A stretch of DNA of 64,000 nucleotides from assembly GCA_017427465.1 (NCBI GenBank), contig JAFRST010000062.1:64703-128702 (forward strand), read 5' to 3'. The notes beneath the pieces were generated by a model. The model was not told where the DNA came from. It saw only the letters and a program-made list of their open reading frames with translations, and ran no database searches. Numbering within the stretch: the stretch's first letter is position 1; each line of letters begins with the position of its first letter. The position numbers and the translations under genes were made by a program. The DNA comes from Clostridiales bacterium (lineage in GTDB: Bacteria > Bacillota > Clostridia > Saccharofermentanales > Saccharofermentanaceae). Positions 1 through 64,000 of the stretch are shown here, one piece after another.

Positions 1-1
1 A

Positions 2-70
2 GTTTTCAAGAACATCAAGCTTACGCAGGATAAGTCGATGTTCAACTTCACGAAGAAGAGACAGGGGTGA
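2..70 (+). CDS. 3' end of a truncated upstream gene
   Basis: An open frame runs in from the left edge and stops at the TGA at 68-70, giving 22 basic residues ending in KKRQG. It is in the same orientation as the next gene, whose ATG lies 4 nt after this stop, so the two are probably co-transcribed. Too little is present to name the product. Confidence 0.6.
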   Translation, partial: VFKNIKLTQDKSMFNFTKKRQG

Positions 71-74
71 TGTT

Positions 75-530
75 ATGATAGAGATGATCTCATTCCTGTT
101 TGCAATAGGCGTCGGATTCGGCTTATCATGCCTGATCTTCGGCAGCATGCTCGACAAATCAAATAATATCGGCGACAGCCGCGGCAGTGCGAACGATTAC
201 AAGGCATACATTCATTACACTGCCCGAAAAGACTGCATGAGCAAGGAAGACAGAACCAATTTCTGCAACAGGTATTATGAACGCGTCGACGATCCAGACC
301 TCGAGCCCCGCGGTTATGAGCGTGTCAGGAGACTCACGGAAGAAGAAGTGGCCGCATTCAGAAAAGCTGCCGAAGAGAAAAAAGCTGCCAGACTTGCCCT
401 CCAAAAAGAGGCCGAGCTCGCCCGTCAAAATGGCCTTTCCGGAACCACCGAGGACGAGTTCAAACTCTGGGAAAGCCGGCAGCCCTCCAACAACATGACC
501 GGTGTTTTTAAGCCGTTGGACGGGAATTGA
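75..530 (+). CDS. Small membrane-anchored hypothetical protein
   Basis: Encodes 151 residues. The N-terminus (about residues 4-24) is a single hydrophobic segment, probably a signal anchor. The rest is charged and contains an Ala/Glu/Lys-rich stretch at about 90-118 likely to form a helix or coiled coil. The ribosome binding site AGGGGTG lies just before the ATG and overlaps the end of the preceding gene, which supports this start and translational coupling. No known domain is recognised. The topology suggests one membrane pass with a cytoplasmic or extracytoplasmic helical tail. Confidence 0.7.
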   Translation: MIEMISFLFAIGVGFGLSCLIFGSMLDKSNNIGDSRGSANDYKAYIHYTARKDCMSKEDRTNFCNRYYERVDDPDLEPRGYERVRRLTEEEVAAFRKAAEEKKAARLALQKEAELARQNGLSGTTEDEFKLWESRQPSNNMTGVFKPLDGN

Positions 531-640
531 GCCTGCCCTGACACTTCTCCGGAGTGATCTTGTCCGGAAGGATTTCCGGGATAAAGGTTATAATGGTAAA
601 AGAACCGGCCCGACCGGATATCACACGAGGAGGAATCATC

Positions 641-1021
641 ATGGGTCTTTCAGATACGTTAGCAGGTGCAATGGACACTCAGAGAATTTACGAGCTGAGC
701 AAGGAATACACACTTGAAGAGCTTTTCGAGCTCGTCAAAAGCGCAAACCTTTCCTCAGAGATCACAGGTCCTTACGAGCTTAAGAAGGGGATTTTTGGCA
801 AGCACATCACCTTCAACGGTCCTTCAAAGATGAAGGCCAACCTCACGGTCAAGGGCACTAAGGCTAAGCTTTCCAAAGTTACGGTAAGCTCAAGCTCAGG
901 TGTATCGGTAGGCGGCGTCCCTGTTGGCGGACCCGGCGTAGGCGGCGTCATGGACAAGACCGCAGCCGAGAACGCATTCTTCAAAGCACTTGGTGACGCA
1001 CTCAAGGAGATCCTGAAGTAA
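641..1021 (+). CDS. Hypothetical protein with Gly/Val-rich segment
   Basis: Encodes 126 residues. The start at 641 is chosen because AGGAGG sits 6-7 nt upstream (628-634); the in-frame ATG at 554 lacks such a site. The N-terminal part is acidic and helical, the centre is Lys-rich, and about residues 85-105 form a Gly/Val-rich run of GGV and VGG repeats that looks flexible. There is no signal peptide or clear membrane segment. The product is unknown. A strong terminator follows directly, so this is a single gene or the last of an operon. Confidence 0.7.
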   Translation: MGLSDTLAGAMDTQRIYELSKEYTLEELFELVKSANLSSEITGPYELKKGIFGKHITFNGPSKMKANLTVKGTKAKLSKVTVSSSSGVSVGGVPVGGPGVGGVMDKTAAENAFFKALGDALKEILK

Positions 1022-1041
1022 TAATTGATTAGTCTTATTTG

Positions 1042-1070
1042 AAAGGCTGCCTCGCGGGGCAGCCTTTTTT
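1042..1070 (+). terminator. Intrinsic terminator
   Basis: A stem AAAGGCTGCC / GGCAGCCTTT closes over a short loop and is followed by a run of Ts. It ends the 641-1021 gene. Confidence 0.85.
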
Positions 1071-1095
1071 CGTGACATGCGTGGTGACTCAATTC

Positions 1096-1186
1096 GGAGA
1101 CTTTTTGAAGGCAAAATACTCTCCAAAAAGTCATTTTCGCCGAAAAAAGACTAAATGGAGACTATTTCGGGCTCAAATAGTCTCCA
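1096..1186. repeat. Twin palindromic intergenic element, locus 1
   Basis: Two 29-bp units at 1096-1124 and 1157-1185 are about 72% identical and 61 bp apart. Each starts GGAGACT and ends TCTCC. The second forms a perfect 12-bp inverted repeat (TGGAGACTATTT / AAATAGTCTCCA). The first forms the same stem with two mismatches, plus an offset 9-bp stem GACTTTTTG / CAAAAAGTC. A further TTTTCG/CGAAAA hairpin lies between the units. The gap is between two convergent genes, after a terminator. It matches the architecture, not the sequence, of elements near 24, 28.3, 39.2 and 54.3 kb. Confidence 0.7.
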
Positions 1187-1208
1187 AAACGCATACTCAC
1201 CGGGCGCA

Positions 1209-2693
1209 TCACTCCGCCCCGAACTCAAAGCATTCGTCAGCCACGTTCTCGACGAAAACCTTGTCGTGCTCGACAAATAACATTGTTACATCGCTGTTTT
1301 TGACAAGGCGTTCGATCTCTTTTCTCATATAGACGTCGATGTAGTTCAAAGGCTCGTCCCAGAGGTAGATGTCGGCCCGTTCGCACAGTGACAGAGCGAG
1401 CATGACGAACTTTTTCTGGCCAAGGGAGAGCGCGTCGACGTCTCTATAGAGCATTTCTTTGGTAAAGCCCATCTTGACGAGGATCGTTGAGAACTGTGTC
1501 TTGTCGCAGCCGCGGTCATCAGCGATATCGTAAAGGCAACCGCGGAGCACGGACGTGTCCTGGCCGACATATGAGATCTTGAGGCCCTTGGCGATGTGGA
1601 TGTCGCCCGTAGCCGTGATGCAGGAGCCGCCTTCGTTCATGAGGGCCTCGTCGCCCGTCAGGAACTTGATCAGGGTGCTCTTGCCGCAGCCGTTGGTGCC
1701 CTGCAAAGATATCTTCTGGCCCTGGCCGACAGTCAGGTTGATGCCGCTTGCCACGGCCTCGCCGTCGCGCAGGACAGTAACGTCTTTTAAGATGACAGGC
1801 GTCTTGTCGTGGTGCGTGGAGCCGAAGATCTTCAGTGTCTGCTCGCGCTCGAGATCCTTTAAAAGAGACTGTTTCTCTTCTAATTTGCGCTCGTTGCGCT
1901 GCTCCAAGTTCTTGGATAAAGACATGAGCTTTTTGGCTTTCGCGCCTTCGTATGCGCGGGTCCAGTGATTCTGCGCGACCTTAGAGGGCGCATTCGCCCT
2001 GTTCTTGTAACTCTCGGCCTTCCCTGACCACTGGGCGTTCTTCTTCATGGCAGCTTCGATGGAGCCCATCTCTTTTTTGAGCTGGTTATTGCGCGCGAGC
2101 TCGGATTCCTGGCGCTGTTCGTTGTTCTCCCACCAGGTGCTGAATGTCGTGCCCACGAGCTCCACGCCGGACTTTGTGATGACCAGAGTATGGTCGGTGC
2201 AGCGGTCAAGGAACGCGCGGTCGTGAGAGATCAGAATGAAGCCTTCCTTGGACGCGAGGTACGATGCGACTGCCTCACGACCCTGTCTGTCCAGGTGGTT
2301 CGTGGGCTCGTCGATCAAGGGATAGATGCCGTCTCCCGCAAAAAGGTAAGCGAGCATCAGCTTGGTCCTCTCGCCGCCCGAGAGCGTGTCCATCGGGCGC
2401 CACATGATGTCGGGATCGGCGCCCATGAGATTTAATTCTTTTCGAACCTTCCACTCCTCACAATCGGGCAGTTCGTCCATCGGGAAAAGCACCGTCGGCG
2501 GTACGCCCGTGATCGTTCCCGCATGATCTAATTCGCCTCTTAAAAGTTTGAAAAAAGTAGTCTTACCGCGTCCGTTGCGGCCTGCAAGCGCAAGCTTCCA
2601 GGTAGTGTCGAGCGATATCGTGATATCGCTGAAAAGCATCTTGTCAGAGCCGTCGTATCCGAAGCTCAGGTCTTTGATATTGATCATTGGCAT
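1209..2693 (-). CDS. ABC-F ATPase, Lsa/Vga-like ribosome protection protein
   Basis: Encodes 494 residues with two ABC ATPase domains and no membrane segments, as in ABC-F proteins that act on ribosomes rather than transport. Walker A motifs are AGRNGRGKTT (residues 38-46 region) and GTNGCGKST. Signatures are LSGGERTKLMLA and LSLGQKKFVMLAL. Walker B regions are LIDEPTNHLD and WDEPLNYIDV. The degenerate second signature and the WDEPLNYID motif are typical of the antibiotic-resistance ABC-F group (Lsa, Vga, Sal) that removes pleuromutilin, lincosamide and streptogramin A drugs from the peptidyl transferase centre. A charged linker of about 80 residues lies between the domains. AGGAGG precedes the ATG. 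The leader upstream has attenuator features. A housekeeping translation-factor role cannot be excluded. Confidence 0.88.
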   Translation of the reverse strand: MPMINIKDLSFGYDGSDKMLFSDITISLDTTWKLALAGRNGRGKTTFFKLLRGELDHAGTITGVPPTVLFPMDELPDCEEWKVRKELNLMGADPDIMWRPMDTLSGGERTKLMLAYLFAGDGIYPLIDEPTNHLDRQGREAVASYLASKEGFILISHDRAFLDRCTDHTLVITKSGVELVGTTFSTWWENNEQRQESELARNNQLKKEMGSIEAAMKKNAQWSGKAESYKNRANAPSKVAQNHWTRAYEGAKAKKLMSLSKNLEQRNERKLEEKQSLLKDLEREQTLKIFGSTHHDKTPVILKDVTVLRDGEAVASGINLTVGQGQKISLQGTNGCGKSTLIKFLTGDEALMNEGGSCITATGDIHIAKGLKISYVGQDTSVLRGCLYDIADDRGCDKTQFSTILVKMGFTKEMLYRDVDALSLGQKKFVMLALSLCERADIYLWDEPLNYIDVYMRKEIERLVKNSDVTMLFVEHDKVFVENVADECFEFGAE

Positions 2694-2733
2694 AAAGATT
2701 CCTCCTAAACTGAATCTTCGCCGGATAAGCTTC

Positions 2734-2815
2734 GATTTATACTATTTAGTTCGCTTAGGTCCTCCGCGCTCGTAAACGAGCTTGTGCGGAAATCGCTCAC
2801 TAAACAGTATAAATC
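2734..2815. repeat. Long nested palindrome in ABC-F leader
   Basis: Arms GATTTATACTATTTAGT (2734-2750) and ACTAAACAGTATAAATC (2799-2815) match at 16 of 17 positions. Inside lie TCCGC/GCGGA and GCTCG-TAAA-CGAGC stems, so the 82 bp can fold into one long hairpin. It lies 40 nt before the ABC-F start codon, after the terminator of the leader. It may be part of the attenuator or a miniature dispersed repeat that landed there. Confidence 0.75.
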
Positions 2816-2854
2816 TCGTGGATCAGATTGACTTCTGATTAATCTGAAATTAAA

Positions 2855-2880
2855 TAGCCGCGGACAAAAAGCCGCGGCTA
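2855..2880 (-). terminator. Intrinsic terminator inside ABC-F leader
   Basis: The stem TAGCCGCGG / CCGCGGCTA (9 bp, perfect) has a loop of 8 nt. On the minus strand it is followed by a T-rich tract (TTTAATTT). It lies between the short upstream ORF and the ABC-F gene, where a resistance-gene attenuator would have it. It could also terminate read-through from the GH5 gene. Confidence 0.75.
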
Positions 2881-2942
2881 AATTATTCAAAGTAATATAG
2901 ATGAACACACAAAAAAGAACTTATCCGCGAGATATTAATAAA

Positions 2943-2963
2943 TCAGCAGACAGTCTTTCTCAT
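2943..2963 (-). CDS. Six-codon leader peptide MRKTVC of ABC-F gene
   Basis: An ATG at 2963 is preceded by a near-perfect ribosome binding site (AAGGAGG, 7-nt spacing) and reads MRKTVC before TGA at 2943. It begins about 30 nt after a good promoter and precedes the intrinsic terminator by about 60 nt. Leaders of this kind (upstream ORF, terminator, gene) control several ABC-F and Erm resistance genes by drug-induced ribosome stalling. That this one works so is inferred from the layout. Confidence 0.6.
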   Translation of the reverse strand: MRKTVC

Positions 2964-2997
2964 TGGTGTTCCTCCTTGTTCTTCAGATTCGTGTGTA

Positions 2998-3026
2998 ATG
3001 ATACAGCAAGCTTAAGAGAATTACAA
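2998..3026 (-). promoter_or_regulatory. Promoter of ABC-F leader transcript
   Basis: Minus-strand -35 TTGTAA (3021-3026) and -10 TATCAT (2998-3003, preceded by TG) are 17 bp apart. The -35 box overlaps the stop codon of the GH5 gene. Transcription would begin near 2991 and give a leader of about 300 nt. Confidence 0.75.
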
Positions 3027-4055
3027 TACGTCCTTAAGTCCGTTCTTGATCACGATATTCGCCGCGTCGGAGATGCCGTAATCAAGTCCCTTGTAATTCC
3101 AGAGTGCGCTTCCGATGCCATACTTGTGGAATACCGCATGGATGTCCTTGATCCAGCGAAGTGCGTCTTCCTTGGGTGCGAGATCGATAACGCCATGCTC
3201 GCCGCAGTACATGGGAATATCGTCTGCCTGTGCCTTTGCGATGGCGGGCGCGAAAATATCTTCAAAGAATTTCTCGCCGATCTCGCTGATGCCGTCAACA
3301 TAGATGGCGCCTGCAACGCCTGCATCGAGCTGGTCGCTCGCATCCCTGTATTCCTGAATGGTCTTCGGATATCCGATGCGGAAATCTTTGGGCATGCTCT
3401 CGATCCAGTGCGCGCCCTGATGTGTGAAGATCATGGGTTCATAGCAGTGGAAGTTATAGACGATATGATCGTCCAGAGGGACATTGATCTTTGCTACAGT
3501 CGTTACGCTGTTGTAGCAGACGCCGCCGACTACGATGTATGCATCAGGTGCGATGCTTCTTATGAGCTTAATGTATCTTGCGAGAAGGTCGTTCCATGCA
3601 TCAGCAACGTCTTCGGGAACAACCTCGTTAAGAGGTTCGAACGCTACATAAGATGTATAGTCCTTAAATCTTGTCGCGATCTCTGTCCAGAGCCTCAAAA
3701 ATCTTGCCTGAAGACCTGCATCGTAGAAGAAGATCCTCTTGTCTGCTTTGCTCATCGGATTGAATGAATAACCGAATGCTTCGTGAAGATCAATGAGCAT
3801 CTTAAGGCCGTACTTCTCGCACCACTTCCTGCAGTCTTCAAGATGCGCAAAGCCTCTTTCCTTGAAGTTGCCGTCCTCGTCTTCCAATACCATGTAATCG
3901 ACCGGAACGCGGACGTGGTCAAAGCCGAATTCTGCTATGTTCTTAATGTCTTCTTCGAGAATGTAAGTGTCGAAATGTTCTTCGTCATAAGTGCCGAACT
4001 GGGAGATCCAGCCACCGATGTTGACGCCGTTTCTGAAGCCTTCAAATGTGCGCAT
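3021..4055 (-). CDS. Glycoside hydrolase family 5, cytoplasmic
   Basis: Encodes 344 residues of a GH5 TIM barrel (cellulase/endoglucanase-like superfamily). Visible family marks are GVNIGGW near the start, HVRVPVDY, LIDLHEAFG, FEPLNEV carrying the acid/base Glu, and YCGEHGV carrying the nucleophile Glu. There is no signal peptide, so it probably acts on imported oligosaccharides or glycosides inside the cell. It lies 42 nt downstream of the flippase gene, with a TATAAT-like box in that gap (4090-4095), so it may have its own promoter. Substrate cannot be read from sequence alone. Confidence 0.88.
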   Translation of the reverse strand: MRTFEGFRNGVNIGGWISQFGTYDEEHFDTYILEEDIKNIAEFGFDHVRVPVDYMVLEDEDGNFKERGFAHLEDCRKWCEKYGLKMLIDLHEAFGYSFNPMSKADKRIFFYDAGLQARFLRLWTEIATRFKDYTSYVAFEPLNEVVPEDVADAWNDLLARYIKLIRSIAPDAYIVVGGVCYNSVTTVAKINVPLDDHIVYNFHCYEPMIFTHQGAHWIESMPKDFRIGYPKTIQEYRDASDQLDAGVAGAIYVDGISEIGEKFFEDIFAPAIAKAQADDIPMYCGEHGVIDLAPKEDALRWIKDIHAVFHKYGIGSALWNYKGLDYGISDAANIVIKNGLKDVL

Positions 4056-4097
4056 GGGAATATCCTGCCTTTTATGGATTGCTCTTTTAATTATACA

Positions 4098-5558
4098 TTA
4101 TCGGCTTTGCTCGCGTGATGATTTTCGGGCTGCCTTGATGTCCTCGAACAAAAATGTGTTCCTGAATAATAAATTTATCACCAGGAATATAACAACTCCG
4201 AGCAATGCCCCTCCGAAGAGCTTGATCATCATGTTCTCGAAAATGCCTGCGAAAAAGATAACCGCTACAGCCATAACCACAGACGACACTATAACGATGA
4301 CGGCGTTCCTGCCGTTAAGCTTGTAACTCTGGTATTTGCGCGCGACCGAATAGACGATCAAAAAGCCGAGGAATTCGGAGATCAGCGAGGCGATCGAAGC
4401 GCCCTCACACTCCATTACAGGGATGAGCACCAGGTTCAGCAGGAAGTTGATCAGGACGGTAACCGCATGAGTGATCATGAGATATTTTTCTTTGCCGGCA
4501 CACAGCAGGACCTGATAGCAGGTAAGGTCTCCGAGACATTTTAAAGGGATCATAAGCGAAAGGATTATGAGACAGGGCACTGCCTGATAATATTGGTCTC
4601 CAAGCCACAAAGTGATCAGAGGTTCAGCGACGCTTACAAGTCCGAGCGATACCGGGAACGAGATCAATATCATCAGGTCGACACCGAATTTGATGAGCTT
4701 ATTAAATCTCGCGCGATCGTTCTCGTAGTAATAACTTAAACGCGGCATGAATACCGCTGTGATAGCGATGACCGTCGTAACGACCATGAAGATGATCTTC
4801 TGCGCATATGTGTAACACGCAACGGTGTAATTATCATTCATTATGCCGAGCATCGTAATATCAAGTCTTGAATAAAGCTCAGCCGACACCGTACAGAGAG
4901 CAAGGAAGACCAGAGGCTTCATGTGGGACTTAAACTGAACTTTTCTAAAACTGATCTTCGCAGTCCTCAACGCGCGGATGATGTTGAGCAGATAGTGTCC
5001 GCCGTTAGTCAGAACGCAGATCAGCGCATAGGTATAAAGATCTTCGGAAGAGCGGATAAATACGAATATCGCGATGAGGCCTATGAGCTTTACCACAAAA
5101 GACCTTATGGCGATGAACTTAAAATCCTCTGTGCCCTGGAAGAACCAGTCGATGTTAATGAAGTTGATCGCGATCGCGAAAGCACATACAAAATACATGA
5201 ACTTATCGCCGTTAAAGAGCGGGGTGAACTGATAGCAGATGACGAAGCAAATAATCGCAAATGCCGTCAGGATCGCGTTAAGGACGAGCATCTCAGAGAA
5301 GAACTTGTCCCTGTCTTTTGTATTCTCTCTCCTTTTCGCGATCTCTCTTATCGCATAGGCCTGGATGCCCAGTGAACCGAGCATGACAAAGTACGATACG
5401 TTATTGGATGCATCTGCATAACGGCCTACGCCATCAGGTGTCAGGATCCTCGCGACATACCCTGCGCTGATCAGGGGGAAAAGGATGCTGAGCAGTCTGT
5501 AGATAACACTGAAGACTGCATTATACGCAAGCGAATTCTGCTTCCTGTTATCCTTCAT
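4098..5558 (-). CDS. Polysaccharide flippase (Wzx/MOP superfamily)
   Basis: Encodes 486 mostly hydrophobic residues with about 12-14 predicted membrane helices. The N-terminal region (YNAVFSVIYRLLSILFPLI and GVGRY soon after) is typical of oligosaccharide flippases. It would move lipid-linked repeat units across the membrane. It starts 6 nt after the epimerase gene and is the last cluster member that clearly belongs to polysaccharide export. No Wzy-type polymerase is seen nearby. Confidence 0.85.
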   Translation of the reverse strand: MKDNRKQNSLAYNAVFSVIYRLLSILFPLISAGYVARILTPDGVGRYADASNNVSYFVMLGSLGIQAYAIREIAKRRENTKDRDKFFSEMLVLNAILTAFAIICFVICYQFTPLFNGDKFMYFVCAFAIAINFINIDWFFQGTEDFKFIAIRSFVVKLIGLIAIFVFIRSSEDLYTYALICVLTNGGHYLLNIIRALRTAKISFRKVQFKSHMKPLVFLALCTVSAELYSRLDITMLGIMNDNYTVACYTYAQKIIFMVVTTVIAITAVFMPRLSYYYENDRARFNKLIKFGVDLMILISFPVSLGLVSVAEPLITLWLGDQYYQAVPCLIILSLMIPLKCLGDLTCYQVLLCAGKEKYLMITHAVTVLINFLLNLVLIPVMECEGASIASLISEFLGFLIVYSVARKYQSYKLNGRNAVIVIVSSVVMAVAVIFFAGIFENMMIKLFGGALLGVVIFLVINLLFRNTFLFEDIKAARKSSREQSR

Positions 5559-5564
5559 ATGAGA

Positions 5565-6659
5565 TCAGCCCTGCGTCAAAATATCCGCGATGCGTTCGCT
5601 CGCATGTCCGTCGCCGTAACAATCTGATACATTAAGCATTTTGCTGTATTTGGAAGCGTCGTCCAGAAGCTCTGTTAAGCTCTCATAGATCTTCTCTTCA
5701 TCACTTCCGACAAGCTTCATGGTGCCTGCGGAAATACCCTCTCCGCGCTCTGTCACGCTGCGCATTACAAGGACGGGCTTGCCCAGTGATACACACTCTT
5801 CCTGGACTCCGCCGGAATCGGTAATGCAGAGATAACATCTGCTCTCGAAGTTATTGAAATCGACTACATTTAACGGTTCGATGAGACGGATATTCTCACA
5901 GCCTTCGAACTCCTCAAAAGCAGCTTTTCTGACTTCAGGATTCATGTGGACCGGATAGATCGCCTTAACGTCTTTATGCTCATCAAGCACGCGTCTTATG
6001 GCGCGGAACATGCTGTGCATCGGGCTCCCGAGATTCTCGCGCCTGTGCGCGGTAATGAGGATCATCTTCGAATCAGATGCCCATTCAAGGTCAGGGTGAC
6101 TGTATTCATCCTTAACCGTATAACGCATCGCGTCAACAATGGTGTTGCCCGTGACCCATATATTGTCCGGGCTTTTGCCTTCGCTTATGAGATTTGTTTT
6201 CGCTGCCTCGGTGGGTGCGAAATGATACTTGCTGATAATGCCCAAGACCTGACGGTTGAACTCTTCCGGATAGGGCGCGTAAATATCGTGCGTACGCAGC
6301 CCCGCTTCGACGTGGCCTACGGGGATCTGCAGATAGTAGCAGGAGAGCGCCGTCGCGAATGCGGTGGTCGTATCACCATGAACGAGCACGATATCAGGAG
6401 CGAGGTCTTTCAGAAGATCCTTCATCTTCTCAAGCACCGAAGCAGTTATATCAAAGAGCGTCTGCTCATCCTTCATGATGTCCAGATCGTAGTCGGGAAC
6501 CACGCCGAATGTGTTAAGGATCTGGTCGAGCATCTGCCTGTGCTGCCCTGTTACGACAACATTTACATCGATGCCTTCCCTCTTTTTAAGTTCATTCACA
6601 AGAGGACACATCTTTATGGCTTCCGGTCTGGTGCCGAAGACGACTGTGACTCTTCTCAT
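5565..6659 (-). CDS. wecB: UDP-N-acetylglucosamine 2-epimerase (non-hydrolysing)
   Basis: Encodes 364 residues. It converts UDP-GlcNAc to UDP-ManNAc in the cytoplasm for polysaccharide synthesis. Family marks are FGTRPEAIKM at the start, VHGDTTTA, GHVEAGLRT, the ITAHRREN segment and DSGGVQEE near the C-terminus. The start at 6659 (MRRV) is preferred over the ATG at 6668 because AAGG lies at a proper distance only from the later ATG. It is five nt after the GT32 gene and in the same operon. The product suggests ManNAc or a derivative in the polymer. Confidence 0.92.
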   Translation of the reverse strand: MRRVTVVFGTRPEAIKMCPLVNELKKREGIDVNVVVTGQHRQMLDQILNTFGVVPDYDLDIMKDEQTLFDITASVLEKMKDLLKDLAPDIVLVHGDTTTAFATALSCYYLQIPVGHVEAGLRTHDIYAPYPEEFNRQVLGIISKYHFAPTEAAKTNLISEGKSPDNIWVTGNTIVDAMRYTVKDEYSHPDLEWASDSKMILITAHRRENLGSPMHSMFRAIRRVLDEHKDVKAIYPVHMNPEVRKAAFEEFEGCENIRLIEPLNVVDFNNFESRCYLCITDSGGVQEECVSLGKPVLVMRSVTERGEGISAGTMKLVGSDEEKIYESLTELLDDASKYSKMLNVSDCYGDGHASERIADILTQG

Positions 6660-6664
6660 TGATA

Positions 6665-7456
6665 TCATCCTTTTTTCTTCTTATTCCTGCCGCTAAGCTT
6701 GCCGTCGCGCATGCTGCCTTCTATCTTCCATCTCATCTTTTTTATACCACGAAAAGGAGCAGAAAGTACTCTCCCCAGTCCTTTTGACTTGCACCCTTCT
6801 ATGATCTTTGTCTCGATCTTTGCGTCGAGCGGCACCCAGCTGCCTGCGAAATGATGGATAGTAACCGTATTATCCGTTACCGTCACTTCCCTTGTGGAGT
6901 AATCCTTTGCGCAAAAGACATCCTTCGGGAAAAGCGCGAATCCGTCGATCACCTGCTTAGTGTTATTGAGCACAAGGCCCCTCTCCAGACAAGAATCCGT
7001 GATCGCGTTTACGTTGGTATACTGCATGTCATAAGTGCCGTCAGAAAGCTTAAAATGTCTGCCGTCGTAATCGTGAAGGAGCTTATCAAAAAGAGCAAAA
7101 CCCTTCTCCGAAGCCATAATGCCCGTAGGGATCTCGGTATCCATCTGAAAGCCCGAGAAGGCCTGATATTCAAGGAAAGGATCAAGCGGCTTTATCACTT
7201 CAACGTCAGTATCCATGTATACGCCGCCGCAAGTAACGAGCGCGTAGAGCCTTACATAATCTGACACGAACGCCCATTTCTTTGCTTCGGCCGCTTCCTT
7301 AACGTAGTCACAGCAGTTAAGATCGAATGTCTCTTCATTCCACACGCGGACTTCATATTCAGGCAGGAGCTTTTTCCAGCTTGCTATGCATTTTTTGGCA
7401 TCCTCTGGAAGGGGCTTTCCGCCGAACCAACAGTAATGTATGACCTTCGGGATCAT
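6665..7456 (-). CDS. GT32-type glycosyltransferase
   Basis: Encodes 263 residues. It starts IPKVIHYCWFGG and contains WAFVSDYVRLYAL and GGVYMDTDVEV, whose DxD motif binds the metal and nucleotide sugar. These are marks of the GT32/OCH1-like capsule glycosyltransferases. The start at 7456 follows GGAG and its ATG overlaps the TGA of the previous gene (ATGA), showing translational coupling. The C-terminus is Lys-rich. It probably adds one sugar to the lipid-linked repeat unit; donor unknown. Confidence 0.87.
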   Translation of the reverse strand: MIPKVIHYCWFGGKPLPEDAKKCIASWKKLLPEYEVRVWNEETFDLNCCDYVKEAAEAKKWAFVSDYVRLYALVTCGGVYMDTDVEVIKPLDPFLEYQAFSGFQMDTEIPTGIMASEKGFALFDKLLHDYDGRHFKLSDGTYDMQYTNVNAITDSCLERGLVLNNTKQVIDGFALFPKDVFCAKDYSTREVTVTDNTVTIHHFAGSWVPLDAKIETKIIEGCKSKGLGRVLSAPFRGIKKMRWKIEGSMRDGKLSGRNKKKKG

Positions 7457-8460
7457 GCGGCGCTCCTTTCCGGACTGCCGGCAAGCCTGCAATAGAACTT
7501 AACCCCGAAAAGACACAGTAACAAAGCTTTGCACTTGGCTTTAAATGATCCGGCAGACGCCAGTATCTTCCCGCGCGGGATCTGTCTGCTGCAATCGTAC
7601 TTCCAGACCTCGTAATTCTTTATTGTCCACAGATAAGTCTCTGCCCAATTAGCGAGCAGAACACCGCGCTTGCTCTTGTCAGAGATCTTCTCTTTGTAGT
7701 GAGCATAAATCTGATTAAGCACGTGCACCTGGTCTCCGGCGTGCTTGTCCTGATTCTTCATAGAGGTCATCAGGGAATTATCGCGGATCCTGTAACAGTA
7801 GACCTTTTCGGGGATATACAAGACCTTGGAAGCGCCCGTCATTACCAAAGGTGTCCAGAGCTCATCCTCGTGATAGATACCTTCTTCAAAAAAGAGTTTG
7901 TTGTCCAGCAGATAATCGCGCCTGCAGGCTCTGAGCCATGCGGTCATGGCGATCCTGCCGTGGTCTTTTATCTGGGACACCATCGCATCCGTACCTGTGA
8001 TCATTCCGGCTTTGCCGTTTAATCCCCTGTGGACCAGGATCTTATCAAACGCAGACTCGAATACTTCATCTTTTTCATTGATGGTAACGCCGTCCCACAA
8101 AAGCACATCAGCATCGCTGTTTGCTGCAGCTTCGATGATCTTGCTGAACTTATCAGGAACTATTTTATCGTCCGAATCAAAGAAGAAAATGTACTTGCCT
8201 TTTGCACGGTTGAGGCCGTAATTTCTGGCATCGGAAAGGCCTCTTCCTTCTTTGTGGTAACAAGAGATAAACTCGTACTTTCCGGCATATGAATCCGCAA
8301 TTGAACCGGAGTTATCAGTCGAACCGTCTTCGACCAGGATGATCTCGGTCTTTTCTATCCCGGAGGCTTCCAGGAGCGAGTCAATGCATCTGCCAAGATA
8401 AAGCTCAACATTGTAAACCGGAATGATTATCGAAAGATACGTCATATTCTCATCATTCAT
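7453..8460 (-). CDS. Family 2 glycosyltransferase, copy C
   Basis: Encodes 335 residues of a GT-A fold GT2 enzyme. Motifs are LSIIIPVYNVE at the start, EIILVEDGSTDNS, ARNYGLNRAKGKYIFF and the FDSDD metal-binding site at about residue 95. It overlaps the upstream gene by 8 bp. Its central part (a GLNGKAGMITG-like segment, then the FFEEGIYHEDELW motif) matches the next two genes, so the three look like a tandem triplication followed by divergence. Acceptor and donor are unknown. Confidence 0.88.
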   Translation of the reverse strand: MNDENMTYLSIIIPVYNVELYLGRCIDSLLEASGIEKTEIILVEDGSTDNSGSIADSYAGKYEFISCYHKEGRGLSDARNYGLNRAKGKYIFFFDSDDKIVPDKFSKIIEAAANSDADVLLWDGVTINEKDEVFESAFDKILVHRGLNGKAGMITGTDAMVSQIKDHGRIAMTAWLRACRRDYLLDNKLFFEEGIYHEDELWTPLVMTGASKVLYIPEKVYCYRIRDNSLMTSMKNQDKHAGDQVHVLNQIYAHYKEKISDKSKRGVLLANWAETYLWTIKNYEVWKYDCSRQIPRGKILASAGSFKAKCKALLLCLFGVKFYCRLAGSPERSAA

Positions 8461-9478
8461 GATCGCCCGTCCCGGAAGAGTTTTTCATAATGCCGCAGCG
8501 GATATTGAGCAGCATTACCCTGCATTTGTCCGTGAGCCTGCCGGCGGTAGCCTTAAGCTTCTTTCTGTCTATCTGCCCGCCGTATCCGTATTTGCAAAAA
8601 TCGTACTGAAATATCATATGCAGATATCTTTTTGTCAAGCAAGCTTCTATTTTCTTAAGAAACGGATCGCCGCCAAAGTTTTCCTCACAAAAACTGTAAA
8701 GGGCAGGATATATGAAAAGCAATGCCTTTATGTATTCAGTACGGTCATCTGATTCCGGATTGGTTATTGAGCCGGGGCGGATCCTGTATCTGTATGTTTT
8801 CACGTTAATATATTCAACTTTTTGAGCTTTCAGAATGGTCTTTATGACCCACAGTTCATCCTCATTCAGCAGGCCCTTTTCAAAGTACAGATTATTCGCG
8901 GTCAAAAAGGTGCGTAGATGCATTCCAAGCCATACCGTAGCCGGGAAATCCCTTCTTGCATCCAATTGTTTTTCTATGATCCTCTTGCCTGTCAGAATGC
9001 CGTCGTTTTCATTAAGACCTTTGTGAATAAAATAATCTGCACGCTTTTTAGAGACCGGGCTGCCATCATCATTGAAAAGCTCTGCATCCCACAAAACTAT
9101 GTCTGATTCAGCCGTCCTTGAGAGCCGGATAATCCGGGAAAAAGCATAAGGAATGACTTCGTCGTCAGAATCACAGAAAAAGATATACTTTCCTTTAGCC
9201 TCTTTAATTCCGGCATTCCTTGCTTCAGATTGTCCTTCGTGTGATGTGGTGATGATCCTGATGTTGGAATACCTTGCGGCATATCCTTTAGCGATCTCAG
9301 ATGAGTCGTCAGTGGAGCCGTCATCAACAAGTATTATCTCGACAGCATTTGTAATCTCACCCTTTAAGGCCGAATCCAGACACTGTTCGAGGTATCGTCC
9401 CGTATTATAAAACGGAATGATGACAGACAGGGAAATGTTGTCATTATCCGTATTTAAAACAACTTCGTTATCTGACAT
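8453..9478 (-). CDS. Family 2 glycosyltransferase, copy B
   Basis: Encodes 341 residues. The GT2 catalytic half shows LSVIIPFYNTG, EIILVDDGSTDDS, ARNAGIKEAKGKYIFF and FCDSDDE. The C-terminal half shares KGLNENDGILTGK and the FEKGLLNEDELW segment with its neighbours. It sits 16 nt after copy A. It presumably adds a sugar to the growing repeat unit at the inner membrane face. Confidence 0.88.
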   Translation of the reverse strand: MSDNEVVLNTDNDNISLSVIIPFYNTGRYLEQCLDSALKGEITNAVEIILVDDGSTDDSSEIAKGYAARYSNIRIITTSHEGQSEARNAGIKEAKGKYIFFCDSDDEVIPYAFSRIIRLSRTAESDIVLWDAELFNDDGSPVSKKRADYFIHKGLNENDGILTGKRIIEKQLDARRDFPATVWLGMHLRTFLTANNLYFEKGLLNEDELWVIKTILKAQKVEYINVKTYRYRIRPGSITNPESDDRTEYIKALLFIYPALYSFCEENFGGDPFLKKIEACLTKRYLHMIFQYDFCKYGYGGQIDRKKLKATAGRLTDKCRVMLLNIRCGIMKNSSGTGDHE

Positions 9479-9494
9479 ATATACGACCCGTCTC

Positions 9495-10457
9495 TCATTT
9501 AGCGATCAGCTTAAGCCCCAACACCATTATCTTGTGCCTGAGTTTTCTTGATGTGCGCCAAAGCAATTGCTTGTCTATGTCTTTGCCATATCCGTATTTC
9601 CAGAACCGGTACTTATAGATCATGTGAAGATATCTCTTTGTTAAGTTACCTTCTACCGCGTCTTTTAACGGATCACCGGCAAGAACTTTGTCATAATAAT
9701 TATACAAGGACGGATAGACATACATTAAGACTTTAATGTTTTTCACGCGGTTATCAGCCCCGGGATTAGTAACGGATCCGTCATGAACTCTGTAAATATA
9801 GACTTTCTCGGGAATGTAATGTACAGCCTTGGCACTTAACAAGACTCTCGGGACCCAGAGCTCATCTTCATAGATAATTCCCTCTTCGAAAAACAATTCA
9901 TTATCCAAAAGGAACTTCCGCCTGTAACACCCGAGACAAACACTGGCGATAACACCTTTTCCCCTGATCACCAGGTTTTCCATTATCTTTTTGCCGGAAT
10001 ATTCTTTTTCGATCCTCTCTAATCCGCAATGGGCAAAATAGCTCTTGTCTTTTCTAGACAGGATACTTTTCGTCTCGTAAAAAAGCTCGCAGTCCCACAT
10101 AAACATATCGCATGTTGCAGTCTTTGTCTTTCGGATTATTCTGCCTAGCAAACCGGAATCTACTCTGTCATCTGAATCACAAAAGAATATGTAATCACCA
10201 ACAGCATTTCTTATTCCGGTATTTCTTGCTGCTGCAGCACCGGAGTTCTCAGTATGAAAAGATCTTATGTTGTTATGTTTGAGAGTATACTCTTCAATAA
10301 CTTTGCCGGAATTATCAGTTGACCCGTCGTCTATAAGGATGATCTCAGTATCATTAATACCTTCTGCGGCAAGGAGCGAATCAAGGCACTTGGAAAGATA
10401 ATTCTCGACGTTATAGACGGGTATGACAACGGATAAACTTATCTTCTCGGGCATCAT
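9495..10457 (-). CDS. Family 2 glycosyltransferase, copy A
   Basis: Encodes 320 residues with LSVVIPVYNVE, EIILIDDGSTDNS, ARNTGIRNAVGDYIFF, FCDSDD and FFEEGIIYEDELW. Two adjacent ATGs occur at the start; GAGG fits either. It follows the Alg13-like gene by 9 nt. It is the first of three tandem paralogous GT2 genes. Confidence 0.88.
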   Translation of the reverse strand: MMPEKISLSVVIPVYNVENYLSKCLDSLLAAEGINDTEIILIDDGSTDNSGKVIEEYTLKHNNIRSFHTENSGAAAARNTGIRNAVGDYIFFCDSDDRVDSGLLGRIIRKTKTATCDMFMWDCELFYETKSILSRKDKSYFAHCGLERIEKEYSGKKIMENLVIRGKGVIASVCLGCYRRKFLLDNELFFEEGIIYEDELWVPRVLLSAKAVHYIPEKVYIYRVHDGSVTNPGADNRVKNIKVLMYVYPSLYNYYDKVLAGDPLKDAVEGNLTKRYLHMIYKYRFWKYGYGKDIDKQLLWRTSRKLRHKIMVLGLKLIAK

Positions 10458-10466
10458 CTTATCCTC

Positions 10467-10961
10467 TTATTCAAATAAGTGATCAACGATCTCGGATAAT
10501 GCCTTGCAGAAATTCTCGTTATTGGACTTTGCGCAGGAATAATTCTTGCCTTTTGCGATGTCCTCGTAGTTATCGATTACTTCCCCTAATTTCTCTATGT
10601 CTTCGACAACGATTATGTTGTTGTATTTCTTCTCGTATTCACGCGTGATCTCGACCTGATGGTCATCAACGTGCTCGCCGCGCTTGTGCATTCTGGGCAC
10701 GACGACAGGGATCTTGCCGTTTTTCAAGACCTCCGTGAAACAGCAGGGACCGCCGTGTGTGATAACGATGCGGGCCTTTTTCTCATATCCGATGAACTCA
10801 TCGTGATCGATGAGCTTGTACCACTTGCAGTTAGCGGGCGTCTTCTTCGAATAACCGATCTGCATAACGACTTCTTCATCATGCTCCCCGGCCCATTTGT
10901 CCATATAATCTATCAGCCTGTCAAAGGACTGTTCATGTGTTCCGACAGTTACAAATATCAT
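10467..10961 (-). CDS. Alg13/EpsF-like glycosyltransferase catalytic subunit
   Basis: Encodes 164 residues beginning MIFVTVGTHEQSFDRL, the hallmark of the Alg13/PssE C-terminal GT28 domain that binds the sugar nucleotide. THGGPCCFTEVLKNGKIP is the donor-binding loop. The start at 10961 is 2 nt after the stop of the Alg14-like gene, so translation is coupled; a longer frame would only add residues overlapping that gene. With the Alg14-like partner it forms a two-subunit transferase that adds a sugar to the lipid-linked primer. Confidence 0.88.
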   Translation of the reverse strand: MIFVTVGTHEQSFDRLIDYMDKWAGEHDEEVVMQIGYSKKTPANCKWYKLIDHDEFIGYEKKARIVITHGGPCCFTEVLKNGKIPVVVPRMHKRGEHVDDHQVEITREYEKKYNNIIVVEDIEKLGEVIDNYEDIAKGKNYSCAKSNNENFCKALSEIVDHLFE

Positions 10962-10963
10962 GC

Positions 10964-11428
10964 TCAGAAAATACTCCCGAGATAAACAGCCTTCGGGAAG
11001 ACCTCCTTCATCTGTTCCCACTGAACGATAAATACATCTGCCTTCTTGTAGCAGAGCCTGCCGGTGAGCGATCCCTTGTTGATCCTGTCATAAGGCTCAA
11101 TGTAAATTAGCTTGATCTTCTTCCTCTTACCGATGTAGAAGAACGGAACGGCAGGCGCGGCGCCGGCAGAAATGATCAAGTCAGGCTTCTCCTCCTTGAG
11201 GATCTTCCTGGCTCTGTGGGTGTTTATTATCAATGCCTTAATGCTTCTGTTCGAAGGAAAGTAAGCATGGTAAACCTTCTCGCCCTGCAACAGACTCCTC
11301 GAATCCTCTTTATCAAAGGTAACCCAGAAACGCTCTTTATCCTGCCAAAACGGCTTTAGCTGATAAAGAAAGTTAAGATGCCCGCCGGATGAGCCGACCA
11401 GACAAACCTTTATCTTTTTTTCGCTCAT
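10964..11428 (-). CDS. Alg14/EpsE-like membrane-anchoring subunit
   Basis: Encodes 154 residues with the Alg14/PssD pattern: KVCLVGSSGGHLNFLYQL at the N-terminus, PDLIISAGAAPAVPFFYIGK in the middle, and YIEPYDRINKGSLTGRLCY near the end. It recruits the Alg13-like subunit to the membrane. It is the first gene of the minus-strand polysaccharide operon, directly after the 11517-11544 promoter. No gene for the initiating phosphoglycosyl transferase is in view. Confidence 0.88.
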   Translation of the reverse strand: MSEKKIKVCLVGSSGGHLNFLYQLKPFWQDKERFWVTFDKEDSRSLLQGEKVYHAYFPSNRSIKALIINTHRARKILKEEKPDLIISAGAAPAVPFFYIGKRKKIKLIYIEPYDRINKGSLTGRLCYKKADVFIVQWEQMKEVFPKAVYLGSIF

Positions 11429-11516
11429 CTTCCCTAATTCCTCAACCTAATCAGGCAGGACTTGCTCCTTTTATAAACGCGAATTGCATTAATCTATTCA
11501 ATCTATCCCTGTAAGT

Positions 11517-11544
11517 ATTATATATGTAAAAAAATCGTTTTCAA
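11517..11544 (-). promoter_or_regulatory. Promoter of polysaccharide operon
   Basis: On the minus strand TTGAAA (11539-11544) and TATAAT (11517-11522) are 16 bp apart. The transcript would carry a leader of about 80 nt before the Alg14-like gene. The gap also serves the divergent lipoprotein gene. Confidence 0.65.
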
Positions 11545-11604
11545 CTGCAACATTCCCGCGCTTCTGTCTGTAATTAAGATAAAGAACCTATGGGAGGTAA
11601 TAGT

Positions 11605-12492
11605 ATGAAACAGTGTAAAAAGGTCCTTTTGACAGGCATTGCGGCGCTGATGGCCGTCTCATTCATCCTTACAGGCTGCGATAAAGGTAAGTCCGGACGT
11701 CCGTCCCTTGAAGACACTGACCTTGACGGGACTAAACAGGAAGAAACCCCTGAAAATAAGGCAGATGACGCAGATTCCGATGACACCGTTCAGGCCGGCG
11801 GCGCGCAGGACATGGCTCCCGGTGACCCCCTTGAAGAAGAAGGAACCATCGGAGATATCTCCTACAGGATCTCTGCCAGTTCCGTGGAAGGCACTGTAGA
11901 AACGGCGGGCTTTGACATCTTCTCGGAAGAGCAGGACATTTACCGCTTTGCCGTCATCATCAATGCCGGAGAGAAGAGCACAGGCGGCTATGAGATCAAC
12001 ATCACCGATATCGCTTATGACGGCTCTGAGATGATAATAACGGTCGAAGAGACAAGTCCCGGACAGGACGAGATGGTTACCGAGGCATTAACCTATCCTT
12101 CCTGCGCAGTTGAGCTCGACAAGCTCCCCAAGAGCGTCAAGGTCGTATGGACAAACGGCACCGGTCTCCCCTGCGATTATATCTACATCGATGATTACGA
12201 ACTTCCCGAAGGCTGGCTTGCAGTACTTAAGGACGGCGCCGGCGAGATCATGCGTGAGACATATGTCTATGAGACCTCCGACGGCAAATACGAATACATC
12301 AACATCAGATCCACTACGGTAAGCTGGGGCGCGGCCGAGTGGAACGACATCGTCACAGGCAGCGGCGCGGCTGATACCAGAGAGGATGTCGTGTCAGCAG
12401 CCGAAGAATTCGGCTCGGCAGGCTTCGTAATGTTCAATAATGACAGCGCCACCTACTCGATCGACGAATTTCTTGCAGCAAAAGCAGGCTGA
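11605..12492 (+). CDS. Lipoprotein with PrcB-like C-terminal domain
   Basis: Encodes 295 residues. The signal peptide ends at the lipobox ILTGC (Cys25), so the protein is anchored to the outer face of the membrane. An acidic, low-complexity linker (about 28-75) follows. The centre resembles the PrcB_C domain (FAVIINAGEKSTGGYEINI, then a segment ending LTYPSCAVELDKLP), seen in secreted proteins that bind proteases or matrix. The rest is unassigned. GGGAGG precedes the ATG at 11605; the in-frame ATG at 11590 lies before that site. It stands alone, divergent from the polysaccharide operon. Confidence 0.78.
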   Translation: MKQCKKVLLTGIAALMAVSFILTGCDKGKSGRPSLEDTDLDGTKQEETPENKADDADSDDTVQAGGAQDMAPGDPLEEEGTIGDISYRISASSVEGTVETAGFDIFSEEQDIYRFAVIINAGEKSTGGYEINITDIAYDGSEMIITVEETSPGQDEMVTEALTYPSCAVELDKLPKSVKVVWTNGTGLPCDYIYIDDYELPEGWLAVLKDGAGEIMRETYVYETSDGKYEYINIRSTTVSWGAAEWNDIVTGSGAADTREDVVSAAEEFGSAGFVMFNNDSATYSIDEFLAAKAG

Positions 12493-12520
12493 TCCTCCCG
12501 GATAAACGTATAGATACATG

Positions 12521-12556
12521 AGGGCTGTTCCGTTCGAGGGGGCAGCCCTTCGAACT
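12521..12556 (+). terminator. Probable intrinsic terminator
   Basis: AGGGCTG (12521-12527) pairs with CAGCCCT (12543-12549), followed by a T-containing tract. It separates the lipoprotein gene from the MoxR operon. Confidence 0.5.
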
Positions 12557-12667
12557 TTTCGGGGCCGCGAAAAGCCCTATCCCTCCCCCCCTCTCTCTCG
12601 AAATAATCTAACGGTTCTTCCGCGTTTTGTTGTATATTAGAAGAAGCATTTTAACGAGGGGAACAGT

Positions 12668-13600
12668 ATGAATACCGTATCTGAGAACATCATCAATGAG
12701 ATCAAGAAAGCAATCTGCGGTAAGGATCACATCATTACACAGACTTTGACCGGTATCCTCGCGGGCGGACATATCCTGATGGAGGATGTTCCGGGCGTAG
12801 GCAAAACAACGATGGCGCTGGCCTTCTCGAAGACGATGGGCCTCGATTACGGAAGAGTCCAGTTCACGCCGGACGTACTGCCCTCCGATATCACAGGCTT
12901 CTCCTTGTATGACAAGAAGACCGAATCTATGAAATACCAGCAGGGCGCGGTCTTCCATAACCTGTTCCTTGCAGATGAGCTCAACCGTGCTTCTTCAAGA
13001 ACGCAGTCGGCTCTTCTCGAGGCGATGGAGGAGAGTGCTGTTACAGTCGACGGCAACACATATCTGCTGCCTAAGCCGTTCATAGTTATCGCTACACAGA
13101 ACCCGGCAGGATCTTCAGGAACTTCACTGCTCCCTGACTCGCAGGTCGACAGGTTCATGATAAGGATCTCGATGGGCTATCCGTCGATCTCTGCCGAGAC
13201 CGCCATGATCGATGCACGTAAGAACGGCGTCAATCCTTTGGATGATGTTAAGACCGTTTGCGATATCGAGACGATCCTCAAGATGCAGAAAGAGGTTAAC
13301 GAGGTCTTCATACATGAGAAAGTAATCAACTACATAGTTGTCCTGATCAGCAAGACGAGAGGCCACAAGGACTTGGAGCGCGGCGGAAGTCCCCGCAGCA
13401 CTCTTGCCCTCACCGCCATGGCGAAGGCTTATGCCTATATCAACGGAAGAAATTACGTTACTCCTCTTGATGTTCAGAATGTATTCATCCCGGTCATCAC
13501 ACACAGGCTCATTCTCACCCCCGAAGCCGAAGTCAACGACAAGAGCTCGGTTGAGATAGCTAACGAGATCATCAAGAACGTTCCGGTACCCAAGATCTGA
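12668..13600 (+). CDS. MoxR-family AAA+ ATPase
   Basis: Encodes 310 residues. Walker A is GVGKTT (about residues 43-48), Walker B is LFLADELNRA, sensor 1 is IATQNP, and the LLPDSQVDRFM segment carries the arginine finger region. MoxR ATPases act as chaperones or assembly factors. Here it is followed by a DUF58 protein and a membrane transglutaminase, the standard three-gene set. GAGGGG lies before the ATG. Confidence 0.92.
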   Translation: MNTVSENIINEIKKAICGKDHIITQTLTGILAGGHILMEDVPGVGKTTMALAFSKTMGLDYGRVQFTPDVLPSDITGFSLYDKKTESMKYQQGAVFHNLFLADELNRASSRTQSALLEAMEESAVTVDGNTYLLPKPFIVIATQNPAGSSGTSLLPDSQVDRFMIRISMGYPSISAETAMIDARKNGVNPLDDVKTVCDIETILKMQKEVNEVFIHEKVINYIVVLISKTRGHKDLERGGSPRSTLALTAMAKAYAYINGRNYVTPLDVQNVFIPVITHRLILTPEAEVNDKSSVEIANEIIKNVPVPKI

Positions 13601-13608
13601 TACGCAAT

Positions 13609-14511
13609 ATGCTGAAGACGTGGATCATCTACGCAGTCACTGCCATTGCAGCCTTCATCTTTTTTCTTTACTACAAGATGTGGGTCGCCTGGTATTGGCT
13701 CATGCTGCTCCCGCTGATCCCGTTATTTGCATTTATTGCATGCGCTTTTGCTACGACACAGCTGACATTCGAGACTGAGCTGCCGGCTGACACACACATC
13801 GGTGAACCCGTTTATCTGAAGCTTAAGACTTATGGTCCGGCTACTTATTTCGCATTTTTCAAAGTCAGGTTTACGGTGACTGATCATATGAGCGGCAACA
13901 CCCGGGAGATAGTTGTTCCCGTCAACGACAACGGAGTTACAAAGATACCAGTTGACACCGGTCACTGCGGAGCATTTTCCTTCAATATCTCAAAGTTTGC
14001 CGTCTATGACATCGCTGGATTCTTCCACCTTAATCTGAAATTGGAATCAAAAAACAGGATCCTTGTAAAGCCCATTCCCATAATGCCTGAACTGATGCCG
14101 AATATGTATGGATTCAAGGCTAAGAATCTGAGGAAATCCAAGCAGCCCAATTCCGAGATCTACGATATAAGGGATTACAAGACAGGCGATTCCATAAAGA
14201 CTATCCACTGGAAGATATCCGCGAAGAAAGACCAGCTCGTTGTAAAAGACTCTCTCGAAGAATTCGGAGGCCACTCACGCATCGTCTTAAAGCTCAGTGA
14301 AGACAGGAACAAGCTTGACCTGCATCTGGGACAGATCCTGTTTACGTCTCTTTTCTTCCTCGAAAGAGAGATCCCTCACAAGCTGAGAATCATTCCTCCT
14401 GACAGAAGTGAGATCGCATTTGATATCGAAAACATCAATGATCTGGATACTGCTCTTATCAAGGTCCTTCACATGAGAATACCGAAGGAGGATCCTGATG
14501 AGGAAAACTAA
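13609..14511 (+). CDS. DUF58 membrane protein
   Basis: Encodes 300 residues. Two N-terminal membrane helices (about 5-22 and 26-46) are followed by a cytoplasmic beta-rich part and the DUF58 core, marked by YDIRDYKTGDSIKTIHWKIS. It starts 8 nt after MoxR and overlaps the next gene by 14 bp. The family is the usual partner of MoxR ATPases; its molecular activity is not established. Confidence 0.9.
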   Translation: MLKTWIIYAVTAIAAFIFFLYYKMWVAWYWLMLLPLIPLFAFIACAFATTQLTFETELPADTHIGEPVYLKLKTYGPATYFAFFKVRFTVTDHMSGNTREIVVPVNDNGVTKIPVDTGHCGAFSFNISKFAVYDIAGFFHLNLKLESKNRILVKPIPIMPELMPNMYGFKAKNLRKSKQPNSEIYDIRDYKTGDSIKTIHWKISAKKDQLVVKDSLEEFGGHSRIVLKLSEDRNKLDLHLGQILFTSLFFLEREIPHKLRIIPPDRSEIAFDIENINDLDTALIKVLHMRIPKEDPDEEN

Positions 14512-16855
14512 AACTGCGTTCATAAGGAAAAAACTCCTTAGAAAATTCATCGAGATCTTTATCCCGGCCATGATAGCGGCTCTGTTAGGCATCGGCTTTA
14601 TCATGATGACCGGCAATGCCTTCAGCCTTTACTTCAATCCCGTTATTCTCGTGATCAGCGTTGCCGCGGGCTCCCTGATCCTTTCAGCTGTCCACAGCGG
14701 CAATAATCTGTTTAGCTCAATTGCCGTTATCGTGCTCACCATAGCGGCAATTATCGTAATGGTGCATTTCGATATCCTTCACCTTCAAATGGGACAGTGG
14801 GCATTCCTTTACTATGTCAAGCGTTATGTATATTATGGTCTGCCAGGCGACTACCCTTACCCCCTTTTATGGAAGGAATCCGTCCTGACATTCCTTATAA
14901 TGTATGATCTTATTGCTGCATCTGTCACGACACTCTTGTTGTCAAAGCGTAAGTGGATACTTGTGTCATTAATCTTCTACCTTCCTTTGCTTTGGTGTTC
15001 GATAGCAAATGTCACCGTAAGACCTGCCCCGAACTCAGTGGTCATTGCCACAGCCGGAGTCATCATGCTCCTGTTCGCATTCGGTTACCGCAAAAAAGAA
15101 AAAAAGACGTCAGAAAGAGCTCTTCTTGTGCTTGCCATTCCGGTGCTGCTTTACTCTATGATCGTGGGAATGCTTTTCCCAATTAAATTCTACAAAAAGG
15201 ACCGTCTCGCGAATGATATCCTCTACGGAATGAGAAGCCTGGCGGTAAGCATTGATAACGACGGGTTTATGGTCAAGGCAATCGATAAAGCGATCAACGG
15301 CAACGAAGACCCGCATCCTTTATCCGAGAAAATAGAATATAATCCGTTCACCTCGCTCCATCATGCGGACAACGACCTTACCAAGGTCGGACCTTTCGAT
15401 CCGCCTGAAGGAGAGATCATGACGGTTTATAAGGATTACAACCGAGGATATCTCGACGAATGGCTCAATGACAAAATGACACCCGGTGATGCCGATTTCT
15501 CCAACAATTTGGCTCATTGTTATTGCCTCTATTTAAAGGTGGAGACACTCGACACATATAAATCGAACAGACTTTCCAACGCATATTACACGCTGGATAC
15601 GTACGCGGAGGGTTTTGAATCCGGATTAAAGGACAGCCTGTATTCTGTCAGGATTGAACCGTTGCTGCCATCAGATCTTGCGATCTCACCTTATTACCAC
15701 GAACTTTATATGTGCAAGGTGGATCCAAGCGCAGTATATACTGATGAAAACAACGGTTCCTATGCAGATAAACTTATATTTTCCGACGCAAATGCCGTGC
15801 AGGACGGCATGTATATCTACCCGTTAGCCGGCGCACCGGTCAATGTGGAAGGCCTTTATGACAAGACTTACGAAGAAGCCTATGTATACGGGATCGCTAC
15901 CGCAGTTCCGGACAAGACACGTGATGCGCTTATCTCGAGCGGAATGCTTCCCGACTGGTATATGGACATCTACAACGAAACAAGCGAAATGTCAGACTGC
16001 GACAAAGTAAGAGCCGTCACCGAATATGTCCGGAGCCTTCATCCATATGATGTAAATACAGATTACCAGCCTGAGGGCTCGGATTTTGTCCCGTGGTTCG
16101 TAACCGAAGCCGAATCCGGGATCTGTGTCCATTATGCGGCGACGACAGTAATACTCCTCCGTATGATCGGAATCCCCGCCAGATATGTCCGCGGGTTTGT
16201 CGATCCCAGATCGTATCCGGGAGCAGCGAGCACTATCTACGCTTCGCAGTCCCACGGCTGGTTCGAGTTCTACGTTCCCGGCTATGGCTGGATCATGGGA
16301 GACTCCACACCGGGTATGGAAAAATATGCTCAGTATTACGATATCGATGCAGTTGCTGCCGTATATCCCGGGATCGAAGATGCTGAATTCTCGCGCTCAA
16401 GATTTGACAATATCGAAGAACAGTCCTCTGATGAAAAGGCGCCTGACGCAACAGCAGAAGCTGCTCCTGAAGAAGCTCCTGCGGTTGAAGAAGACAATTC
16501 CGGAGATGTAGTTGTCCTGCTTAAGATGCTTTTGATCATCGTTCTGGTAACCGCTTTCTTAAAGCTCGTCTGGTGGGCATACTGGAAGATCCGGTTCTCT
16601 AAAAAGGATATGGGCAGCAAGATCCTCGAGCATTATTACTATTACAACCTGATGAGCAAGTACCTGATGAAAGGTCTTCCCGGGAAATCTATGGAGGTCG
16701 TCTACAAAGTCGCGTTCAGCCACGAAGACATAACCGCAGATGACATGAAGACTTTCATCAAAGCAAGCAATAAGGGTCTGGCATTGGTATCAGCCAGACT
16801 CCCTATTCACAAGAAACTGTTATTCAGATTGATATCGTTTAAGGTCCGCAGCTGA
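14498..16855 (+). CDS. Membrane transglutaminase-like protein
   Basis: Encodes 785 residues. About seven hydrophobic segments fill the first 230 residues, a large extracytoplasmic part follows, and a last helix lies near residues 670-695. The transglutaminase core (about 500-610) has an intact triad: Cys543 in SGICVHYAA, His586 in SQSHGWFEF and Asp602 in MGDSTPG. An acidic Ala/Glu/Pro-rich linker lies just before the last helix. Family members may act as peptidases or cross-linkers on surface proteins. It closes the MoxR-DUF58 operon. Confidence 0.88.
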   Translation: MRKTKTAFIRKKLLRKFIEIFIPAMIAALLGIGFIMMTGNAFSLYFNPVILVISVAAGSLILSAVHSGNNLFSSIAVIVLTIAAIIVMVHFDILHLQMGQWAFLYYVKRYVYYGLPGDYPYPLLWKESVLTFLIMYDLIAASVTTLLLSKRKWILVSLIFYLPLLWCSIANVTVRPAPNSVVIATAGVIMLLFAFGYRKKEKKTSERALLVLAIPVLLYSMIVGMLFPIKFYKKDRLANDILYGMRSLAVSIDNDGFMVKAIDKAINGNEDPHPLSEKIEYNPFTSLHHADNDLTKVGPFDPPEGEIMTVYKDYNRGYLDEWLNDKMTPGDADFSNNLAHCYCLYLKVETLDTYKSNRLSNAYYTLDTYAEGFESGLKDSLYSVRIEPLLPSDLAISPYYHELYMCKVDPSAVYTDENNGSYADKLIFSDANAVQDGMYIYPLAGAPVNVEGLYDKTYEEAYVYGIATAVPDKTRDALISSGMLPDWYMDIYNETSEMSDCDKVRAVTEYVRSLHPYDVNTDYQPEGSDFVPWFVTEAESGICVHYAATTVILLRMIGIPARYVRGFVDPRSYPGAASTIYASQSHGWFEFYVPGYGWIMGDSTPGMEKYAQYYDIDAVAAVYPGIEDAEFSRSRFDNIEEQSSDEKAPDATAEAAPEEAPAVEEDNSGDVVVLLKMLLIIVLVTAFLKLVWWAYWKIRFSKKDMGSKILEHYYYYNLMSKYLMKGLPGKSMEVVYKVAFSHEDITADDMKTFIKASNKGLALVSARLPIHKKLLFRLISFKVRS

Positions 16856-16867
16856 TCTTTCTGATCA

Positions 16868-17776
16868 TCACTTTTTGTAGACCTTCGTGTAGAGGAACAC
16901 CATTGCCGTAAGGCTGAGTACCGTGAAAACGAGTACGTAGATGCACATCGAATTTACCGACATCTGATTACCGAACACCTTGCAGTTAAATGTCATCGCT
17001 TCCTTGATGGAGCTTATGAACAATCCGTTATCAAGGCCCCCTATGGATGTGTTCATCTTATCTGCTATGCCTGACAGGAGCGCGGTTCGAAGGAGCGCGC
17101 TGATCTGGCTCGCGGGAAAGATATTGCATACGGTCTGGACTCCTGACGAGAACTGCGAGATCGGGATGTAAGCGCCGATAACAAAGCCGGCTGCTGCGGA
17201 TAAGATCCCAAAGAATGCGCCTGCCGCAGAAGATGACTTGAAGAACAATACTACGGTCATGAACAGCGCGCTAGATGACAGACATCCGAGGAATACCACG
17301 CCGTATGCGGCTGCAACTCCCAAGACCGTAAGGTGCATGCTGCCCATGAAGTTAAGGATCATAAGTCCGGCAGTGAGCAGGAGCGATGTCATGATGAATG
17401 ATGAGATGACTGCTGCGACAAGATATGACAGGATGATCTGCCACTTCTTTACGGGCGTTGCGAGGATATCGTTATCTACTTTTCTTTCACGGTCTTTGAC
17501 GATCGTTGTCAGGCAGTTGTAAGGGATCGTGATCGTTGCAGAACCTAGTATTCCGACCAGAAGGATCGTGTTAACGAACATCTCTATGTCTTTTGAATCG
17601 ACTAGGTTCTCAAGGCCTTTCATTGTGTTTTCGAGCGCGTCAACAAATGTGCCCTTGAGGAACAAAAGGTACAGCACGAATACTATGATCGATGTCAAAA
17701 GCGAGAACAGCACCGCATAGATGTCTTTGAAATATATCTTTACGTTTCTTCTTGTTAATCCGATAAAACCCTGCAT
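16868..17776 (-). CDS. ABC-2 type transporter permease
   Basis: Encodes 302 residues with about six membrane helices and a large external loop after the first (about residues 38-60). It has the ABC-2 arrangement of drug or lantibiotic exporters. It lies 13 nt after its ATPase gene, with GAGGAG before the ATG. Substrate unknown; the upstream LytTR pair suggests a role in resistance or signalling. Confidence 0.87.
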   Translation of the reverse strand: MQGFIGLTRRNVKIYFKDIYAVLFSLLTSIIVFVLYLLFLKGTFVDALENTMKGLENLVDSKDIEMFVNTILLVGILGSATITIPYNCLTTIVKDRERKVDNDILATPVKKWQIILSYLVAAVISSFIMTSLLLTAGLMILNFMGSMHLTVLGVAAAYGVVFLGCLSSSALFMTVVLFFKSSSAAGAFFGILSAAAGFVIGAYIPISQFSSGVQTVCNIFPASQISALLRTALLSGIADKMNTSIGGLDNGLFISSIKEAMTFNCKVFGNQMSVNSMCIYVLVFTVLSLTAMVFLYTKVYKK

Positions 17777-17789
17777 ATTAATTCTCCTC

Positions 17790-18695
17790 TCATACTTCCA
17801 TTGCTCTTCCCGTAAGTTTCAGGAAGACGTCGTCCATGCTGCCCTTGATGATCTCGAAGTCCCTGAAGCATCCGCGCTTGTCCTTGATCCTGTCTATGAT
17901 GTCCCCTTCAAAAAGAATGTTGTAATGATCGGCATCGTATACAAAACCGGGATTTATGGCTGCCGCCTCTTTGTCATTCTCTTCGCTCCTTGGCGCATAC
18001 CAGAGGAACTTTGAAGAGGTATATTCGCTCTTGAGTCCGGAAGGTGTCCCCTGTGCTATGACCTTGCCCTTATCAAGGATCACGACGTTATCTGCATCTC
18101 TGGTCTCTTCCATGTAGTGAGTGGTAAGGAAGATAGTCATCCCGCGCTCTCTTCTTAAGTAATCGATGTAGTCCCAGACGATCTTTCTTGACTTGGGATC
18201 CAGACCTGTCGTGGGCTCATCGAGGAACAATATCTTCGGTTTGTTGAGCAAGGCCCTTACGATATCGACTCTTCTTCTCTGGCCGCCGGAGAGCTGTCCG
18301 TATTTCCTCTTCATGATTTCTCCTAATTCGAAGCAGTCATAAAATTCCATGATCCTTTCTCTGACCTGCTTCCTGCTGTAGCCGTAGTAACTGCCTCTGG
18401 TATAGAGGTTTTCTTCCACGGTAAGGATGTCATCAAGCACTGAGTTCTGGAATACGATGCCGATCTCTTTTCTGATCAGATCGTCTTCTTTGCCGAGCAC
18501 ATGCGAACACACTCTGATGTCACCGGAAGTTTTTCCGAGGATCGTGCAAAGTATGTTGATCGTGGTCGATTTGCCGGCTCCGTTCTCGCCTAAGAATGCG
18601 AAAAGCTCACCCTCTTTGACATCGAAGCTGATGCCGTCCACTGCGAGGTGTTCAGAATACTTTTTGGTAAGGTCTCTGACTTCGATAATGTTCAT
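17790..18695 (-). CDS. ABC transporter ATP-binding protein
   Basis: Encodes 301 residues. Walker A is GENGAGKST, signature is LSGGQRRRVDIVRAL, Walker B is ILFLDEPTTGLD, and the H-loop is FLTTHYMEE. The C-terminal 80 residues are the extra domain of the drug-resistance (DRA/CcmA-like) family. It energises the permease at 16868-17776. Two operator-like sites lie about 80-110 bp upstream. Confidence 0.92.
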   Translation of the reverse strand: MNIIEVRDLTKKYSEHLAVDGISFDVKEGELFAFLGENGAGKSTTINILCTILGKTSGDIRVCSHVLGKEDDLIRKEIGIVFQNSVLDDILTVEENLYTRGSYYGYSRKQVRERIMEFYDCFELGEIMKRKYGQLSGGQRRRVDIVRALLNKPKILFLDEPTTGLDPKSRKIVWDYIDYLRRERGMTIFLTTHYMEETRDADNVVILDKGKVIAQGTPSGLKSEYTSSKFLWYAPRSEENDKEAAAINPGFVYDADHYNILFEGDIIDRIKDKRGCFRDFEIIKGSMDDVFLKLTGRAMEV

Positions 18696-18772
18696 GTCCT
18701 TTTCCCCTTTTCATGTGTTTTGTTTGCTTGAACACATTTTTCAATCTTTGGGGAGAAAAGGGAACAGTTAAG

Positions 18773-18805
18773 CGACCAAGTTGCAAAAAGGGGCAACCAA
18801 GTTGC
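18773..18805. promoter_or_regulatory. Paired operator-like sites before ABC transporter
   Basis: ACCAAGTTGC occurs at 18775-18784 and again at 18796-18805, exactly 21 bp (two helical turns) apart. Each copy is the core of a dyad GCRACCAAGTTGC; the second is a perfect GCAAC-CAA-GTTGC. LytTR regulators usually bind paired repeats spaced by helical turns, and a LytTR gene lies immediately upstream, so these are the likely target sites. Confidence 0.6.
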
Positions 18806-18862
18806 TGAAAACGGGGTTTGGAGAGTGTAGATGAACCCGGGGAATGCCCGGCGCCACGCTAT

Positions 18863-19282
18863 TTATTCTTCGTCTCTTATGGAATCGAGCGCGGAGTTGA
18901 TCTCCTTATCGTCTTTTTTGTAGATCCATAACGTTGTGATCCACACGAAAATATACACTCCGATAAATATCAGCATTACGAACGCATAACCCAGGATATT
19001 CGTATACCACTTAAAGAGCCATCCCAGAAGCGATACGACGGCAAACAAAGAACAGAAATGAATGGCGATCCTTAACTTAAAGTGTTTGGCATTCTCGGAA
19101 GCAAAGATAAGCACGGGGAATGAACACAGGATTCCGGTCAGCAAAACACTCGGAATAAAATACCAGCTTACGACGTAATCGTCGTCCATGAGATGATAGA
19201 TCAGCTGCGCTATGCCGACACCCAGAAAGATACCGGTGGAGATGAAGCTTGCCTGCATGAATAGGAGTTTGAGTTTAGTCAT
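18863..19282 (-). CDS. DUF3021 membrane protein
   Basis: Encodes 139 residues with four membrane helices (about 12-30, 40-62, 70-92, 98-120) and a charged tail. DUF3021 proteins are regularly encoded right after a LytTR regulator, as here, with a 4-bp ATGA overlap. They are thought to hold the regulator inactive at the membrane until a signal arrives. Inference from context: this pair controls the adjacent ABC transporter. Confidence 0.85.
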   Translation of the reverse strand: MTKLKLLFMQASFISTGIFLGVGIAQLIYHLMDDDYVVSWYFIPSVLLTGILCSFPVLIFASENAKHFKLRIAIHFCSLFAVVSLLGWLFKWYTNILGYAFVMLIFIGVYIFVWITTLWIYKKDDKEINSALDSIRDEE

Positions 19283-19713
19283 AGATCAAGTCTCCTTTTG
19301 ATTTCTTTAACATAACCCCTGGATATCACGATCTTCTCGTCATTGAGGAGCGTGGCTTCCATCCTTCCGCTGATGTCGGAACGGACGCATTTTATCTTTT
19401 TCAAGTTGACGATCATGGACTTGGAAACACGCAAGAAATAATCCCCCAGAGTCTCTTCGAGCTCATATAGCCTGAGCCTTGTCTCATAGCACCCGGAACG
19501 TGAATATACAAAGGTCTTCTTGTCGACAGATTCCATATAGTAAAGAGCAGACGTCTCCACGAAGACGTTGTTGCCGTCCTTTAAAAGAGGGATCTTGCGC
19601 TCGTTGCCTTCAAGAAGATCAATCGCAGCCTTGATGTCTTCAGTCTGGGACTGGGCCCTGATGACCGCTTCTTCCTTTTCGGGCGAATCAACCTGTTCGA
19701 ATCTTACCTTCAT
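19279..19713 (-). CDS. LytTR DNA-binding transcriptional regulator
   Basis: Encodes 144 residues. A short N-terminal region is followed by a LytTR domain (about 45-144) with LYYMESVDKKTFVYS, FLRVSKSMIVNLKKI and VISRGYVKEIKRRL. There is no receiver domain, so it is not a two-component regulator. It is paired with DUF3021 and lies upstream of an ABC exporter. Probable targets are the repeated sites at 18775-18805. Confidence 0.9.
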   Translation of the reverse strand: MKVRFEQVDSPEKEEAVIRAQSQTEDIKAAIDLLEGNERKIPLLKDGNNVFVETSALYYMESVDKKTFVYSRSGCYETRLRLYELEETLGDYFLRVSKSMIVNLKKIKCVRSDISGRMEATLLNDEKIVISRGYVKEIKRRLDL

Positions 19714-19773
19714 TTAGGATTCCTTTTTGCTAAATCTTTTCGAGAACATTATATCCCGAATCGGAAATAAATT

Positions 19774-19804
19774 AAGCGCAGAGTCATTTAAAGGCCCTGC
19801 GCTT
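19774..19804 (-). terminator. Terminator after giant lipoprotein gene
   Basis: AAGCGCAG (19774-19781) pairs with CTGCGCTT (19797-19804). On the minus strand a T-rich tract follows. It ends the 19834-22218 gene and insulates the LytTR operon. Confidence 0.65.
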
Positions 19805-19833
19805 TTCGGAGAGTGTTATGAAGGATAAGTATC

Positions 19834-22218
19834 CTACATTTCTTTAACGTATTTATTCGCGCGGTCATTTAAGATCTTTACCACGTCATCGAGCGTGCGG
19901 TCGCCCGCGTAATAAGGCTCGATCTCTTCAACTAAGAAAGCTGTTATTACCGGGTCGTCGTAATAGTATGTCGAGATCGTAGAAAGGCTCTCCATCATCT
20001 TGTCTTCCATGTCTTTGGTGGCAAGCTTGTAGCCGAATATTTTCGAATCCTCGGAAAGGAAATCCATATACTGCGATAATTCAACATCCGATTCATAGCC
20101 GGTATTATTCTTATCAAGGATCATCGAGATGTTTCTGGCCATTATCTCTTTGTTGGTAACGAGATTTAAGAATTCTTTTGAAGTGCCGCCGTAACCTGCA
20201 CCCGCAAAAAGGAAGTTGATGAACTTTTTGCAGCCCTCCTTCATGTCAGAAGAACTGGTGACCGAGATCGTCTCTATAGCCCTGAATCTGGGGCCTGAAG
20301 CATCAACGGACGGAGTGCCGATTATCGTGTAGTTTCCATCAGACGACTTGCACGCGTGAATAAAATCAACAAAGCTCTCCACGCGCTCATAGCGGCATGC
20401 GCTGCGGGGTCTGGCAGTCTCTTCTGCCCACTCGAAATCATCGGGTTTTGTATATCCGTCCTGAGTAAATAATATATCAGCGTACTCGACTGTCTTATAA
20501 AACTGGTCCGTTCCGAAGTTTACGCTATCGCCTTCGATCGCAGCCTTTGTATCAATGCAGGACAGGATGAAATCCTTCTTGTAGTTGTATGTCGACAGCG
20601 GATAATCGTAGGGCGAGAATCCGTCCAGGTCTTCTTCTATCATCTTCTCAAAGTCCTCGAAAGTAATCCCAACGGCGCCCGGCGCAACGAGGCTCGTATC
20701 CGTTACAAGGCCCTCTATCTCAAGCGTTACAGGAAGGAAGTACTGCTTGCCTCCGATCTTCGAAGCTTCAATGATGTTGGCAAACTGCTTATCCATGACT
20801 TCCTGGTCCATGTATCCGGTCAGGTCTTCGAATACTTCATCTCTCATCGCGTAATTATTCTGGATGCCTACCGCGAGATCAGGCGCCTCGTCTCCGTTAA
20901 GCTCCTGGATCATCGTATAAAGCTTCTCGTCATCAACATTTAAGATCGAGAAATCCCTTCCCGCTTTAATGCCTGTCTTATACTTGCTCCAGACCCTTAT
21001 GAGATATTCGCTATCTGTCCTGTTGAATTCATAAATGGCATTGGACAGATACTCCGTTATGTCTTTATCAATAGGCGTCGCGATCTCGATAACTTGCTTT
21101 CCCGCATGCGGGTTTTTATCGGCCTTTTTCAGGATAGTAACCGTCTCATCCATGCCGGCAATGTTTATTGAATAAGCAGTGGTCTTACTCGAGAAGATTA
21201 CAGCCGAGCTCTCCGTGCAGTCTATAAGCTCTACATCTTCAGACAGGTCAGAAAAATAAGGCGTATACCAGTTGTTGTCAATGACGGTCTTAACCTCCTG
21301 GGACTTCATGTCGAACATTGTAATATTGCCGAGCGTATCGATCTTATAAAGCTCTCCGCTTGCGACCGTATGGTAATCTGCCAGGCTGACTTCGTCTTCA
21401 AGCTGCACGGTATAATTCTCGCTTTTTACGCATTTTCCGGTCTCCGGATCAAACTCAAGGACCATCATTCCATTACGCGAATATCCGACAGTTAAAACTG
21501 TTTTGGCAACGGCATTAAAGGAAAATGAATCGAGCGCATAAAACTCCGGAAGTCCGGTCATATCAAGCTCTGAAAGATATTCGGAGCCTCTGTAGACAAA
21601 AGCATTCGCTTTAAGACTTGTTCCCTGGCCCTGGGAATAGATGACGGGAATATAATAATCTCCTGCGCTGTAAACATTTGCGACTCCGGCCCACGCCATA
21701 AACCCGTCTTCTATCGAGAGCTCGCCTCCATCCTTGCCCTTAAAAAGCCTCGGCTTAGATGCAGCGCCGCTCTCAAGATCCAGCGTGAACAGTCCTGTCT
21801 CAAATGAGCCTGTCGCAAAAAATCTGGCCAGAACCTCAGCCGTTTTTCCATCGCTGTCGGGCTTTAGCCCCAAGATCGTATCGATCTCATAGCCCTCAGG
21901 AGACTTGACCCTTACACGGCTTAACATCTGCCCCTGCTCATCAAAGGTATCAATAAAAGCTCTTCTGTAATCGTCGTAATCAGCAAGATTCGTAAGATTA
22001 TATAAGTGAAAAACTTTGCCGTTGCTGTACCCTACGACACTGCCTTCGTACATCTCGGTAGGCAGGCGCTCCGATTCGAGCTTGAATCTTACCGATTCAA
22101 ACCAAGGATCGCTTTCTTTAACTTTTGTGTTTTTGCTCTTGCTTTTCGAGCACGACATAAGCGATGGCATCAGCATAACGACAGCCATAGCCAAAGACAG
22201 CATTTTCAGCTTCTTCAT
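19834..22218 (-). CDS. Giant lipoprotein: propeller-like domain plus solute-binding domain
   Basis: Encodes 794 residues. The lipobox is LMSC (Cys23). A conserved DPWF motif follows, then about 350 beta-rich residues resembling a propeller. A KADKNPHAGK hinge comes near residue 385. The remainder resembles ABC sugar solute-binding proteins: AIYEFNRTDSEYLIRV starts it, and the ending KILNDRANKYVKEM is the usual tail. No transporter permease is nearby, so import is not shown. The gene at 59466-61841 and the partial gene at 61846-64000 are paralogues. CGGAGGTTATT precedes the ATG. The stop is TAG. Confidence 0.8.
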   Translation of the reverse strand: MKKLKMLSLAMAVVMLMPSLMSCSKSKSKNTKVKESDPWFESVRFKLESERLPTEMYEGSVVGYSNGKVFHLYNLTNLADYDDYRRAFIDTFDEQGQMLSRVRVKSPEGYEIDTILGLKPDSDGKTAEVLARFFATGSFETGLFTLDLESGAASKPRLFKGKDGGELSIEDGFMAWAGVANVYSAGDYYIPVIYSQGQGTSLKANAFVYRGSEYLSELDMTGLPEFYALDSFSFNAVAKTVLTVGYSRNGMMVLEFDPETGKCVKSENYTVQLEDEVSLADYHTVASGELYKIDTLGNITMFDMKSQEVKTVIDNNWYTPYFSDLSEDVELIDCTESSAVIFSSKTTAYSINIAGMDETVTILKKADKNPHAGKQVIEIATPIDKDITEYLSNAIYEFNRTDSEYLIRVWSKYKTGIKAGRDFSILNVDDEKLYTMIQELNGDEAPDLAVGIQNNYAMRDEVFEDLTGYMDQEVMDKQFANIIEASKIGGKQYFLPVTLEIEGLVTDTSLVAPGAVGITFEDFEKMIEEDLDGFSPYDYPLSTYNYKKDFILSCIDTKAAIEGDSVNFGTDQFYKTVEYADILFTQDGYTKPDDFEWAEETARPRSACRYERVESFVDFIHACKSSDGNYTIIGTPSVDASGPRFRAIETISVTSSSDMKEGCKKFINFLFAGAGYGGTSKEFLNLVTNKEIMARNISMILDKNNTGYESDVELSQYMDFLSEDSKIFGYKLATKDMEDKMMESLSTISTYYYDDPVITAFLVEEIEPYYAGDRTLDDVVKILNDRANKYVKEM

Positions 22219-22347
22219 AAATAACCTCCGTAAGATTTCCTATTACCCTGAATCCACTATAAATTATTTTTGCGGATTGAAAATATAAAACCGGAAAATG
22301 TCACCATTTTTATGCCAAAAAGATGCCGGCGGGACATTGGTGTGCTT

Positions 22348-23805
22348 TTAGTCCTTTATCCAGACCAGGCAATAGAATACAAGAGATACCGCCGCAAAAA
22401 CATATGTCGCAGCAGTCGTAACCGCCGACAGAAGTCTCGGACTGATCTCCTTTGATCTGCCGGTGTAATAAGCACCCGCGATGATCGTCGGAACGATATA
22501 TCTGAAAGACATCGTGCATGTGTAAGGATAGCTGAAGCAGAAGTAAACATAAGAACCGAGCTCTGCTATAAGAAGTATCGTCATAACGAGGTTCATGAAG
22601 TTCCTGCCCTTGATCCACGCCACGATAAGATTGAAGAATATCGTGATCGTGAGCACCGTAAATGACGCCAGCAGGAGATATCCGATGAGCGCCATGACCA
22701 TGTGATCTCTGTAGTAGTCGGCATCGAAAACAGCCTCATTCAGAGTCTCCGAGATTATGTTGTAGTTAACGCCATCGCCGAACGATAAGAACCTCTTCCA
22801 GAAAGGCATCTGCTCGATTATCTGTCCCGGATTGAGCACGACATCAGGCCTTGCGACATAAGTTATCGGAACATTCCAGAGGATATAGGATCTTACCTGA
22901 TACCAGAGTCCCAAAGGCGCACAGACTGCCAGGAATGCCAGGTACTGTAACGCGTAACGGAGCTTTGTCTTCGATTCAAAGAATGCCTTAAGCATTATGA
23001 ATCCTACAGGCACCGCGATGACGCCCGCAGAGAGCTTGGCCATCATGCCGAGCCCCACGCAAAGCGCTATTCCCATGAGTTTTAAGAATGACCTCTTCTC
23101 ATCGTTGTACCAGACAACCGCAAGATAAAGTGCAGCGACCGCGAACATGACAGAGAGCGGGTCGTTATTTAATGCACCGGAGAATACGATCAGCTGCGGA
23201 TGCAGAGCGACCGTGAGATATGCGAGTGTCTCACCCTTGGATGATAGGTTCCAGAGCTTGATGAATCTTTTAGCGACAGCGAGAGTTACGAGTGAATAGA
23301 AAAGTGACAGTGCCTGAAGTGCATCCCAGTTATGAGCAAGACCCGGAGCTATAGCTCTGTATATGCCGAAGAAGACCGCGCAGATTATGTGCTGGAGCGG
23401 CGGATGATAGAACTGCCAGTGAAGAGTTATGTCCTCATTGAGGAGCTTATGATTCTCGAGAATGTATTCGATATATTCGGCATGATAATTCAGCTCGAGA
23501 TCGGTATCGAACTCGCCCATGTCATGCTGCCTCTGCTGCGCGCCGGTATAGAGCACGTATAAGGTCCTGACTGCGATTGCTGCGATGGTTATGACCGCTA
23601 TAATGCGGCCGGCTTTATCGCCGTCTTCATTCTTTATGATGATGTATGAGAATCCAGCAAAACCTATTATCAGTACCGCGATGTTTACGGGGTTAAGGAG
23701 CGAGGAACTGCAGCCTGTCAGGATGAGCACGAACAAAGACCATACAGCGCAGACGGCTATATCGATACCCGGTTTTTGTGTCTTGATGAAATTGCCTTTT
23801 CCCAT
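22348..23805 (-). CDS. GT39-like membrane glycosyltransferase
   Basis: Encodes 485 residues with about 11-12 membrane helices. The first external loop contains an acidic pair in FDTDLELNYHAEY and the HPPLQHII motif, as in dolichyl/undecaprenyl-phosphate-dependent mannosyl- and arabinosyltransferases (GT-C fold). It would transfer a sugar from a lipid carrier to a surface acceptor. No clear ribosome binding site is seen. It stands alone between the lipoprotein gene and the repeat region. Confidence 0.75.
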   Translation of the reverse strand: MGKGNFIKTQKPGIDIAVCAVWSLFVLILTGCSSSLLNPVNIAVLIIGFAGFSYIIIKNEDGDKAGRIIAVITIAAIAVRTLYVLYTGAQQRQHDMGEFDTDLELNYHAEYIEYILENHKLLNEDITLHWQFYHPPLQHIICAVFFGIYRAIAPGLAHNWDALQALSLFYSLVTLAVAKRFIKLWNLSSKGETLAYLTVALHPQLIVFSGALNNDPLSVMFAVAALYLAVVWYNDEKRSFLKLMGIALCVGLGMMAKLSAGVIAVPVGFIMLKAFFESKTKLRYALQYLAFLAVCAPLGLWYQVRSYILWNVPITYVARPDVVLNPGQIIEQMPFWKRFLSFGDGVNYNIISETLNEAVFDADYYRDHMVMALIGYLLLASFTVLTITIFFNLIVAWIKGRNFMNLVMTILLIAELGSYVYFCFSYPYTCTMSFRYIVPTIIAGAYYTGRSKEISPRLLSAVTTAATYVFAAVSLVFYCLVWIKD

Positions 23806-23853
23806 ATTAGAAAAGAATAAAGTAGGTGCAGGAGAATTGCAAATGTGAGGGGC

Positions 23854-24090
23854 TAAACAAATTCCACTGCTTTTTCGCTCCGGCTAAACAAATTCCGCCT
23901 CATTTTCGATCCGGCTAAACAAATTTGAGGGTAAACTCGAGGGGGCCGCCTCAAATTTCGCCTCATTTTCGATCTGGCTAAACAAATTTGAGGGTAAACT
24001 CGAGGGGGCCGCCTCAAATTCCGCCTCATTTTCGATCCGGCTAAACAAATTTGAGGGTAAACTTGAGGGGGCCGCCTCAAATCTACCCGC
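23854..24090. repeat. 63-bp tandem repeats with internal hairpin (intergenic element, locus 2)
   Basis: The word GGCTAAACAAATT recurs at about 23882, 23913, 23976 and 24039; the last three are exactly 63 bp apart. Each 63-bp unit contains AAATTTGAGG and GCCTCAAATT, an inverted repeat closing over about 17 nt, followed by CCGCCTCATTTTCGATC. The first copies are shortened (31 bp). Because 63 is a multiple of 3, long open frames appear across it on the minus strand, but none has a ribosome site. This fills most of the 470-bp gap; the rest holds a terminator and no gene. Confidence 0.85.
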
Positions 24091-24218
24091 ATTTTGCAGC
24101 ACATAGTCACGAGTTCTGATTTATGCATGCCGCATTTCCGCTTCCCGGGCGGTGCTTCAAAGGCGATTTGCTACACTTTTCATTTTGCTTTTTCGCGAGG
24201 TGCGAAAAACCATCAAAC

Positions 24219-24255
24219 AAAAAAGAGCCCGCAGCCTATAAAAGCGCGGGCTCTT
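24219..24255 (-). terminator. Terminator of xylanase gene
   Basis: AAGAGCCCGC (24223-24232) pairs perfectly with GCGGGCTCTT (24246-24255). On the minus strand a run of Ts follows. Confidence 0.85.
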
Positions 24256-24276
24256 AAATTCAGATCAATTATCAGA

Positions 24277-26304
24277 TCAGTCAACTGTCTCGATCTTGAG
24301 GCTGTCGAGATAGAACGGGCTCATGTCGGAGCTCTCCCAGTAGATCTGGAGTGTAGCGCCGGCATCTACCGTGTAGTCGCATTCAACGAATACCCACTCG
24401 CCTGTTCCTGTGGGAACTTCTGCGAGGTGAGGCCATGTGCCGTCGATATCAGCTGTGAGGCAGCACTGGTCTGCAGCGGACTTGATGGCGAAGGATACGT
24501 GGATCGTGTGGCCTGCGTAGTTGCTGACGTCAACTGCATAGCCGTCGTATGTGTCGTAGCCTTCGGAGTTCTCGAGACACCATTCGCCCTCGTAAGCGTC
24601 GCCTACGATCTTCTGGACGGAGCTGTATCTCGGACCGCCTGTGAATGACTTGTCCTCATAGTCTTCGATGAACGGTGTTGTGTCTACAACAGGCTCAACA
24701 TAATCAGCCGGCTTAGCGACTTCACCGCCGTTTACAGCGCACATAACGCCTTCGTATGCGGGCTTGGGTGAGAGATTGCCGTAGAAGAGCAAAGGCTTTG
24801 TGGAAGACTTCCAGCTCATGTCATCTGTAAGACCCCAGACAGTAACGCACTCGATCGGAACGCCTGCCTTGTCTGCCTCGATAATAGCCGTGAAGAGCTT
24901 CTGCATATAGACGCCCTGGTCGTACATAGGGTTCTGTGACTTGGGAGCTGTTACGTCGAGCTCTGTGATGTGGATGATGACACCGAGCTCGTCTGCGTAT
25001 CTCTTTGCAGCAGAGATGTAGTAGTCGGGATCAAGGCCGGAGCTGATGTGGCTCTGCATACCCATACCGTCGATGTTGCCTGCGGCAGCGATAGGCTTGA
25101 GCAGGTTGATGATGTCATCCTGCTTGGATCCCTGATACTCGTTGTAATCGTTGTAGAAGAGCTGGACATTGGAAGGAGCGTGCTTTCTTGCGAATTCGAA
25201 AGCCTTCTCTACGAAGTCGTTGCCGATCGTCTGTGTCCAGTAGCTCTGTCTGATTCCGCCGCCGTCGTCAATGCACTCGTTGCAGACGTCCCAGGCATAG
25301 ATAACGCCCGGATAATTTGTCTCGCAGTAATTGATAACGGAGTCGATGTAGTTCTCCATTCTCTTGAGCATGAGGTCTCTGCTTGCGAGCTGTCCGTTGA
25401 CATCGTAGTTCTCATAGAAGAACCAGGAAGGTGTCTGTGAGTGCCAGATGAGTGTGTGGCCTCTCATGGAGATTCCGTTCTCCTTGCAGAAGTCTAAGAT
25501 CGGCTTAGCAGCATCGAAATGGATTGCCGGACTCTCGTTGTACTTTGCAGGATCCTTAAGGCATGCAGCTGCATCGAGTACGTTCTCAGGCTTGAGCTCG
25601 TTCTCAGGTGTTACTGAGTTGAACTGTGTAAGGATCATCTGTCTGAATCCGTCGTTGGGGTTCGTCATGACTGTAGCAGGAGATGCAACACCGAACTTGA
25701 AGTAGTTTGCATATGCTGCAGAAAGAGAAGCTGTTCCCGTAGGATCTGTCAGTGACTCAACAGGTACGCCCGTGAGGTTGTTCAATTCACCGACGATGCT
25801 GAGCTCGAAAGATGTTACCGTGATATCTCTTACGTCATTTGCTTCGAGATAGATCATTGAATTCTCAGCATTGGCCGGGATCTCAATAGAACCGGTGATC
25901 TCAACGATGCCTGCCTCATTTGGCGTGCCGGGAGCGATGTTTACATAAGAAACGTTTCCGAAGATCTCGTATCTCAAAGATACTGTTAAGGAATCGTTCT
26001 CTGTAGTTGCCTTAACTGACGCCTGGACAGTGTTGCCTCTGTAGTCCGGACAAGGAACTGCGATACCGCAGTTGCTTGCTGCACGGTCTGTGATTACGGT
26101 TGTGCCGTCCTTAAGGGTAATCTTGCAGTCACCGTATGTGACCCAGTTGCCACCCTTGTTCTCCTTCTTCGTGAAGTCCGCAACAATGCTAAGCGGAACA
26201 TCATGCGGGCCTGCAACAGTTGTAGGTGTTGTAGAACCGCAGCCACTGAGAAGGAACATGCCGGCCAATACACCGGCAACGAGTTTGAAAATCTTACCTT
26301 TCAT
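24277..26304 (-). CDS. Lipoprotein endo-xylanase, GH10 with two carbohydrate-binding domains
   Basis: Encodes 675 residues. The lipobox is LLSGC (Cys22). A CBM4/9/22-like beta-sandwich spans about 40-180. The GH10 barrel spans about 200-540, with GHTLIWHSQTPSW, the acid/base Glu in WDVCNEC and the nucleophile Glu in ITELDV. A second CBM-like sandwich closes the protein (about 555-675). It hydrolyses beta-1,4-xylan at the cell surface. The start at 26304 is fixed by GGGGAGG just upstream; the 57 extra residues of the longer frame contain no signal peptide. Confidence 0.93.
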   Translation of the reverse strand: MKGKIFKLVAGVLAGMFLLSGCGSTTPTTVAGPHDVPLSIVADFTKKENKGGNWVTYGDCKITLKDGTTVITDRAASNCGIAVPCPDYRGNTVQASVKATTENDSLTVSLRYEIFGNVSYVNIAPGTPNEAGIVEITGSIEIPANAENSMIYLEANDVRDITVTSFELSIVGELNNLTGVPVESLTDPTGTASLSAAYANYFKFGVASPATVMTNPNDGFRQMILTQFNSVTPENELKPENVLDAAACLKDPAKYNESPAIHFDAAKPILDFCKENGISMRGHTLIWHSQTPSWFFYENYDVNGQLASRDLMLKRMENYIDSVINYCETNYPGVIYAWDVCNECIDDGGGIRQSYWTQTIGNDFVEKAFEFARKHAPSNVQLFYNDYNEYQGSKQDDIINLLKPIAAAGNIDGMGMQSHISSGLDPDYYISAAKRYADELGVIIHITELDVTAPKSQNPMYDQGVYMQKLFTAIIEADKAGVPIECVTVWGLTDDMSWKSSTKPLLFYGNLSPKPAYEGVMCAVNGGEVAKPADYVEPVVDTTPFIEDYEDKSFTGGPRYSSVQKIVGDAYEGEWCLENSEGYDTYDGYAVDVSNYAGHTIHVSFAIKSAADQCCLTADIDGTWPHLAEVPTGTGEWVFVECDYTVDAGATLQIYWESSDMSPFYLDSLKIETVD

Positions 26305-26347
26305 AATACCTCCCCGAAAATATAATTTTCGCAGTTTACCTCGGTTA

Positions 26348-26377
26348 ATGATACAGCAAGAATGGATAAGTAGACAA
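26348..26377 (-). promoter_or_regulatory. Promoter of xylanase gene
   Basis: Minus-strand TTGTCT (26372-26377) and TATCAT (26348-26353, preceded by TG) are 18 bp apart. The 15 bp around this -10 box are identical to those at the ABC-F promoter (2996-3010). Confidence 0.6.
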
Positions 26378-26414
26378 GACATGGCATTTAGGGAATGTTC
26401 AATAAATAAAGGGT

Positions 26415-26549
26415 GCAAGTTTTGTGTTTCTGCCTTGACTTTACATTTCTTGCTATTGTTTTTGCTCATTCGCAAGTTTTGTATCTTTTATCCGCAAAAT
26501 GCAAAAGGGTAAACTTGAACATCTTGTTTTCGTTTTGTCCGAAAACAAG
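26415..26549. repeat. Hairpins and direct repeat in the xylanase-plsC gap
   Basis: GCAAGTTTTGT occurs at 26415-26425 and 26472-26482. The second copy pairs as CAAGTTT / AAACTTG with 26511-26517. Further on, CTTGTTTTCG (26523-26532) and CGAAAACAAG (26540-26549) form a perfect 10-bp hairpin without a T-tract. This 311-bp gap between divergent genes otherwise holds the xylanase promoter and a TG-TATTAT -10 box near 26590 for the plus-strand operon. Confidence 0.5.
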
Positions 26550-26615
26550 GAAATAATAAATGAGTTCTTAAATTCATATGATTTTTGCTGTATTATTAGC
26601 AAAGGGGGGCAAATA

Positions 26616-27380
26616 ATGAAATTAATTCTTTGGATCTTACTGTTTATTGTTTCCGGATTTCTGCAGTATTGTCTGCTGCTTTTCGCGAGCGCTTGTCTGG
26701 TAGACTCCAAAAAGATCTACGATAAGCACAGCGGCTATTACCGCTGGCTCCTCAACAGCTCGACATGGCTCCTTGTCTTCTTCGGCCGCGTGCATTACCA
26801 CACCAAAGGCATGGAGAGGATCCCCCAGGATTCGAGATTCATGCTCGTCTGCAACCACCGTTCCAAGTTAGATCCCATCACGACCTGGTATCTTTTGAAG
26901 GATTACGATGTCGCGTTCATCTCCAAGGAAGCTAATTTCCATGTACCGTTCTGGGGCAATATCATCAGACGCTGCTGCTTCCTGTCGATAGACCGCGAGA
27001 ATCCGAGAAAAGCCATGGTCACCATCGATAAAGCAGCAAGCCTCATCAAGGACGATCAGGTCTCATTCGCAGTATATCCCGAAGGCACGAGAAATTTCGG
27101 TGAAGGACTACTTCCTTTCCATAACGGCGTATTCAAGATCGCTCAGAAGGCGAACGTTCCTCTGGTCATCTGCGGCATCAGCGGTGCCGAGAAGATGAAG
27201 AAGAACTATCCCCTGCACAGAAGCGATATCTATTTTGAAGTTCTTGACGTATTGTCGGCAGAGCAGGTCAAGGCCCAGCGCTGCAACGATATCGGCGATT
27301 ACGCCAGAGACCTGATGCTGAACTTTATCGAAAAAACTGACAAGGAGAAAGAATATGTCAACATACGTACTGTACAATGA
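26616..27380 (+). CDS. plsC: 1-acyl-glycerol-3-phosphate acyltransferase
   Basis: Encodes 254 residues. An N-terminal membrane helix (about 3-25) precedes the acyltransferase core with the catalytic VCNHRSKLDP (HX4D), FLSIDRENPRKA and YPEGTRNFGEG motifs. It acylates lysophosphatidic acid to phosphatidic acid. The start at 26616 follows a GGGGGG site; the longer frame lacks one. It overlaps the lipid kinase gene by 26 bp. Confidence 0.9.
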   Translation: MKLILWILLFIVSGFLQYCLLLFASACLVDSKKIYDKHSGYYRWLLNSSTWLLVFFGRVHYHTKGMERIPQDSRFMLVCNHRSKLDPITTWYLLKDYDVAFISKEANFHVPFWGNIIRRCCFLSIDRENPRKAMVTIDKAASLIKDDQVSFAVYPEGTRNFGEGLLPFHNGVFKIAQKANVPLVICGISGAEKMKKNYPLHRSDIYFEVLDVLSAEQVKAQRCNDIGDYARDLMLNFIEKTDKEKEYVNIRTVQ

Positions 27381-28206
27381 ACTTTCCGGCAACGGCACCG
27401 GTAAGGAAAAGGCCGAGGGCCTCAAGGACTTCCTGAACGGCAAGGAAGTGATCTTCCAGGATGTCTTAAAGATCACCGATCCCAAAGAATTCATGACAGG
27501 TCTTAAGGCAGATGACGAAGTCATCCTCTGCGGCGGCGACGGTACGCTCAACCGTTTCATCAACTACACAGACGGTCTCGACATTACTCAGACGATCTAC
27601 TTCTATCCCACGGGAAGCGGCAACGACTTCTGGAACGATCTCGGCAGAAAGATCGGTGACGATCCGGTCGTTATCAACGAATACATCAAGGATCTTCCCT
27701 TTGTCGAAGTAAACGGAATGAAGAAACGTTTCATCAACGGCATCGGCTACGGCATCGACGGTTACTGCTGCGAAGTCGGCGACCAACAGAAAGCTGCCGG
27801 CAAGCTGAAGGTTGACTATGCAGGCATCGCCGTTAAGGGCCTGCTCTTCCACTACAAGCCTACAAACGCTGAGATCGAAGTCGACGGCCAGAAATTCTCC
27901 TACAAGAAAGTATGGCTCGCACCTTCCATGAACGGCCGTTACTACGGCGGCGGCATGATCGCCACACCTGAGCAGGACCGCCTTGGCAAGGACCGCCTCC
28001 TCTCACTGCTCCTCTTCCACGGCAGCGGCAAGATCAGAACACTCATGATCTTCCCTTCCATCTTCAAGGGCAAGCACGTTGACCACAAGAAGGTCGTTGA
28101 AGTCAAGACAGGCCACAAGATCAAGGTCACATTCGACCGCCCTGTCGCTCTCCAGATCGACGGCGAGACAGTACTTAACGTCACGACATATACTGCATAT
28201 AAGTAA
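27355..28206 (+). CDS. Diacylglycerol/lipid kinase
   Basis: Encodes 283 residues of the DagK/YegS/LCB5 family. LCGGDGTLNRF is the nucleotide-binding motif and FYPTGSGNDFWNDL the following conserved loop. It phosphorylates diacylglycerol or a related lipid. Its overlap with plsC indicates joint production of phosphatidic acid. Confidence 0.9.
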   Translation: MSTYVLYNELSGNGTGKEKAEGLKDFLNGKEVIFQDVLKITDPKEFMTGLKADDEVILCGGDGTLNRFINYTDGLDITQTIYFYPTGSGNDFWNDLGRKIGDDPVVINEYIKDLPFVEVNGMKKRFINGIGYGIDGYCCEVGDQQKAAGKLKVDYAGIAVKGLLFHYKPTNAEIEVDGQKFSYKKVWLAPSMNGRYYGGGMIATPEQDRLGKDRLLSLLLFHGSGKIRTLMIFPSIFKGKHVDHKKVVEVKTGHKIKVTFDRPVALQIDGETVLNVTTYTAYK

Positions 28207-28227
28207 GATATAAATCTTCCGATTAAT

Positions 28228-28262
28228 AAAGGTCCGGCTGTTGATAGTCGGACCTTTTTTGT
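28228..28262 (+). terminator. Intrinsic terminator
   Basis: AAAGGTCC (28228-28235) pairs with GGACCTTT (28250-28257), with more Ts after. It ends the plsC-lipid kinase operon. Confidence 0.88.
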
Positions 28263-28276
28263 AGGTTGTTTAATGG

Positions 28277-28390
28277 GTTAACTTTTTGGTGATGTTTTTC
28301 GCCGGAAATGGTGATCAAAAACCTGACTTTTGAGGAAAAATCATCTTTTTGGTGATGTTTTCCCGCGAAAAAGGTGATCAAAAAGTTAAC
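28277..28390. repeat. Twin palindromic intergenic element, locus 3
   Basis: Two 39-bp units (28283-28321 and 28346-28384) share both ends, TTTTTGGTGATG and GGTGATCAAAAA, and are 63 bp apart. The whole is flanked by GTTAAC on both sides (28277-28282, 28385-28390), so GTTAACTTTTTG and CAAAAAGTTAAC also pair end to end. It lies between convergent genes, right after a terminator. Architecture matches loci 1, 2, 4 and 5. Confidence 0.75.
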
Positions 28391-28418
28391 ACGGCTTTGC
28401 GCGCCACTTCGAAAAAAA

Positions 28419-28667
28419 TTACGCGTTATACTTATCGATCGCCTTGGCGAGCTGGTCGGCGCAGGAGGTACCCTTCATGCCGCAGGTGTTGCCTCTCAAG
28501 ATGTCAGCTACCTCTTTGGAATCCTTGCCTTCGACGAGCTTGCCGATAGCCTTGAGGTTGCCGTTGCAGCCGCCCAAAAACTTAACGTTATGAAGCTTGC
28601 CGTCCTCAACATCAAAATCTATCTGTACGGCGCAAACTCCGCTTGTCCTGAATGATACGTGTTCCAT
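28419..28667 (-). CDS. TSCPD-domain protein (TIGR03905-like)
   Basis: Encodes 82 residues with conserved cysteines in SGVCAVQI, GGCNGNL, GNTCGMKGTSCADQL. This matches the small TSCPD proteins related to the C-terminus of vitamin B12-dependent ribonucleotide reductase. They probably bind a metal or zinc; function unknown. GGAGG lies before the ATG. Single gene. Confidence 0.85.
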   Translation of the reverse strand: MEHVSFRTSGVCAVQIDFDVEDGKLHNVKFLGGCNGNLKAIGKLVEGKDSKEVADILRGNTCGMKGTSCADQLAKAIDKYNA

Positions 28668-28774
28668 AAAAACCTCCGGAAATGTCTTTTACAAATTATC
28701 TTATCCCGTCTGTTATCGGTCAAGTAAATCACATATAATTATTCCGTTTGAATCAGAGAAAAGGACCGCTGGTT

Positions 28775-29266
28775 ATGATTTTCGAGATATTGCATAAGAG
28801 CGACACAGAAGGGATCAACGAGATGAGCCGGATGGCGACGGAAATTGTCCGCGACTATTACGATCCCATCATCGGTAAAGCGCAGAACGATTATATGCTT
28901 AAACTGTTTCAGACTCCGGAGGCTATCTCAGAGCAGCTGGAGCACGGCTACCGCTATTATTTCGCGCGCGGGAACGGGAAAAACCTTGGATTCCTTGCAT
29001 TCTATCCCAGAGAGAACGCCCTTTACTTAAGCAAGCTCTATCTCTATAAAGAAGAGCGCGGCAAGGGCTACGCCCGGGAGATTATGGAGTTCTTAAAGAC
29101 GCAGGCAAGAGAGCTGGGCTTTAACAGGATCGAGCTTAACGTTAACCGCAATAACGATACAAGATTCATCTATGAGAAGCTGGGCTTCACCGTGGCGTGG
29201 GAAGAGAAGAACGACATCGGCAACGGCTTTTACATGGACGATTACGTCTACGCGATCGAATTCTGA
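28775..29266 (+). CDS. GNAT-family N-acetyltransferase
   Basis: Encodes 163 residues. The acetyl-CoA loop is KEERGKGYAREIM and the ending NRNNDTRFIYEKLGF is the usual GNAT C-terminal pattern. The start at 28775 follows AAAGGA; a TTG start at 28748 is possible but lacks a site. Substrate unknown. Confidence 0.87.
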   Translation: MIFEILHKSDTEGINEMSRMATEIVRDYYDPIIGKAQNDYMLKLFQTPEAISEQLEHGYRYYFARGNGKNLGFLAFYPRENALYLSKLYLYKEERGKGYAREIMEFLKTQARELGFNRIELNVNRNNDTRFIYEKLGFTVAWEEKNDIGNGFYMDDYVYAIEF

Positions 29267-29299
29267 AGACGCCCTCCACTAATAAACCAACGCAAAGAA

Positions 29300-29329
29300 A
29301 AAGCTCTGGCCAAAACCGGTCAGAGCTTT
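29300..29329. terminator. Bidirectional terminator
   Basis: AAAGCTCTGGCC (29300-29311) pairs with GGTCAGAGCTTT (29318-29329) with one wobble. Ts follow on both strands. It serves the convergent GNAT and mgtE genes. Confidence 0.85.
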
Positions 29330-29353
29330 ATTAACATTGTTACAGGGCTGTTT

Positions 29354-30760
29354 TTATGCCACGCCGCCTAAGTGCATGACGTTGATCAGCAGCATCCAGC
29401 TCATGCCGTAGTAGCAGCCGACGGCGATAAGGTCGTTGAGTGTCGTGATCAGGGGGCCTGATGCAACAGCGGGATCGACCTTGATCTTCTTAAAGAACAG
29501 CGGGATCAACGTGCCCGTAATGCTCGAGAAGATCATGGAGATCAGCAAAGCGACACCGATGCAGCCGCTGATCGCAAAGGACAGCGTCGCATCCTTCTGC
29601 TTGATGACCATCAGATATACACCGATCAGGACGACCGAAGCCACACCGAGGATGAGACCGACGCTCAAACCGACTCTGGCTTCCTTGAATACCAGCTTTA
29701 TCTTCTGACCGGCAGTCAGGTTCTCGTCTGTTAAGACTCTGATCGTGACAGCGAGCGACTGCGTACCGACGTTACCTGCCATGTCGAGGATCAGGGACTG
29801 GAATGCCATGATGATCGTAAGCTGCGCGATAACTGACTCGAAAACACCAACGAGGCTCGATACCACCATGCCGAGGCACAAGAGGATGAGAAGCCAGGGC
29901 ATTCTTTTGCGGATACTCTGTCCCAGGGGCTCCTTGATATCTTCTTCTGCAATGAGGCCGGCGAGCTTAACGTAGTCTTCACCGAGCTCATCATCGACTA
30001 CTTCGACGATACTCTGGGATGTAATAACGCCCAGTATCTTGTTGTCTTCATCTAGGACAGGGATCAAGTCCTCCGAATAATCCTTGAGCTTCTCGATACA
30101 GTCATCGATCTGCTCGTTAGCGTAAACATAAGGGAACGACGTGACTATCAGGGTATTCAGGTCAGTCGTGCTCCTTGCCGTAATGAGATCCTTAAGTGTC
30201 AGAGCGCCGTAGAACTGGCCCTCTTCATCCTCGACGAAAAGCGTCGAGATGTTGTCGTTCTCTTCTGCCTGTGTGACGAGCGCGCTCATTGCCTGCTTGA
30301 CCGTAAGATCAAGGCCGATGTGGATGAAGTTCGCGGTCATCCTCGAACCGATCTCGTCCTCATCGTATGATGCGATGATGCTGATCTCCTGTCTGACCTC
30401 AGAGTCGAGGGCTTCGATGATGAGACCTCTTCTCTCCTTGTCGAGCTCCCTCAAAACGTTCGCAGCGGTGTCAGTCTCGAGTTCTGAGATGACTGCTGCC
30501 GCACGCCTGATATCCATTTCGGCAATGTAAGCGCCTACCTGTTCTTCTTCCAGGCACTCGAATGATTCAGCAAGCAACGACTTGCCGCACACTCTGAAGA
30601 GCTTCTTCCTCTCCTGGTCGTTAAGCTCCTCTAAGATCTGTGCGATGTCACTTGCGTGATAATCTTCCAGTTTGTAGTGAATTACCCTTGGGGAATCATT
30701 ACCCCTCATCAGCGAGATTATCTCGTCCTGATAATCTCTTCTTATTTCCTTCTCAGCCAT
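29354..30760 (-). CDS. mgtE: Magnesium transporter MgtE
   Basis: Encodes 468 residues. A helical MgtE N-domain (about 20-130) and two CBS domains (about 130-260) form the cytosolic Mg sensor. Five membrane helices (about 285-468) form the channel, with the conserved DMAGNVGTQSLA pore segment. The start at 30760 follows GGAGGAG. The gene lies behind a 230-nt leader that ends in an intrinsic terminator, so expression is probably set by attenuation. Confidence 0.93.
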   Translation of the reverse strand: MAEKEIRRDYQDEIISLMRGNDSPRVIHYKLEDYHASDIAQILEELNDQERKKLFRVCGKSLLAESFECLEEEQVGAYIAEMDIRRAAAVISELETDTAANVLRELDKERRGLIIEALDSEVRQEISIIASYDEDEIGSRMTANFIHIGLDLTVKQAMSALVTQAEENDNISTLFVEDEEGQFYGALTLKDLITARSTTDLNTLIVTSFPYVYANEQIDDCIEKLKDYSEDLIPVLDEDNKILGVITSQSIVEVVDDELGEDYVKLAGLIAEEDIKEPLGQSIRKRMPWLLILLCLGMVVSSLVGVFESVIAQLTIIMAFQSLILDMAGNVGTQSLAVTIRVLTDENLTAGQKIKLVFKEARVGLSVGLILGVASVVLIGVYLMVIKQKDATLSFAISGCIGVALLISMIFSSITGTLIPLFFKKIKVDPAVASGPLITTLNDLIAVGCYYGMSWMLLINVMHLGGVA

Positions 30761-30801
30761 TTGTCTCCTCCTAAAAGTAAACAAACGACGGGAACAAAAA
30801 A

Positions 30802-30829
30802 CCTCTGCTTATGCTATGGCAAACAGAGG
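30802..30829 (-). terminator. Attenuator terminator before mgtE
   Basis: CCTCTG and CAGAGG arms (30824-30829 and 30802-30807) close a hairpin followed on the minus strand by TTTTTTG. It is only about 40 nt before the mgtE start codon, so it must be read through for the gene to be expressed. Confidence 0.85.
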
Positions 30830-30837
30830 AGACGATA

Positions 30838-30990
30838 TATCATTTAGTCCTTAAGGTCCGATACGGTCATCGCCTGGCGCATTAAGGAACAAAGGATATT
30901 TCGGCCGCGTTTCCCTCGTTTGTCGCAACTGTCACCAGCGTCCACCGTATTCACCTCACTTTTATAATGGGATATGGGGTTTTCTCCCCG
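30838..30990 (-). ncRNA. Structured mgtE leader, candidate metal-sensing riboswitch
   Basis: On the minus strand ATACGGT (30950-30944) pairs with ACCGTAT (30867-30861). Inside it CGCTGG pairs with CCAGGCG with one bulge, and further in ACAAA-GG can pair with CC-TTTGT. This is a closed, multi-stem domain just before an intrinsic terminator. Position and layout fit a magnesium-responsive riboswitch. I do not see the conserved GCTGCTGCCC and GTGCTAAAGCTC blocks of the known M-box, so it is a divergent or different RNA. Confidence 0.6.
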
Positions 30991-30996
30991 TCCGAA

Positions 30997-31025
30997 ATTT
31001 TAGCACGGTAAAAAGCATTTGTTAA
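30997..31025 (-). promoter_or_regulatory. Promoter of mgtE leader
   Basis: TTAACA (31020-31025) and TAAAAT (30997-31002) are 17 bp apart, with TG one base before the -10 box (extended -10). Transcription would start near 30990. Confidence 0.75.
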
Positions 31026-31078
31026 CCCCGAAAATCCAAAATAATCGGGCTTTTGCGGACTTTTTTTCAAGCATCGAA

Positions 31079-31105
31079 AAACACACGGCCGGGGCCGTGT
31101 GTTTC
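31079..31105 (-). terminator. Terminator of aldo/keto reductase gene
   Basis: ACACACGGCC / GGCCGTGTGT form a strong GC-rich hairpin with Ts on the minus strand. It ends the 31126-32253 gene. Confidence 0.85.
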
Positions 31106-31125
31106 AAAGTCAGTTTATAAAAAAA

Positions 31126-32253
31126 TCAACTTTTCTTCTCGAACTTCTCGACGGCTTCCTGCATGAGACTTATGATCGGCAGATGCTGCGGGCAGACGCC
31201 TTCGCACTGGCCGCATCCGATACAGTCTGAAGCATGGCTATATCTGTCTACAAGGCCGTTATAGAAGAACTGCGGCCTCATGTCGCCCGGGAATTTTCTG
31301 GCTGTATTGATAGCACTGATAACGTCAGGAATGCTGATGCCCATGGGACAGCCCTCAACGCAGTATTTGCAGGCTGTGCAGCCGATGAGCTCTACGCGCG
31401 ACATTGCTTCGACGACCTTCTCGATTGCAGCCTTCTCCTCATCGCTCAAGGGCTCGAAATTCTTAAACGTGTTCATGTTGTCAGCCATCTGGTCTTCAGT
31501 GGACATGCCGCTTAAGATCGTAGCTACACCGGGGAGGCTTGCAACGAAGCGGAAAGCCCATGAAGCAACTGACTTGTCAGGATGGATGGCCTTAAGGATC
31601 GATGCGCACTCATCGTCGAGATTTGCGAGCTTGCCGCCCTTGCAGGGCTCCATGACGATTATCGGGATATTCCTCTCAGACAGGATCTTATAGAGCTCGC
31701 CTGAATGAACGATCGGATTGTCCCAGTCGATGTAGTTGAGCTGGATCTGAACAAACTCCACTTCAGGGTGCTTGTCGAGGATCTGAACGAGGAGTTCAGG
31801 AGTGCCGTGATAAGAGAATCCGAAATGCCTGATCTTGCCTTCTGCCTTCTTCTGGATTCCCCAGTTGAAGCAGTCGTACTTCTCGTAGATCTCATAGTTG
31901 TTTCCATCCTCAATGCTGTGGAGGAGATAGAAATCGAAGAAATCCACGCCGCACCTGTCGAGCTGCTCATTGAACACCTTGTCCCTGTCTTCCATGGAAT
32001 GTATGAACCACGCAGGAAGCTTTGTAGCAAGCGTAAAAGAATCTCTCGGATGACGCTTAACGATCGCTTCCTTAACGGCCTTCTCGGAGTTGCCGCCGTG
32101 ATAAACGTATGCGGTGTCAAAATAGTTGAACCCCGCTGCCAGATATGCGTCGGCCATCTTGCAGACTTTGTCGATGTCGATAACTCCGTCTGTCTCCGGC
32201 AGTCTCATAAGGCCAAACCCGATCTTGGGCATCTTGCTCAAATCAATGCTCAT
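31126..32253 (-). CDS. Aldo/keto reductase with C-terminal ferredoxin domain
   Basis: Encodes 375 residues. The AKR barrel (about 1-280) has FDTAYVYHGG with the catalytic Asp/Tyr, and the DFYLLHS segment. The C-terminus carries two [4Fe-4S] motifs, CTACKYCVEGCP and CIGCGQCEGVCP. Such fusions are common in anaerobes; they reduce carbonyls with ferredoxin or NAD(P)H as donor. Substrate unknown. Single gene with its own terminator. Confidence 0.9.
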   Translation of the reverse strand: MSIDLSKMPKIGFGLMRLPETDGVIDIDKVCKMADAYLAAGFNYFDTAYVYHGGNSEKAVKEAIVKRHPRDSFTLATKLPAWFIHSMEDRDKVFNEQLDRCGVDFFDFYLLHSIEDGNNYEIYEKYDCFNWGIQKKAEGKIRHFGFSYHGTPELLVQILDKHPEVEFVQIQLNYIDWDNPIVHSGELYKILSERNIPIIVMEPCKGGKLANLDDECASILKAIHPDKSVASWAFRFVASLPGVATILSGMSTEDQMADNMNTFKNFEPLSDEEKAAIEKVVEAMSRVELIGCTACKYCVEGCPMGISIPDVISAINTARKFPGDMRPQFFYNGLVDRYSHASDCIGCGQCEGVCPQHLPIISLMQEAVEKFEKKS

Positions 32254-32380
32254 AGCAGCACCTCCTGACTAATTTTCATAGGATTATAACTGCATTATAA
32301 ACGAACGGTTTTGGTGAGTATTGTCTTATTTGGTTGAAAAATGTAATTTATCCGATTCTCAAAAAATAACAGAAGACATG

Positions 32381-32620
32381 TCAGTAGTTGTTTCTTACAT
32401 CTTCCCGTGCTTTCAACAGCAGCTCTTTATAGTCCGGACTGAGCGGTTCTGTCATTTCCCTATCCAGCTGGCTTTTAATAATGCACAATACTTCTTCCTC
32501 GGAAATATCCTCAAACAGGCTGCCAGCCAACTCTTCATATTTATCATTGAGTATCCTGTGCAGAAACTCGAAAAACACCAGCGTTTCAGAATCAGATATC
32601 TCAATGCTATATTTGCTCAT
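32381..32620 (-). CDS. Small acidic hypothetical protein
   Basis: Encodes 79 residues, acidic and helical, without signal or membrane segment. AGGAGG precedes the ATG at good spacing, so it is a real gene. It is the last of four small AT-rich genes on this strand. No domain recognised; an immunity-type or antitoxin-like role is possible but unproven. Confidence 0.7.
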   Translation of the reverse strand: MSKYSIEISDSETLVFFEFLHRILNDKYEELAGSLFEDISEEEVLCIIKSQLDREMTEPLSPDYKELLLKAREDVRNNY

Positions 32621-32673
32621 TGTGTTTCCTCCTGTTTATCCCGATATGGTTCATGTAACATTAACCTGACAAA

Positions 32674-33162
32674 TTACTTATCTGCACCAATTCTTCTTAT
32701 CTTCGGCGGTTCATTTGAAATGATATCCAGAATATGATTCTCGGTATATATTCCGTAATGCTTCCTTTGAGTCTTTCTTGTTTCTTCGGAATCAAAATCA
32801 AATATGGCATCTTCATAATAATCGAGAAGTCTGGATCTCTCGAAAACGATCAGGTATCTGCCTTTCCTGACTTCATGTTCATCCCATGAAGTATAACTCT
32901 CGTTACGCATCTGATAGAGAATATAGTTTTCAAAAACTATCTCGTAAACCTGATCCATATCTGCGCCTACAGAGACACATTTATCCAGAAGATCTTTAAC
33001 CTTTTCATTTATAGATCCCGGATCCAATCCTGCTTTCCCGTCTTTAGGAAAAGCAATAACCACTCTTAAAGTAAGATCCTGATCATCTGAAAGAGAGAGC
33101 AGAAATGGAGCCAGACGGCTCTTTTCATTTATTTCTAAATTTTCGCCACCAAATTCCAACAT
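32674..33162 (-). CDS. Hypothetical protein, AT-rich cassette
   Basis: Encodes 162 acidic residues, predicted soluble, alpha/beta. YEIVFENYILYQMRNESY and RYLIVFERSRLLDYY are its most notable stretches. It lies 26 nt after the 33189-33725 gene and 53 nt before the 79-residue gene. Size, acidity and clustering recall immunity proteins of polymorphic toxin systems, but no toxin is in view and no family is recognised. Confidence 0.7.
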   Translation of the reverse strand: MLEFGGENLEINEKSRLAPFLLSLSDDQDLTLRVVIAFPKDGKAGLDPGSINEKVKDLLDKCVSVGADMDQVYEIVFENYILYQMRNESYTSWDEHEVRKGRYLIVFERSRLLDYYEDAIFDFDSEETRKTQRKHYGIYTENHILDIISNEPPKIRRIGADK

Positions 33163-33188
33163 GTCTTCTTTTCCTTTTATTCTGTCGA

Positions 33189-33725
33189 TTAGTTTCCGTT
33201 CTGTATTCTTTTAAGACGTCTCTTCTGAATCTCATTCAATGCATATTCATATTGTAGATAATATCTCTTTGCTTCACCAAACAAGCCGGAAAGATAAGCC
33301 TGATCTGCTTTTTCTAAAATATACGACTCAACAGTTTCTCTTTGCTCATATGCTTTTTTGACAGCAGCCTTCAGATCCGTGTGATCGAAAAGGTCAAAGC
33401 AATTAAGGAACGCCAGAACCGATCCGGTAATTGCTTCAATGCCTTTTTCGAGGCCGGCTCCGCCATACTGATAAACATATTTCTCTTTTATTCCAACCAG
33501 GTCATACAGTTTTCCGACATCAACTGGATTCTTGAGGTAATCAACATAAGTGGTAAGAGTGTATGCATAAGGGTGGTATTCAATGGCTATGCTTATATCT
33601 TCAAGCTTCCATCTTAAAAGAGCCCATTCCTCATCAGATATCTCTTCGGTGAGGATAAAACCCCAGTTGCTTACAGATATCATCCTCTTTTTGCATTCTG
33701 CAATAAAATACGGGCTCTGATACAT
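33189..33725 (-). CDS. Hypothetical protein, AT-rich cassette
   Basis: Encodes 178 residues, rich in Tyr and Glu, predicted soluble and mostly helical in the C-terminal half. It begins MYQSPYFIAECKKR. It starts 15 nt after the 33741-34214 gene. No known domain. It is part of the same four-gene set. Confidence 0.7.
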   Translation of the reverse strand: MYQSPYFIAECKKRMISVSNWGFILTEEISDEEWALLRWKLEDISIAIEYHPYAYTLTTYVDYLKNPVDVGKLYDLVGIKEKYVYQYGGAGLEKGIEAITGSVLAFLNCFDLFDHTDLKAAVKKAYEQRETVESYILEKADQAYLSGLFGEAKRYYLQYEYALNEIQKRRLKRIQNGN

Positions 33726-33740
33726 AGTATGCTCGTTCCT

Positions 33741-34214
33741 CTAAGACCATCCCCACCTCTCGCTAACCGGGAGGTCGTAATATGCTTTAACACAATCCAG
33801 CAGCGTTCTGCATTCAGGGTGAGCTTTCTTCCATTCATCATTTATGAAAGAAGACAATTCTGTATTCAGATATCCCTGGAAATCATAGAAGTACCGGCAA
33901 TAGATCCGCCTGTCAGCAAGTTCTTTAACAGGGATGTCCTCTATTGCAAGTACTTCAATATATGAGTCTGTGCCCATCTCGCCATCCAGAAATGCTATCG
34001 GCCGGTCATCGTTCTCGACAACCCAGATCGTATGCTGTTTTAAAGACATGTGGGGCACGTATTTTTCAACAGTTTTAAGAAAAGCCGAGAGCATTGTGCC
34101 GTCTTCGAATTTCAGTAGTGTTGCGTTGGGGACAGTACAATCGTCCCCCATGCACACACTTTCTCTTTCTGCATAAACAGTGTTATTTGGAATAACCGGA
34201 TTCTTCATTCTCAA
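33741..34214 (-). CDS. Hypothetical protein, AT-rich cassette
   Basis: Encodes 157 acidic residues ending RWGWS before a TAG stop. Trp and His are well represented (HTIWVVENDDRPIAFLDGE). No signal or membrane part. It starts 29 nt after the sigma factor gene, so the four small genes may be read from the sigma promoter. Function unknown. Confidence 0.7.
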   Translation of the reverse strand: MRMKNPVIPNNTVYAERESVCMGDDCTVPNATLLKFEDGTMLSAFLKTVEKYVPHMSLKQHTIWVVENDDRPIAFLDGEMGTDSYIEVLAIEDIPVKELADRRIYCRYFYDFQGYLNTELSSFINDEWKKAHPECRTLLDCVKAYYDLPVSERWGWS

Positions 34215-34243
34215 ATGCTATTTCACCTTTTTGCGCACTCTTA

Positions 34244-35650
34244 TCATTTTCTAACAAGCGGGATTTCAAGAGCTATGAGGGATCCGCTTCTTACTATTGA
34301 AACGCTGTGATCAGATCCTCCAATATGGACCAGTCTGTCCCCGTCGGCGCCCTGATTGTCATCCTCAAGCGTAAATCCTTCAGAAATATACTTCTCTATA
34401 AGCTTATCAACCAGCTTGTCTGCAAATTCTGCATCTTCTCCATAATAGTGCAGCTGCAGCTTAACCGTTGAGTAATCGCCGCCTTCAAATACGGTAGGGC
34501 AACTGAACCCGGAGAACACCTGGATCGAGCCGAAATAGAAATCTCCCCCTTGGAATGTCCAGGAAAAACTGTTTTCAGTGGTGAAAGGCGGATTATCTTC
34601 AGGCGCGATCATGTTCTTGAAATACTCGTCCTTGGTCATGCCGACATGAACATTGGCTGTCTTCCAGATGTTTTCAACACATTCATCGACTGACATTCCA
34701 TCCATGCACATATAGAAAGAATCCTCAGTGATCTGCTGAGATGTCTCTGTTGCCTCCGACTCTGTATCTGATGTCTCTGTCCAAACCGGATCATCTGCAT
34801 AATCACGCGATGTATCCTGCTCACTGTACCTGGTTTCTTCAGGATCAACACGTCTGTTTTTCTTGCTCTTGGATACGACACCCAAAACTATTCCGATTGT
34901 TGCGCCTACAGCAACTACAGCTGCGATGCTGCCAATTAAGATCTTAGTTTTCATAATATCTGTCCCTTTCTTGATTGCTTCTGCCGAAGCTTTAATGTTT
35001 ACTCCCTTGCCGGAAGCTTCTGCTGATGCGGACAGATTAGCTAACGAAACAGGCATGGGCTTTATAGCCACCTGCTCTGATTCTTTTATGAAAAGCTTTG
35101 TCAGGAACGGTATAGCCATACCGAACAGCTTCGTATCGTTTTTTTCTTCATACTTCTCGACCTCCTTCTTGATCTTGTTTCTGGCAAAATTCAGACGGCG
35201 GCGAACTGTTCCTTCCGGAACGCCGAGTGCTTCAGCAATCTCTTTGGTGCTCATATCATCAAAGTAGAACAGGATAAGTGTTCTCCTGATATCATCAGAC
35301 AGTTTGTTGTTGATGATATCCATGACGATCTTACGGGCCTCTTCCGATTCGACGATCGAATCAGGAAGGAAATCCTCTGCGACTGCTTCGACATCGTCAA
35401 AGAACTCATCTTCCACAGTGTCTGTTTTCGATCTTGTAAGACGGTTAAGACACTTGTTGGCAGCGATCTTCTTAAGCCATGGAATAACCTTATCCTTGTC
35501 GTTTAATGTGTCATAGGATTCGATCAGGGTTACAAAGGTATCCTGTACGATGTCTTCTGCGTCAGCTTCATTCCTGAGAAGTGACATGGCAGTCCAATAC
35601 ACCGCGCGATAGGCTTCGTTGTAGATCTTTTCGAGTTCTTTGTCAGTCAT
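34244..35650 (-). CDS. Membrane-tethered ECF-type sigma factor with extracytoplasmic domain
   Basis: Encodes 468 residues. Sigma region 2 (about 10-75; NEADAEDIVQDTFV, VIPWLKKIAANKC) and region 4 (about 115-165; DMSTKEIAEALGVPEGTVRRRL) are complete. A membrane helix lies at about 236-259, then an acidic Thr/Ser-rich linker and a folded domain (about 300-468) with two Cys. An ordinary ECF sigma is only about 170-190 residues; here the sensor or inhibitor half is fused to it. GGAGG precedes the ATG. The outer domain may sense a signal and the sigma half may act while tethered or after proteolysis. Confidence 0.85.
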   Translation of the reverse strand: MTDKELEKIYNEAYRAVYWTAMSLLRNEADAEDIVQDTFVTLIESYDTLNDKDKVIPWLKKIAANKCLNRLTRSKTDTVEDEFFDDVEAVAEDFLPDSIVESEEARKIVMDIINNKLSDDIRRTLILFYFDDMSTKEIAEALGVPEGTVRRRLNFARNKIKKEVEKYEEKNDTKLFGMAIPFLTKLFIKESEQVAIKPMPVSLANLSASAEASGKGVNIKASAEAIKKGTDIMKTKILIGSIAAVVAVGATIGIVLGVVSKSKKNRRVDPEETRYSEQDTSRDYADDPVWTETSDTESEATETSQQITEDSFYMCMDGMSVDECVENIWKTANVHVGMTKDEYFKNMIAPEDNPPFTTENSFSWTFQGGDFYFGSIQVFSGFSCPTVFEGGDYSTVKLQLHYYGEDAEFADKLVDKLIEKYISEGFTLEDDNQGADGDRLVHIGGSDHSVSIVRSGSLIALEIPLVRK

Positions 35651-35774
35651 CTGACTTTGCCTCCTTTGTCCGCATCTACCCTATAGACACATAACAGATG
35701 CGGAATGTTCGCTGGTCGAGAAAAAATATTTTGAAATTTGCGAAAACGTCCCCAAAAGAATTATAACACGCGAA

Positions 35775-35808
35775 AACAAAACATCCGCCCTCAATAAGAG
35801 AGCGGATG
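35775..35808 (-). terminator. Terminator of cysteine operon
   Basis: CATCCGC (35782-35788) pairs with GCGGATG (35802-35808). On the minus strand TTTTGTTTT follows. Confidence 0.8.
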
Positions 35809-35840
35809 CTTTGGTTTTATAGGCATATGTTCTATTTGAA

Positions 35841-36773
35841 TTAATCCTGGAAAAGAGGTGTTGAAAGATATCTGTCACCTGTGTCAGGGAGTAATGCTAC
35901 GATCGTCTTGCCCTTGTTCTCGGGACGCTTTGCGAGCTCGATAGCTGCCCAGAGCGCTGCACCGGAAGAGATACCTACGAGTACGCCTTCGCTCTTGCCT
36001 AAGAGCTTGCCTGTAGCAAATGCGTCATCGTTAGTAACGGGGATGACCTCGTCATAAACGCCAGTATTGAGAACTTCAGGTACGAAGCCTGCACCGATAC
36101 CCTGGATCTTGTGCGCACCGGCAGTGCCCTTACTCAGAACGGGAGAATCAGCGGGCTCGACTGCTACGACCTTTACAGATGCCTTCTGTGACTTTAAGAA
36201 TTCACCTACACCTGTTACTGTTCCGCCTGTGCCTACGCCTGCAACGAAAATATCTACTTCGCCGTCTGTATCTTCCCAGATTTCAGGACCTGTTGTTTCT
36301 TTGTGAGCCTTAGGATTTGCAGGGTTGATGAACTGACCGGCAATGATGGAGTTAGGGATCTCAGCCTGGAGTTCCTCTGCCTTTGCGATTGCGCCCTTCA
36401 TGCCCTTAGCGCCTTCTGTGAGAATGAGCTCTGCGCCGTAAGCCTTGATGAGCTGTCTTCTCTCAACGCTCATCGTCTCAGGCATTGTGATGATGAGACG
36501 ATAACCCTTAGCTGCCGCAACGGAAGCTAATCCGATACCGGTGTTGCCGCTTGTAGGCTCGATGATTACGCTGCCTTCCTTAAGTCTGCCGGAAGCTTCT
36601 GCGTCTTCGATGATTGCCTTTGCGATACGGTCCTTAACGCTGCCTGCGGGATTGAAGTACTCGAGCTTTGCAACGAGCTTTGCTTCAAGGCCCAGTGCCT
36701 TTTCAAGATGTGTTAATTCAAGAAGCGGTGTCTTACCGATTAATTGATCTGCTGATGTATAAATCTTAGTCAT
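35841..36773 (-). CDS. cysK: Cysteine synthase (O-acetylserine sulfhydrylase)
   Basis: Encodes 310 residues, the usual length. The PLP lysine lies in [24 protein letters not shown] is the substrate loop, and [13 protein letters not shown] binds the phosphate. It makes cysteine from O-acetylserine and sulfide. GGAGGAG precedes the ATG. It lies 61 nt after the O-acetylhomoserine sulfhydrylase gene, in one operon under the Cys-rich leader. Confidence 0.95.
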
Positions 36774-36834
36774 GGTGATTCTCCTCCTGTTGCGGATACT
36801 AAATTTAATGATACTACTATTAGGTGGTTATTGT

Positions 36835-38115
36835 TCAGATAGCTGCAAAACCCTTTTCGAGGTCTGCGATGATGTCATCGATGTGCTCTGTACCGATAGA
36901 AAGACGGATCGTGTTCTGATAGATGCCTACGTCGTTGAGCTCTTCCTCGGAAAGCTGTGAGTGTGTTGTGCTTGCCGGGTGGATAACAAGGCTCTTAACG
37001 TCTGCAACGTTAGCAAGGAGCGAGAACAGTTCGAGGTGATCGATAAAGTCAAATGCTTCCTTCTTCCCGCCCTTTACGTTGAATGTGAAGATGGAGCCGC
37101 CGCCATTGGGGAAGTACTTCTGGTATACTTCGTGATCCGGATGATCAGCAAGAGCAGGATGGAAGACCTTTTCTACCTTCGGATGATTTGTGAGGTAGTC
37201 CAATACCTTCTTTGTATTCTCGATGTGACGCTCAAGTCTTAAGGACAGAGTCTCTGTGCCCTGGAGCAAAAGGAATGCTGCGAAAGGTGAGATTGATGAA
37301 CCTGTATCTCTTAAGAGGATAGCTCTGATATAAACTGCGAATGCAGCCTTGCCTGCAGCATCTGTGAACTTAACGCCGTGATAGCTGGGGTTGGGCTCGG
37401 AGATCCAGGGATACTTGCCTGAAGCTGCCCAGTCGAAGTTGCCGGAATCAACGATAACGCCGCCCAATGTTGTGCCGTGACCGCCGATGAACTTTGTAGC
37501 AGAGTGAACTACGATGTCTGCACCATACTCGATAGGTCTGATGAGGTAAGGTGTACCGAATGTGTTGTCAATAACGAGCGGGATGCCTGCCTCGTGAGCG
37601 ATCTTAGCGAGTGCTTCGATATCCGGGATGTCAGATGAAGGGTTGCCCAATGTCTCGATGTAGAGAGCCTTTGTGTTAGGTCTGATTGCAGCCTTTACTT
37701 CGTCCAGATCATGGATGTTGACGAATGTTGTCTCGATGCCATAAAGGGGAAGTGTGTGTGCAAGAAGGTTCTCGGAACCGCCGTAGATCGTCTTCTGAGC
37801 TACGATGTGCTCGCCCTTAACTGCGAGAGCTTCGATTACATATGTGATTGCGGCTGCACCGGATGCAACTGCGAGACCTGCAACGCCGCCTTCAAGAGCT
37901 GCGATTCTGTCTTCGAAAACGCCCTGTGTGGAGTTTGTAAGTCTGCCGTAGATATTGCCTGCATCAGCAAGTCCGAAACGTGCTTCTGCATGAGCTGAGT
38001 TATGGAAAACGTAAGAAGTTGTTGCGTAGATCGGCACTGCACGTGCATCGGATGCGGGATCGGGTTGTTCCTGGCCTACGTGGAGCTGAAGAGTTTCAAA
38101 TTTATAGTTAGACAT
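36835..38115 (-). CDS. metY: O-acetylhomoserine sulfhydrylase
   Basis: Encodes 426 residues of the Cys/Met PLP family. SATKFIGGHGTTLGG carries the PLP lysine; the N-terminus FETLQLHVGQEQPDPAS and the length are those of O-acetylhomoserine sulfhydrylases rather than the shorter cystathionine synthases. It produces homocysteine for methionine. Its ribosome site (AAGGAA, 11-nt spacing) is weak, and it starts 23 nt after the leader peptide stop, so translation may depend on the leader. Confidence 0.92.
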   Translation of the reverse strand: MSNYKFETLQLHVGQEQPDPASDARAVPIYATTSYVFHNSAHAEARFGLADAGNIYGRLTNSTQGVFEDRIAALEGGVAGLAVASGAAAITYVIEALAVKGEHIVAQKTIYGGSENLLAHTLPLYGIETTFVNIHDLDEVKAAIRPNTKALYIETLGNPSSDIPDIEALAKIAHEAGIPLVIDNTFGTPYLIRPIEYGADIVVHSATKFIGGHGTTLGGVIVDSGNFDWAASGKYPWISEPNPSYHGVKFTDAAGKAAFAVYIRAILLRDTGSSISPFAAFLLLQGTETLSLRLERHIENTKKVLDYLTNHPKVEKVFHPALADHPDHEVYQKYFPNGGGSIFTFNVKGGKKEAFDFIDHLELFSLLANVADVKSLVIHPASTTHSQLSEEELNDVGIYQNTIRLSIGTEHIDDIIADLEKGFAAI

Positions 38116-38138
38116 AATTGTGTTATTCCTTTCTTAAT

Positions 38139-38255
38139 TCAAATAGTTATAGTTGTGCTGACAGAACAGCGGCTGTTTGAACAAGAACAACACATTCGTC
38201 CACAACGGAAGTTACAACGGACTAATGACTGGAAATAGAACTTACGGTCGTACAT
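38139..38255 (-). CDS. Cys-rich leader peptide of the cysteine/methionine operon
   Basis: A 38-codon ORF with an AGGAGG site nine nt before its ATG. It has six Cys codons (14, 18, 22, 23, 25, 30) including a CysCys pair, far above chance. It begins 30 nt after a consensus promoter and ends 23 nt before metY. A 10-bp inverted repeat (38205-38214 / 38255-38264) pairs its own start region with codons 14-17, the first Cys codon included. Inference: ribosome stalling at Cys codons senses cysteine shortage and changes expression of metY-cysK. Confidence 0.72.
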   Translation of the reverse strand: MYDRKFYFQSLVRCNFRCGRMCCSCSNSRCSVSTTITI

Positions 38256-38291
38256 AACTTCCGTCCTCCTCTCTTCGTTTGATTTTCGCAT

Positions 38292-38320
38292 ATGATAAAC
38301 GCTAATACCTACTATGTCAA
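38292..38320 (-). promoter_or_regulatory. Promoter and possible operator of cysteine operon
   Basis: Minus-strand TTGACA (38315-38320, consensus) and TATCAT (38292-38297) are 17 bp apart. The spacer holds ATAGTAGGTATTA, which resembles half of an Rrf2/CymR-type site known from cysteine genes of Bacillota; that assignment is tentative. Confidence 0.8.
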
Positions 38321-38391
38321 TGGGTTTTAGAAAAATTTTTTTAAGCCGCAAGAACAAGGCGTTTGCACTATATATATACGCACGTGAATAT

Positions 38392-38420
38392 TTGACGCAT
38401 TACTGATAAGTGATTATCAT
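38392..38420 (+). promoter_or_regulatory. Promoter with overlapping palindrome
   Basis: TTGACG (38392-38397) and TATCAT (38415-38420) are 17 bp apart. The palindrome TGATAA-GTGA-TTATCA (38404-38419) covers the end of the spacer and the -10 box, so a repressor could bind there. It recalls Fur-type sites but the spacing differs. It drives the 38451 lipoprotein gene. Confidence 0.7.
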
Positions 38421-38450
38421 TTTCTTATATCATTTTTGGGGAGGTGCTTC

Positions 38451-39194
38451 ATGAAAAGTAAAATTGCCTGCTTATTGGCTTTAGCATTAACCGTAACATC
38501 GCTCTCTGCCTGCAACATGACATCCGGCAAAAACCCTGATGATCTCCGCGTTGACAGAGATGGCGGCGACTACAAGCATGAGTACGGCGACGAGAGCGAG
38601 ACAGCAGTCGTTACCACAACAGAAACGACTGAAGAGACGACTGAAGCAACCACAACAACAACTACTGAAGAGACGTCATCTTCAGCGACATGGGCGCAGA
38701 AAACCATCAGCAGTTTCCAAGACCTCACTGATATTTCGGCCTCTGCTTTGGGATACAACTTTGATACGGCATATTCGATAATGGAGAATGCTTTTACATC
38801 AGGATTTGTCCTCCAGAATTCTGAGTATCATGCGGCCGGTGAGGACTATTACGAAGAGACGATGTATATCTACTATTATGGCTGTGACCTCAACCTGGAC
38901 GGTTTTACTTTTGACACCATCAGCTTCGTTTGCGATGAGAATATGTACGTATATGAGATCTCATTCATCTACCGCAGTTCGAGTTCATCTGAACTTATGA
39001 ACCGCTACGATTTCTGCAGAACTGAATTTGAAAGAATGTTCGGCAGCCCCAGCAGCGAGCAGAATGACGATGATTACATCTTATATGAGGTCTTTGGTCC
39101 CTATAACGGCAATCTTTATTCCGCATATTATATGTTCTGGGGCGAGGACGATGCATATAACGCGGCGATCCTCACTTATAACCTCGACAGATGA
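38451..39194 (+). CDS. Lipoprotein with Thr-rich linker, unknown function
   Basis: Encodes 247 residues. The lipobox is SLSAC (Cys21). A Thr/Glu-rich linker (about 50-82) leads to a compact Tyr-rich and acidic domain. GGGGAGG lies before the ATG at 38451. The outer domain has the size of a small binding or sensor domain, but no family is recognised. It is a single gene with its own promoter. Confidence 0.75.
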   Translation: MKSKIACLLALALTVTSLSACNMTSGKNPDDLRVDRDGGDYKHEYGDESETAVVTTTETTEETTEATTTTTTEETSSSATWAQKTISSFQDLTDISASALGYNFDTAYSIMENAFTSGFVLQNSEYHAAGEDYYEETMYIYYYGCDLNLDGFTFDTISFVCDENMYVYEISFIYRSSSSSELMNRYDFCRTEFERMFGSPSSEQNDDDYILYEVFGPYNGNLYSAYYMFWGEDDAYNAAILTYNLDR

Positions 39195-39215
39195 TCTGAA
39201 TAATCAGGTTTTAGC

Positions 39216-39309
39216 TTTTGCCCCTGAGAGCCCAAAAAACGCCTTCCGGGGGCAAAATTTCAGAATATTTGCCCCTGAACCAAAGAAAACCGGCTCCCCG
39301 GGGGCAAAT
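39216..39309. repeat. Twin palindromic intergenic element, locus 4
   Basis: Unit A (39216-39257) is bounded by TTTTGCCCC and GGGGCAAAA; unit B (39267-39309) by ATTTGCCCC and GGGGCAAAT. The first base pair differs between units (T-A versus A-T), and both partners changed together, as expected if pairing is selected. Units are 51 bp apart and share TTGCCCCTGA and CCGGGGGCAAA. The 315-bp gap around it also holds a terminator and the upstream region of the ECF sigma gene. Confidence 0.8.
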
Positions 39310-39336
39310 TAAGATCCACATAATTGTTCATTAAAG

Positions 39337-39366
39337 CGCGGCTTTCTTCAGGAAAACCGCGTTTTT
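39337..39366 (+). terminator. Intrinsic terminator
   Basis: CGCGGCTTTC pairs with GAAAACCGCG (one bulge) and TTTTT follows. It ends the lipoprotein transcript, about 140 nt after the stop codon. Confidence 0.75.
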
Positions 39367-39509
39367 GCGGTAGAACGCGCGAAAAAACACTGGCAAGATT
39401 TGTCACAGAACAGGTTTCCGTTTTGTTATATGAGGTAGAAGGGCCGGCCAGGGGATCCCGAATCTTATAAGTTGGACGGCCTTTCAGGAACGGACAAGGA
39501 GACAGGTAA

Positions 39510-40028
39510 ATGGCTTTGCCTTCAAAACAGTACGCATTCATAGAAGCCTGTTATGAGCTCTACGAACAGAAGATGTTCCGAGTGGCGCTCGCCATATTGC
39601 GCGACGAGACTCTCGCTGAAGATGCCGTGCAGGATGCATTTTTGCAGCTGATCAGACATAAGGTCTATTTCAAAAAAGCAGACTCGGACGATTGCAAAAG
39701 GTACATCCTGGCAGTGATCAAGAACACTTCGATCAACCTCTATAACAAGCGGAAAAATGAGAACAAGATCGTAAGCTTTGCTGAAAATCTTGAGACAGTC
39801 TGTGCGGATGAAGCCGTCATTACAGATGACAATAACGATGAGGGAACAAGTTGCACTCCCCTTATGAATTCTCTTCCTGAGAAATACTATGCTGTCGTCG
39901 AATGCCTTGTCATAAGAGATTATTCGGTCAGGCAGACCGCCGACAAGCTGGGCATCACAGAGGCAAATGTCAGAAAACGGTATGAACGGGCCAAGAAGAT
40001 GATGCGCCAGGGCTTGGATCAGGTGTAA
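39510..40028 (+). CDS. ECF RNA polymerase sigma factor
   Basis: Encodes 172 residues. Region 2 has LAEDAVQDAFLQLIRHK and region 4 has YSVRQTADKLGITEANVRKRYERAKK. AGGAGA precedes the ATG. The next gene, 48 nt on, encodes a membrane protein of anti-sigma type, so the pair probably forms a signal-responsive switch. Confidence 0.88.
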   Translation: MALPSKQYAFIEACYELYEQKMFRVALAILRDETLAEDAVQDAFLQLIRHKVYFKKADSDDCKRYILAVIKNTSINLYNKRKNENKIVSFAENLETVCADEAVITDDNNDEGTSCTPLMNSLPEKYYAVVECLVIRDYSVRQTADKLGITEANVRKRYERAKKMMRQGLDQV

Positions 40029-40076
40029 GACCGGAAAGACTCACCATGAGGGAAATCTGTTAACAGGAGTTTACTT

Positions 40077-41264
40077 ATGAACAGAAAAAATAATGAACAT
40101 TTCATTCGCGACATCAGCCTCGAGGAGTTCGACCACATCACAGACGGTGTGGAGCCTCACGTTTTCTCGGACAGATATCTCGCGAGGAAGGAATCCATGA
40201 TGAAGAACAAGACAGGCGCCAGGATAAGTAAATTAGGCGTTAAGGTGGCTGCGGCAGCATGTGCCGTTGTAATAGCCACACCTTTTATAGTAAATGCCGT
40301 AACCGACGGAGAACTTTTCGCAAGGATCTGGGGCACGGAAGGAAAAAAGACAATAGAAAGCCACACGGAATTATATGTAGAACCCGGTAAGACCGATAAG
40401 GACGGCAATCCGGCCAGCTACGAGATCGTGTATCCGAAGGTAGAATATGTAGACGTTGATCCTGAGATGGCCGAAAGAGTCCTTGAGGGCAAGGTCAATA
40501 CCGAGCCGGTAATCGTAGAATTTAAAGGCTATACGTTCACTGTCAACGCCGTTGCTAACGACGGGATCGCAGCCATAGTAGACTACACGATCGAGAAGGA
40601 AGGCGGAGTCGACCTCCTTAACTACAGTCAGCTCGATAACGAAGCGAAGGGCGCTTTCACAAACGAAGAACAATCAATAAAATTCGAATTCTGCGGAGGT
40701 CATGGCAAGACATTTGTTAATCTTGAGAAATCCACAAGCGATAAACTCTACTGCACAGATTATCTTCTCAGGGATAACACCTCGGTCTGTCTGACTCTCG
40801 AGATCGCCGAATACGATGTGCCTCTTAAGGATATCTATGTGTCAGGTGTAGATCCTGACGATCACCTTCTTGATGAGAAGAGCGTTGCCATCACCTTTGC
40901 AGGAACGATCTCTAACAAGACTTTCGAGAGCACTTACGGCGAGACCATCAATATCTCTCCCGTGTCCATGAAGATCGGATATCTTACGGATGATACCTTG
41001 GGCGAAGGATATGAAGAAGGTTACTGCTATCAGGGAGATTACATCGGAAAGATCCTGATCACCTACAAGGACGGCTCAGAATACCTGGTCTACCGGGACA
41101 TCATCTTTAACGGGCTTCCCCAGGATCCCGTCGATCCGGTCGCAAGTTATTCATATATCTGCGGCGGTATTGATTATGCCGAGAGCGTAGTCTTCAACAG
41201 ACTTGTCGATACCGACGACATCGCAAGCATCACAGTCAACGACACTGTATTCACGCTGAAATAA
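40077..41264 (+). CDS. Membrane protein, probable anti-sigma factor
   Basis: Encodes 395 residues. A short cytoplasmic N-terminus (about 1-55) with DISLEEFDHITDG could bind the sigma factor. One membrane helix (about 57-75) follows and a 300-residue extracytoplasmic part, resembling the DUF4179 class often paired with ECF sigma factors. Role is inferred from order and topology. Confidence 0.78.
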   Translation: MNRKNNEHFIRDISLEEFDHITDGVEPHVFSDRYLARKESMMKNKTGARISKLGVKVAAAACAVVIATPFIVNAVTDGELFARIWGTEGKKTIESHTELYVEPGKTDKDGNPASYEIVYPKVEYVDVDPEMAERVLEGKVNTEPVIVEFKGYTFTVNAVANDGIAAIVDYTIEKEGGVDLLNYSQLDNEAKGAFTNEEQSIKFEFCGGHGKTFVNLEKSTSDKLYCTDYLLRDNTSVCLTLEIAEYDVPLKDIYVSGVDPDDHLLDEKSVAITFAGTISNKTFESTYGETINISPVSMKIGYLTDDTLGEGYEEGYCYQGDYIGKILITYKDGSEYLVYRDIIFNGLPQDPVDPVASYSYICGGIDYAESVVFNRLVDTDDIASITVNDTVFTLK

Positions 41265-41286
41265 TAAGGGAACCTAATAGGAACAG

Positions 41287-41318
41287 AAGGGGCTGTCTCA
41301 CGTGAGGCAGCCCTTTTT
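41287..41318 (+). terminator. Intrinsic terminator
   Basis: GGGGCTGTCTCA pairs with TGAGGCAGCCC with one mismatch, followed by TTTTT. It ends the sigma/anti-sigma operon. Confidence 0.85.
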
Positions 41319-41340
41319 ACTTCGTGTCAGTATTGATCCG

Positions 41341-42876
41341 TTACTTTGTCAGAGCGCTGTCGCTTCTGTATTCGATGGCCCTGGCGACGGCTTTCTCCAG
41401 ATCTTTTTTAAGGCCGGGCTCCGCTTCGGTATAGGACTGAAGATCCATCTGTATCTTGCGCCTTCCGTTTCTGTAATATTCTTTCAGATCAGGCTCGGCC
41501 GCGGCATAAAGATCCCGCTTGGCTTCGAAGATATCTAATTCGTTCGTGGTGATTTTCTGCTTGTGTTTATTTACCAGAAGCCTGTCGAGCGCGAAAATGA
41601 TCATCCGGACATAGTCAAAATACTGCTTGTCTTCTTCTGCGGCACTCTCTTTGGCTTCGGTCACCCTCTTCTGGATCTGCTTTACGCGGATCGGCGTAAT
41701 CTCATCGGCGGGATTGATATCGCTGATCTTGGTCCAGCGGCCCATGCAGAGGATCCTGCCGAGAAGCGCTTCGAAGTCTGAAGGATCCGCCATAAGCATG
41801 TGTGAGAATCTGTCTTCAGCTTCGGTGTAGAAGCCGGTGTTCATGGAACTCATGGCCTTTTCGAGAGGCATGCCGAAGAAGAGTGAGACTCCGTAGGCAA
41901 CACCGCAGGAACTGCATTCAAAGACGCGCTTTCCCTTGTCGAGAGCAAGCTGCGCGCCGCACTTTGCGCAGGTGATCTTTTTGCCGGTATCTTCATATCC
42001 GGTGAGATCAACCGATGTGGTCTGAGCTTCTGTTGGTGCGATTTCCTCGTCTGTTTCCTGCGGCTCAAATGCTTTGAGAGATGAAAACTTGCGCTTATAG
42101 TGCATCTCAAGGCCGCTTATCTTCGAATCCATGGTCCTCGCACCGGTGTTGCCGATCTCGGCCATGTTGCGGAGAGGTTCATGATCCTTGTCGTCCTTTT
42201 TAAACGACCATATAACATAAGCCGCACCTATTCCGATAACTATCAGGGACATGATGACGCCGGCAATGCGCGTACCCGGTTCGCTGCTCACTGCCGTTAA
42301 CAACAGTGAGCCGGCCAGAAAAGCACCGAAAAGAATATAATAGATTATGGCATTGCTCCTGCCCTGGCTGTATGCTTTGTATTCCATTTCGGCAACAGTG
42401 AATTTGGGCTTGTTCCTAACTGAAGTGATCTCGGCTTTTTCCTTCTCATATTTCTTCATGTCGGAGACGAGATCCGCCATATCTGAAAGTATGTCAAAGT
42501 ATCCGGCATTCGGCTGACCGGCATTGTTCTGCGCAAATTCTATCTCATTCTTCAGGGCGGTCATGTTGCATTTTCCCATAAATCCGGGATCCTGAAGATC
42601 GTTTACTGAAGATGCTTTAGCAGCGCTGAACACAAGTCCCTGCAAAGCGGTGAAATTGTGAGGACGATCGGCCAGTATCGCCTTAAACTTCGTCTGCGCG
42701 GTGGAAAATTCCTTTTGCTCCAGACAGGCCTGAGCCTGACTTATGATCTCTTCACCATGGAAATCAACGGCATTGAATCTCGTGCCGCAGAAAGGGCAGT
42801 CAAAGAATTCCTGATCGGAATCAAAGACCAGTACGCCCGCGCATTTTGAACAGGTATAACTCTTTAATACAGCCAT
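41341..42876 (-). CDS. Double zinc-ribbon membrane protein
   Basis: Encodes 511 residues with an internal duplication. Half one has a zinc ribbon (Cys9, 12, 27, 30), then a helical TPR-like part; two membrane helices follow (about 178-196 and 206-226). Half two has a second zinc ribbon (ITCAKCG, FECSSCG) and a similar helical part. Each ribbon is followed by a phrase of the kind QAQACLEQKEFSTAQTKF or TGFYTEAEDRF. Function unknown; zinc-ribbon membrane proteins of this kind may organise other proteins. Confidence 0.8.
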   Translation of the reverse strand: MAVLKSYTCSKCAGVLVFDSDQEFFDCPFCGTRFNAVDFHGEEIISQAQACLEQKEFSTAQTKFKAILADRPHNFTALQGLVFSAAKASSVNDLQDPGFMGKCNMTALKNEIEFAQNNAGQPNAGYFDILSDMADLVSDMKKYEKEKAEITSVRNKPKFTVAEMEYKAYSQGRSNAIIYYILFGAFLAGSLLLTAVSSEPGTRIAGVIMSLIVIGIGAAYVIWSFKKDDKDHEPLRNMAEIGNTGARTMDSKISGLEMHYKRKFSSLKAFEPQETDEEIAPTEAQTTSVDLTGYEDTGKKITCAKCGAQLALDKGKRVFECSSCGVAYGVSLFFGMPLEKAMSSMNTGFYTEAEDRFSHMLMADPSDFEALLGRILCMGRWTKISDINPADEITPIRVKQIQKRVTEAKESAAEEDKQYFDYVRMIIFALDRLLVNKHKQKITTNELDIFEAKRDLYAAAEPDLKEYYRNGRRKIQMDLQSYTEAEPGLKKDLEKAVARAIEYRSDSALTK

Positions 42877-42968
42877 TTTGGATATCCCCCATAAACCAAA
42901 ACCAATAACCCAAAATCATATTATCAGATTTGGAGGTGCTGCAAAAGTATAAAGGGAGCAGTTAATCC

Positions 42969-44180
42969 TTATTTGTCCGCTATTCCGGCAATGTCATCGT
43001 ACTCGGGCTTTGCCTTCGTCACGCCAAAGCCTTCAGATACCTTGACCGATACTTCGCCGAACTTGGTCATGACCTTCTCTTCGCGTCTTGAGAGTCTGAA
43101 TCTATCCATCGCGGTATACCTGATCCCGATCGTTGTTGTGTGCTCGAAAATAAGCTTTGCGAACTTCTCTTTGTCCTCAGGTTTTACGATGCATGTGATA
43201 AGAATGCCGGGACGGTTCTTCTTCATGTAAACTGGTGTCGTAAAAACATCCAGCGCACCGCTGCTTAAGAGAACGCCTGTCGCATAACCGATCTCTTCGC
43301 CGGTCATGTCATCGACATTGCAGCTCATCTCGATAACTTTATCGTCATCTTCACTCTTCTCTTCACCAATGAAAGTCCTGAGCATGTTAGCCTTCTCAAA
43401 ATCTTTCCTGCCCATTCCGTAGCCGGTCTTATTAATTGCCATGACAGATCTTGTTCCAAAAGTATCTGCGAAGTGCTTTAAGAGCGCTGCGCCTGTAGGT
43501 GTAAGGAGCTCACCTTCAACATCGCCGCTGTATGTGGGAATGCCTTCGATAATGCTTGCAGTTGCAGGCGCGGGAACAGGTAATATTCCGTGCGCGCACT
43601 TTACCTGGCCGAAGCCTGTGGCAAGAGGAGATACAACGATCTTATCGGGAGAGATCTTTTCGAGAAGAACGCATACGCCGACTATATCAGCAACCGCATC
43701 CATCGTTCCAACTTCGTGGAAATGAATATCCGTAACGGGCTTGCCGTGAGCCTTGCTCTCTGCTTCAGCGATAAGGCCGTAAACCGCGAGCGCATCTGCC
43801 TTAACCTTATCTGATACGTTAAGGCCGCCTATGATGTTCCCGATATCACTCATGTGAGTGTGGTGATGGTGATGTTCGTGATGCTCATGTCCGTGTTCAT
43901 GAGCATGTGCGTGTTCCCCGTGAACATGCTCGTGATGGTGTTCTTCATGGTGATGCTCATGCATGTGTTCATCCTCTTCCACACCTGATACAACAACATG
44001 TGCGTGAGTGCCTTCGATGCCGCACTTGACGCTCTTTTCGAACTTATAAGTAACATCGGGGATTCCCAATGAATTAAGCTTGTCCTCACAAGCCTTCACA
44101 TCGCCTGTAAGCTCAGCCAAAGATGCCAGGAGCATATCTCCTGCAGCGCCCATATTGCATTCGATATAAAGAGTCTTCAT
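42969..44180 (-). CDS. larC: Nickel-pincer cofactor cyclometallase
   Basis: Encodes 403 residues, a full-length LarC in one frame (some lactobacilli need a frameshift). The N-terminus is LYIECNMGAAGDMLLASL. A His-rich run of about 40 residues (about 74-113) is likely the nickel reservoir. LarC inserts nickel into the pincer nucleotide with CTP. It lies 4 nt after larB. Confidence 0.93.
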   Translation of the reverse strand: MKTLYIECNMGAAGDMLLASLAELTGDVKACEDKLNSLGIPDVTYKFEKSVKCGIEGTHAHVVVSGVEEDEHMHEHHHEEHHHEHVHGEHAHAHEHGHEHHEHHHHHTHMSDIGNIIGGLNVSDKVKADALAVYGLIAEAESKAHGKPVTDIHFHEVGTMDAVADIVGVCVLLEKISPDKIVVSPLATGFGQVKCAHGILPVPAPATASIIEGIPTYSGDVEGELLTPTGAALLKHFADTFGTRSVMAINKTGYGMGRKDFEKANMLRTFIGEEKSEDDDKVIEMSCNVDDMTGEEIGYATGVLLSSGALDVFTTPVYMKKNRPGILITCIVKPEDKEKFAKLIFEHTTTIGIRYTAMDRFRLSRREEKVMTKFGEVSVKVSEGFGVTKAKPEYDDIAGIADK

Positions 44181-44184
44181 GGAT

Positions 44185-44925
44185 TTAACCTCCGATGTGG
44201 TTGATCATGCTGGCAGAGTATCCTGCGCCGAATCCGTTGTCGATATTAACGACCGTAACGCCGCTCGCGCACGAATTGAGCATGCTTAAAAGTGCCGACA
44301 GGCCTTCGAAAGATGCGCCGTATCCGACGCTAGTCGGAACAGCTATAACGGGACAGTCGACAAGACCTCCGATAACGCTTGCAAGGGCTCCTTCCATGCC
44401 TGCGACTGCGACGATAACACTTGCGCTCATGAGCTTTTCCTTATGTGCAAGGAGCCTGTGAAGGCCTGCCACGCCGACGTCGTAAACACGCTCGACCTTA
44501 TTGCCCAGAAGCTCAGCGGTAACTGCAGCTTCCTCAGCAACCGGAAGATCTGATGTGCCGCCTGTGGCAACTACTATAGTGCCGTTGGCAGAAGGCTCGG
44601 GAATAACGCCTGCGACGCCTATCCTGGCGACATCGTAATACTTGACGGGAATCGTAAGAGCTGACGCCTTCTCTGCCGATAATCTCGTGATAAGGACTGT
44701 CTTCTGTCCTGCATCAAGGAGGCTCTTCGTAATGGCATCTATCTGCTCAGGAGTCTTTCCTTCGCCGTAGATTACTTCCGGAACGCCCTGTCTTAAGCCT
44801 CTGTGAAGATCAGGCTTGGCAAAGCCAAGATCAACAAAGGGCTTCATCCTAAGCTGAAGCTCAGCCTCTTCAGGTGTCATCTCACCTTTTGCAACTTTAT
44901 CCAAGATGTCTCTGGCATCACTCAT
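44185..44925 (-). CDS. larB: Nicotinate adenine dinucleotide carboxylase/hydrolase
   Basis: Encodes 246 residues resembling Pur[33 protein letters not shown] and [10 protein letters not shown] are visible family segments. LarB carboxylates and hydrolyses NaAD in the first step of pincer cofactor synthesis. It overlaps larE by 4 bp. Confidence 0.93.
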
Positions 44926-45740
44926 TTAAGGACCTCGTTCATGCTGCCGGTGCGGTAACCAATAAGATCTAATGTCACATATTTGAAGCCCAGGCGCTTC
45001 AGTTCAGCCGTTATTTTTTCGCGCACGGGGTCTGAAGCCAGCGAGGAAATATCCGGTGCGCCGACTTCGATCCTTGCTATGTCGCCATGAACTCTTACGC
45101 GGATGCCTCTATAACCCATGTCTCTTATGAACTTCTCGGCATTGGCGACGCGGATCAGACCTTCGGTCGTTATCTTCTCGCCATACGCAAATCTTGATGC
45201 CAGGCATGCGGCAGCGGGTTTGTCCCATGTCGGAAGTCCGGCCTCTTTGGAAAGCATGCGGATATCGTTTTTGGTAAGCCCTGATTCTTTAAGGGGACTT
45301 ACTATTCCAAGCTCTTTCATTGCGCGCATACCGGGCCTGTAATCGCCTGTATCATCGACGTTGCTGCCGTCGGCAACTTCAGTGATCCCGTATTCTGCGG
45401 CAACCTTTTTGATCGCGTCGAAATCCATTTTCTTGCAGTAGTAGCATCTGTCGGGCGGGTTGTTTTCGAACTGTTCAGAATCGAAAACATCACACTCGAT
45501 AACTGCCTGCTTTACGCCGATACTCTTGCAGAATTCCACTGTCCATTCGAAATCTTCGTTGATCAGGACCTGCGACCTTATCGTGACTGCAAGAACGTTG
45601 TCGCCAAGAACTTCGTGTGCCTTGTATACGAGGTATGTCGAATCTACGCCGCCAGAAAAAGCGACCGCCAGTTTCCCGGCGGCCTTGATGCGCTCGATCA
45701 GAGCGTTTTCTTTGTTTCTGATGTCAGATGTTATTTCCAT
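44922..45740 (-). CDS. larE: Pincer cofactor sulfur transferase
   Basis: Encodes 272 residues with the PP-loop [23 protein letters not shown] and [11 protein letters not shown] hold cysteines; the latter segment contains the family's conserved Cys, which supplies or helps bind sulfur. LarE adds sulfur to the pyridinium dicarboxylate. No larA is in the window. The gene follows the small membrane genes by 3 nt. Confidence 0.93.
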
Positions 45741-45743
45741 GTT

Positions 45744-46046
45744 TTACTTGGCGAGCATTGCCTTGATCTTGCCCTCGGGATCCTTAACGAGAAGGATAAC
45801 GAACCAGATAACGAGGCCCAGAGCTACTACGGACAAGCCGAGATAAGCGTCATTGATCATGTCGGCAGGAGCCTGCTCGAAAAACTCTGCACCCAGTTCG
45901 ATATACTCAACAACGGAATCAACGAGCCACATAAGGCTTGCACCCCAGTACATGAGAGCCAGTGTGCCGAGCTTTCTGTCAGTCTTGGAGTTATACCAGA
46001 AGATCGATGTGATAACAGCTGCGAAAACAGTAATAAGTAATGTCAT
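45744..46046 (-). CDS. Small membrane protein of the lar operon, second
   Basis: Encodes 100 residues with three membrane helices (about 2-16, 26-48, 66-88). The start at 46046 is chosen over an upstream ATG because GGGGAATTC lies just ahead. It is 3 nt upstream of larE and 13 nt downstream of the next membrane gene. No known family. Context suggests a role linked to nickel or Lar substrate handling. Confidence 0.78.
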   Translation of the reverse strand: MTLLITVFAAVITSIFWYNSKTDRKLGTLALMYWGASLMWLVDSVVEYIELGAEFFEQAPADMINDAYLGLSVVALGLVIWFVILLVKDPEGKIKAMLAK

Positions 46047-46059
46047 ATGAGAATTCCCC

Positions 46060-46419
46060 TTATGCCTTTGCTTTAGCTGTTTTAGGCTCTTTCTTCCTAG
46101 ATACAGCCTGTGCAACCAATACCATAACGACCCATGCCAACGTTACAAGAACAGCCATGGCGACTCCGCTTGTAAACATCTCATGGAGCATCTCCTGAGC
46201 GTCAGCAACATTGGAAGCTGCAGTAAGGAAAGGGAACCACGGTGTAACTTCGCCGTGCCATACGTGCTCAAAAGCAAGGAGTGCGGAACCGCCCCAGAGC
46301 ATGGTATTGAGCCATCCCATCTTCTTGATGAAGATGTTGTCAGAACCCTTCTTGTCTGCAGCTTTCTTGATTACTGTAGTAACGATCGCTTCTGTTGTGG
46401 GTACTAAAAAACATGCCAT
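46060..46419 (-). CDS. Small membrane protein of the lar operon, first
   Basis: Encodes 119 residues starting MACFLVPTTEAIVTTVIKK. Membrane helices lie at about 38-52 and 83-105; FEHVWHGE and a third His in the loop could bind metal. The C-terminus is Lys/Ala-rich. It is the first gene after the DtxR gene, with an 87-nt gap that can hold a promoter. No named family recognised. Confidence 0.78.
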   Translation of the reverse strand: MACFLVPTTEAIVTTVIKKAADKKGSDNIFIKKMGWLNTMLWGGSALLAFEHVWHGEVTPWFPFLTAASNVADAQEMLHEMFTSGVAMAVLVTLAWVVMVLVAQAVSRKKEPKTAKAKA

Positions 46420-46506
46420 AGGTGTTCTCTCCTTCTCTATTATGAATTCAATAAAATCATTCTATCAGAGCAAAATGACAGGTATATATCAGTTAGGTTT
46501 AGAAAA

Positions 46507-46911
46507 TTACTTCTTTTTTGTCTTATTCGCCTTGCTGAATTTATCGATGTGATTGCAGATAGCATCGAAAGTCTCATCGCTGATATCGTGTTCGATCTTG
46601 CATGCGTCATCCTCTGCGACCTGTGGATCGACACCTAAGGCAGTAAAGAAATCAGTAAGCTTCTTGTGGCGGGTATAGATCTTGTCTGCGATCTCCATGC
46701 CTTTTTCTGTCAGCGTGATAAAGCCGGAGCGGTTCATCTCGATATAGTTCTCTTCGCGCAGGCGCTTCATGGCATTGCTTACGGAAGGCTTTGTAACACC
46801 GAGGTGTTCTGCAATATCGACAGAGCGGATGTAACCGTTCTTTTCCTTAAGGACGATCATTGATTCAAGATAATCTTCAGCGGATTTGCCGACGTCATTA
46901 CCGTTTCTCAT
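46507..46911 (-). CDS. DtxR/MntR-family metal-dependent repressor
   Basis: Encodes 134 residues. The winged helix has VDIAEHLGVTKPSVSNAMKRL and the dimer part has the usual DACKIEHDIS metal-site motif (Glu/His). It senses Mn, Fe or possibly Ni. It is next to the lar operon and may regulate it. The length is that of MntR-type proteins without an SH3 domain. Confidence 0.92.
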   Translation of the reverse strand: MRNGNDVGKSAEDYLESMIVLKEKNGYIRSVDIAEHLGVTKPSVSNAMKRLREENYIEMNRSGFITLTEKGMEIADKIYTRHKKLTDFFTALGVDPQVAEDDACKIEHDISDETFDAICNHIDKFSKANKTKKK

Positions 46912-46942
46912 ACTGTCACCTCGTGCTTATAATCATGTACTC

Positions 46943-46974
46943 TTGTTAATTCTGACAAACTCGAATTAACACAA
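46943..46974. promoter_or_regulatory. Palindrome upstream of dtxR-type gene
   Basis: TGTTAATTC (46944-46952) and GAATTAACA (46963-46971) form a 9-bp inverted repeat with a 10-nt centre. It lies 30-60 bp before the DtxR-type gene and may be its own operator. Confidence 0.45.
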
Positions 46975-47100
46975 AGTAATTCTATCACATATTATTAAAG
47001 ATTTGCTTAATAAAAGAAGGTTGTGTGACATGATGGTCCCGCCGGTCTGGTATCATAGATATGGTGATGACGTCATTTTCGCAAAGGCAGAAGAGGACCT

Positions 47101-47937
47101 ATGGAACACATTGATAACAAGGTAATGGACGAAGAGCGCGCCTTATACGGCAGCTCAGGCATATTGGTCACGAATTGCCGTTTTGACGGCCCGGCTGACG
47201 GCGAGAGCGCCCTTAAGGAGTGCTCTGACGTAACGGTCGAAGACTCGTATTTTAATCTCAGATACCCCCTCTGGCATGTGCACGGCCTTACCGTCGAATC
47301 TTCAGAGATGACTGACAAATGCCGCGCCGCATTGTGGTATTCGGATAACATCAGGATCAGGAATTCCCGGCTTCACGGGATAAAGGCACTGAGGGAATGC
47401 CGCGATGCGCTTATTGAATCATCAGACATCATCTCGCCTGAATTCGGGTGGTCCGTTACCAATCTGATCTTAAGGGATGTCACCTGCGAATCAGAGTATT
47501 TCCTCATGAGGTCTTCCAAGGTCGTTCTTGAGAACGTATCCCTTACCGGAAAGTATTCCTTCCAGTATGTAACGGATTGTGAGGTAAAAGATTCCAAATT
47601 AAATACAAAGGATGCTTTCTGGCACGCCAGAAATGTCACCGTCAGGGATTCTGTCGTAAATGGTGAATACTTAGGGTGGTACTCCGAGAATCTCACGTTT
47701 ATCAACTGCACGATAAAAGGAACACAGCCTCTTTGCTACTGCAAGAACTTAAAGCTCATAAACTGCAGGATGGAAGGGTGTGACCTGGCTTTCGAGAGGT
47801 CCGACGTGGAAGCTGACATAACAACGCCTGTGATAAGCATCAAGAATCCGCTGTCGGGACGCATAACAGTGCCTTCGGCAGGCAAGATCATAAGGGATAT
47901 CCCTCAGGCTCTTGGCGAAGTGATCGTCAGGGATTAA
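47101..47937 (+). CDS. DUF3737 beta-helix protein
   Basis: Encodes 278 residues of short repeats (about 20 residues each) such as VTVEDSYFNLRYPLW and LTFINCTIKGTQPL, which form a right-handed beta helix. This is the DUF3737 family. No signal peptide. Role unknown. A TG-TATCAT -10 box lies at 47051-47056. Its stop overlaps the end of the convergent mscS gene by 4 bp. Confidence 0.88.
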   Translation: MEHIDNKVMDEERALYGSSGILVTNCRFDGPADGESALKECSDVTVEDSYFNLRYPLWHVHGLTVESSEMTDKCRAALWYSDNIRIRNSRLHGIKALRECRDALIESSDIISPEFGWSVTNLILRDVTCESEYFLMRSSKVVLENVSLTGKYSFQYVTDCEVKDSKLNTKDAFWHARNVTVRDSVVNGEYLGWYSENLTFINCTIKGTQPLCYCKNLKLINCRMEGCDLAFERSDVEADITTPVISIKNPLSGRITVPSAGKIIRDIPQALGEVIVRD

Positions 47938-48791
47938 CCTTTGTCCTTCATGACAACATTTACGTAGTTAAACGGGATCTCGATTCCTGCTTCTGCGAAT
48001 GCATCGTTGACGCGCGTATTGATATCGCTCTTAGCTGCAAGACCTGAGGTGCTCTGCTTATAGTAAATGATCATCGAGAGCACGAGGCTGCTGTCGGCAA
48101 ATGATTCAAAGAATACCGGACCATAATCGTCGTCTTTACCTGCCGGAACGGTTAATTCGGATGCAATGACCACATTCCTGATCACTTCAGAAGCTTTTTC
48201 AATATCGGTTCCGTAAGCGACATAAAAAGACATCTTGGTTGACTTGAGCTTCTTAAAGCTCGTATCTTTGATTATAAGAGCATTTATCTTACTGTTCGGA
48301 ACAACGATATCCACTGTGCCCAGACCCTTAAGGACAACGTGCCTTGACGTAATATCCGCAACAACACCGGCTGTACCGTTCTCCAGTTCGATCCAGTCAC
48401 CGATCTCAAACGGTTTGTTAAGCGCGATCGCGATACCGCTGAAGAAGTCCCCCAGTACAGGCTGTGCCGCAAGACCAAAAACAGCACCGGCAATAGCGGT
48501 TCCCTGGAAAAGGACCTTGCCGATATCGGTGGTAGCAGAAGAGCTTACAAGGACCCAGATAGCGGCAATGAGGATGATCGCCGTCCTGATTATGTTCTGG
48601 GTAAAGTGTATCGTGAGATTATTCTTCTCCTTAAGCTTTCTCTTGACGAATCTGTTGTAGATCAAGAGAACTATGGTCGTGACTACGAACGCGATCAGGG
48701 TATAGATCAGTAGTTCAACGATACGTCCCAGTCTGGTCGAAGTATCGAATAGTGATTTTATGTCGATATCAGGAAAAGATAATCCTACCAT
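47934..48791 (-). CDS. MscS-type mechanosensitive channel
   Basis: Encodes 285 residues. Three membrane helices (about 20-45, 65-84, 92-130) are followed by the beta domain and the mixed C-terminal domain. Pore helix motif FQGTAIAGAVFGLAAQPVLG and PFEIGDWIEL are typical. It releases osmolytes on hypo-osmotic shock. It is 15 nt after the membrane glycosyltransferase gene. Confidence 0.92.
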   Translation of the reverse strand: MVGLSFPDIDIKSLFDTSTRLGRIVELLIYTLIAFVVTTIVLLIYNRFVKRKLKEKNNLTIHFTQNIIRTAIILIAAIWVLVSSSATTDIGKVLFQGTAIAGAVFGLAAQPVLGDFFSGIAIALNKPFEIGDWIELENGTAGVVADITSRHVVLKGLGTVDIVVPNSKINALIIKDTSFKKLKSTKMSFYVAYGTDIEKASEVIRNVVIASELTVPAGKDDDYGPVFFESFADSSLVLSMIIYYKQSTSGLAAKSDINTRVNDAFAEAGIEIPFNYVNVVMKDKG

Positions 48792-48806
48792 GTCATGACC
48801 CCTTGC

Positions 48807-50372
48807 TTAACTGATTTTATGGTATAGAGTATACGCCTCGTTGGCAAACTCTGCCTCATAATTCTCGTTTATGGCATCGAAAACCTCATCCGAAAGAGGC
48901 TTTTCTTCATTAGTCGTTACGATCCAATCAGAGCCGTTATTCCTTATCCATGCTGCGATCTCAGACTCGAGCTCAGGCATAAGCTCCAGATAGTTCAAAT
49001 GCCAGTCCATGTATTTGTAAGAAGGCATTATGCCCGTTACGCCATACCATCTGGACCAGTATTCATCGCCGAAACAGTATACCGAGTCCTTCCCGGATTC
49101 GGGTATGTGCGAAGCAATCTCAAGGGCATCAGCATTTGACTCGCCCGTGAAGATATTGTCCTCTGCCCCGGGCATCGACTTGATCCAGTCAGGCACATCA
49201 GCCATAGTCTTGCCGGAAGATAAGAGCGAATGCGAGTAGAACGTGAACACGCCCTTTGCGGTGCTCCTTACGAACTGCACCGAGTTAAGCAGGAATACCA
49301 GGATCATGCATACGATGAACACATTATTCCTGCGCGCATTCTTGAAATTGATACTGTTCTTATATGCGATCGCCATGCCCATGACAACGTGAGGTATCAG
49401 GAGCGTGAAATAATGCATATATGCGTTGCCCATCGTGACCGCAAGGAGCAGAAGTAATGCCGAGCTTACAGAAAGCAGCTTCATGTACCATTTCGTGCGG
49501 TAGACAAAGCATGCTATGACAGGCACTAACAATAGCAGGAGGAAGAGCTTAAACGTCGTAAACACATTTACGAATTTTTCCGCCATGCTGATCTCGGATG
49601 AATAAGTAACGCCAAAGACGAATACCTGTGAGAGCATCTCGCCGAGCATGTTATTGGCTGCGAAAAAGATTACCGGGATACCGCATGCTGCTACGAATCC
49701 TCCTGCGAGCGCAGCAAGATTAACAAGAGCGTTTTTGATCTCTTTTTTGCTCAGCAAAAATATAAAAACAGTGAGCAATACTGCGCCTATCGTTGCGGCA
49801 TTCGTGATCCTTATAAAGCAGATATATCCGACCGCAAAGCCGTTATAAAGCGAGAACCAAACGGGATGCTTGTAATTCTTTGTGTCTTCGGAATCCTTGA
49901 AATACTTAAGGCAGAAATAAACGCTCAAAAGTATCGTCGGAAGACAGAATTCTTCGGTAAGATTGCCGCCCTCAAAAGTGACTGCCGCGATGAGGAACAT
50001 GGGCAGGAAGCATAAGATCCTGTGAAGCCAGAAAAGCTTTCTCGAGAACATATCGGACATCTTGGAAACTATGTAAAGGCATGCCGATAAATTGATGCAC
50101 TGTATGATGAATGCACCTGTACGGCCGATGCAGATCTTCTGTCCGATGAACTCAAGGAAGAACAGATACGGGCCCTTCATGTCGAAGAAATCCCTGTACG
50201 GCAGAAGGCCTTTGCCCATGCCCTGTCCGACGATGATGAAGAACGCGGAATCGGTTCCCCACCTGCCGCTTAAAAGCGGAGTCGTCGTCGTCGAATAGAC
50301 CGCAGCAAATAACGTTGCGAGCACAAGACATATCAGATAAAGCTTTATGTTTTTAGCAGCTTTGGATCGCAA
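48807..50372 (-). CDS. Membrane glycosyltransferase, GT39-like
   Basis: Encodes 521 residues with about 11 membrane helices and a C-terminal soluble part. The acidic motif WGTDSAFF and YRDFFDMKGPYLFF in the first loop suggest a GT-C transferase using a lipid-linked sugar. The start is TTG at 50372, with AAGGAG eight nt upstream; no ATG fits. It is 17 nt after the anchored propeller gene, in one operon with it. Confidence 0.75.
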   Translation of the reverse strand: MRSKAAKNIKLYLICLVLATLFAAVYSTTTTPLLSGRWGTDSAFFIIVGQGMGKGLLPYRDFFDMKGPYLFFLEFIGQKICIGRTGAFIIQCINLSACLYIVSKMSDMFSRKLFWLHRILCFLPMFLIAAVTFEGGNLTEEFCLPTILLSVYFCLKYFKDSEDTKNYKHPVWFSLYNGFAVGYICFIRITNAATIGAVLLTVFIFLLSKKEIKNALVNLAALAGGFVAACGIPVIFFAANNMLGEMLSQVFVFGVTYSSEISMAEKFVNVFTTFKLFLLLLLVPVIACFVYRTKWYMKLLSVSSALLLLLAVTMGNAYMHYFTLLIPHVVMGMAIAYKNSINFKNARRNNVFIVCMILVFLLNSVQFVRSTAKGVFTFYSHSLLSSGKTMADVPDWIKSMPGAEDNIFTGESNADALEIASHIPESGKDSVYCFGDEYWSRWYGVTGIMPSYKYMDWHLNYLELMPELESEIAAWIRNNGSDWIVTTNEEKPLSDEVFDAINENYEAEFANEAYTLYHKIS

Positions 50373-50389
50373 TTTTCCGCTCCTTGGAA

Positions 50390-51448
50390 TCAGATGAGTT
50401 TATCGACATCGGTAGCGTAGCATGTTCTGCCGCCTGTGAAGTTGCCGAAAATATATTTAGCCGACGCTGATTCGCACATGATAAGGAGCTTGCCGTCCTT
50501 AAAGATGATCTCCTCTGCCATCGGCGGGGCATCGAATGAGGATACCAAGGTGGAAGAATCGAGCGCATATACAGGTAAAAGAATATCCGGTTCAGCCACA
50601 CCCGAATGTATAAACCCTACAAAACCCACAGATTCACTGCCGGAAACATCATAGCAGCAGATCGTGGACTTTGCTGTACCGTAGGACTGGGATACCCAGA
50701 TCTTGCCGTCATGAACGGCTATGCCCTGCACAAGGCCCGGGAGAGAATATATCTCAGTAGGATTGCGCTCGACACCGCAGACGGAAGTATCACTGTCACC
50801 CAGAGGATATGCGACTGCAAATGCATGGTTCTCATCACCCGCGGGAGTCGTGATCCAATGCGATTTGTCAGTTACATAATTCGGCACTCTGTAGAATTCC
50901 GCAACGATCAAGCGGTCTTCCGTAAAGGTCAGGCAGGCGACGTTGACATGTCCGCCCGGGTAATTTGTTTGGAACTTATCTATCATCCTGACTGTCTCGC
51001 CGTTGCCTGCAGACAGAACATCTTCCAGGTTATAGATGTAGATGCTCGAATCCTCGTCACCTGCAACAAAAAGATAATCATCGTGTACCGCAAGACCGCC
51101 TGCATGAGGAGAAAGACCATTGCCCAGGCCGTCACCTAAGATGACATAGCCCTCTGTCTTTCCCGTTCTGCTGTTGACCTTGTAAACACGCGAAGGTGTG
51201 CCGTCCTTCTGGTAACCTCCGACAAGGTAGACATCCCTGCCGTCAACATATTCGAGGCCCTGGGGGATCATGTTCTGGGAAAGTCCCGGGATGGTAAAAG
51301 CCTTCTCGGATGCCTTGTAATAAGCACTTACCGGGAGTCTGAAATAGAGCCTTGCGCCTACCACCACAAGAACAGCCAGGACCACTATAACGATCAGCAA
51401 TCCCTTGAGGAACTTCTTTAACTTTGAACGTGATTTGTAATTACCCAT
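50390..51448 (-). CDS. Membrane-anchored propeller-like protein
   Basis: Encodes 352 residues. A Lys/Arg-rich start and one helix (about 14-36) anchor it, leaving the rest outside. That part has repeated blades such as IPQGLEYVDGRDVYLVGG, SPHAGGLAVHDDYLFVAG and VQGIAVHDGKIWVSQSYG, like YncE/WD40 propellers. The role may be binding of surface sugars or proteins. GGAG precedes the ATG. Confidence 0.8.
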   Translation of the reverse strand: MGNYKSRSKLKKFLKGLLIVIVVLAVLVVVGARLYFRLPVSAYYKASEKAFTIPGLSQNMIPQGLEYVDGRDVYLVGGYQKDGTPSRVYKVNSRTGKTEGYVILGDGLGNGLSPHAGGLAVHDDYLFVAGDEDSSIYIYNLEDVLSAGNGETVRMIDKFQTNYPGGHVNVACLTFTEDRLIVAEFYRVPNYVTDKSHWITTPAGDENHAFAVAYPLGDSDTSVCGVERNPTEIYSLPGLVQGIAVHDGKIWVSQSYGTAKSTICCYDVSGSESVGFVGFIHSGVAEPDILLPVYALDSSTLVSSFDAPPMAEEIIFKDGKLLIMCESASAKYIFGNFTGGRTCYATDVDKLI

Positions 51449-51485
51449 GATTTGTTCTCCTTGGTGTTTTCGAGAGGTCCCGGTA

Positions 51486-54110
51486 TCAGAGCCAGTCCTT
51501 ATGCCTCTTGATGTAGAGTGTCTTCAGGATCTGTGCGAAAAGCGTGTAAACGACCATCAGTCCTGCAAGCCATGCCATGTAGATGATGGGCATCGTCGGC
51601 AGGCCGAACAGTGCAGAGACACCTGTAAATCCGATGAGAAGTGTGACGGCGATGACAGCAAGCGTAGAGATCGTGAGCTGGACGGATGCCCTGTCCTTGA
51701 CGAACGGGAACATAGGCGTACGGATCGTATGGATAACCATCGTCTGCGATATAACGCCGAACATGAACCATCCGCACTGGAAGTAACCGGCCATTTCGAC
51801 GTTGTCGTACTTAAATACGAACCACAGAACGAGGAAGCAGAGGACGTCTAAGACAGTACTCAGCAATCCGAAGATGATCATGAAGCTCTTGATGCCGCTA
51901 AGATCCCACTTCTTAGGCTTCTCGATATACTTTGATTCGACGTGGTCGAAAGGCATGCCGAGCTGCGCGAAGTCGTTCAAGAGGTTCTGCACGAGGATGT
52001 GCAGAGGGAGCATCGGAAGGAACGGTAAGAAGATGCTCGCGATGAGTACCGAGAACATATTACCGAAGTTACCCGAGACGGACATCTTGAGGTACTTGGA
52101 CATGTTGGCAAACGTGCTTCTGCCTTCGACAACGCCCTCGTCAAGAACCATGAGATCCTTCTCGAGAAGGATGATGTCCGCAACTTCTTTCGCGATGTCT
52201 ACGGCATTGTCAACCGAGATGCCGATATCAGCCTGCTTTAATGGCAAGCTGTCATTGATACCGTCACCCATGTATCCGATCGTGTGGCCGTTAGCCTGGA
52301 ACATCTTAACAACGCGCTGCTTCTGATAAGGCGAGAGCTTGGAGAAGATATCGCACTTCTTGCAAGCTTCCTTAAGCTCTTCGTCAGTCATCTGCTCGAT
52401 CTTAGCGCCGGTCAACGTCATCTCCGTGCTGATGCCGAGTCTGCCGCAGATGTTGATCGCAACACCTTCGGAGTCACCCGTAAGTACGACAGTACGTACG
52501 CCGTTCTTCTTCAGGGCAGCGATAGCCGTGCCTGCAGACTCCTTCGGAGGATCGAGGAATCCGACGAATCCGATGAGCACCATGTCGCTCTCGTCCTGCA
52601 CGCCGAATACATCGACGCCGTGAACGTTATTCTTCTGCGCTACCGCGATGACACGGATGCCCTCGAGGTTGTTCTCTTCGGCGATCTTTTTAGCGTTGGC
52701 CTTAAGCTCATCGCTGATATCCTTGACCTCGCCGTCGATCTCGATAAATGAGCAGATGGACAAGATCTCTTCTACGGCACCCTTTGTGATGAGCTGGCGC
52801 TTGCCGTTCTTATCCCTGAGCACGACGCTCATGCGTCGGCGCGAGAAATCGAACGGGATCTCGTCTTCCCTGATATAAGCTTCCTTGAGATAAGACAGGT
52901 CTTCCTTCTCGGCGCGGCTGATGATGGCCACGTCCATGAGGTTCTTAAGTCCTGTCTGGAAATAACTGTTAAGGAACGCATGTCTTAATACGCGCTTGTC
53001 CTCGCGGCCGAGCACGTCCATATATTTCTCCAAGATGATCTCGTCCTGCGTAAGCGTACCGGTCTTGTCGGTACAGAAAACGTCCATCTCGCCGAATGTC
53101 TGGATGGCGCCCAGACGCTTAACGATGGTCTTCTTGCGGGACATGTTGATAGCGCCCCTTGCAAGGGATGAGTTCATGATGACGGGCAGCATCTCCGGCA
53201 TTATACCGACTGCGATCGTGATGCCGAACATGAGGGACTCGAGCCAGTTGCCCATGCCCTTTGTGATGAAGTTCGCGATAAAGATGACAGGCACGGTGAC
53301 CAGCATGAAACGGATCAGGAGCTTGCTGACAGAATCGAGATTCTTCTCGAACGCGCTCTTCTCCTCATAGGAGTTAAGGCTCTTGGCCATGCTTCCGAAG
53401 TAAGTGTCTCCGCCTGTCGTAAGGATGATGGCCTTTGCGCTGCCCGATACGATGTTGGATCCCATAAAGCCGATATTGGCAAGGTCGGTAACGCCGACGT
53501 TCTTCTCACTGGTCGTGAATTTCTCGACAGGGTTGCTCTCGCCCGTGAGCTGCGACTGGTCGATAAAGAGGTCCTTCGTCTCAATGAACCTTACGTCACC
53601 CGGGATCATGTCGCCTGAGGCGAGCTTAACGATATCGCCCGGAACGAGCTCTTCGATCTCCACCTCGATCTCAACGTCATTGCGGATGACATCGAGCTTG
53701 TTGATGATCATGTTCTGCAGCTTCTTGGCCGCGCTGTTGGACTTCTCTTCCTGTATAAATGAGATCGTTGCCGAGATGATGATTACTGCAACGAGCATGA
53801 TAAACGTAGCGAACGAAGGCTCTTCAGCCAATACCACGTCGGTAACGAATGTGATGGCCGCAACCACCAGAAGCACGATATTGAAAGGATTGATTATTGC
53901 GTCTTTGATGCGTACGGCAAGCGATTTCTCCTTGCCGAAGTCAATGATGTTTCTGCCGTACTCTTCGAGCCTGTCAGAAGCCTGCACCGGATCAAGTCCG
54001 TATTCGTCTACTTCGTATTTCGCGAAAAGCCCCTTTTGATCCATCGCGCTGAGTTCAATGAGCTTTCCCTCAACTTCCTGACGGCGGTCATCATTCTCTT
54101 TTCTTTTCAT
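51486..54110 (-). CDS. mgtA: Mg2+-importing P-type ATPase
   Basis: Encodes 874 residues, the size of P3B ATPases. TGES, the phosphorylation site DKTGTLT (Asp348) and GDGINDSLPL are intact. The membrane part has the P3B MgtA form with NDFAQLGMPFD and SQTMVIHTIRT in the last helices. The start ATG at 54110 follows GGAGAG; a GTG two codons earlier lies too close. It drives Mg2+ uptake. With mgtE the cell has both channel-type and pump-type magnesium import. Confidence 0.93.
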   Translation of the reverse strand: MKRKENDDRRQEVEGKLIELSAMDQKGLFAKYEVDEYGLDPVQASDRLEEYGRNIIDFGKEKSLAVRIKDAIINPFNIVLLVVAAITFVTDVVLAEEPSFATFIMLVAVIIISATISFIQEEKSNSAAKKLQNMIINKLDVIRNDVEIEVEIEELVPGDIVKLASGDMIPGDVRFIETKDLFIDQSQLTGESNPVEKFTTSEKNVGVTDLANIGFMGSNIVSGSAKAIILTTGGDTYFGSMAKSLNSYEEKSAFEKNLDSVSKLLIRFMLVTVPVIFIANFITKGMGNWLESLMFGITIAVGIMPEMLPVIMNSSLARGAINMSRKKTIVKRLGAIQTFGEMDVFCTDKTGTLTQDEIILEKYMDVLGREDKRVLRHAFLNSYFQTGLKNLMDVAIISRAEKEDLSYLKEAYIREDEIPFDFSRRRMSVVLRDKNGKRQLITKGAVEEILSICSFIEIDGEVKDISDELKANAKKIAEENNLEGIRVIAVAQKNNVHGVDVFGVQDESDMVLIGFVGFLDPPKESAGTAIAALKKNGVRTVVLTGDSEGVAINICGRLGISTEMTLTGAKIEQMTDEELKEACKKCDIFSKLSPYQKQRVVKMFQANGHTIGYMGDGINDSLPLKQADIGISVDNAVDIAKEVADIILLEKDLMVLDEGVVEGRSTFANMSKYLKMSVSGNFGNMFSVLIASIFLPFLPMLPLHILVQNLLNDFAQLGMPFDHVESKYIEKPKKWDLSGIKSFMIIFGLLSTVLDVLCFLVLWFVFKYDNVEMAGYFQCGWFMFGVISQTMVIHTIRTPMFPFVKDRASVQLTISTLAVIAVTLLIGFTGVSALFGLPTMPIIYMAWLAGLMVVYTLFAQILKTLYIKRHKDWL

Positions 54111-54140
54111 CTGCACTCTCCATCCAAAACATCACGCTTT

Positions 54141-54169
54141 ATTATACAAAAAATAGAAATGATTATCAG
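54141..54169 (-). promoter_or_regulatory. Promoter of mgtA
   Basis: CTGATA (54164-54169) and TATAAT (54141-54146) are 17 bp apart. The leader is only about 30 nt, too short for a riboswitch. Confidence 0.6.
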
Positions 54170-54235
54170 TATAGGTGGCGATAGGTGGCGCGCGGGTGTG
54201 TAAGGGTTAAGGTGTGTGCGTATTTTGTGCAGTAT

Positions 54236-54323
54236 TTTCGGATTTTTCGCACGAAAAACGCAATTTTGGGCTCAGATTGCGGATTTCGTGCAGATTTTTC
54301 GGAAATTACGCACAAAAATCGCA
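54236..54323. repeat. Twin palindromic intergenic element, locus 5
   Basis: Units at 54236-54272 and 54287-54323 are both 37 bp, 51 bp apart. They share GTGCAG near the start, TTTTCGGA in the middle and CGCAC then CGCA at the end; GTGC/GCAC arms pair in both. It sits between mgtA and the end of the DUF4358-like gene. This 299-bp gap contains no gene. Confidence 0.65.
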
Positions 54324-54349
54324 CAAGGCCCGTCGCCGGCCGATTCACA

Positions 54350-54381
54350 CAGCAAACAGGCCGCCTCTTCACGAAGCGGCC
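54350..54381 (-). terminator. Probable terminator of lipoprotein gene
   Basis: GGCCGC (54359-54364) pairs with GCGGCC (54376-54381) over an 11-nt loop, with TGTTTG after it on the minus strand. The T-tract is weak. Confidence 0.5.
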
Positions 54382-54409
54382 CGTCAAAATATCAGTTTCC
54401 GCGCTGTTC

Positions 54410-55363
54410 CTAATTATTCAAAAGCGAATCGATCTCGGAATTAACTAATGCTACTGCAAGATCGTGGAAAAATACCGTCAGCTTGCCGTACTTATCGCAG
54501 AGGGCATAGCCTGTATCAAAATCGGTCTTGGCGGTCAGAGGGTTCCTGATGCCGAGGGCGTCGCAGACCTTCAGGAGCGAATTGGTATCGACGTCAAATG
54601 TTGCGTTCGAACCGAGGACTAAGTCCTGCGCGTAGATCAGGATGATGCAGTTCTCCTTAAGGTAGCATCCGGTCGTATCGGTGTAATCGATCTGGGAGAG
54701 ATCGTATCCCAAAATGTCCGAATACTTGTCGAGATCAAAGCCGTCAAGCTTATCGGTAAGGAACCCGGCAGTCATCTCCCTGCCCTTGATGGCAGAAAGA
54801 ATAAAGCCGTCGTTCCTTCCGTTGAAGTAGTAAGAATCTGCACCGAGCAGAGACATCTCGAAGTCATTGTTGCCGGTCTTCTCGACGATCTTGGCGGTAA
54901 GTGATTCTTCCAGACCTCCGAATACCCCGCACGCCTCATAAATGCTCTTATATTCGAAGACCTGCGCCTCGAACACCATCTTCCTCGAGTCAGTATCGAT
55001 CGAATAGTTATAGATAGCGACTCTCTCAGGAGGCGTGAGGATCAGATCCTCGCCAAAATACAGTTCGCCCTTATCGCTGTAATCGACACCCTTGTAGAGC
55101 ATCTCGACATCACCGGCAAAATGCGTTTCGGCATAATCGCAGAAAGCATTCATGATCCTGGAATCAACTGCTTCAGGAGCTGAAGTCTCTGTTACATTGG
55201 GATCGCTGGCTGATATCTGGTCCGGCTCAGTAGCATCAGGTCCGCCTGTCTCAACAATATCGCCCGTCTCGACAGTAGGCTTGTTATCGCCGTCCTTATT
55301 GCAAGATGTGAGCGCACAAAGCGTTAATGCTGCCGCCACCAGACATGCTGTCTTTCTGATCAT
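54410..55363 (-). CDS. Lipoprotein, DUF4358-like
   Basis: Encodes 317 residues. The lipobox is ALTSC (Cys21), then a Thr/Glu-rich linker (about 25-70). The first half of the outer part resembles DUF4358 (FEYKSIYEACGVFGGLEE region). AGGAGA precedes the ATG at 55363. A TATAAT box lies at about 55394-55399. The stop is TAG. Function unknown. Confidence 0.75.
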   Translation of the reverse strand: MIRKTACLVAAALTLCALTSCNKDGDNKPTVETGDIVETGGPDATEPDQISASDPNVTETSAPEAVDSRIMNAFCDYAETHFAGDVEMLYKGVDYSDKGELYFGEDLILTPPERVAIYNYSIDTDSRKMVFEAQVFEYKSIYEACGVFGGLEESLTAKIVEKTGNNDFEMSLLGADSYYFNGRNDGFILSAIKGREMTAGFLTDKLDGFDLDKYSDILGYDLSQIDYTDTTGCYLKENCIILIYAQDLVLGSNATFDVDTNSLLKVCDALGIRNPLTAKTDFDTGYALCDKYGKLTVFFHDLAVALVNSEIDSLLNN

Positions 55364-55455
55364 GATCTGTCTCCTGTCAGTTCTGATTATCACCATTATA
55401 CCGCAAGAGATTAAACTCAAATCGATCGTATCTGTGGCAATCACGGATTTTCTTA

Positions 55456-56061
55456 TCAATTCCTTGTGCTGCGGCCCGGAACATCCGCCGAGTACAGTCC
55501 GTCACGGTTGCAGTAGAAGAATATCTTTTTCACGCAGCTGATCTTGAATCTCGCCTCCGCGTTCCATTCCGGATAGAGCTTAACAGTCTGCATCGAATCA
55601 GACGCGGCCGCAGCTATAAACGAGATGTAATGATCTTTGGTCATCGGGTGATCAGCTGTCACATAGTACTCATCTTCAACACGCTCTACAGATATCTTGT
55701 GATGTTCATCGGCGGGTTCTGCTTCTAATGTGTTAAGCACAATGCCGTGGCATTGGATGACCGCCTCACCCATGCTGTGGATAACATTTCCGCACACGGG
55801 GCATACGTAGAATTTTGAGCGCAGCATGTTGGCAGAAACGTTCGCGTTCTGAATCGTGTTGCCTGAGATAAGTTCTGTTACCGACACACGCAATACTTCT
55901 GCGATGGGTTCGAGCAAAGTGATGTCGGGATAGCCTTTTCCGGTCTCCCATTTCGAGACCGTCTTATCGCTCACGCCGAGCTTCTCGGCGAGCTGAAGCT
56001 GCGTCATGTTATTCTTCTCGCGCAGCGTCTTGATCGTATGTCCTGTTACATATTGATCCAT
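55456..56061 (-). CDS. HTH regulator fused to superoxide-reductase-like domain
   Basis: Encodes 201 residues. An XRE helix-turn-helix (about 6-62; MTQLQLAEKLGVSDKTVSKWE) precedes a zinc-ribbon-like CPVCGN and a domain like desulfoferrodoxin (HHKISVERVEDEYYVTADHPMTKDHYISF). The superoxide-reductase iron ligands are His and Cys; several His are present. The start at 56061 follows GGAGG; earlier ATGs lack a site. It may regulate in response to oxygen or iron. Confidence 0.82.
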   Translation of the reverse strand: MDQYVTGHTIKTLREKNNMTQLQLAEKLGVSDKTVSKWETGKGYPDITLLEPIAEVLRVSVTELISGNTIQNANVSANMLRSKFYVCPVCGNVIHSMGEAVIQCHGIVLNTLEAEPADEHHKISVERVEDEYYVTADHPMTKDHYISFIAAAASDSMQTVKLYPEWNAEARFKISCVKKIFFYCNRDGLYSADVPGRSTRN

Positions 56062-56112
56062 ATCAGTTTCCTCCATGCACAGATAGTAACGCCGGGAAAT
56101 GTATGACACCAC

Positions 56113-56125
56113 CTACGCATAGTAG
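56113..56125. promoter_or_regulatory. Palindrome upstream of HTH gene
   Basis: CTAC-GCATA-GTAG lies about 50 bp before the HTH start codon and just after the ACT-domain gene's stop. It may be the regulator's own operator. Confidence 0.4.
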
Positions 56126-56128
56126 AGT

Positions 56129-56494
56129 TCAGATGATCGAGTAGCCTGCCTCAGCGAGTACTTCAAGCGCCTTTTCGAAGTTCTCTTTCTTAACGAGAAT
56201 ATAGTCCGTGTTATATGTCGACACGGCGAAAATCCCGATCCTGTTATCTGCCAGGATCCCCGATATTTTCGACAGGATCCCGATGAGCGAAAAGTCCAGA
56301 ACGCCTTCTATCCTAAAGCCTTTCCAACCGTCATCACGCTCGGTTGTATTTTCAGGTGTGTCTTCCGTTTTGCAGACCAGGGATATCTCTTCATCAGTCC
56401 TGCCGATGAAGTAGAAATCTTTGAAAAGGTCAATGTCCGCGGTTGATGCCAGCTTGCAGACGGTCAGATTGTATTCGAGTTTTTTAAGTTCCAT
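56129..56494 (-). CDS. ACT-domain protein
   Basis: Encodes 121 residues in the two-part form of ACT_7 proteins. The segment FSLIGILSKISGILADNRIGIFAVSTYNTDYILV is the typical ACT ending. Such proteins bind amino acids. It starts 4 nt after the NUDIX frame. Confidence 0.87.
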   Translation of the reverse strand: MELKKLEYNLTVCKLASTADIDLFKDFYFIGRTDEEISLVCKTEDTPENTTERDDGWKGFRIEGVLDFSLIGILSKISGILADNRIGIFAVSTYNTDYILVKKENFEKALEVLAEAGYSII

Positions 56495-56498
56495 CGTA

Positions 56499-57026
56499 TT
56501 ATCCCTCTTTATCCAGAATCTCTTTTGCCCTTTTAAGCACCGGAAGTTCTCTGTTGCAGATCAATCTTCCGAGCCTGCTCTCTCTTCTTTTTTCGTATTC
56601 CGCAACGGCCTCATCGTATGTCATCTTCAAAGTGGAGAGGTGAAAATCCTCTATCTCCTGCTTAGTGAGATTCTTATCTCCGAATGAGACTATCCTGCAC
56701 AGGAAATAGTTATTTATGTTGTGACGGTGGATGAGATTATAGTAATCGCTTACAACACCTATCTTGCAGATGACCTCCGACTCGATCCCGAGCTCTTCTT
56801 TTAACTCTCTGTGTATAGCTTCCGGAAGGTCTTCGCCTTCTTCAACTCCGCCGCCTGAAGTCTCGATGAGGGTTGATGCTCCGAAATCATCATCGCGTTT
56901 TACTCTTACGAAATAAAAATTTATGTCGTCGTCTGTAACGATCGCTCTTACGATCTGCCTGTCGTGGTCCGTGTATTCGAAAGGCTACTCTTCATCTTTT
57001 AATTCCAGATAGAGTTCGTTATCCAT
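56499..57026 (-). pseudogene. NUDIX hydrolase with in-frame TAG
   Basis: The minus frame from ATG 57026 to TAA 56499 is 176 codons, interrupted only by TAG at 56985-56987 (codon 14). Residues after it form an intact NUDIX protein. The NUDIX box GGGVEEGEDLPEAIHRELKE continues ELGI and is complete. No ATG, GTG or TTG start with a site is seen soon after the TAG. It is 4 nt before the ACT gene and 4 nt after the TIGR04076-like gene, in the middle of an intact operon. Options: recent nonsense mutation, stop read-through, a non-standard start, or a base-call error. Confidence 0.72.
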
Positions 57027-57030
57027 CAGA

Positions 57031-57396
57031 TCATACCGTCTCGTCCGGATAGCTCCAGAATCCGCCCTTGTAAAAATTCTCATTGCCCAGAGGCTTTGCC
57101 GTGAGCTTAAAAATCACGCATCCGTCAGGGCATACGACGGTTTTCTCGTATTTACTGTTGCCTCCGACATTCTCGAGATCACCGCCGCTCCTTACCGCCT
57201 CCATCAGAGGGTAGAGCATCATCATGGTCTTGGAGCAGATACCGTATCCGTCCTGATTGACCGGGCACCCGTAAGTGCATGTGTACTTATCACCGATCTG
57301 TTCGCCGTTGCGGCAATAATTCTCGGTCTTATCGCCGTGCAGAAAACCCGTTACCTCGACAGTAAATTCGTATTCTTCGTCGTACCACTTATGCAT
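57031..57396 (-). CDS. TIGR04076-family protein
   Basis: Encodes 121 residues with conserved Cys in ENYCRNGEQIGDKYTCTYGCP, ICSK and VVCPDGCVIF. This matches the TIGR04076 family of small proteins in Clostridia, probably metal-binding. GAGGTG precedes the ATG. It is 9 nt after the GNAT gene. Confidence 0.85.
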   Translation of the reverse strand: MHKWYDEEYEFTVEVTGFLHGDKTENYCRNGEQIGDKYTCTYGCPVNQDGYGICSKTMMMLYPLMEAVRSGGDLENVGGNSKYEKTVVCPDGCVIFKLTAKPLGNENFYKGGFWSYPDETV

Positions 57397-57405
57397 GATA
57401 TCACC

Positions 57406-57873
57406 TCAGTTTTTCTCGTAGAAAACAATGTCCATCTTATCGTTTATGTGCTCGGTCTTACCGGTCTTATGGTATCCCATTTTCTCATAGAGATAGCAGT
57501 TGCCCTTCTCCTGCAGGATCGTATCAAGGCTCCAGTTATCAGGCCCGTATAGCTCTTCTGCTGCGAGGATCGCTCCCTGCGCATAACCTTTGCCGCGGAA
57601 TTCAGCCATGATCCACAAAGGCGATATCCTCTTCCTGCTGCCGTCCTTCCTGTCGACAATGCGGATTACGCCGACCCGCTTGCCTTCTGCGGTAATGAAA
57701 TAATATTTCGTCCACGGCTGCTCAAATCTCGCGATGACCTTTTCCTTGGTCTCTGCGCCCGGACTTAAGTCATAATCCTGATATTTCTCGAGCAAGCCGG
57801 AGAACGCATCGATCTGCATCCTCCAGACGGTCTCGATATCTTCTTTTGTGACTTCAACAAGCTTTATGTTCAT
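57406..57873 (-). CDS. GNAT-family N-acetyltransferase
   Basis: Encodes 155 residues. IMAEFRGKGYAQGAI is the acetyl-CoA loop and GNCYLYEKMGY the C-terminal motif. The start at 57873 is preferred (AAGAAAG ahead). It is in the TetR-flavin reductase operon. Substrate unknown. Confidence 0.85.
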   Translation of the reverse strand: MNIKLVEVTKEDIETVWRMQIDAFSGLLEKYQDYDLSPGAETKEKVIARFEQPWTKYYFITAEGKRVGVIRIVDRKDGSRKRISPLWIMAEFRGKGYAQGAILAAEELYGPDNWSLDTILQEKGNCYLYEKMGYHKTGKTEHINDKMDIVFYEKN

Positions 57874-57953
57874 GCGTCTTTCTTCTCTTAATACTCTCCC
57901 TGTTCTACCCGAACGATCTTTACCGGATAAACGGAATGAACCTGTGCTTAACC

Positions 57954-58676
57954 TTATGCTGCCTTCCACGGTCTCGTCTTATCGAGCCATCCGTTTGCTT
58001 TCCAGTATTTGTAATCAGTATACTCCGGATTGTCTTTTCCGAGACCTGTCTGCAGCATTCTGACGGCATAAAACTTCGCTTTGGTAACAAGATCAGTATG
58101 TGCCTTCCTGCTGTAATCAATGGCGCCAAAGCGCTTTGCGGCCTTGGCCATTGTGCTTGTCATCTGCGCTTTCTTTTTTTGAGAAAGCTTATCCCAGTTG
58201 ATCTCGCTCATGAGCTTAAATGTGCAGACTTTGATATAGCTTACTCCCCACCACGAGAGGCTGTCTTTTATGTCCTTTGCAGTAGATCTTCCGCCTGCTC
58301 CGAGGCACTGCGTTATGATGACCGCGCGCTTGCCGAACATCTCTTTTAAAGGGCGGTGCGGCATCCATCTGTAACCGAAGTGATCGAGCAATGCTTTCAT
58401 CGCACCTGTGGTATGCATTACATAAGAGGGAGAAGTAAAAACCAGCAGATCTGCTTCGATCATGGCTTTCTCGATCTTTTGGACACGATCTGCATCCTTG
58501 CAAAGATCCTGGCGCGTCAAAAAGCACTGTGTACATCCGATGCAAAATCCCGGACCGTCCTTAGGCAGATAGAATTCCGTGATCTCTGCCTTGCCCCTGA
58601 AAGGCTCTAAAAACATCTCCTTGAGCCTGTATGTGACCCCGTGTTTCTCGGTTCCGTTTATGACCGTGATCTTCAT
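57954..58676 (-). CDS. NADPH-dependent FMN reductase / flavodoxin-like protein
   Basis: Encodes 240 residues. The flavin-binding start is ITVINGTEKHGVTYRL; FCIGCTQCF and VFTSPSYVMHTTGAMKALLDH are typical of the iron-sulfur flavoprotein/FMN-reductase group. It directly follows the TetR gene (TAA then ATG). It is the likely main target of the repressor. Confidence 0.87.
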   Translation of the reverse strand: MKITVINGTEKHGVTYRLKEMFLEPFRGKAEITEFYLPKDGPGFCIGCTQCFLTRQDLCKDADRVQKIEKAMIEADLLVFTSPSYVMHTTGAMKALLDHFGYRWMPHRPLKEMFGKRAVIITQCLGAGGRSTAKDIKDSLSWWGVSYIKVCTFKLMSEINWDKLSQKKKAQMTSTMAKAAKRFGAIDYSRKAHTDLVTKAKFYAVRMLQTGLGKDNPEYTDYKYWKANGWLDKTRPWKAA

Positions 58677-59294
58677 TTATTCATTCCTCCCGTAGAGTCT
58701 GTCAAACTGTATGATGTGCGCGTCCAAAAGCTTCAGCATCTCAGGTTCTCTCTCAGGCTGCCTGTCGCAGACCGTAAGCATGAAGTAGATCGGGGCGTAG
58801 AAATGCAGCGTCATGACCTGCACATTATCTGTCTTAAGAACGCCTGCAGTTACCATGAATCCGAAAAGCATTCCCTGGTATGAGAGCGGGTCATCAACGT
58901 AGAGCTTGGAGTACTCCTCCGCAAGGTCCTTTTCGTGGAACTGCTCGATCGTAAGCATCTTCCTGAACTTCCTGTTGTAGTCATCGTGAAGGTAGTAAAG
59001 AAAGAATTCCCTTCCGAGCTTTAAGAGGCGGTCTTCTGACATGCTCTTGTAGATCCCCGCATCTTTGGCCGCATCGTTTCCGTTGATCTGCATGGCCTTC
59101 GCCTGCTCTTCAAAACGGCGGTTCATCTCATCGATGATCGCATCGAAGATCGCCTGCTTGTTCTTGTAATGCTTGTAAAGCGACGGCGCCTTTATGCCTA
59201 CCCTTTCTGCTATATCGCCTACGAAAACATTAGCGTAACCTTTCTCGGAGAACAGCGTCAAAGCTTCGTCTAAGATCTTTTCTTTGGTATTCAT
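58677..59294 (-). CDS. TetR-family repressor
   Basis: Encodes 205 residues. The HTH is VGDIAERVGIKAPSLYKHYKNK; the rest is the ligand-binding helical part. The ATG at 59294 follows GAGG. Two copies of a perfect palindrome cover its promoter, so it represses itself and the flavin-reductase operon. Confidence 0.9.
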   Translation of the reverse strand: MNTKEKILDEALTLFSEKGYANVFVGDIAERVGIKAPSLYKHYKNKQAIFDAIIDEMNRRFEEQAKAMQINGNDAAKDAGIYKSMSEDRLLKLGREFFLYYLHDDYNRKFRKMLTIEQFHEKDLAEEYSKLYVDDPLSYQGMLFGFMVTAGVLKTDNVQVMTLHFYAPIYFMLTVCDRQPEREPEMLKLLDAHIIQFDRLYGRNE

Positions 59295-59314
59295 AAATGA
59301 CCTCACATCAAAAT

Positions 59315-59357
59315 GGCTAATTCAAATTAGCCATATTTTAGCTAATTCAAATTAGCC
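59315..59357. promoter_or_regulatory. Twin TetR operators
   Basis: GGCTAATT-CA-AATTAGCC (59315-59332) and the same word with one base changed (59340-59357) lie 25 bp apart. One fills the promoter spacer and the other is just after the -10 box. Confidence 0.85.
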
Positions 59358-59363
59358 TGTCAA
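59335..59363 (-). promoter_or_regulatory. Promoter of TetR operon
   Basis: Consensus TTGACA (59358-59363) and TAAAAT (59335-59340) are 17 bp apart; the spacer is exactly the second TetR operator. Confidence 0.85.
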
Positions 59364-59465
59364 GACTATAACGTTTTTCCGGGCGCGCATTCTTCAAGCC
59401 TGAATGTGTATTCCTCAGCCAGATGAACCCGATTTAATACAATCTACTGTTGAAATGTTAGTCGT

Positions 59466-61841
59466 CTATCCTCGCTCATCCAAAACCTTCTGAATTCTGT
59501 CCTGAGCAATTTTAACTACCGCATCAAGATCCTTTTGTCCCAGAAAATATGCCGGCATCTCTTCTATCAAGATAATACTTATAGAAGCATCTTCAGAACA
59601 CGATCTTGAACAGCTGAGTATTATTCCTTCTACAAAATCAACATCCTCTATTGAAAACTGCCTTCCCAAACCGCCACTGCTGCCACCATTTCCACCCGAA
59701 AAAGCACTGCCACCATTATTGTAATAATCAATAGCTGCGTCTCCTGCTTTTCTGAACGCCTCTCTATTGATTACAAAACAATCATTCATTGCTATATCTG
59801 CCTGAACTTCTTCTGACAGCAGGATTTTTACAAATTCACCACAAGCATCAACATTTTCAGCCTGAGCAGAAATAGCAACCGAGCAAACAGGCTTGAATCT
59901 TGGGCCTCTTCCGTCAATTGAAGGAATACCGGCTAAAGTCACACCATTGCCCCATGGAGCTATGCTCATTCCCAAAGTGAAATATCCTCCTATTCCATAA
60001 CAGTTTTCTGTATATTCAGCTCCCGGAATTCTTTCGGTATATTGAGCATTCCAAGATGTCCCTTCCTCTCTGACATTGTCTTTGACAAAATCAGCCATTT
60101 GTGCAAATTCAGGTCCTGACAGATCAACCTTCCCATTAACGATGAACTTATCATTCATACTGCCAAAAAGTTTAGAAAAGTAAGTTGCCTGCCCTAAAAA
60201 TATAGGATCGCTTCCATTAGCAACCTCATCTACAAACTTTTCATATTCTTCAAGTGTGAAACCTTTTCCGGAACTCCCGACATTCTCCGTTTTAGTCAGT
60301 ATTCCTTCCAGCGCAAAACTGATAGGAAGCTGGTAAATTGCTCCGTCGGTTTTTGAACCTTCGATTATGTTTTCATAGTACTTATCAATATCGTTTTTAA
60401 CATACGGCGTAAGATCGGCAAGATAGTTCGAATTATTTAGTTGTCCATAACCACTGACATTCATCAAAATGTCAGGGCCTTCGTTATTCATAATATCTAC
60501 AGCAAGTTGGTTACTAAACTCAGCACGACCGTTGATTCCTGCCAGTTCCCAAGTGTCCTCGTTATTTTCATCGCCTGAAGAGTAATCAAAATAATCCCCC
60601 CGATTATAACGGTCAGTAACTTCTATGAAGTATTTACTATTGGTCTCATTAAACACAGAGATCGCCTTACCGGTATTTACATCAACCCATCCGTCATCCG
60701 GATCAAATAACTCAAGTACAGTTTTCCCGGCATTAGGATTTTTATCTGCTCTGTCAAGTTCAATTAAATGTATCTTATCTGCTTTCTTTCCGGAATATAT
60801 ATTTGATGAATCATATATACCACAAAGAACAAAATGGTTTTCCGAGCACTCAATCAAATCAAAACTGGGAGCCACCACAAGACCTTTATTGAGTCCACAC
60901 CAATCATAACTAAATACTTCCTCTAATGTTTTCGTCTCTGCATTTATTCTTGAAATCCCATGCTGAGTCGGATAATAAACCATCCCATCAGATCCCGGTT
61001 TGCACCAAGAGAATGCAACCTCTTCCATCCATGCATATTCTTTGGGATCTGCTTTAATCAGTTCGTTAGTGGAAAGATCCAACTCATAATAAACGTTTTC
61101 ATAATCATTAATCGTGGCCGGAAGCAACACCTTTGTATCATTGAGTTCCAGCACAGCATATACATATACATCCTTATACTCTTCTTTTATTTCAGTAGTA
61201 TAGGTTTTTCCGTCAGGCGTTTTGACATTGATGTCGGCATGTTCCCGCATATTTTGCGACTGGTACATTATTAACTCAACATCATACTCTCCAATCATAT
61301 AAAAGCTTGAAGAAAAATCTTCGGTAGTTTCTCTTCTATCCCGTGTTTCCAAAAGTTTGCCTGTTAATGGATCATAATCTCTTTCTTTGAAATTGGTATT
61401 TACAGTTATCTTGCCCTCAGAATAATAAACATTATCAACATGTGATTCGATATTAATATCTGTGAAATCCTTCTTAACATCAATGATATTTATGGTTTTG
61501 TTAGTTTTACGGTCTACAACTGAAACCAGCCGATATCCATACTTATCTTCTTGTTCTGCCCAGCTCAAACCTTCGAGCTCATCATTAGGAACCTCATATT
61601 TTCCGCTCGAAAAGATAACGTAATAATTCTCATCCGAACCGGCATAGTAAGAATTCGGCCAAATGGTATTTCTTCCTGCTTCAACACCGGTATCAACCTC
61701 AATAATATTGGTGTTAAACCACGGATCATCTTCAGCGATCATCTTCGTGTTCTTCTTAGGTTGATGTCCGCACGATGCAATCGGAAGCAACAGTGAAATC
61801 ATCAGTATCACAGACATAATCCTCATATATGCTTTGTTCAT
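59466..61841 (-). CDS. Giant lipoprotein: propeller-like plus solute-binding domain
   Basis: Encodes 791 residues. The lipobox is PIASC (Cys24); DPWF follows as in the paralogue at 19834-22218. The first half is beta-rich; the hinge RADKNPNAGK lies near residue 410; the second half is a sugar-binding-protein fold ending VVKIAQDRIQKVLDERG. A Gly/Ser-rich loop (GGSAFSGGNGGSSGG) near residue 720 is peculiar to this copy. It starts 4 nt after the next paralogue's stop, so they form an operon. No transporter genes are near. AT-rich compared with neighbours. Confidence 0.8.
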   Translation of the reverse strand: MNKAYMRIMSVILMISLLLPIASCGHQPKKNTKMIAEDDPWFNTNIIEVDTGVEAGRNTIWPNSYYAGSDENYYVIFSSGKYEVPNDELEGLSWAEQEDKYGYRLVSVVDRKTNKTINIIDVKKDFTDINIESHVDNVYYSEGKITVNTNFKERDYDPLTGKLLETRDRRETTEDFSSSFYMIGEYDVELIMYQSQNMREHADINVKTPDGKTYTTEIKEEYKDVYVYAVLELNDTKVLLPATINDYENVYYELDLSTNELIKADPKEYAWMEEVAFSWCKPGSDGMVYYPTQHGISRINAETKTLEEVFSYDWCGLNKGLVVAPSFDLIECSENHFVLCGIYDSSNIYSGKKADKIHLIELDRADKNPNAGKTVLELFDPDDGWVDVNTGKAISVFNETNSKYFIEVTDRYNRGDYFDYSSGDENNEDTWELAGINGRAEFSNQLAVDIMNNEGPDILMNVSGYGQLNNSNYLADLTPYVKNDIDKYYENIIEGSKTDGAIYQLPISFALEGILTKTENVGSSGKGFTLEEYEKFVDEVANGSDPIFLGQATYFSKLFGSMNDKFIVNGKVDLSGPEFAQMADFVKDNVREEGTSWNAQYTERIPGAEYTENCYGIGGYFTLGMSIAPWGNGVTLAGIPSIDGRGPRFKPVCSVAISAQAENVDACGEFVKILLSEEVQADIAMNDCFVINREAFRKAGDAAIDYYNNGGSAFSGGNGGSSGGLGRQFSIEDVDFVEGIILSCSRSCSEDASISIILIEEMPAYFLGQKDLDAVVKIAQDRIQKVLDERG

Positions 61842-61845
61842 AACC

Positions 61846-64000
61846 CTATCCTCGCTCATCCAAAACTTTCTGAACCCTGTCTTGCGCAATATTAACTACA
61901 GCATCCAAATCCTTCTGGCCAGTGAAGTATGCCGGCATTTCTTCAACGAGGATCTTGCATATTTCAGCATCTTCGGAATAAATCCTTGAGCAGCTGTCAA
62001 TTATCTTCTCAAAGTCGTCGACAGTCTCTTCAGTGAATTTCATCGGTCTGTTTGAAATCGCGACATCATAACCGAAGATCCAGTTGCCGCCTGGTCCGTT
62101 AAGGTATTCGGCCGCTTCCATTCCGACTTCTCTAAATGCGTTTCGGTTCAATACCAAGTGTTCCTGTTCGGCCATTCCCTTTTGAATCTCATCAGACAAA
62201 AGGATCCTTATGAACTCAACACATGCATCAACATTTGTTGACTGAGAGGATACCGCCACTGAAGTATAAGCTTCGAACATGGGTCCACGACCATCTGAGG
62301 AAGGCAGACCTAAAAGTGCAAAGTTCCCATTGTATCGATATTGTTCACGGAAACAATCGCCAATTCCGTAGCATGTACCGGCCGAGGCTGCTCTTTGCTC
62401 TGTTGGCTCCTCAGAATCAAGATCATAAACAGCGGTCTTTTCCGGAACATTTTCCTTTACGAAAAAGGCGAGCTCCGCAAACTCGGGACAAGTAAAATCC
62501 GCTTTCCCGTTCTTGATGAAGTCATCGCTCATGGCAGTGAAGAGATCGGTGAAGTAATATACCTGAGATTTATAGAGAGCATCCGTGCCATTCAACGGGC
62601 CGTTTAAAAACTCCTCATACTCATCAATTGTAAATCCGACACCGGAAGTGCCGCTGTACTTTGCTTCAGTCATTATTCCGTAAAGTCTGAAGCATATAGG
62701 CATCTGATATAGTTTTCCGTCAAATTTAGATGCCTCAACAATGTTGGTGAAGTATTTAGAAGAATCAAGATCGTTGAAATAAGGAGTCAAGTCGGCAAGA
62801 TAGTAGCTGCTGTTAAGAGCACCGATATCACTCGTGCTGATGAAAATATCAGGACCGGTGCCGTTAATGATATCCATTGTGAGCTGATTGCCCATATCGC
62901 TATTCATGTTAAGACGAGCTAAATCATATTCATCTTCGCTCCTAGCATTTAAAAGACCCGATTGGTCTTCTTTGTACTTGTCCGTCACCTTTATATAGTA
63001 ACTGCTGTTTGAACTGTTAAATATCTGTATTGCTTCGTTTATTTTATCAGTTGCAAAGTCCTCGGCTTCATATAAAGTCAAGACTGTCTTTCCTGCGTTA
63101 GGATTCTTATCTGCTTTTGTGAATCTGACAACATAATATTCCGTTAAATCTTTTGCGAAATTAAGCGCCATTCCGTAGTTGATACTTTTCTGACCTGCAA
63201 CGACTGCTGAATTCCCGTCACAACTGACGATTTCCATATACTGCAGTAAGTCTCTGTTTGTTACTGTCCAGTTATAGTCAAGGAATGTTTCTATGGATTT
63301 TTTCTCAAGATCGATCTCCGATATCCCTTTCGCAGTCGTGAAATATGATCTGCCATCAGTTCCCGAATAAACTCTATGAATATCACCGAGAGCGTCCAGA
63401 TCCAGCCATTCATAATCTTTAGGATCCAACTCTTTGACAGTTTTCTCTTTAAAATCCAGTTCAAAGAATTTGTTGCCTTTATCCGTAATAGCGCAAACGA
63501 GACCTTTGCTGTCGTTCATCGGAATAATAAAAGGTATTTCCTGAAAGCTGACACCATCTTCTTTGAGATTAATAGTAGAAAGGTTGTCTTCACCCGGAGA
63601 TTTTAAATATATCTTGCCTGTTCCGATGTTATTGTTATCGGCAACCGTTTCAACTCCGAGCTTATATTCACCCACTATAAAGCGGTCATGGAAATATCCG
63701 GCTATACCCTTAGAACTGATGATCTTTCCTGAATCAATATCTATTTCAGTTAACTTCAAACTCGAATTATATGTTTTGGGATCGTAACGGCTTATTGTTA
63801 ACGATAGCACGCCATTATTATAAGAGGCTTCATTGCAAAAATCTGTGGAAGTAAATTCGTTTGAAAAGTCTATTTTCTTTACCTGCTTGGTTTCTTGATC
63901 TAAAACTGAGATAAGAACAAAATTGTCGGCATCATCAATATCGTCCGATCCGTCGCTGGATCTGTATGAACCACTTGCAACGATCACAATATTCTTTTCA
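61846..64000 (-). CDS. Giant lipoprotein paralogue, N-terminus outside window
   Basis: The frame is open to the right edge, so the start and signal peptide lie beyond it; the GTG at 63987 is only internal. About 717 residues are visible: beta-rich part, KADKNPNAGK hinge, solute-binding part and the same VQKVLDERG ending before TAG. It is a tandem duplicate of the 59466-61841 gene, and the last 70 nt of the two are nearly identical. Confidence 0.78.
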   Translation of the reverse strand, partial: EKNIVIVASGSYRSSDGSDDIDDADNFVLISVLDQETKQVKKIDFSNEFTSTDFCNEASYNNGVLSLTISRYDPKTYNSSLKLTEIDIDSGKIISSKGIAGYFHDRFIVGEYKLGVETVADNNNIGTGKIYLKSPGEDNLSTINLKEDGVSFQEIPFIIPMNDSKGLVCAITDKGNKFFELDFKEKTVKELDPKDYEWLDLDALGDIHRVYSGTDGRSYFTTAKGISEIDLEKKSIETFLDYNWTVTNRDLLQYMEIVSCDGNSAVVAGQKSINYGMALNFAKDLTEYYVVRFTKADKNPNAGKTVLTLYEAEDFATDKINEAIQIFNSSNSSYYIKVTDKYKEDQSGLLNARSEDEYDLARLNMNSDMGNQLTMDIINGTGPDIFISTSDIGALNSSYYLADLTPYFNDLDSSKYFTNIVEASKFDGKLYQMPICFRLYGIMTEAKYSGTSGVGFTIDEYEEFLNGPLNGTDALYKSQVYYFTDLFTAMSDDFIKNGKADFTCPEFAELAFFVKENVPEKTAVYDLDSEEPTEQRAASAGTCYGIGDCFREQYRYNGNFALLGLPSSDGRGPMFEAYTSVAVSSQSTNVDACVEFIRILLSDEIQKGMAEQEHLVLNRNAFREVGMEAAEYLNGPGGNWIFGYDVAISNRPMKFTEETVDDFEKIIDSCSRIYSEDAEICKILVEEMPAYFTGQKDLDAVVNIAQDRVQKVLDERG

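Follow-up and report, generated by a model that had tools for sequence, protein, structure and literature searches.

The ABC-F gene and its leader

The window, a stretch of 64,000 nucleotides from a Clostridiales bacterium, carries on its minus strand a gene for an ABC-F protein that is preceded by a leader with several overlapping elements (Table 1). The promoter, the upstream open reading frame (uORF) with its ribosome site, the terminator, the second hairpin, the palindrome, the CGCGG element and the AGGAGG had been described in a first-pass annotation of the sequence, and each was recovered on the minus strand where that annotation had placed it. The hairpin SL-1 and the segment e are parts of the proposed switch that go beyond this description.

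Table 1. Positions of the ABC-F gene and of the elements of its leader in the window.
Feature	Position	Strand	Basis or remark
Upstream gene, 3' end overlapped by the putative promoter	3021-4055	-	
Putative promoter, TTGTAA-17-TATCAT	2998..3026	-	Pattern scan; -35/-10-like sequence at the same position in relatives
SL-1 hairpin (anti-antiterminator); encloses the uORF ribosome site, start codon and entire uORF	2899..2975	-	MFE folds, covariation, pairing probabilities
uORF ATG AGA AAG ACT GTC TGC TGA, MRKTVC and stop	2943..2963	-	Strong SD AAGGAGGAACACCAATG, AGGAGG ahead
Segment b CTCGCGGATAAGTTC, 3' arm of SL-1; alternative partners are the terminator 5' arm and e	2917..2931	-	Pairing tests
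CGCGG element, inside segment b	2925-2929	-	
AATTTAGCCGCGG, predicted to pair with b as antiterminator; overlaps the 5' arm of the terminator (t1)	2871..2885	-	Folding; -13.0 kcal/mol, p 0.035 in the window
Intrinsic terminator hairpin, 9 pairs, 7 of them G-C, tail ATTTAATTT	2855..2880	-	Pattern scan and covariation
Second hairpin	about 2823-2847	-	Without counterpart in L052 and L053
82-bp palindrome between terminator and e; 17-nt arms 2734-2750/2799-2815	2734..2815	.	
Segment e AGCTTATCCGGCGAAGAT, long-range partner of b	2714..2731	-	-18.9 kcal/mol with b in the window
Small hairpin AAGATTC/GAATCTT, ABC-F SD in its loop	2695..2718	-	Fold; similar hairpins in relatives
ABC-F SD AGGAGG	2701-2706	-	Precedes the ATG at 2693
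ABC-F gene, 494 aa, Lsa-like, ribosomal-protection type	1209..2693	-	NCBIfam profiles and structure match

The ABC-F protein scores 391.8 bits with the NCBIfam profile for ribosomal protection-like ABC-F proteins (NF000355, cut-off 380). Its nearest profile family is Lsa (NF000167), for which its 513 bits lie below the cut-off of 750 and thus leave it outside Lsa proper. A comparison with solved structures places Lsa(A) first (7NHK, E 6.9e-107), with the VmlR-type ExpZ far behind (E 7.1e-41). We label the protein a Lsa-like ABC-F because it passes the general profile, comes closest to Lsa at a score under the cut-off and has Lsa(A) as its nearest solved protein; judged by these matches, it is a probable ribosome-protection ABC-F of the antibiotic resistance type. 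Close relatives are found in MAGs named Saccharofermentans, Clostridiales and Ruminococcaceae, many of them of ruminant origin. The drugs countered by Lsa-type proteins are lincosamides, pleuromutilins and streptogramin A, a spectrum that by analogy may extend to the gene in the window.

Taken by themselves, the promoter and terminator patterns occur about as often as expected by chance (2 found and 1.2 expected, and 1 found and 0.5 expected, respectively), and the terminator tail of the window is poor, that of the near relative L052 being better with 7 U. The relatives carry -35/-10-like sequences at the promoter position, for instance TTGAC...TGTATCATCAC. The folded leader is far more stable than shuffled sequences (z -7.1), as is the part between 2995 and 2850, from which the palindrome is excluded (z -5.5). 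A scan against Rfam returned no family at gathering score in the window. Within the 3' arm of SL-1, the U-rich TTCTTTTTT (2911-2919, minus strand) agrees with TTNTTT, the NusG pause motif reported for vmlR; pausing at this site would allow SL-1 time to fold.

Conservation of the leader within the genus

Orthologues with upstream DNA were taken from 45 loci of the genus, 43 of them at 63-100% identity and two at 46%. Together with five further leaders this gave 50 leaders in all, which stem from gut and rumen MAGs of a Saccharofermentans-like genus. At each of the 45 loci a uORF is present, and its site reads GGAGGNNNACC[AG]ATG. In 44 it is six codons long and follows the consensus M[RK]xx[IV]C before the stop codon, the remaining one (L027) reading MKR and stop, and the five additional leaders agree with this pattern. 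The first-pass annotation, which had proposed a drug-inducible gene behind an upstream-ORF attenuator, had named orthologues without both ORF and terminator as one observation that would speak against it. No such leader was found: uORF and terminator are retained in 50 of 50, and both the terminator and the hairpin around the uORF covary.

The comparison also separates the core of the leader from its surroundings. The two closest relatives, L052 (98% protein identity) and L053, have neither the second hairpin nor the palindrome. Of the parts first assembled into an attenuator, the uORF, the terminator and the CGCGG element keep their place, while the palindrome and the 2823-2847 hairpin fall outside the switch.

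A covariance model built from 16 relatives, with the window left out, detects the leader of the window with a score of 94 bits (E 8e-23). When this model was searched against 148 genomes of the order, 43 of 53 genus members yielded the leader, each in a single copy, and outside the genus there was a single weak match of 25 bits. Several of the leader-less genus genomes also miss a close full-length ABC-F orthologue, and therefore the leader follows the gene. A search for plasmid-borne copies of the leader gave no match, and the model found no convincing counterpart in the leaders of Lsa-like genes at a greater distance (about 40% identity). It is the stability of the folded leader, the match to the model and the conservation among orthologues that lift the promoter and the terminator above chance.

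These data also bear on the simplest reading of the locus, namely that an ordinary terminator of the upstream gene is followed by a constitutive promoter and that the ABC-F gene is unregulated. The near-chance patterns and the overlap of the promoter with the end of the upstream gene would suit such an arrangement. However, in 50 of 50 leaders the terminator follows the ABC-F promoter and uORF, even where the sequence upstream differs, and SL-1 and the b-e helix covary, which leaves this reading with hardly any probability.

Two ABC-F paralogues of the same genus (L047 and L048, about 41% identity) are preceded by a three-codon uORF, MRR and stop, in a leader that the model does not match; they possibly represent a second uORF-controlled ABC-F type. 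In four species (L005, L009, L015 and L021) a repeated insert, GAAACACTGAT..CCTGACGCAC, lies downstream of e, ahead of the ribosome site of the ABC-F gene; the leader is apparently a hot spot for small insertions.

Compensatory changes in SL-1, the terminator and the b-e helix

RNAalifold on a first MAFFT alignment recovered only part of SL-1 and the terminator, and the linker was misaligned; this alignment was replaced by duplex tests on each leader and by the covariance model. For the covariation test we used 54 distinct rows in an alignment fitted to the structure, and both the fit and the relatedness of the rows favour the modelled structure. In this alignment, 97.6% of the cells of SL-1 and the terminator are paired. 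Changes on both sides affect 18 of the 31 SL-1 and terminator pairs, as against 2.3 in shuffles and 1-6 in slid controls, and 7 of the 8 modelled pairs when the terminator is considered alone. This covariation is strong, but it is not independent proof, because the fit favours the structure.

The long-range helix between b and e lies outside the covariance model. It is found in 50 of 50 leaders at -15 to -22 kcal/mol (median -20.2; median z -3.6; p<=0.01 in 41) and is formed by many different base pairs across the leaders. Native partners reach -19.8 kcal/mol versus -14.4 when partners are swapped between b classes. The helix is kept at distances between e and the terminator that range from 18 to 126 nt (window 126, L052 71, L044 56, L023 51). 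In contrast, the energy of b with the terminator 5' arm does not exceed chance in most leaders (median z -1.1; p<=0.05 in 9 of 50 only), and in the window this antiterminator extends to about 12 pairs. At the level of the aligned leaders, compensatory changes thus support SL-1, the terminator and the b-e helix, and b-t1 is consistent with them but weaker.

Predicted response to a ribosome on the uORF

Each of the 50 leaders was folded twice, once as free RNA and once with a ribosome placed on the uORF start codon; values below are medians. In the ribosome-free RNA, b is predicted to pair with the uORF (0.81), and t1 and e are unpaired with b. With the ribosome in place, antiterminator pairing between b and t1 rises from 0.00 to 0.79 in RNA that ends at the terminator 5' arm, and b-e pairing rises from 0.00 to 0.94 in the full-length RNA. 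Occlusion of the uORF, which had been suggested as a check of the attenuator, hence shifts b in the model from the uORF to either t1 or e. The same folds support the suggested anti-terminator function of CGCGG: the element is paired within SL-1 as long as the RNA is free of ribosomes, and once the uORF is occupied its predicted partner is the terminator 5' arm. A terminator with a complete 3' arm outcompetes the antiterminator at equilibrium, so that antitermination must rely on kinetics or transcription timing, a modelled dependence that resembles known attenuators.

In most leaders, b is predicted to be released whichever uORF codon the ribosome occupies. The two nearest relatives differ in that release is predicted only with the ribosome on early uORF codons, which, within the model, fits stalling at the start.

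The conservation of the uORF throughout the genus could alternatively mean that its product, M[RK]xx[IV]C, is a specific arrest peptide, a nascent chain that would respond to a particular drug or metabolite. The pattern of conservation makes this very improbable. Of the 44 six-codon uORFs, 43 have TGC as codon 6 and 42 have a codon 5 ending in TC, whereas all four Thr codons occur at codon 4, and the fixed bases are the partners of b in SL-1. L027 lacks a counterpart of the last three codons and still has SL-1 and the b-e helix; the uORF of L044 ends in Gly; and the predicted release of b is independent of the occupied codon in most leaders. The conserved end of the peptide is explained by RNA pairing with b, since the fixed bases are the b-paired bases. 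As far as the aligned uORFs tell, the peptide is probably not a recognition peptide, and reading by the ribosome tunnel need not occur.

A different division of labour is offered by translational attenuation, in which e or the hairpin at 2718-2695 would hide the ABC-F ribosome site, b-e pairing after stalling would uncover it, and the terminator would be secondary. The b-e helix is the strongest long-range pairing and forms only past the terminator; e is complementary to the SD region in L031, L039, L040 and L043; and cplR unites both layers (PMC10201436). With a stalled ribosome, accessibility of the ABC-F ribosome site rises in L027 (0.01 to 0.32), L042 (0.20 to 0.71) and L044 (0.21 to 0.51). 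On average over the 50 leaders, however, it stays at 0.40 to 0.41, in the window it falls from 0.84 to 0.47, and the terminator is maintained by compensatory changes. Because mean accessibility is unchanged, the folds give no support for a translational layer in most members, among them the window, and we regard a mainly translational mechanism as unlikely. A general role of e as an anti-SD element, suggestive by eye in several relatives, was likewise discarded on the unchanged average.

The leader as a probable ribosome-sensing attenuator

We propose, with a probability of roughly four in five, that the leader is a ribosome-sensing transcription attenuator of the ABC-F gene of the VmlR type. 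The uORF, SL-1, the terminator and the b-e helix are evident from the aligned leaders, and the switching upon ribosome occlusion is predicted by the folds. When no drug is present, the first ribosome would quickly complete the six-codon uORF, whose RNA would then pair with the segment behind it; SL-1 would trap b, the terminator would form and transcription would stop. A drug acting on starting or early-elongating ribosomes would hold the ribosome on the uORF and thereby block SL-1, the expected inducers for a Lsa-type protein being lincosamides, pleuromutilins and streptogramin A. The freed b would pair with the terminator 5' arm to form the antiterminator, and RNA polymerase would continue into the ABC-F gene. 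After transcription of e, b may shift to the stronger b-e helix, which we infer to keep b off SL-1 and, in some relatives, to uncover the ABC-F ribosome site.

This plan has well-studied precedents. In B. subtilis, a ribosome stalled on the uORF (MIN) of vmlR prevents the anti-antiterminator, which permits the antiterminator and read-through (PMC9226507). The leader of the window resembles this system in its short uORF within an SL-1 anti-antiterminator, a predicted stalling-dependent antiterminator, an intrinsic terminator and a later hairpin near the ribosome site of the gene (PMC9226507); the vmlR model in which pairing of the read-through RNA relieves the hairpin near the ribosome site (PMC9226507) may have a counterpart here. 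The two differ in that vmlR combines MIN with a VmlR-type ABC-F, whereas here M[RK]xx[IV]C precedes a Lsa-like gene and, of the long-range pairings, the long b-e helix with its covariation has the best support.

The cplR leader of C. difficile, with the uORF MR[I/M], likewise has its uORF in a 5' hairpin, a terminator and an antiterminator that forms upon stalling (PMC10201436), but its terminator hides the cplR SD, whereas the terminator here lies well upstream of the SD. The nearest characterised protein is that of lsa(A) from Enterococcus faecalis, a gene that is also preceded by a short uORF (PMC10201436); there the published consensus is MAGN (that of VmlR2 being MK[L/Q]; PMC10201436), and the likeness is one of protein and uORF presence, with the protein described here below the curated Lsa cut-off.

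The attenuation logic has been established by experiment for vmlR (PMC9226507) and cplR (PMC10201436). That the window leader follows the VmlR/CplR plan with another uORF and another ABC-F group is well supported, and drug induction, a defining feature of this type, would be expected. The switch logic is already known from Bacillus and Clostridioides, and what is new is this example rather than the kind of switch. It would extend drug-inducible ABC-F control to a Lsa-like group of uncultured ruminant-gut Clostridia, and the about 50 natural leader variants make the RNA switch unusually easy to test. The uORF also illustrates that RNA pairing, rather than the peptide, can cause conservation of a uORF peptide, which calls for caution in consensus-based uORF searches.

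A more speculative extension, which we put forward tentatively and consider possible though rather doubtful, is a genus-specific attenuator in which b has three successive partners: the uORF, the terminator arm and a downstream "lock", e. The lock would act as a latch after read-through, regardless of its distance from the terminator and of foreign hairpins lying in between, of which the window gives an example. If true, a latch arm of this kind, better conserved than any other long-range pairing, would constitute a variant absent from the descriptions of vmlR and cplR (PMC9226507, PMC10201436).

A dispersed palindromic element

Among the leaders examined, the palindrome is present in that of the window only. 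Its core, GGTCCTCCGCGCT..GCTTGTGCGG, has 7 copies in this genome. Across the genus, 46 of 85 genomes contain it, at 1-9 exact cores per genome, and another genus of the family has it too; the reversed core, used as a control, gave none in the same searches. The copies considered are that at 2734-2815 of the window, L108-L143, and those on contigs C8, C12, C18, C48, C55 and C56 of G000. A role as part of the attenuator was ruled out, as the palindrome is missing from the nearest relatives and has further copies in the genome; it is a dispersed element outside the attenuator.

The core is constant, and the outer arms of about 15-22 nt are specific to each copy and complementary within it (median -21.8 kcal/mol for native versus -11.0 for swapped arms). 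An inserted core, inverted copying of the flank or a 3'-end RNA may account for origin or role. The 3' ends of a guaA-like gene (L150-L173) have the same arms in some species, different arms in L150, L167 and L168, and a plain terminator in others; they were rejected as empty palindrome sites, the closest relatives carrying the palindrome at the same site.

Many palindromes start at the stop codon of the upstream gene in the same orientation (L108, L111, L112, L116, L128, L131, L141 and others), others lie directly behind tRNA genes (L110, L115, L132), and at both kinds of site the palindrome arm runs into the end of the gene. Tandem palindromes sometimes occur, with three in L126 and two in L137. 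In apparently orthologous copies, such as L109 and L127, the arms have changed on both sides and their complementarity is kept.
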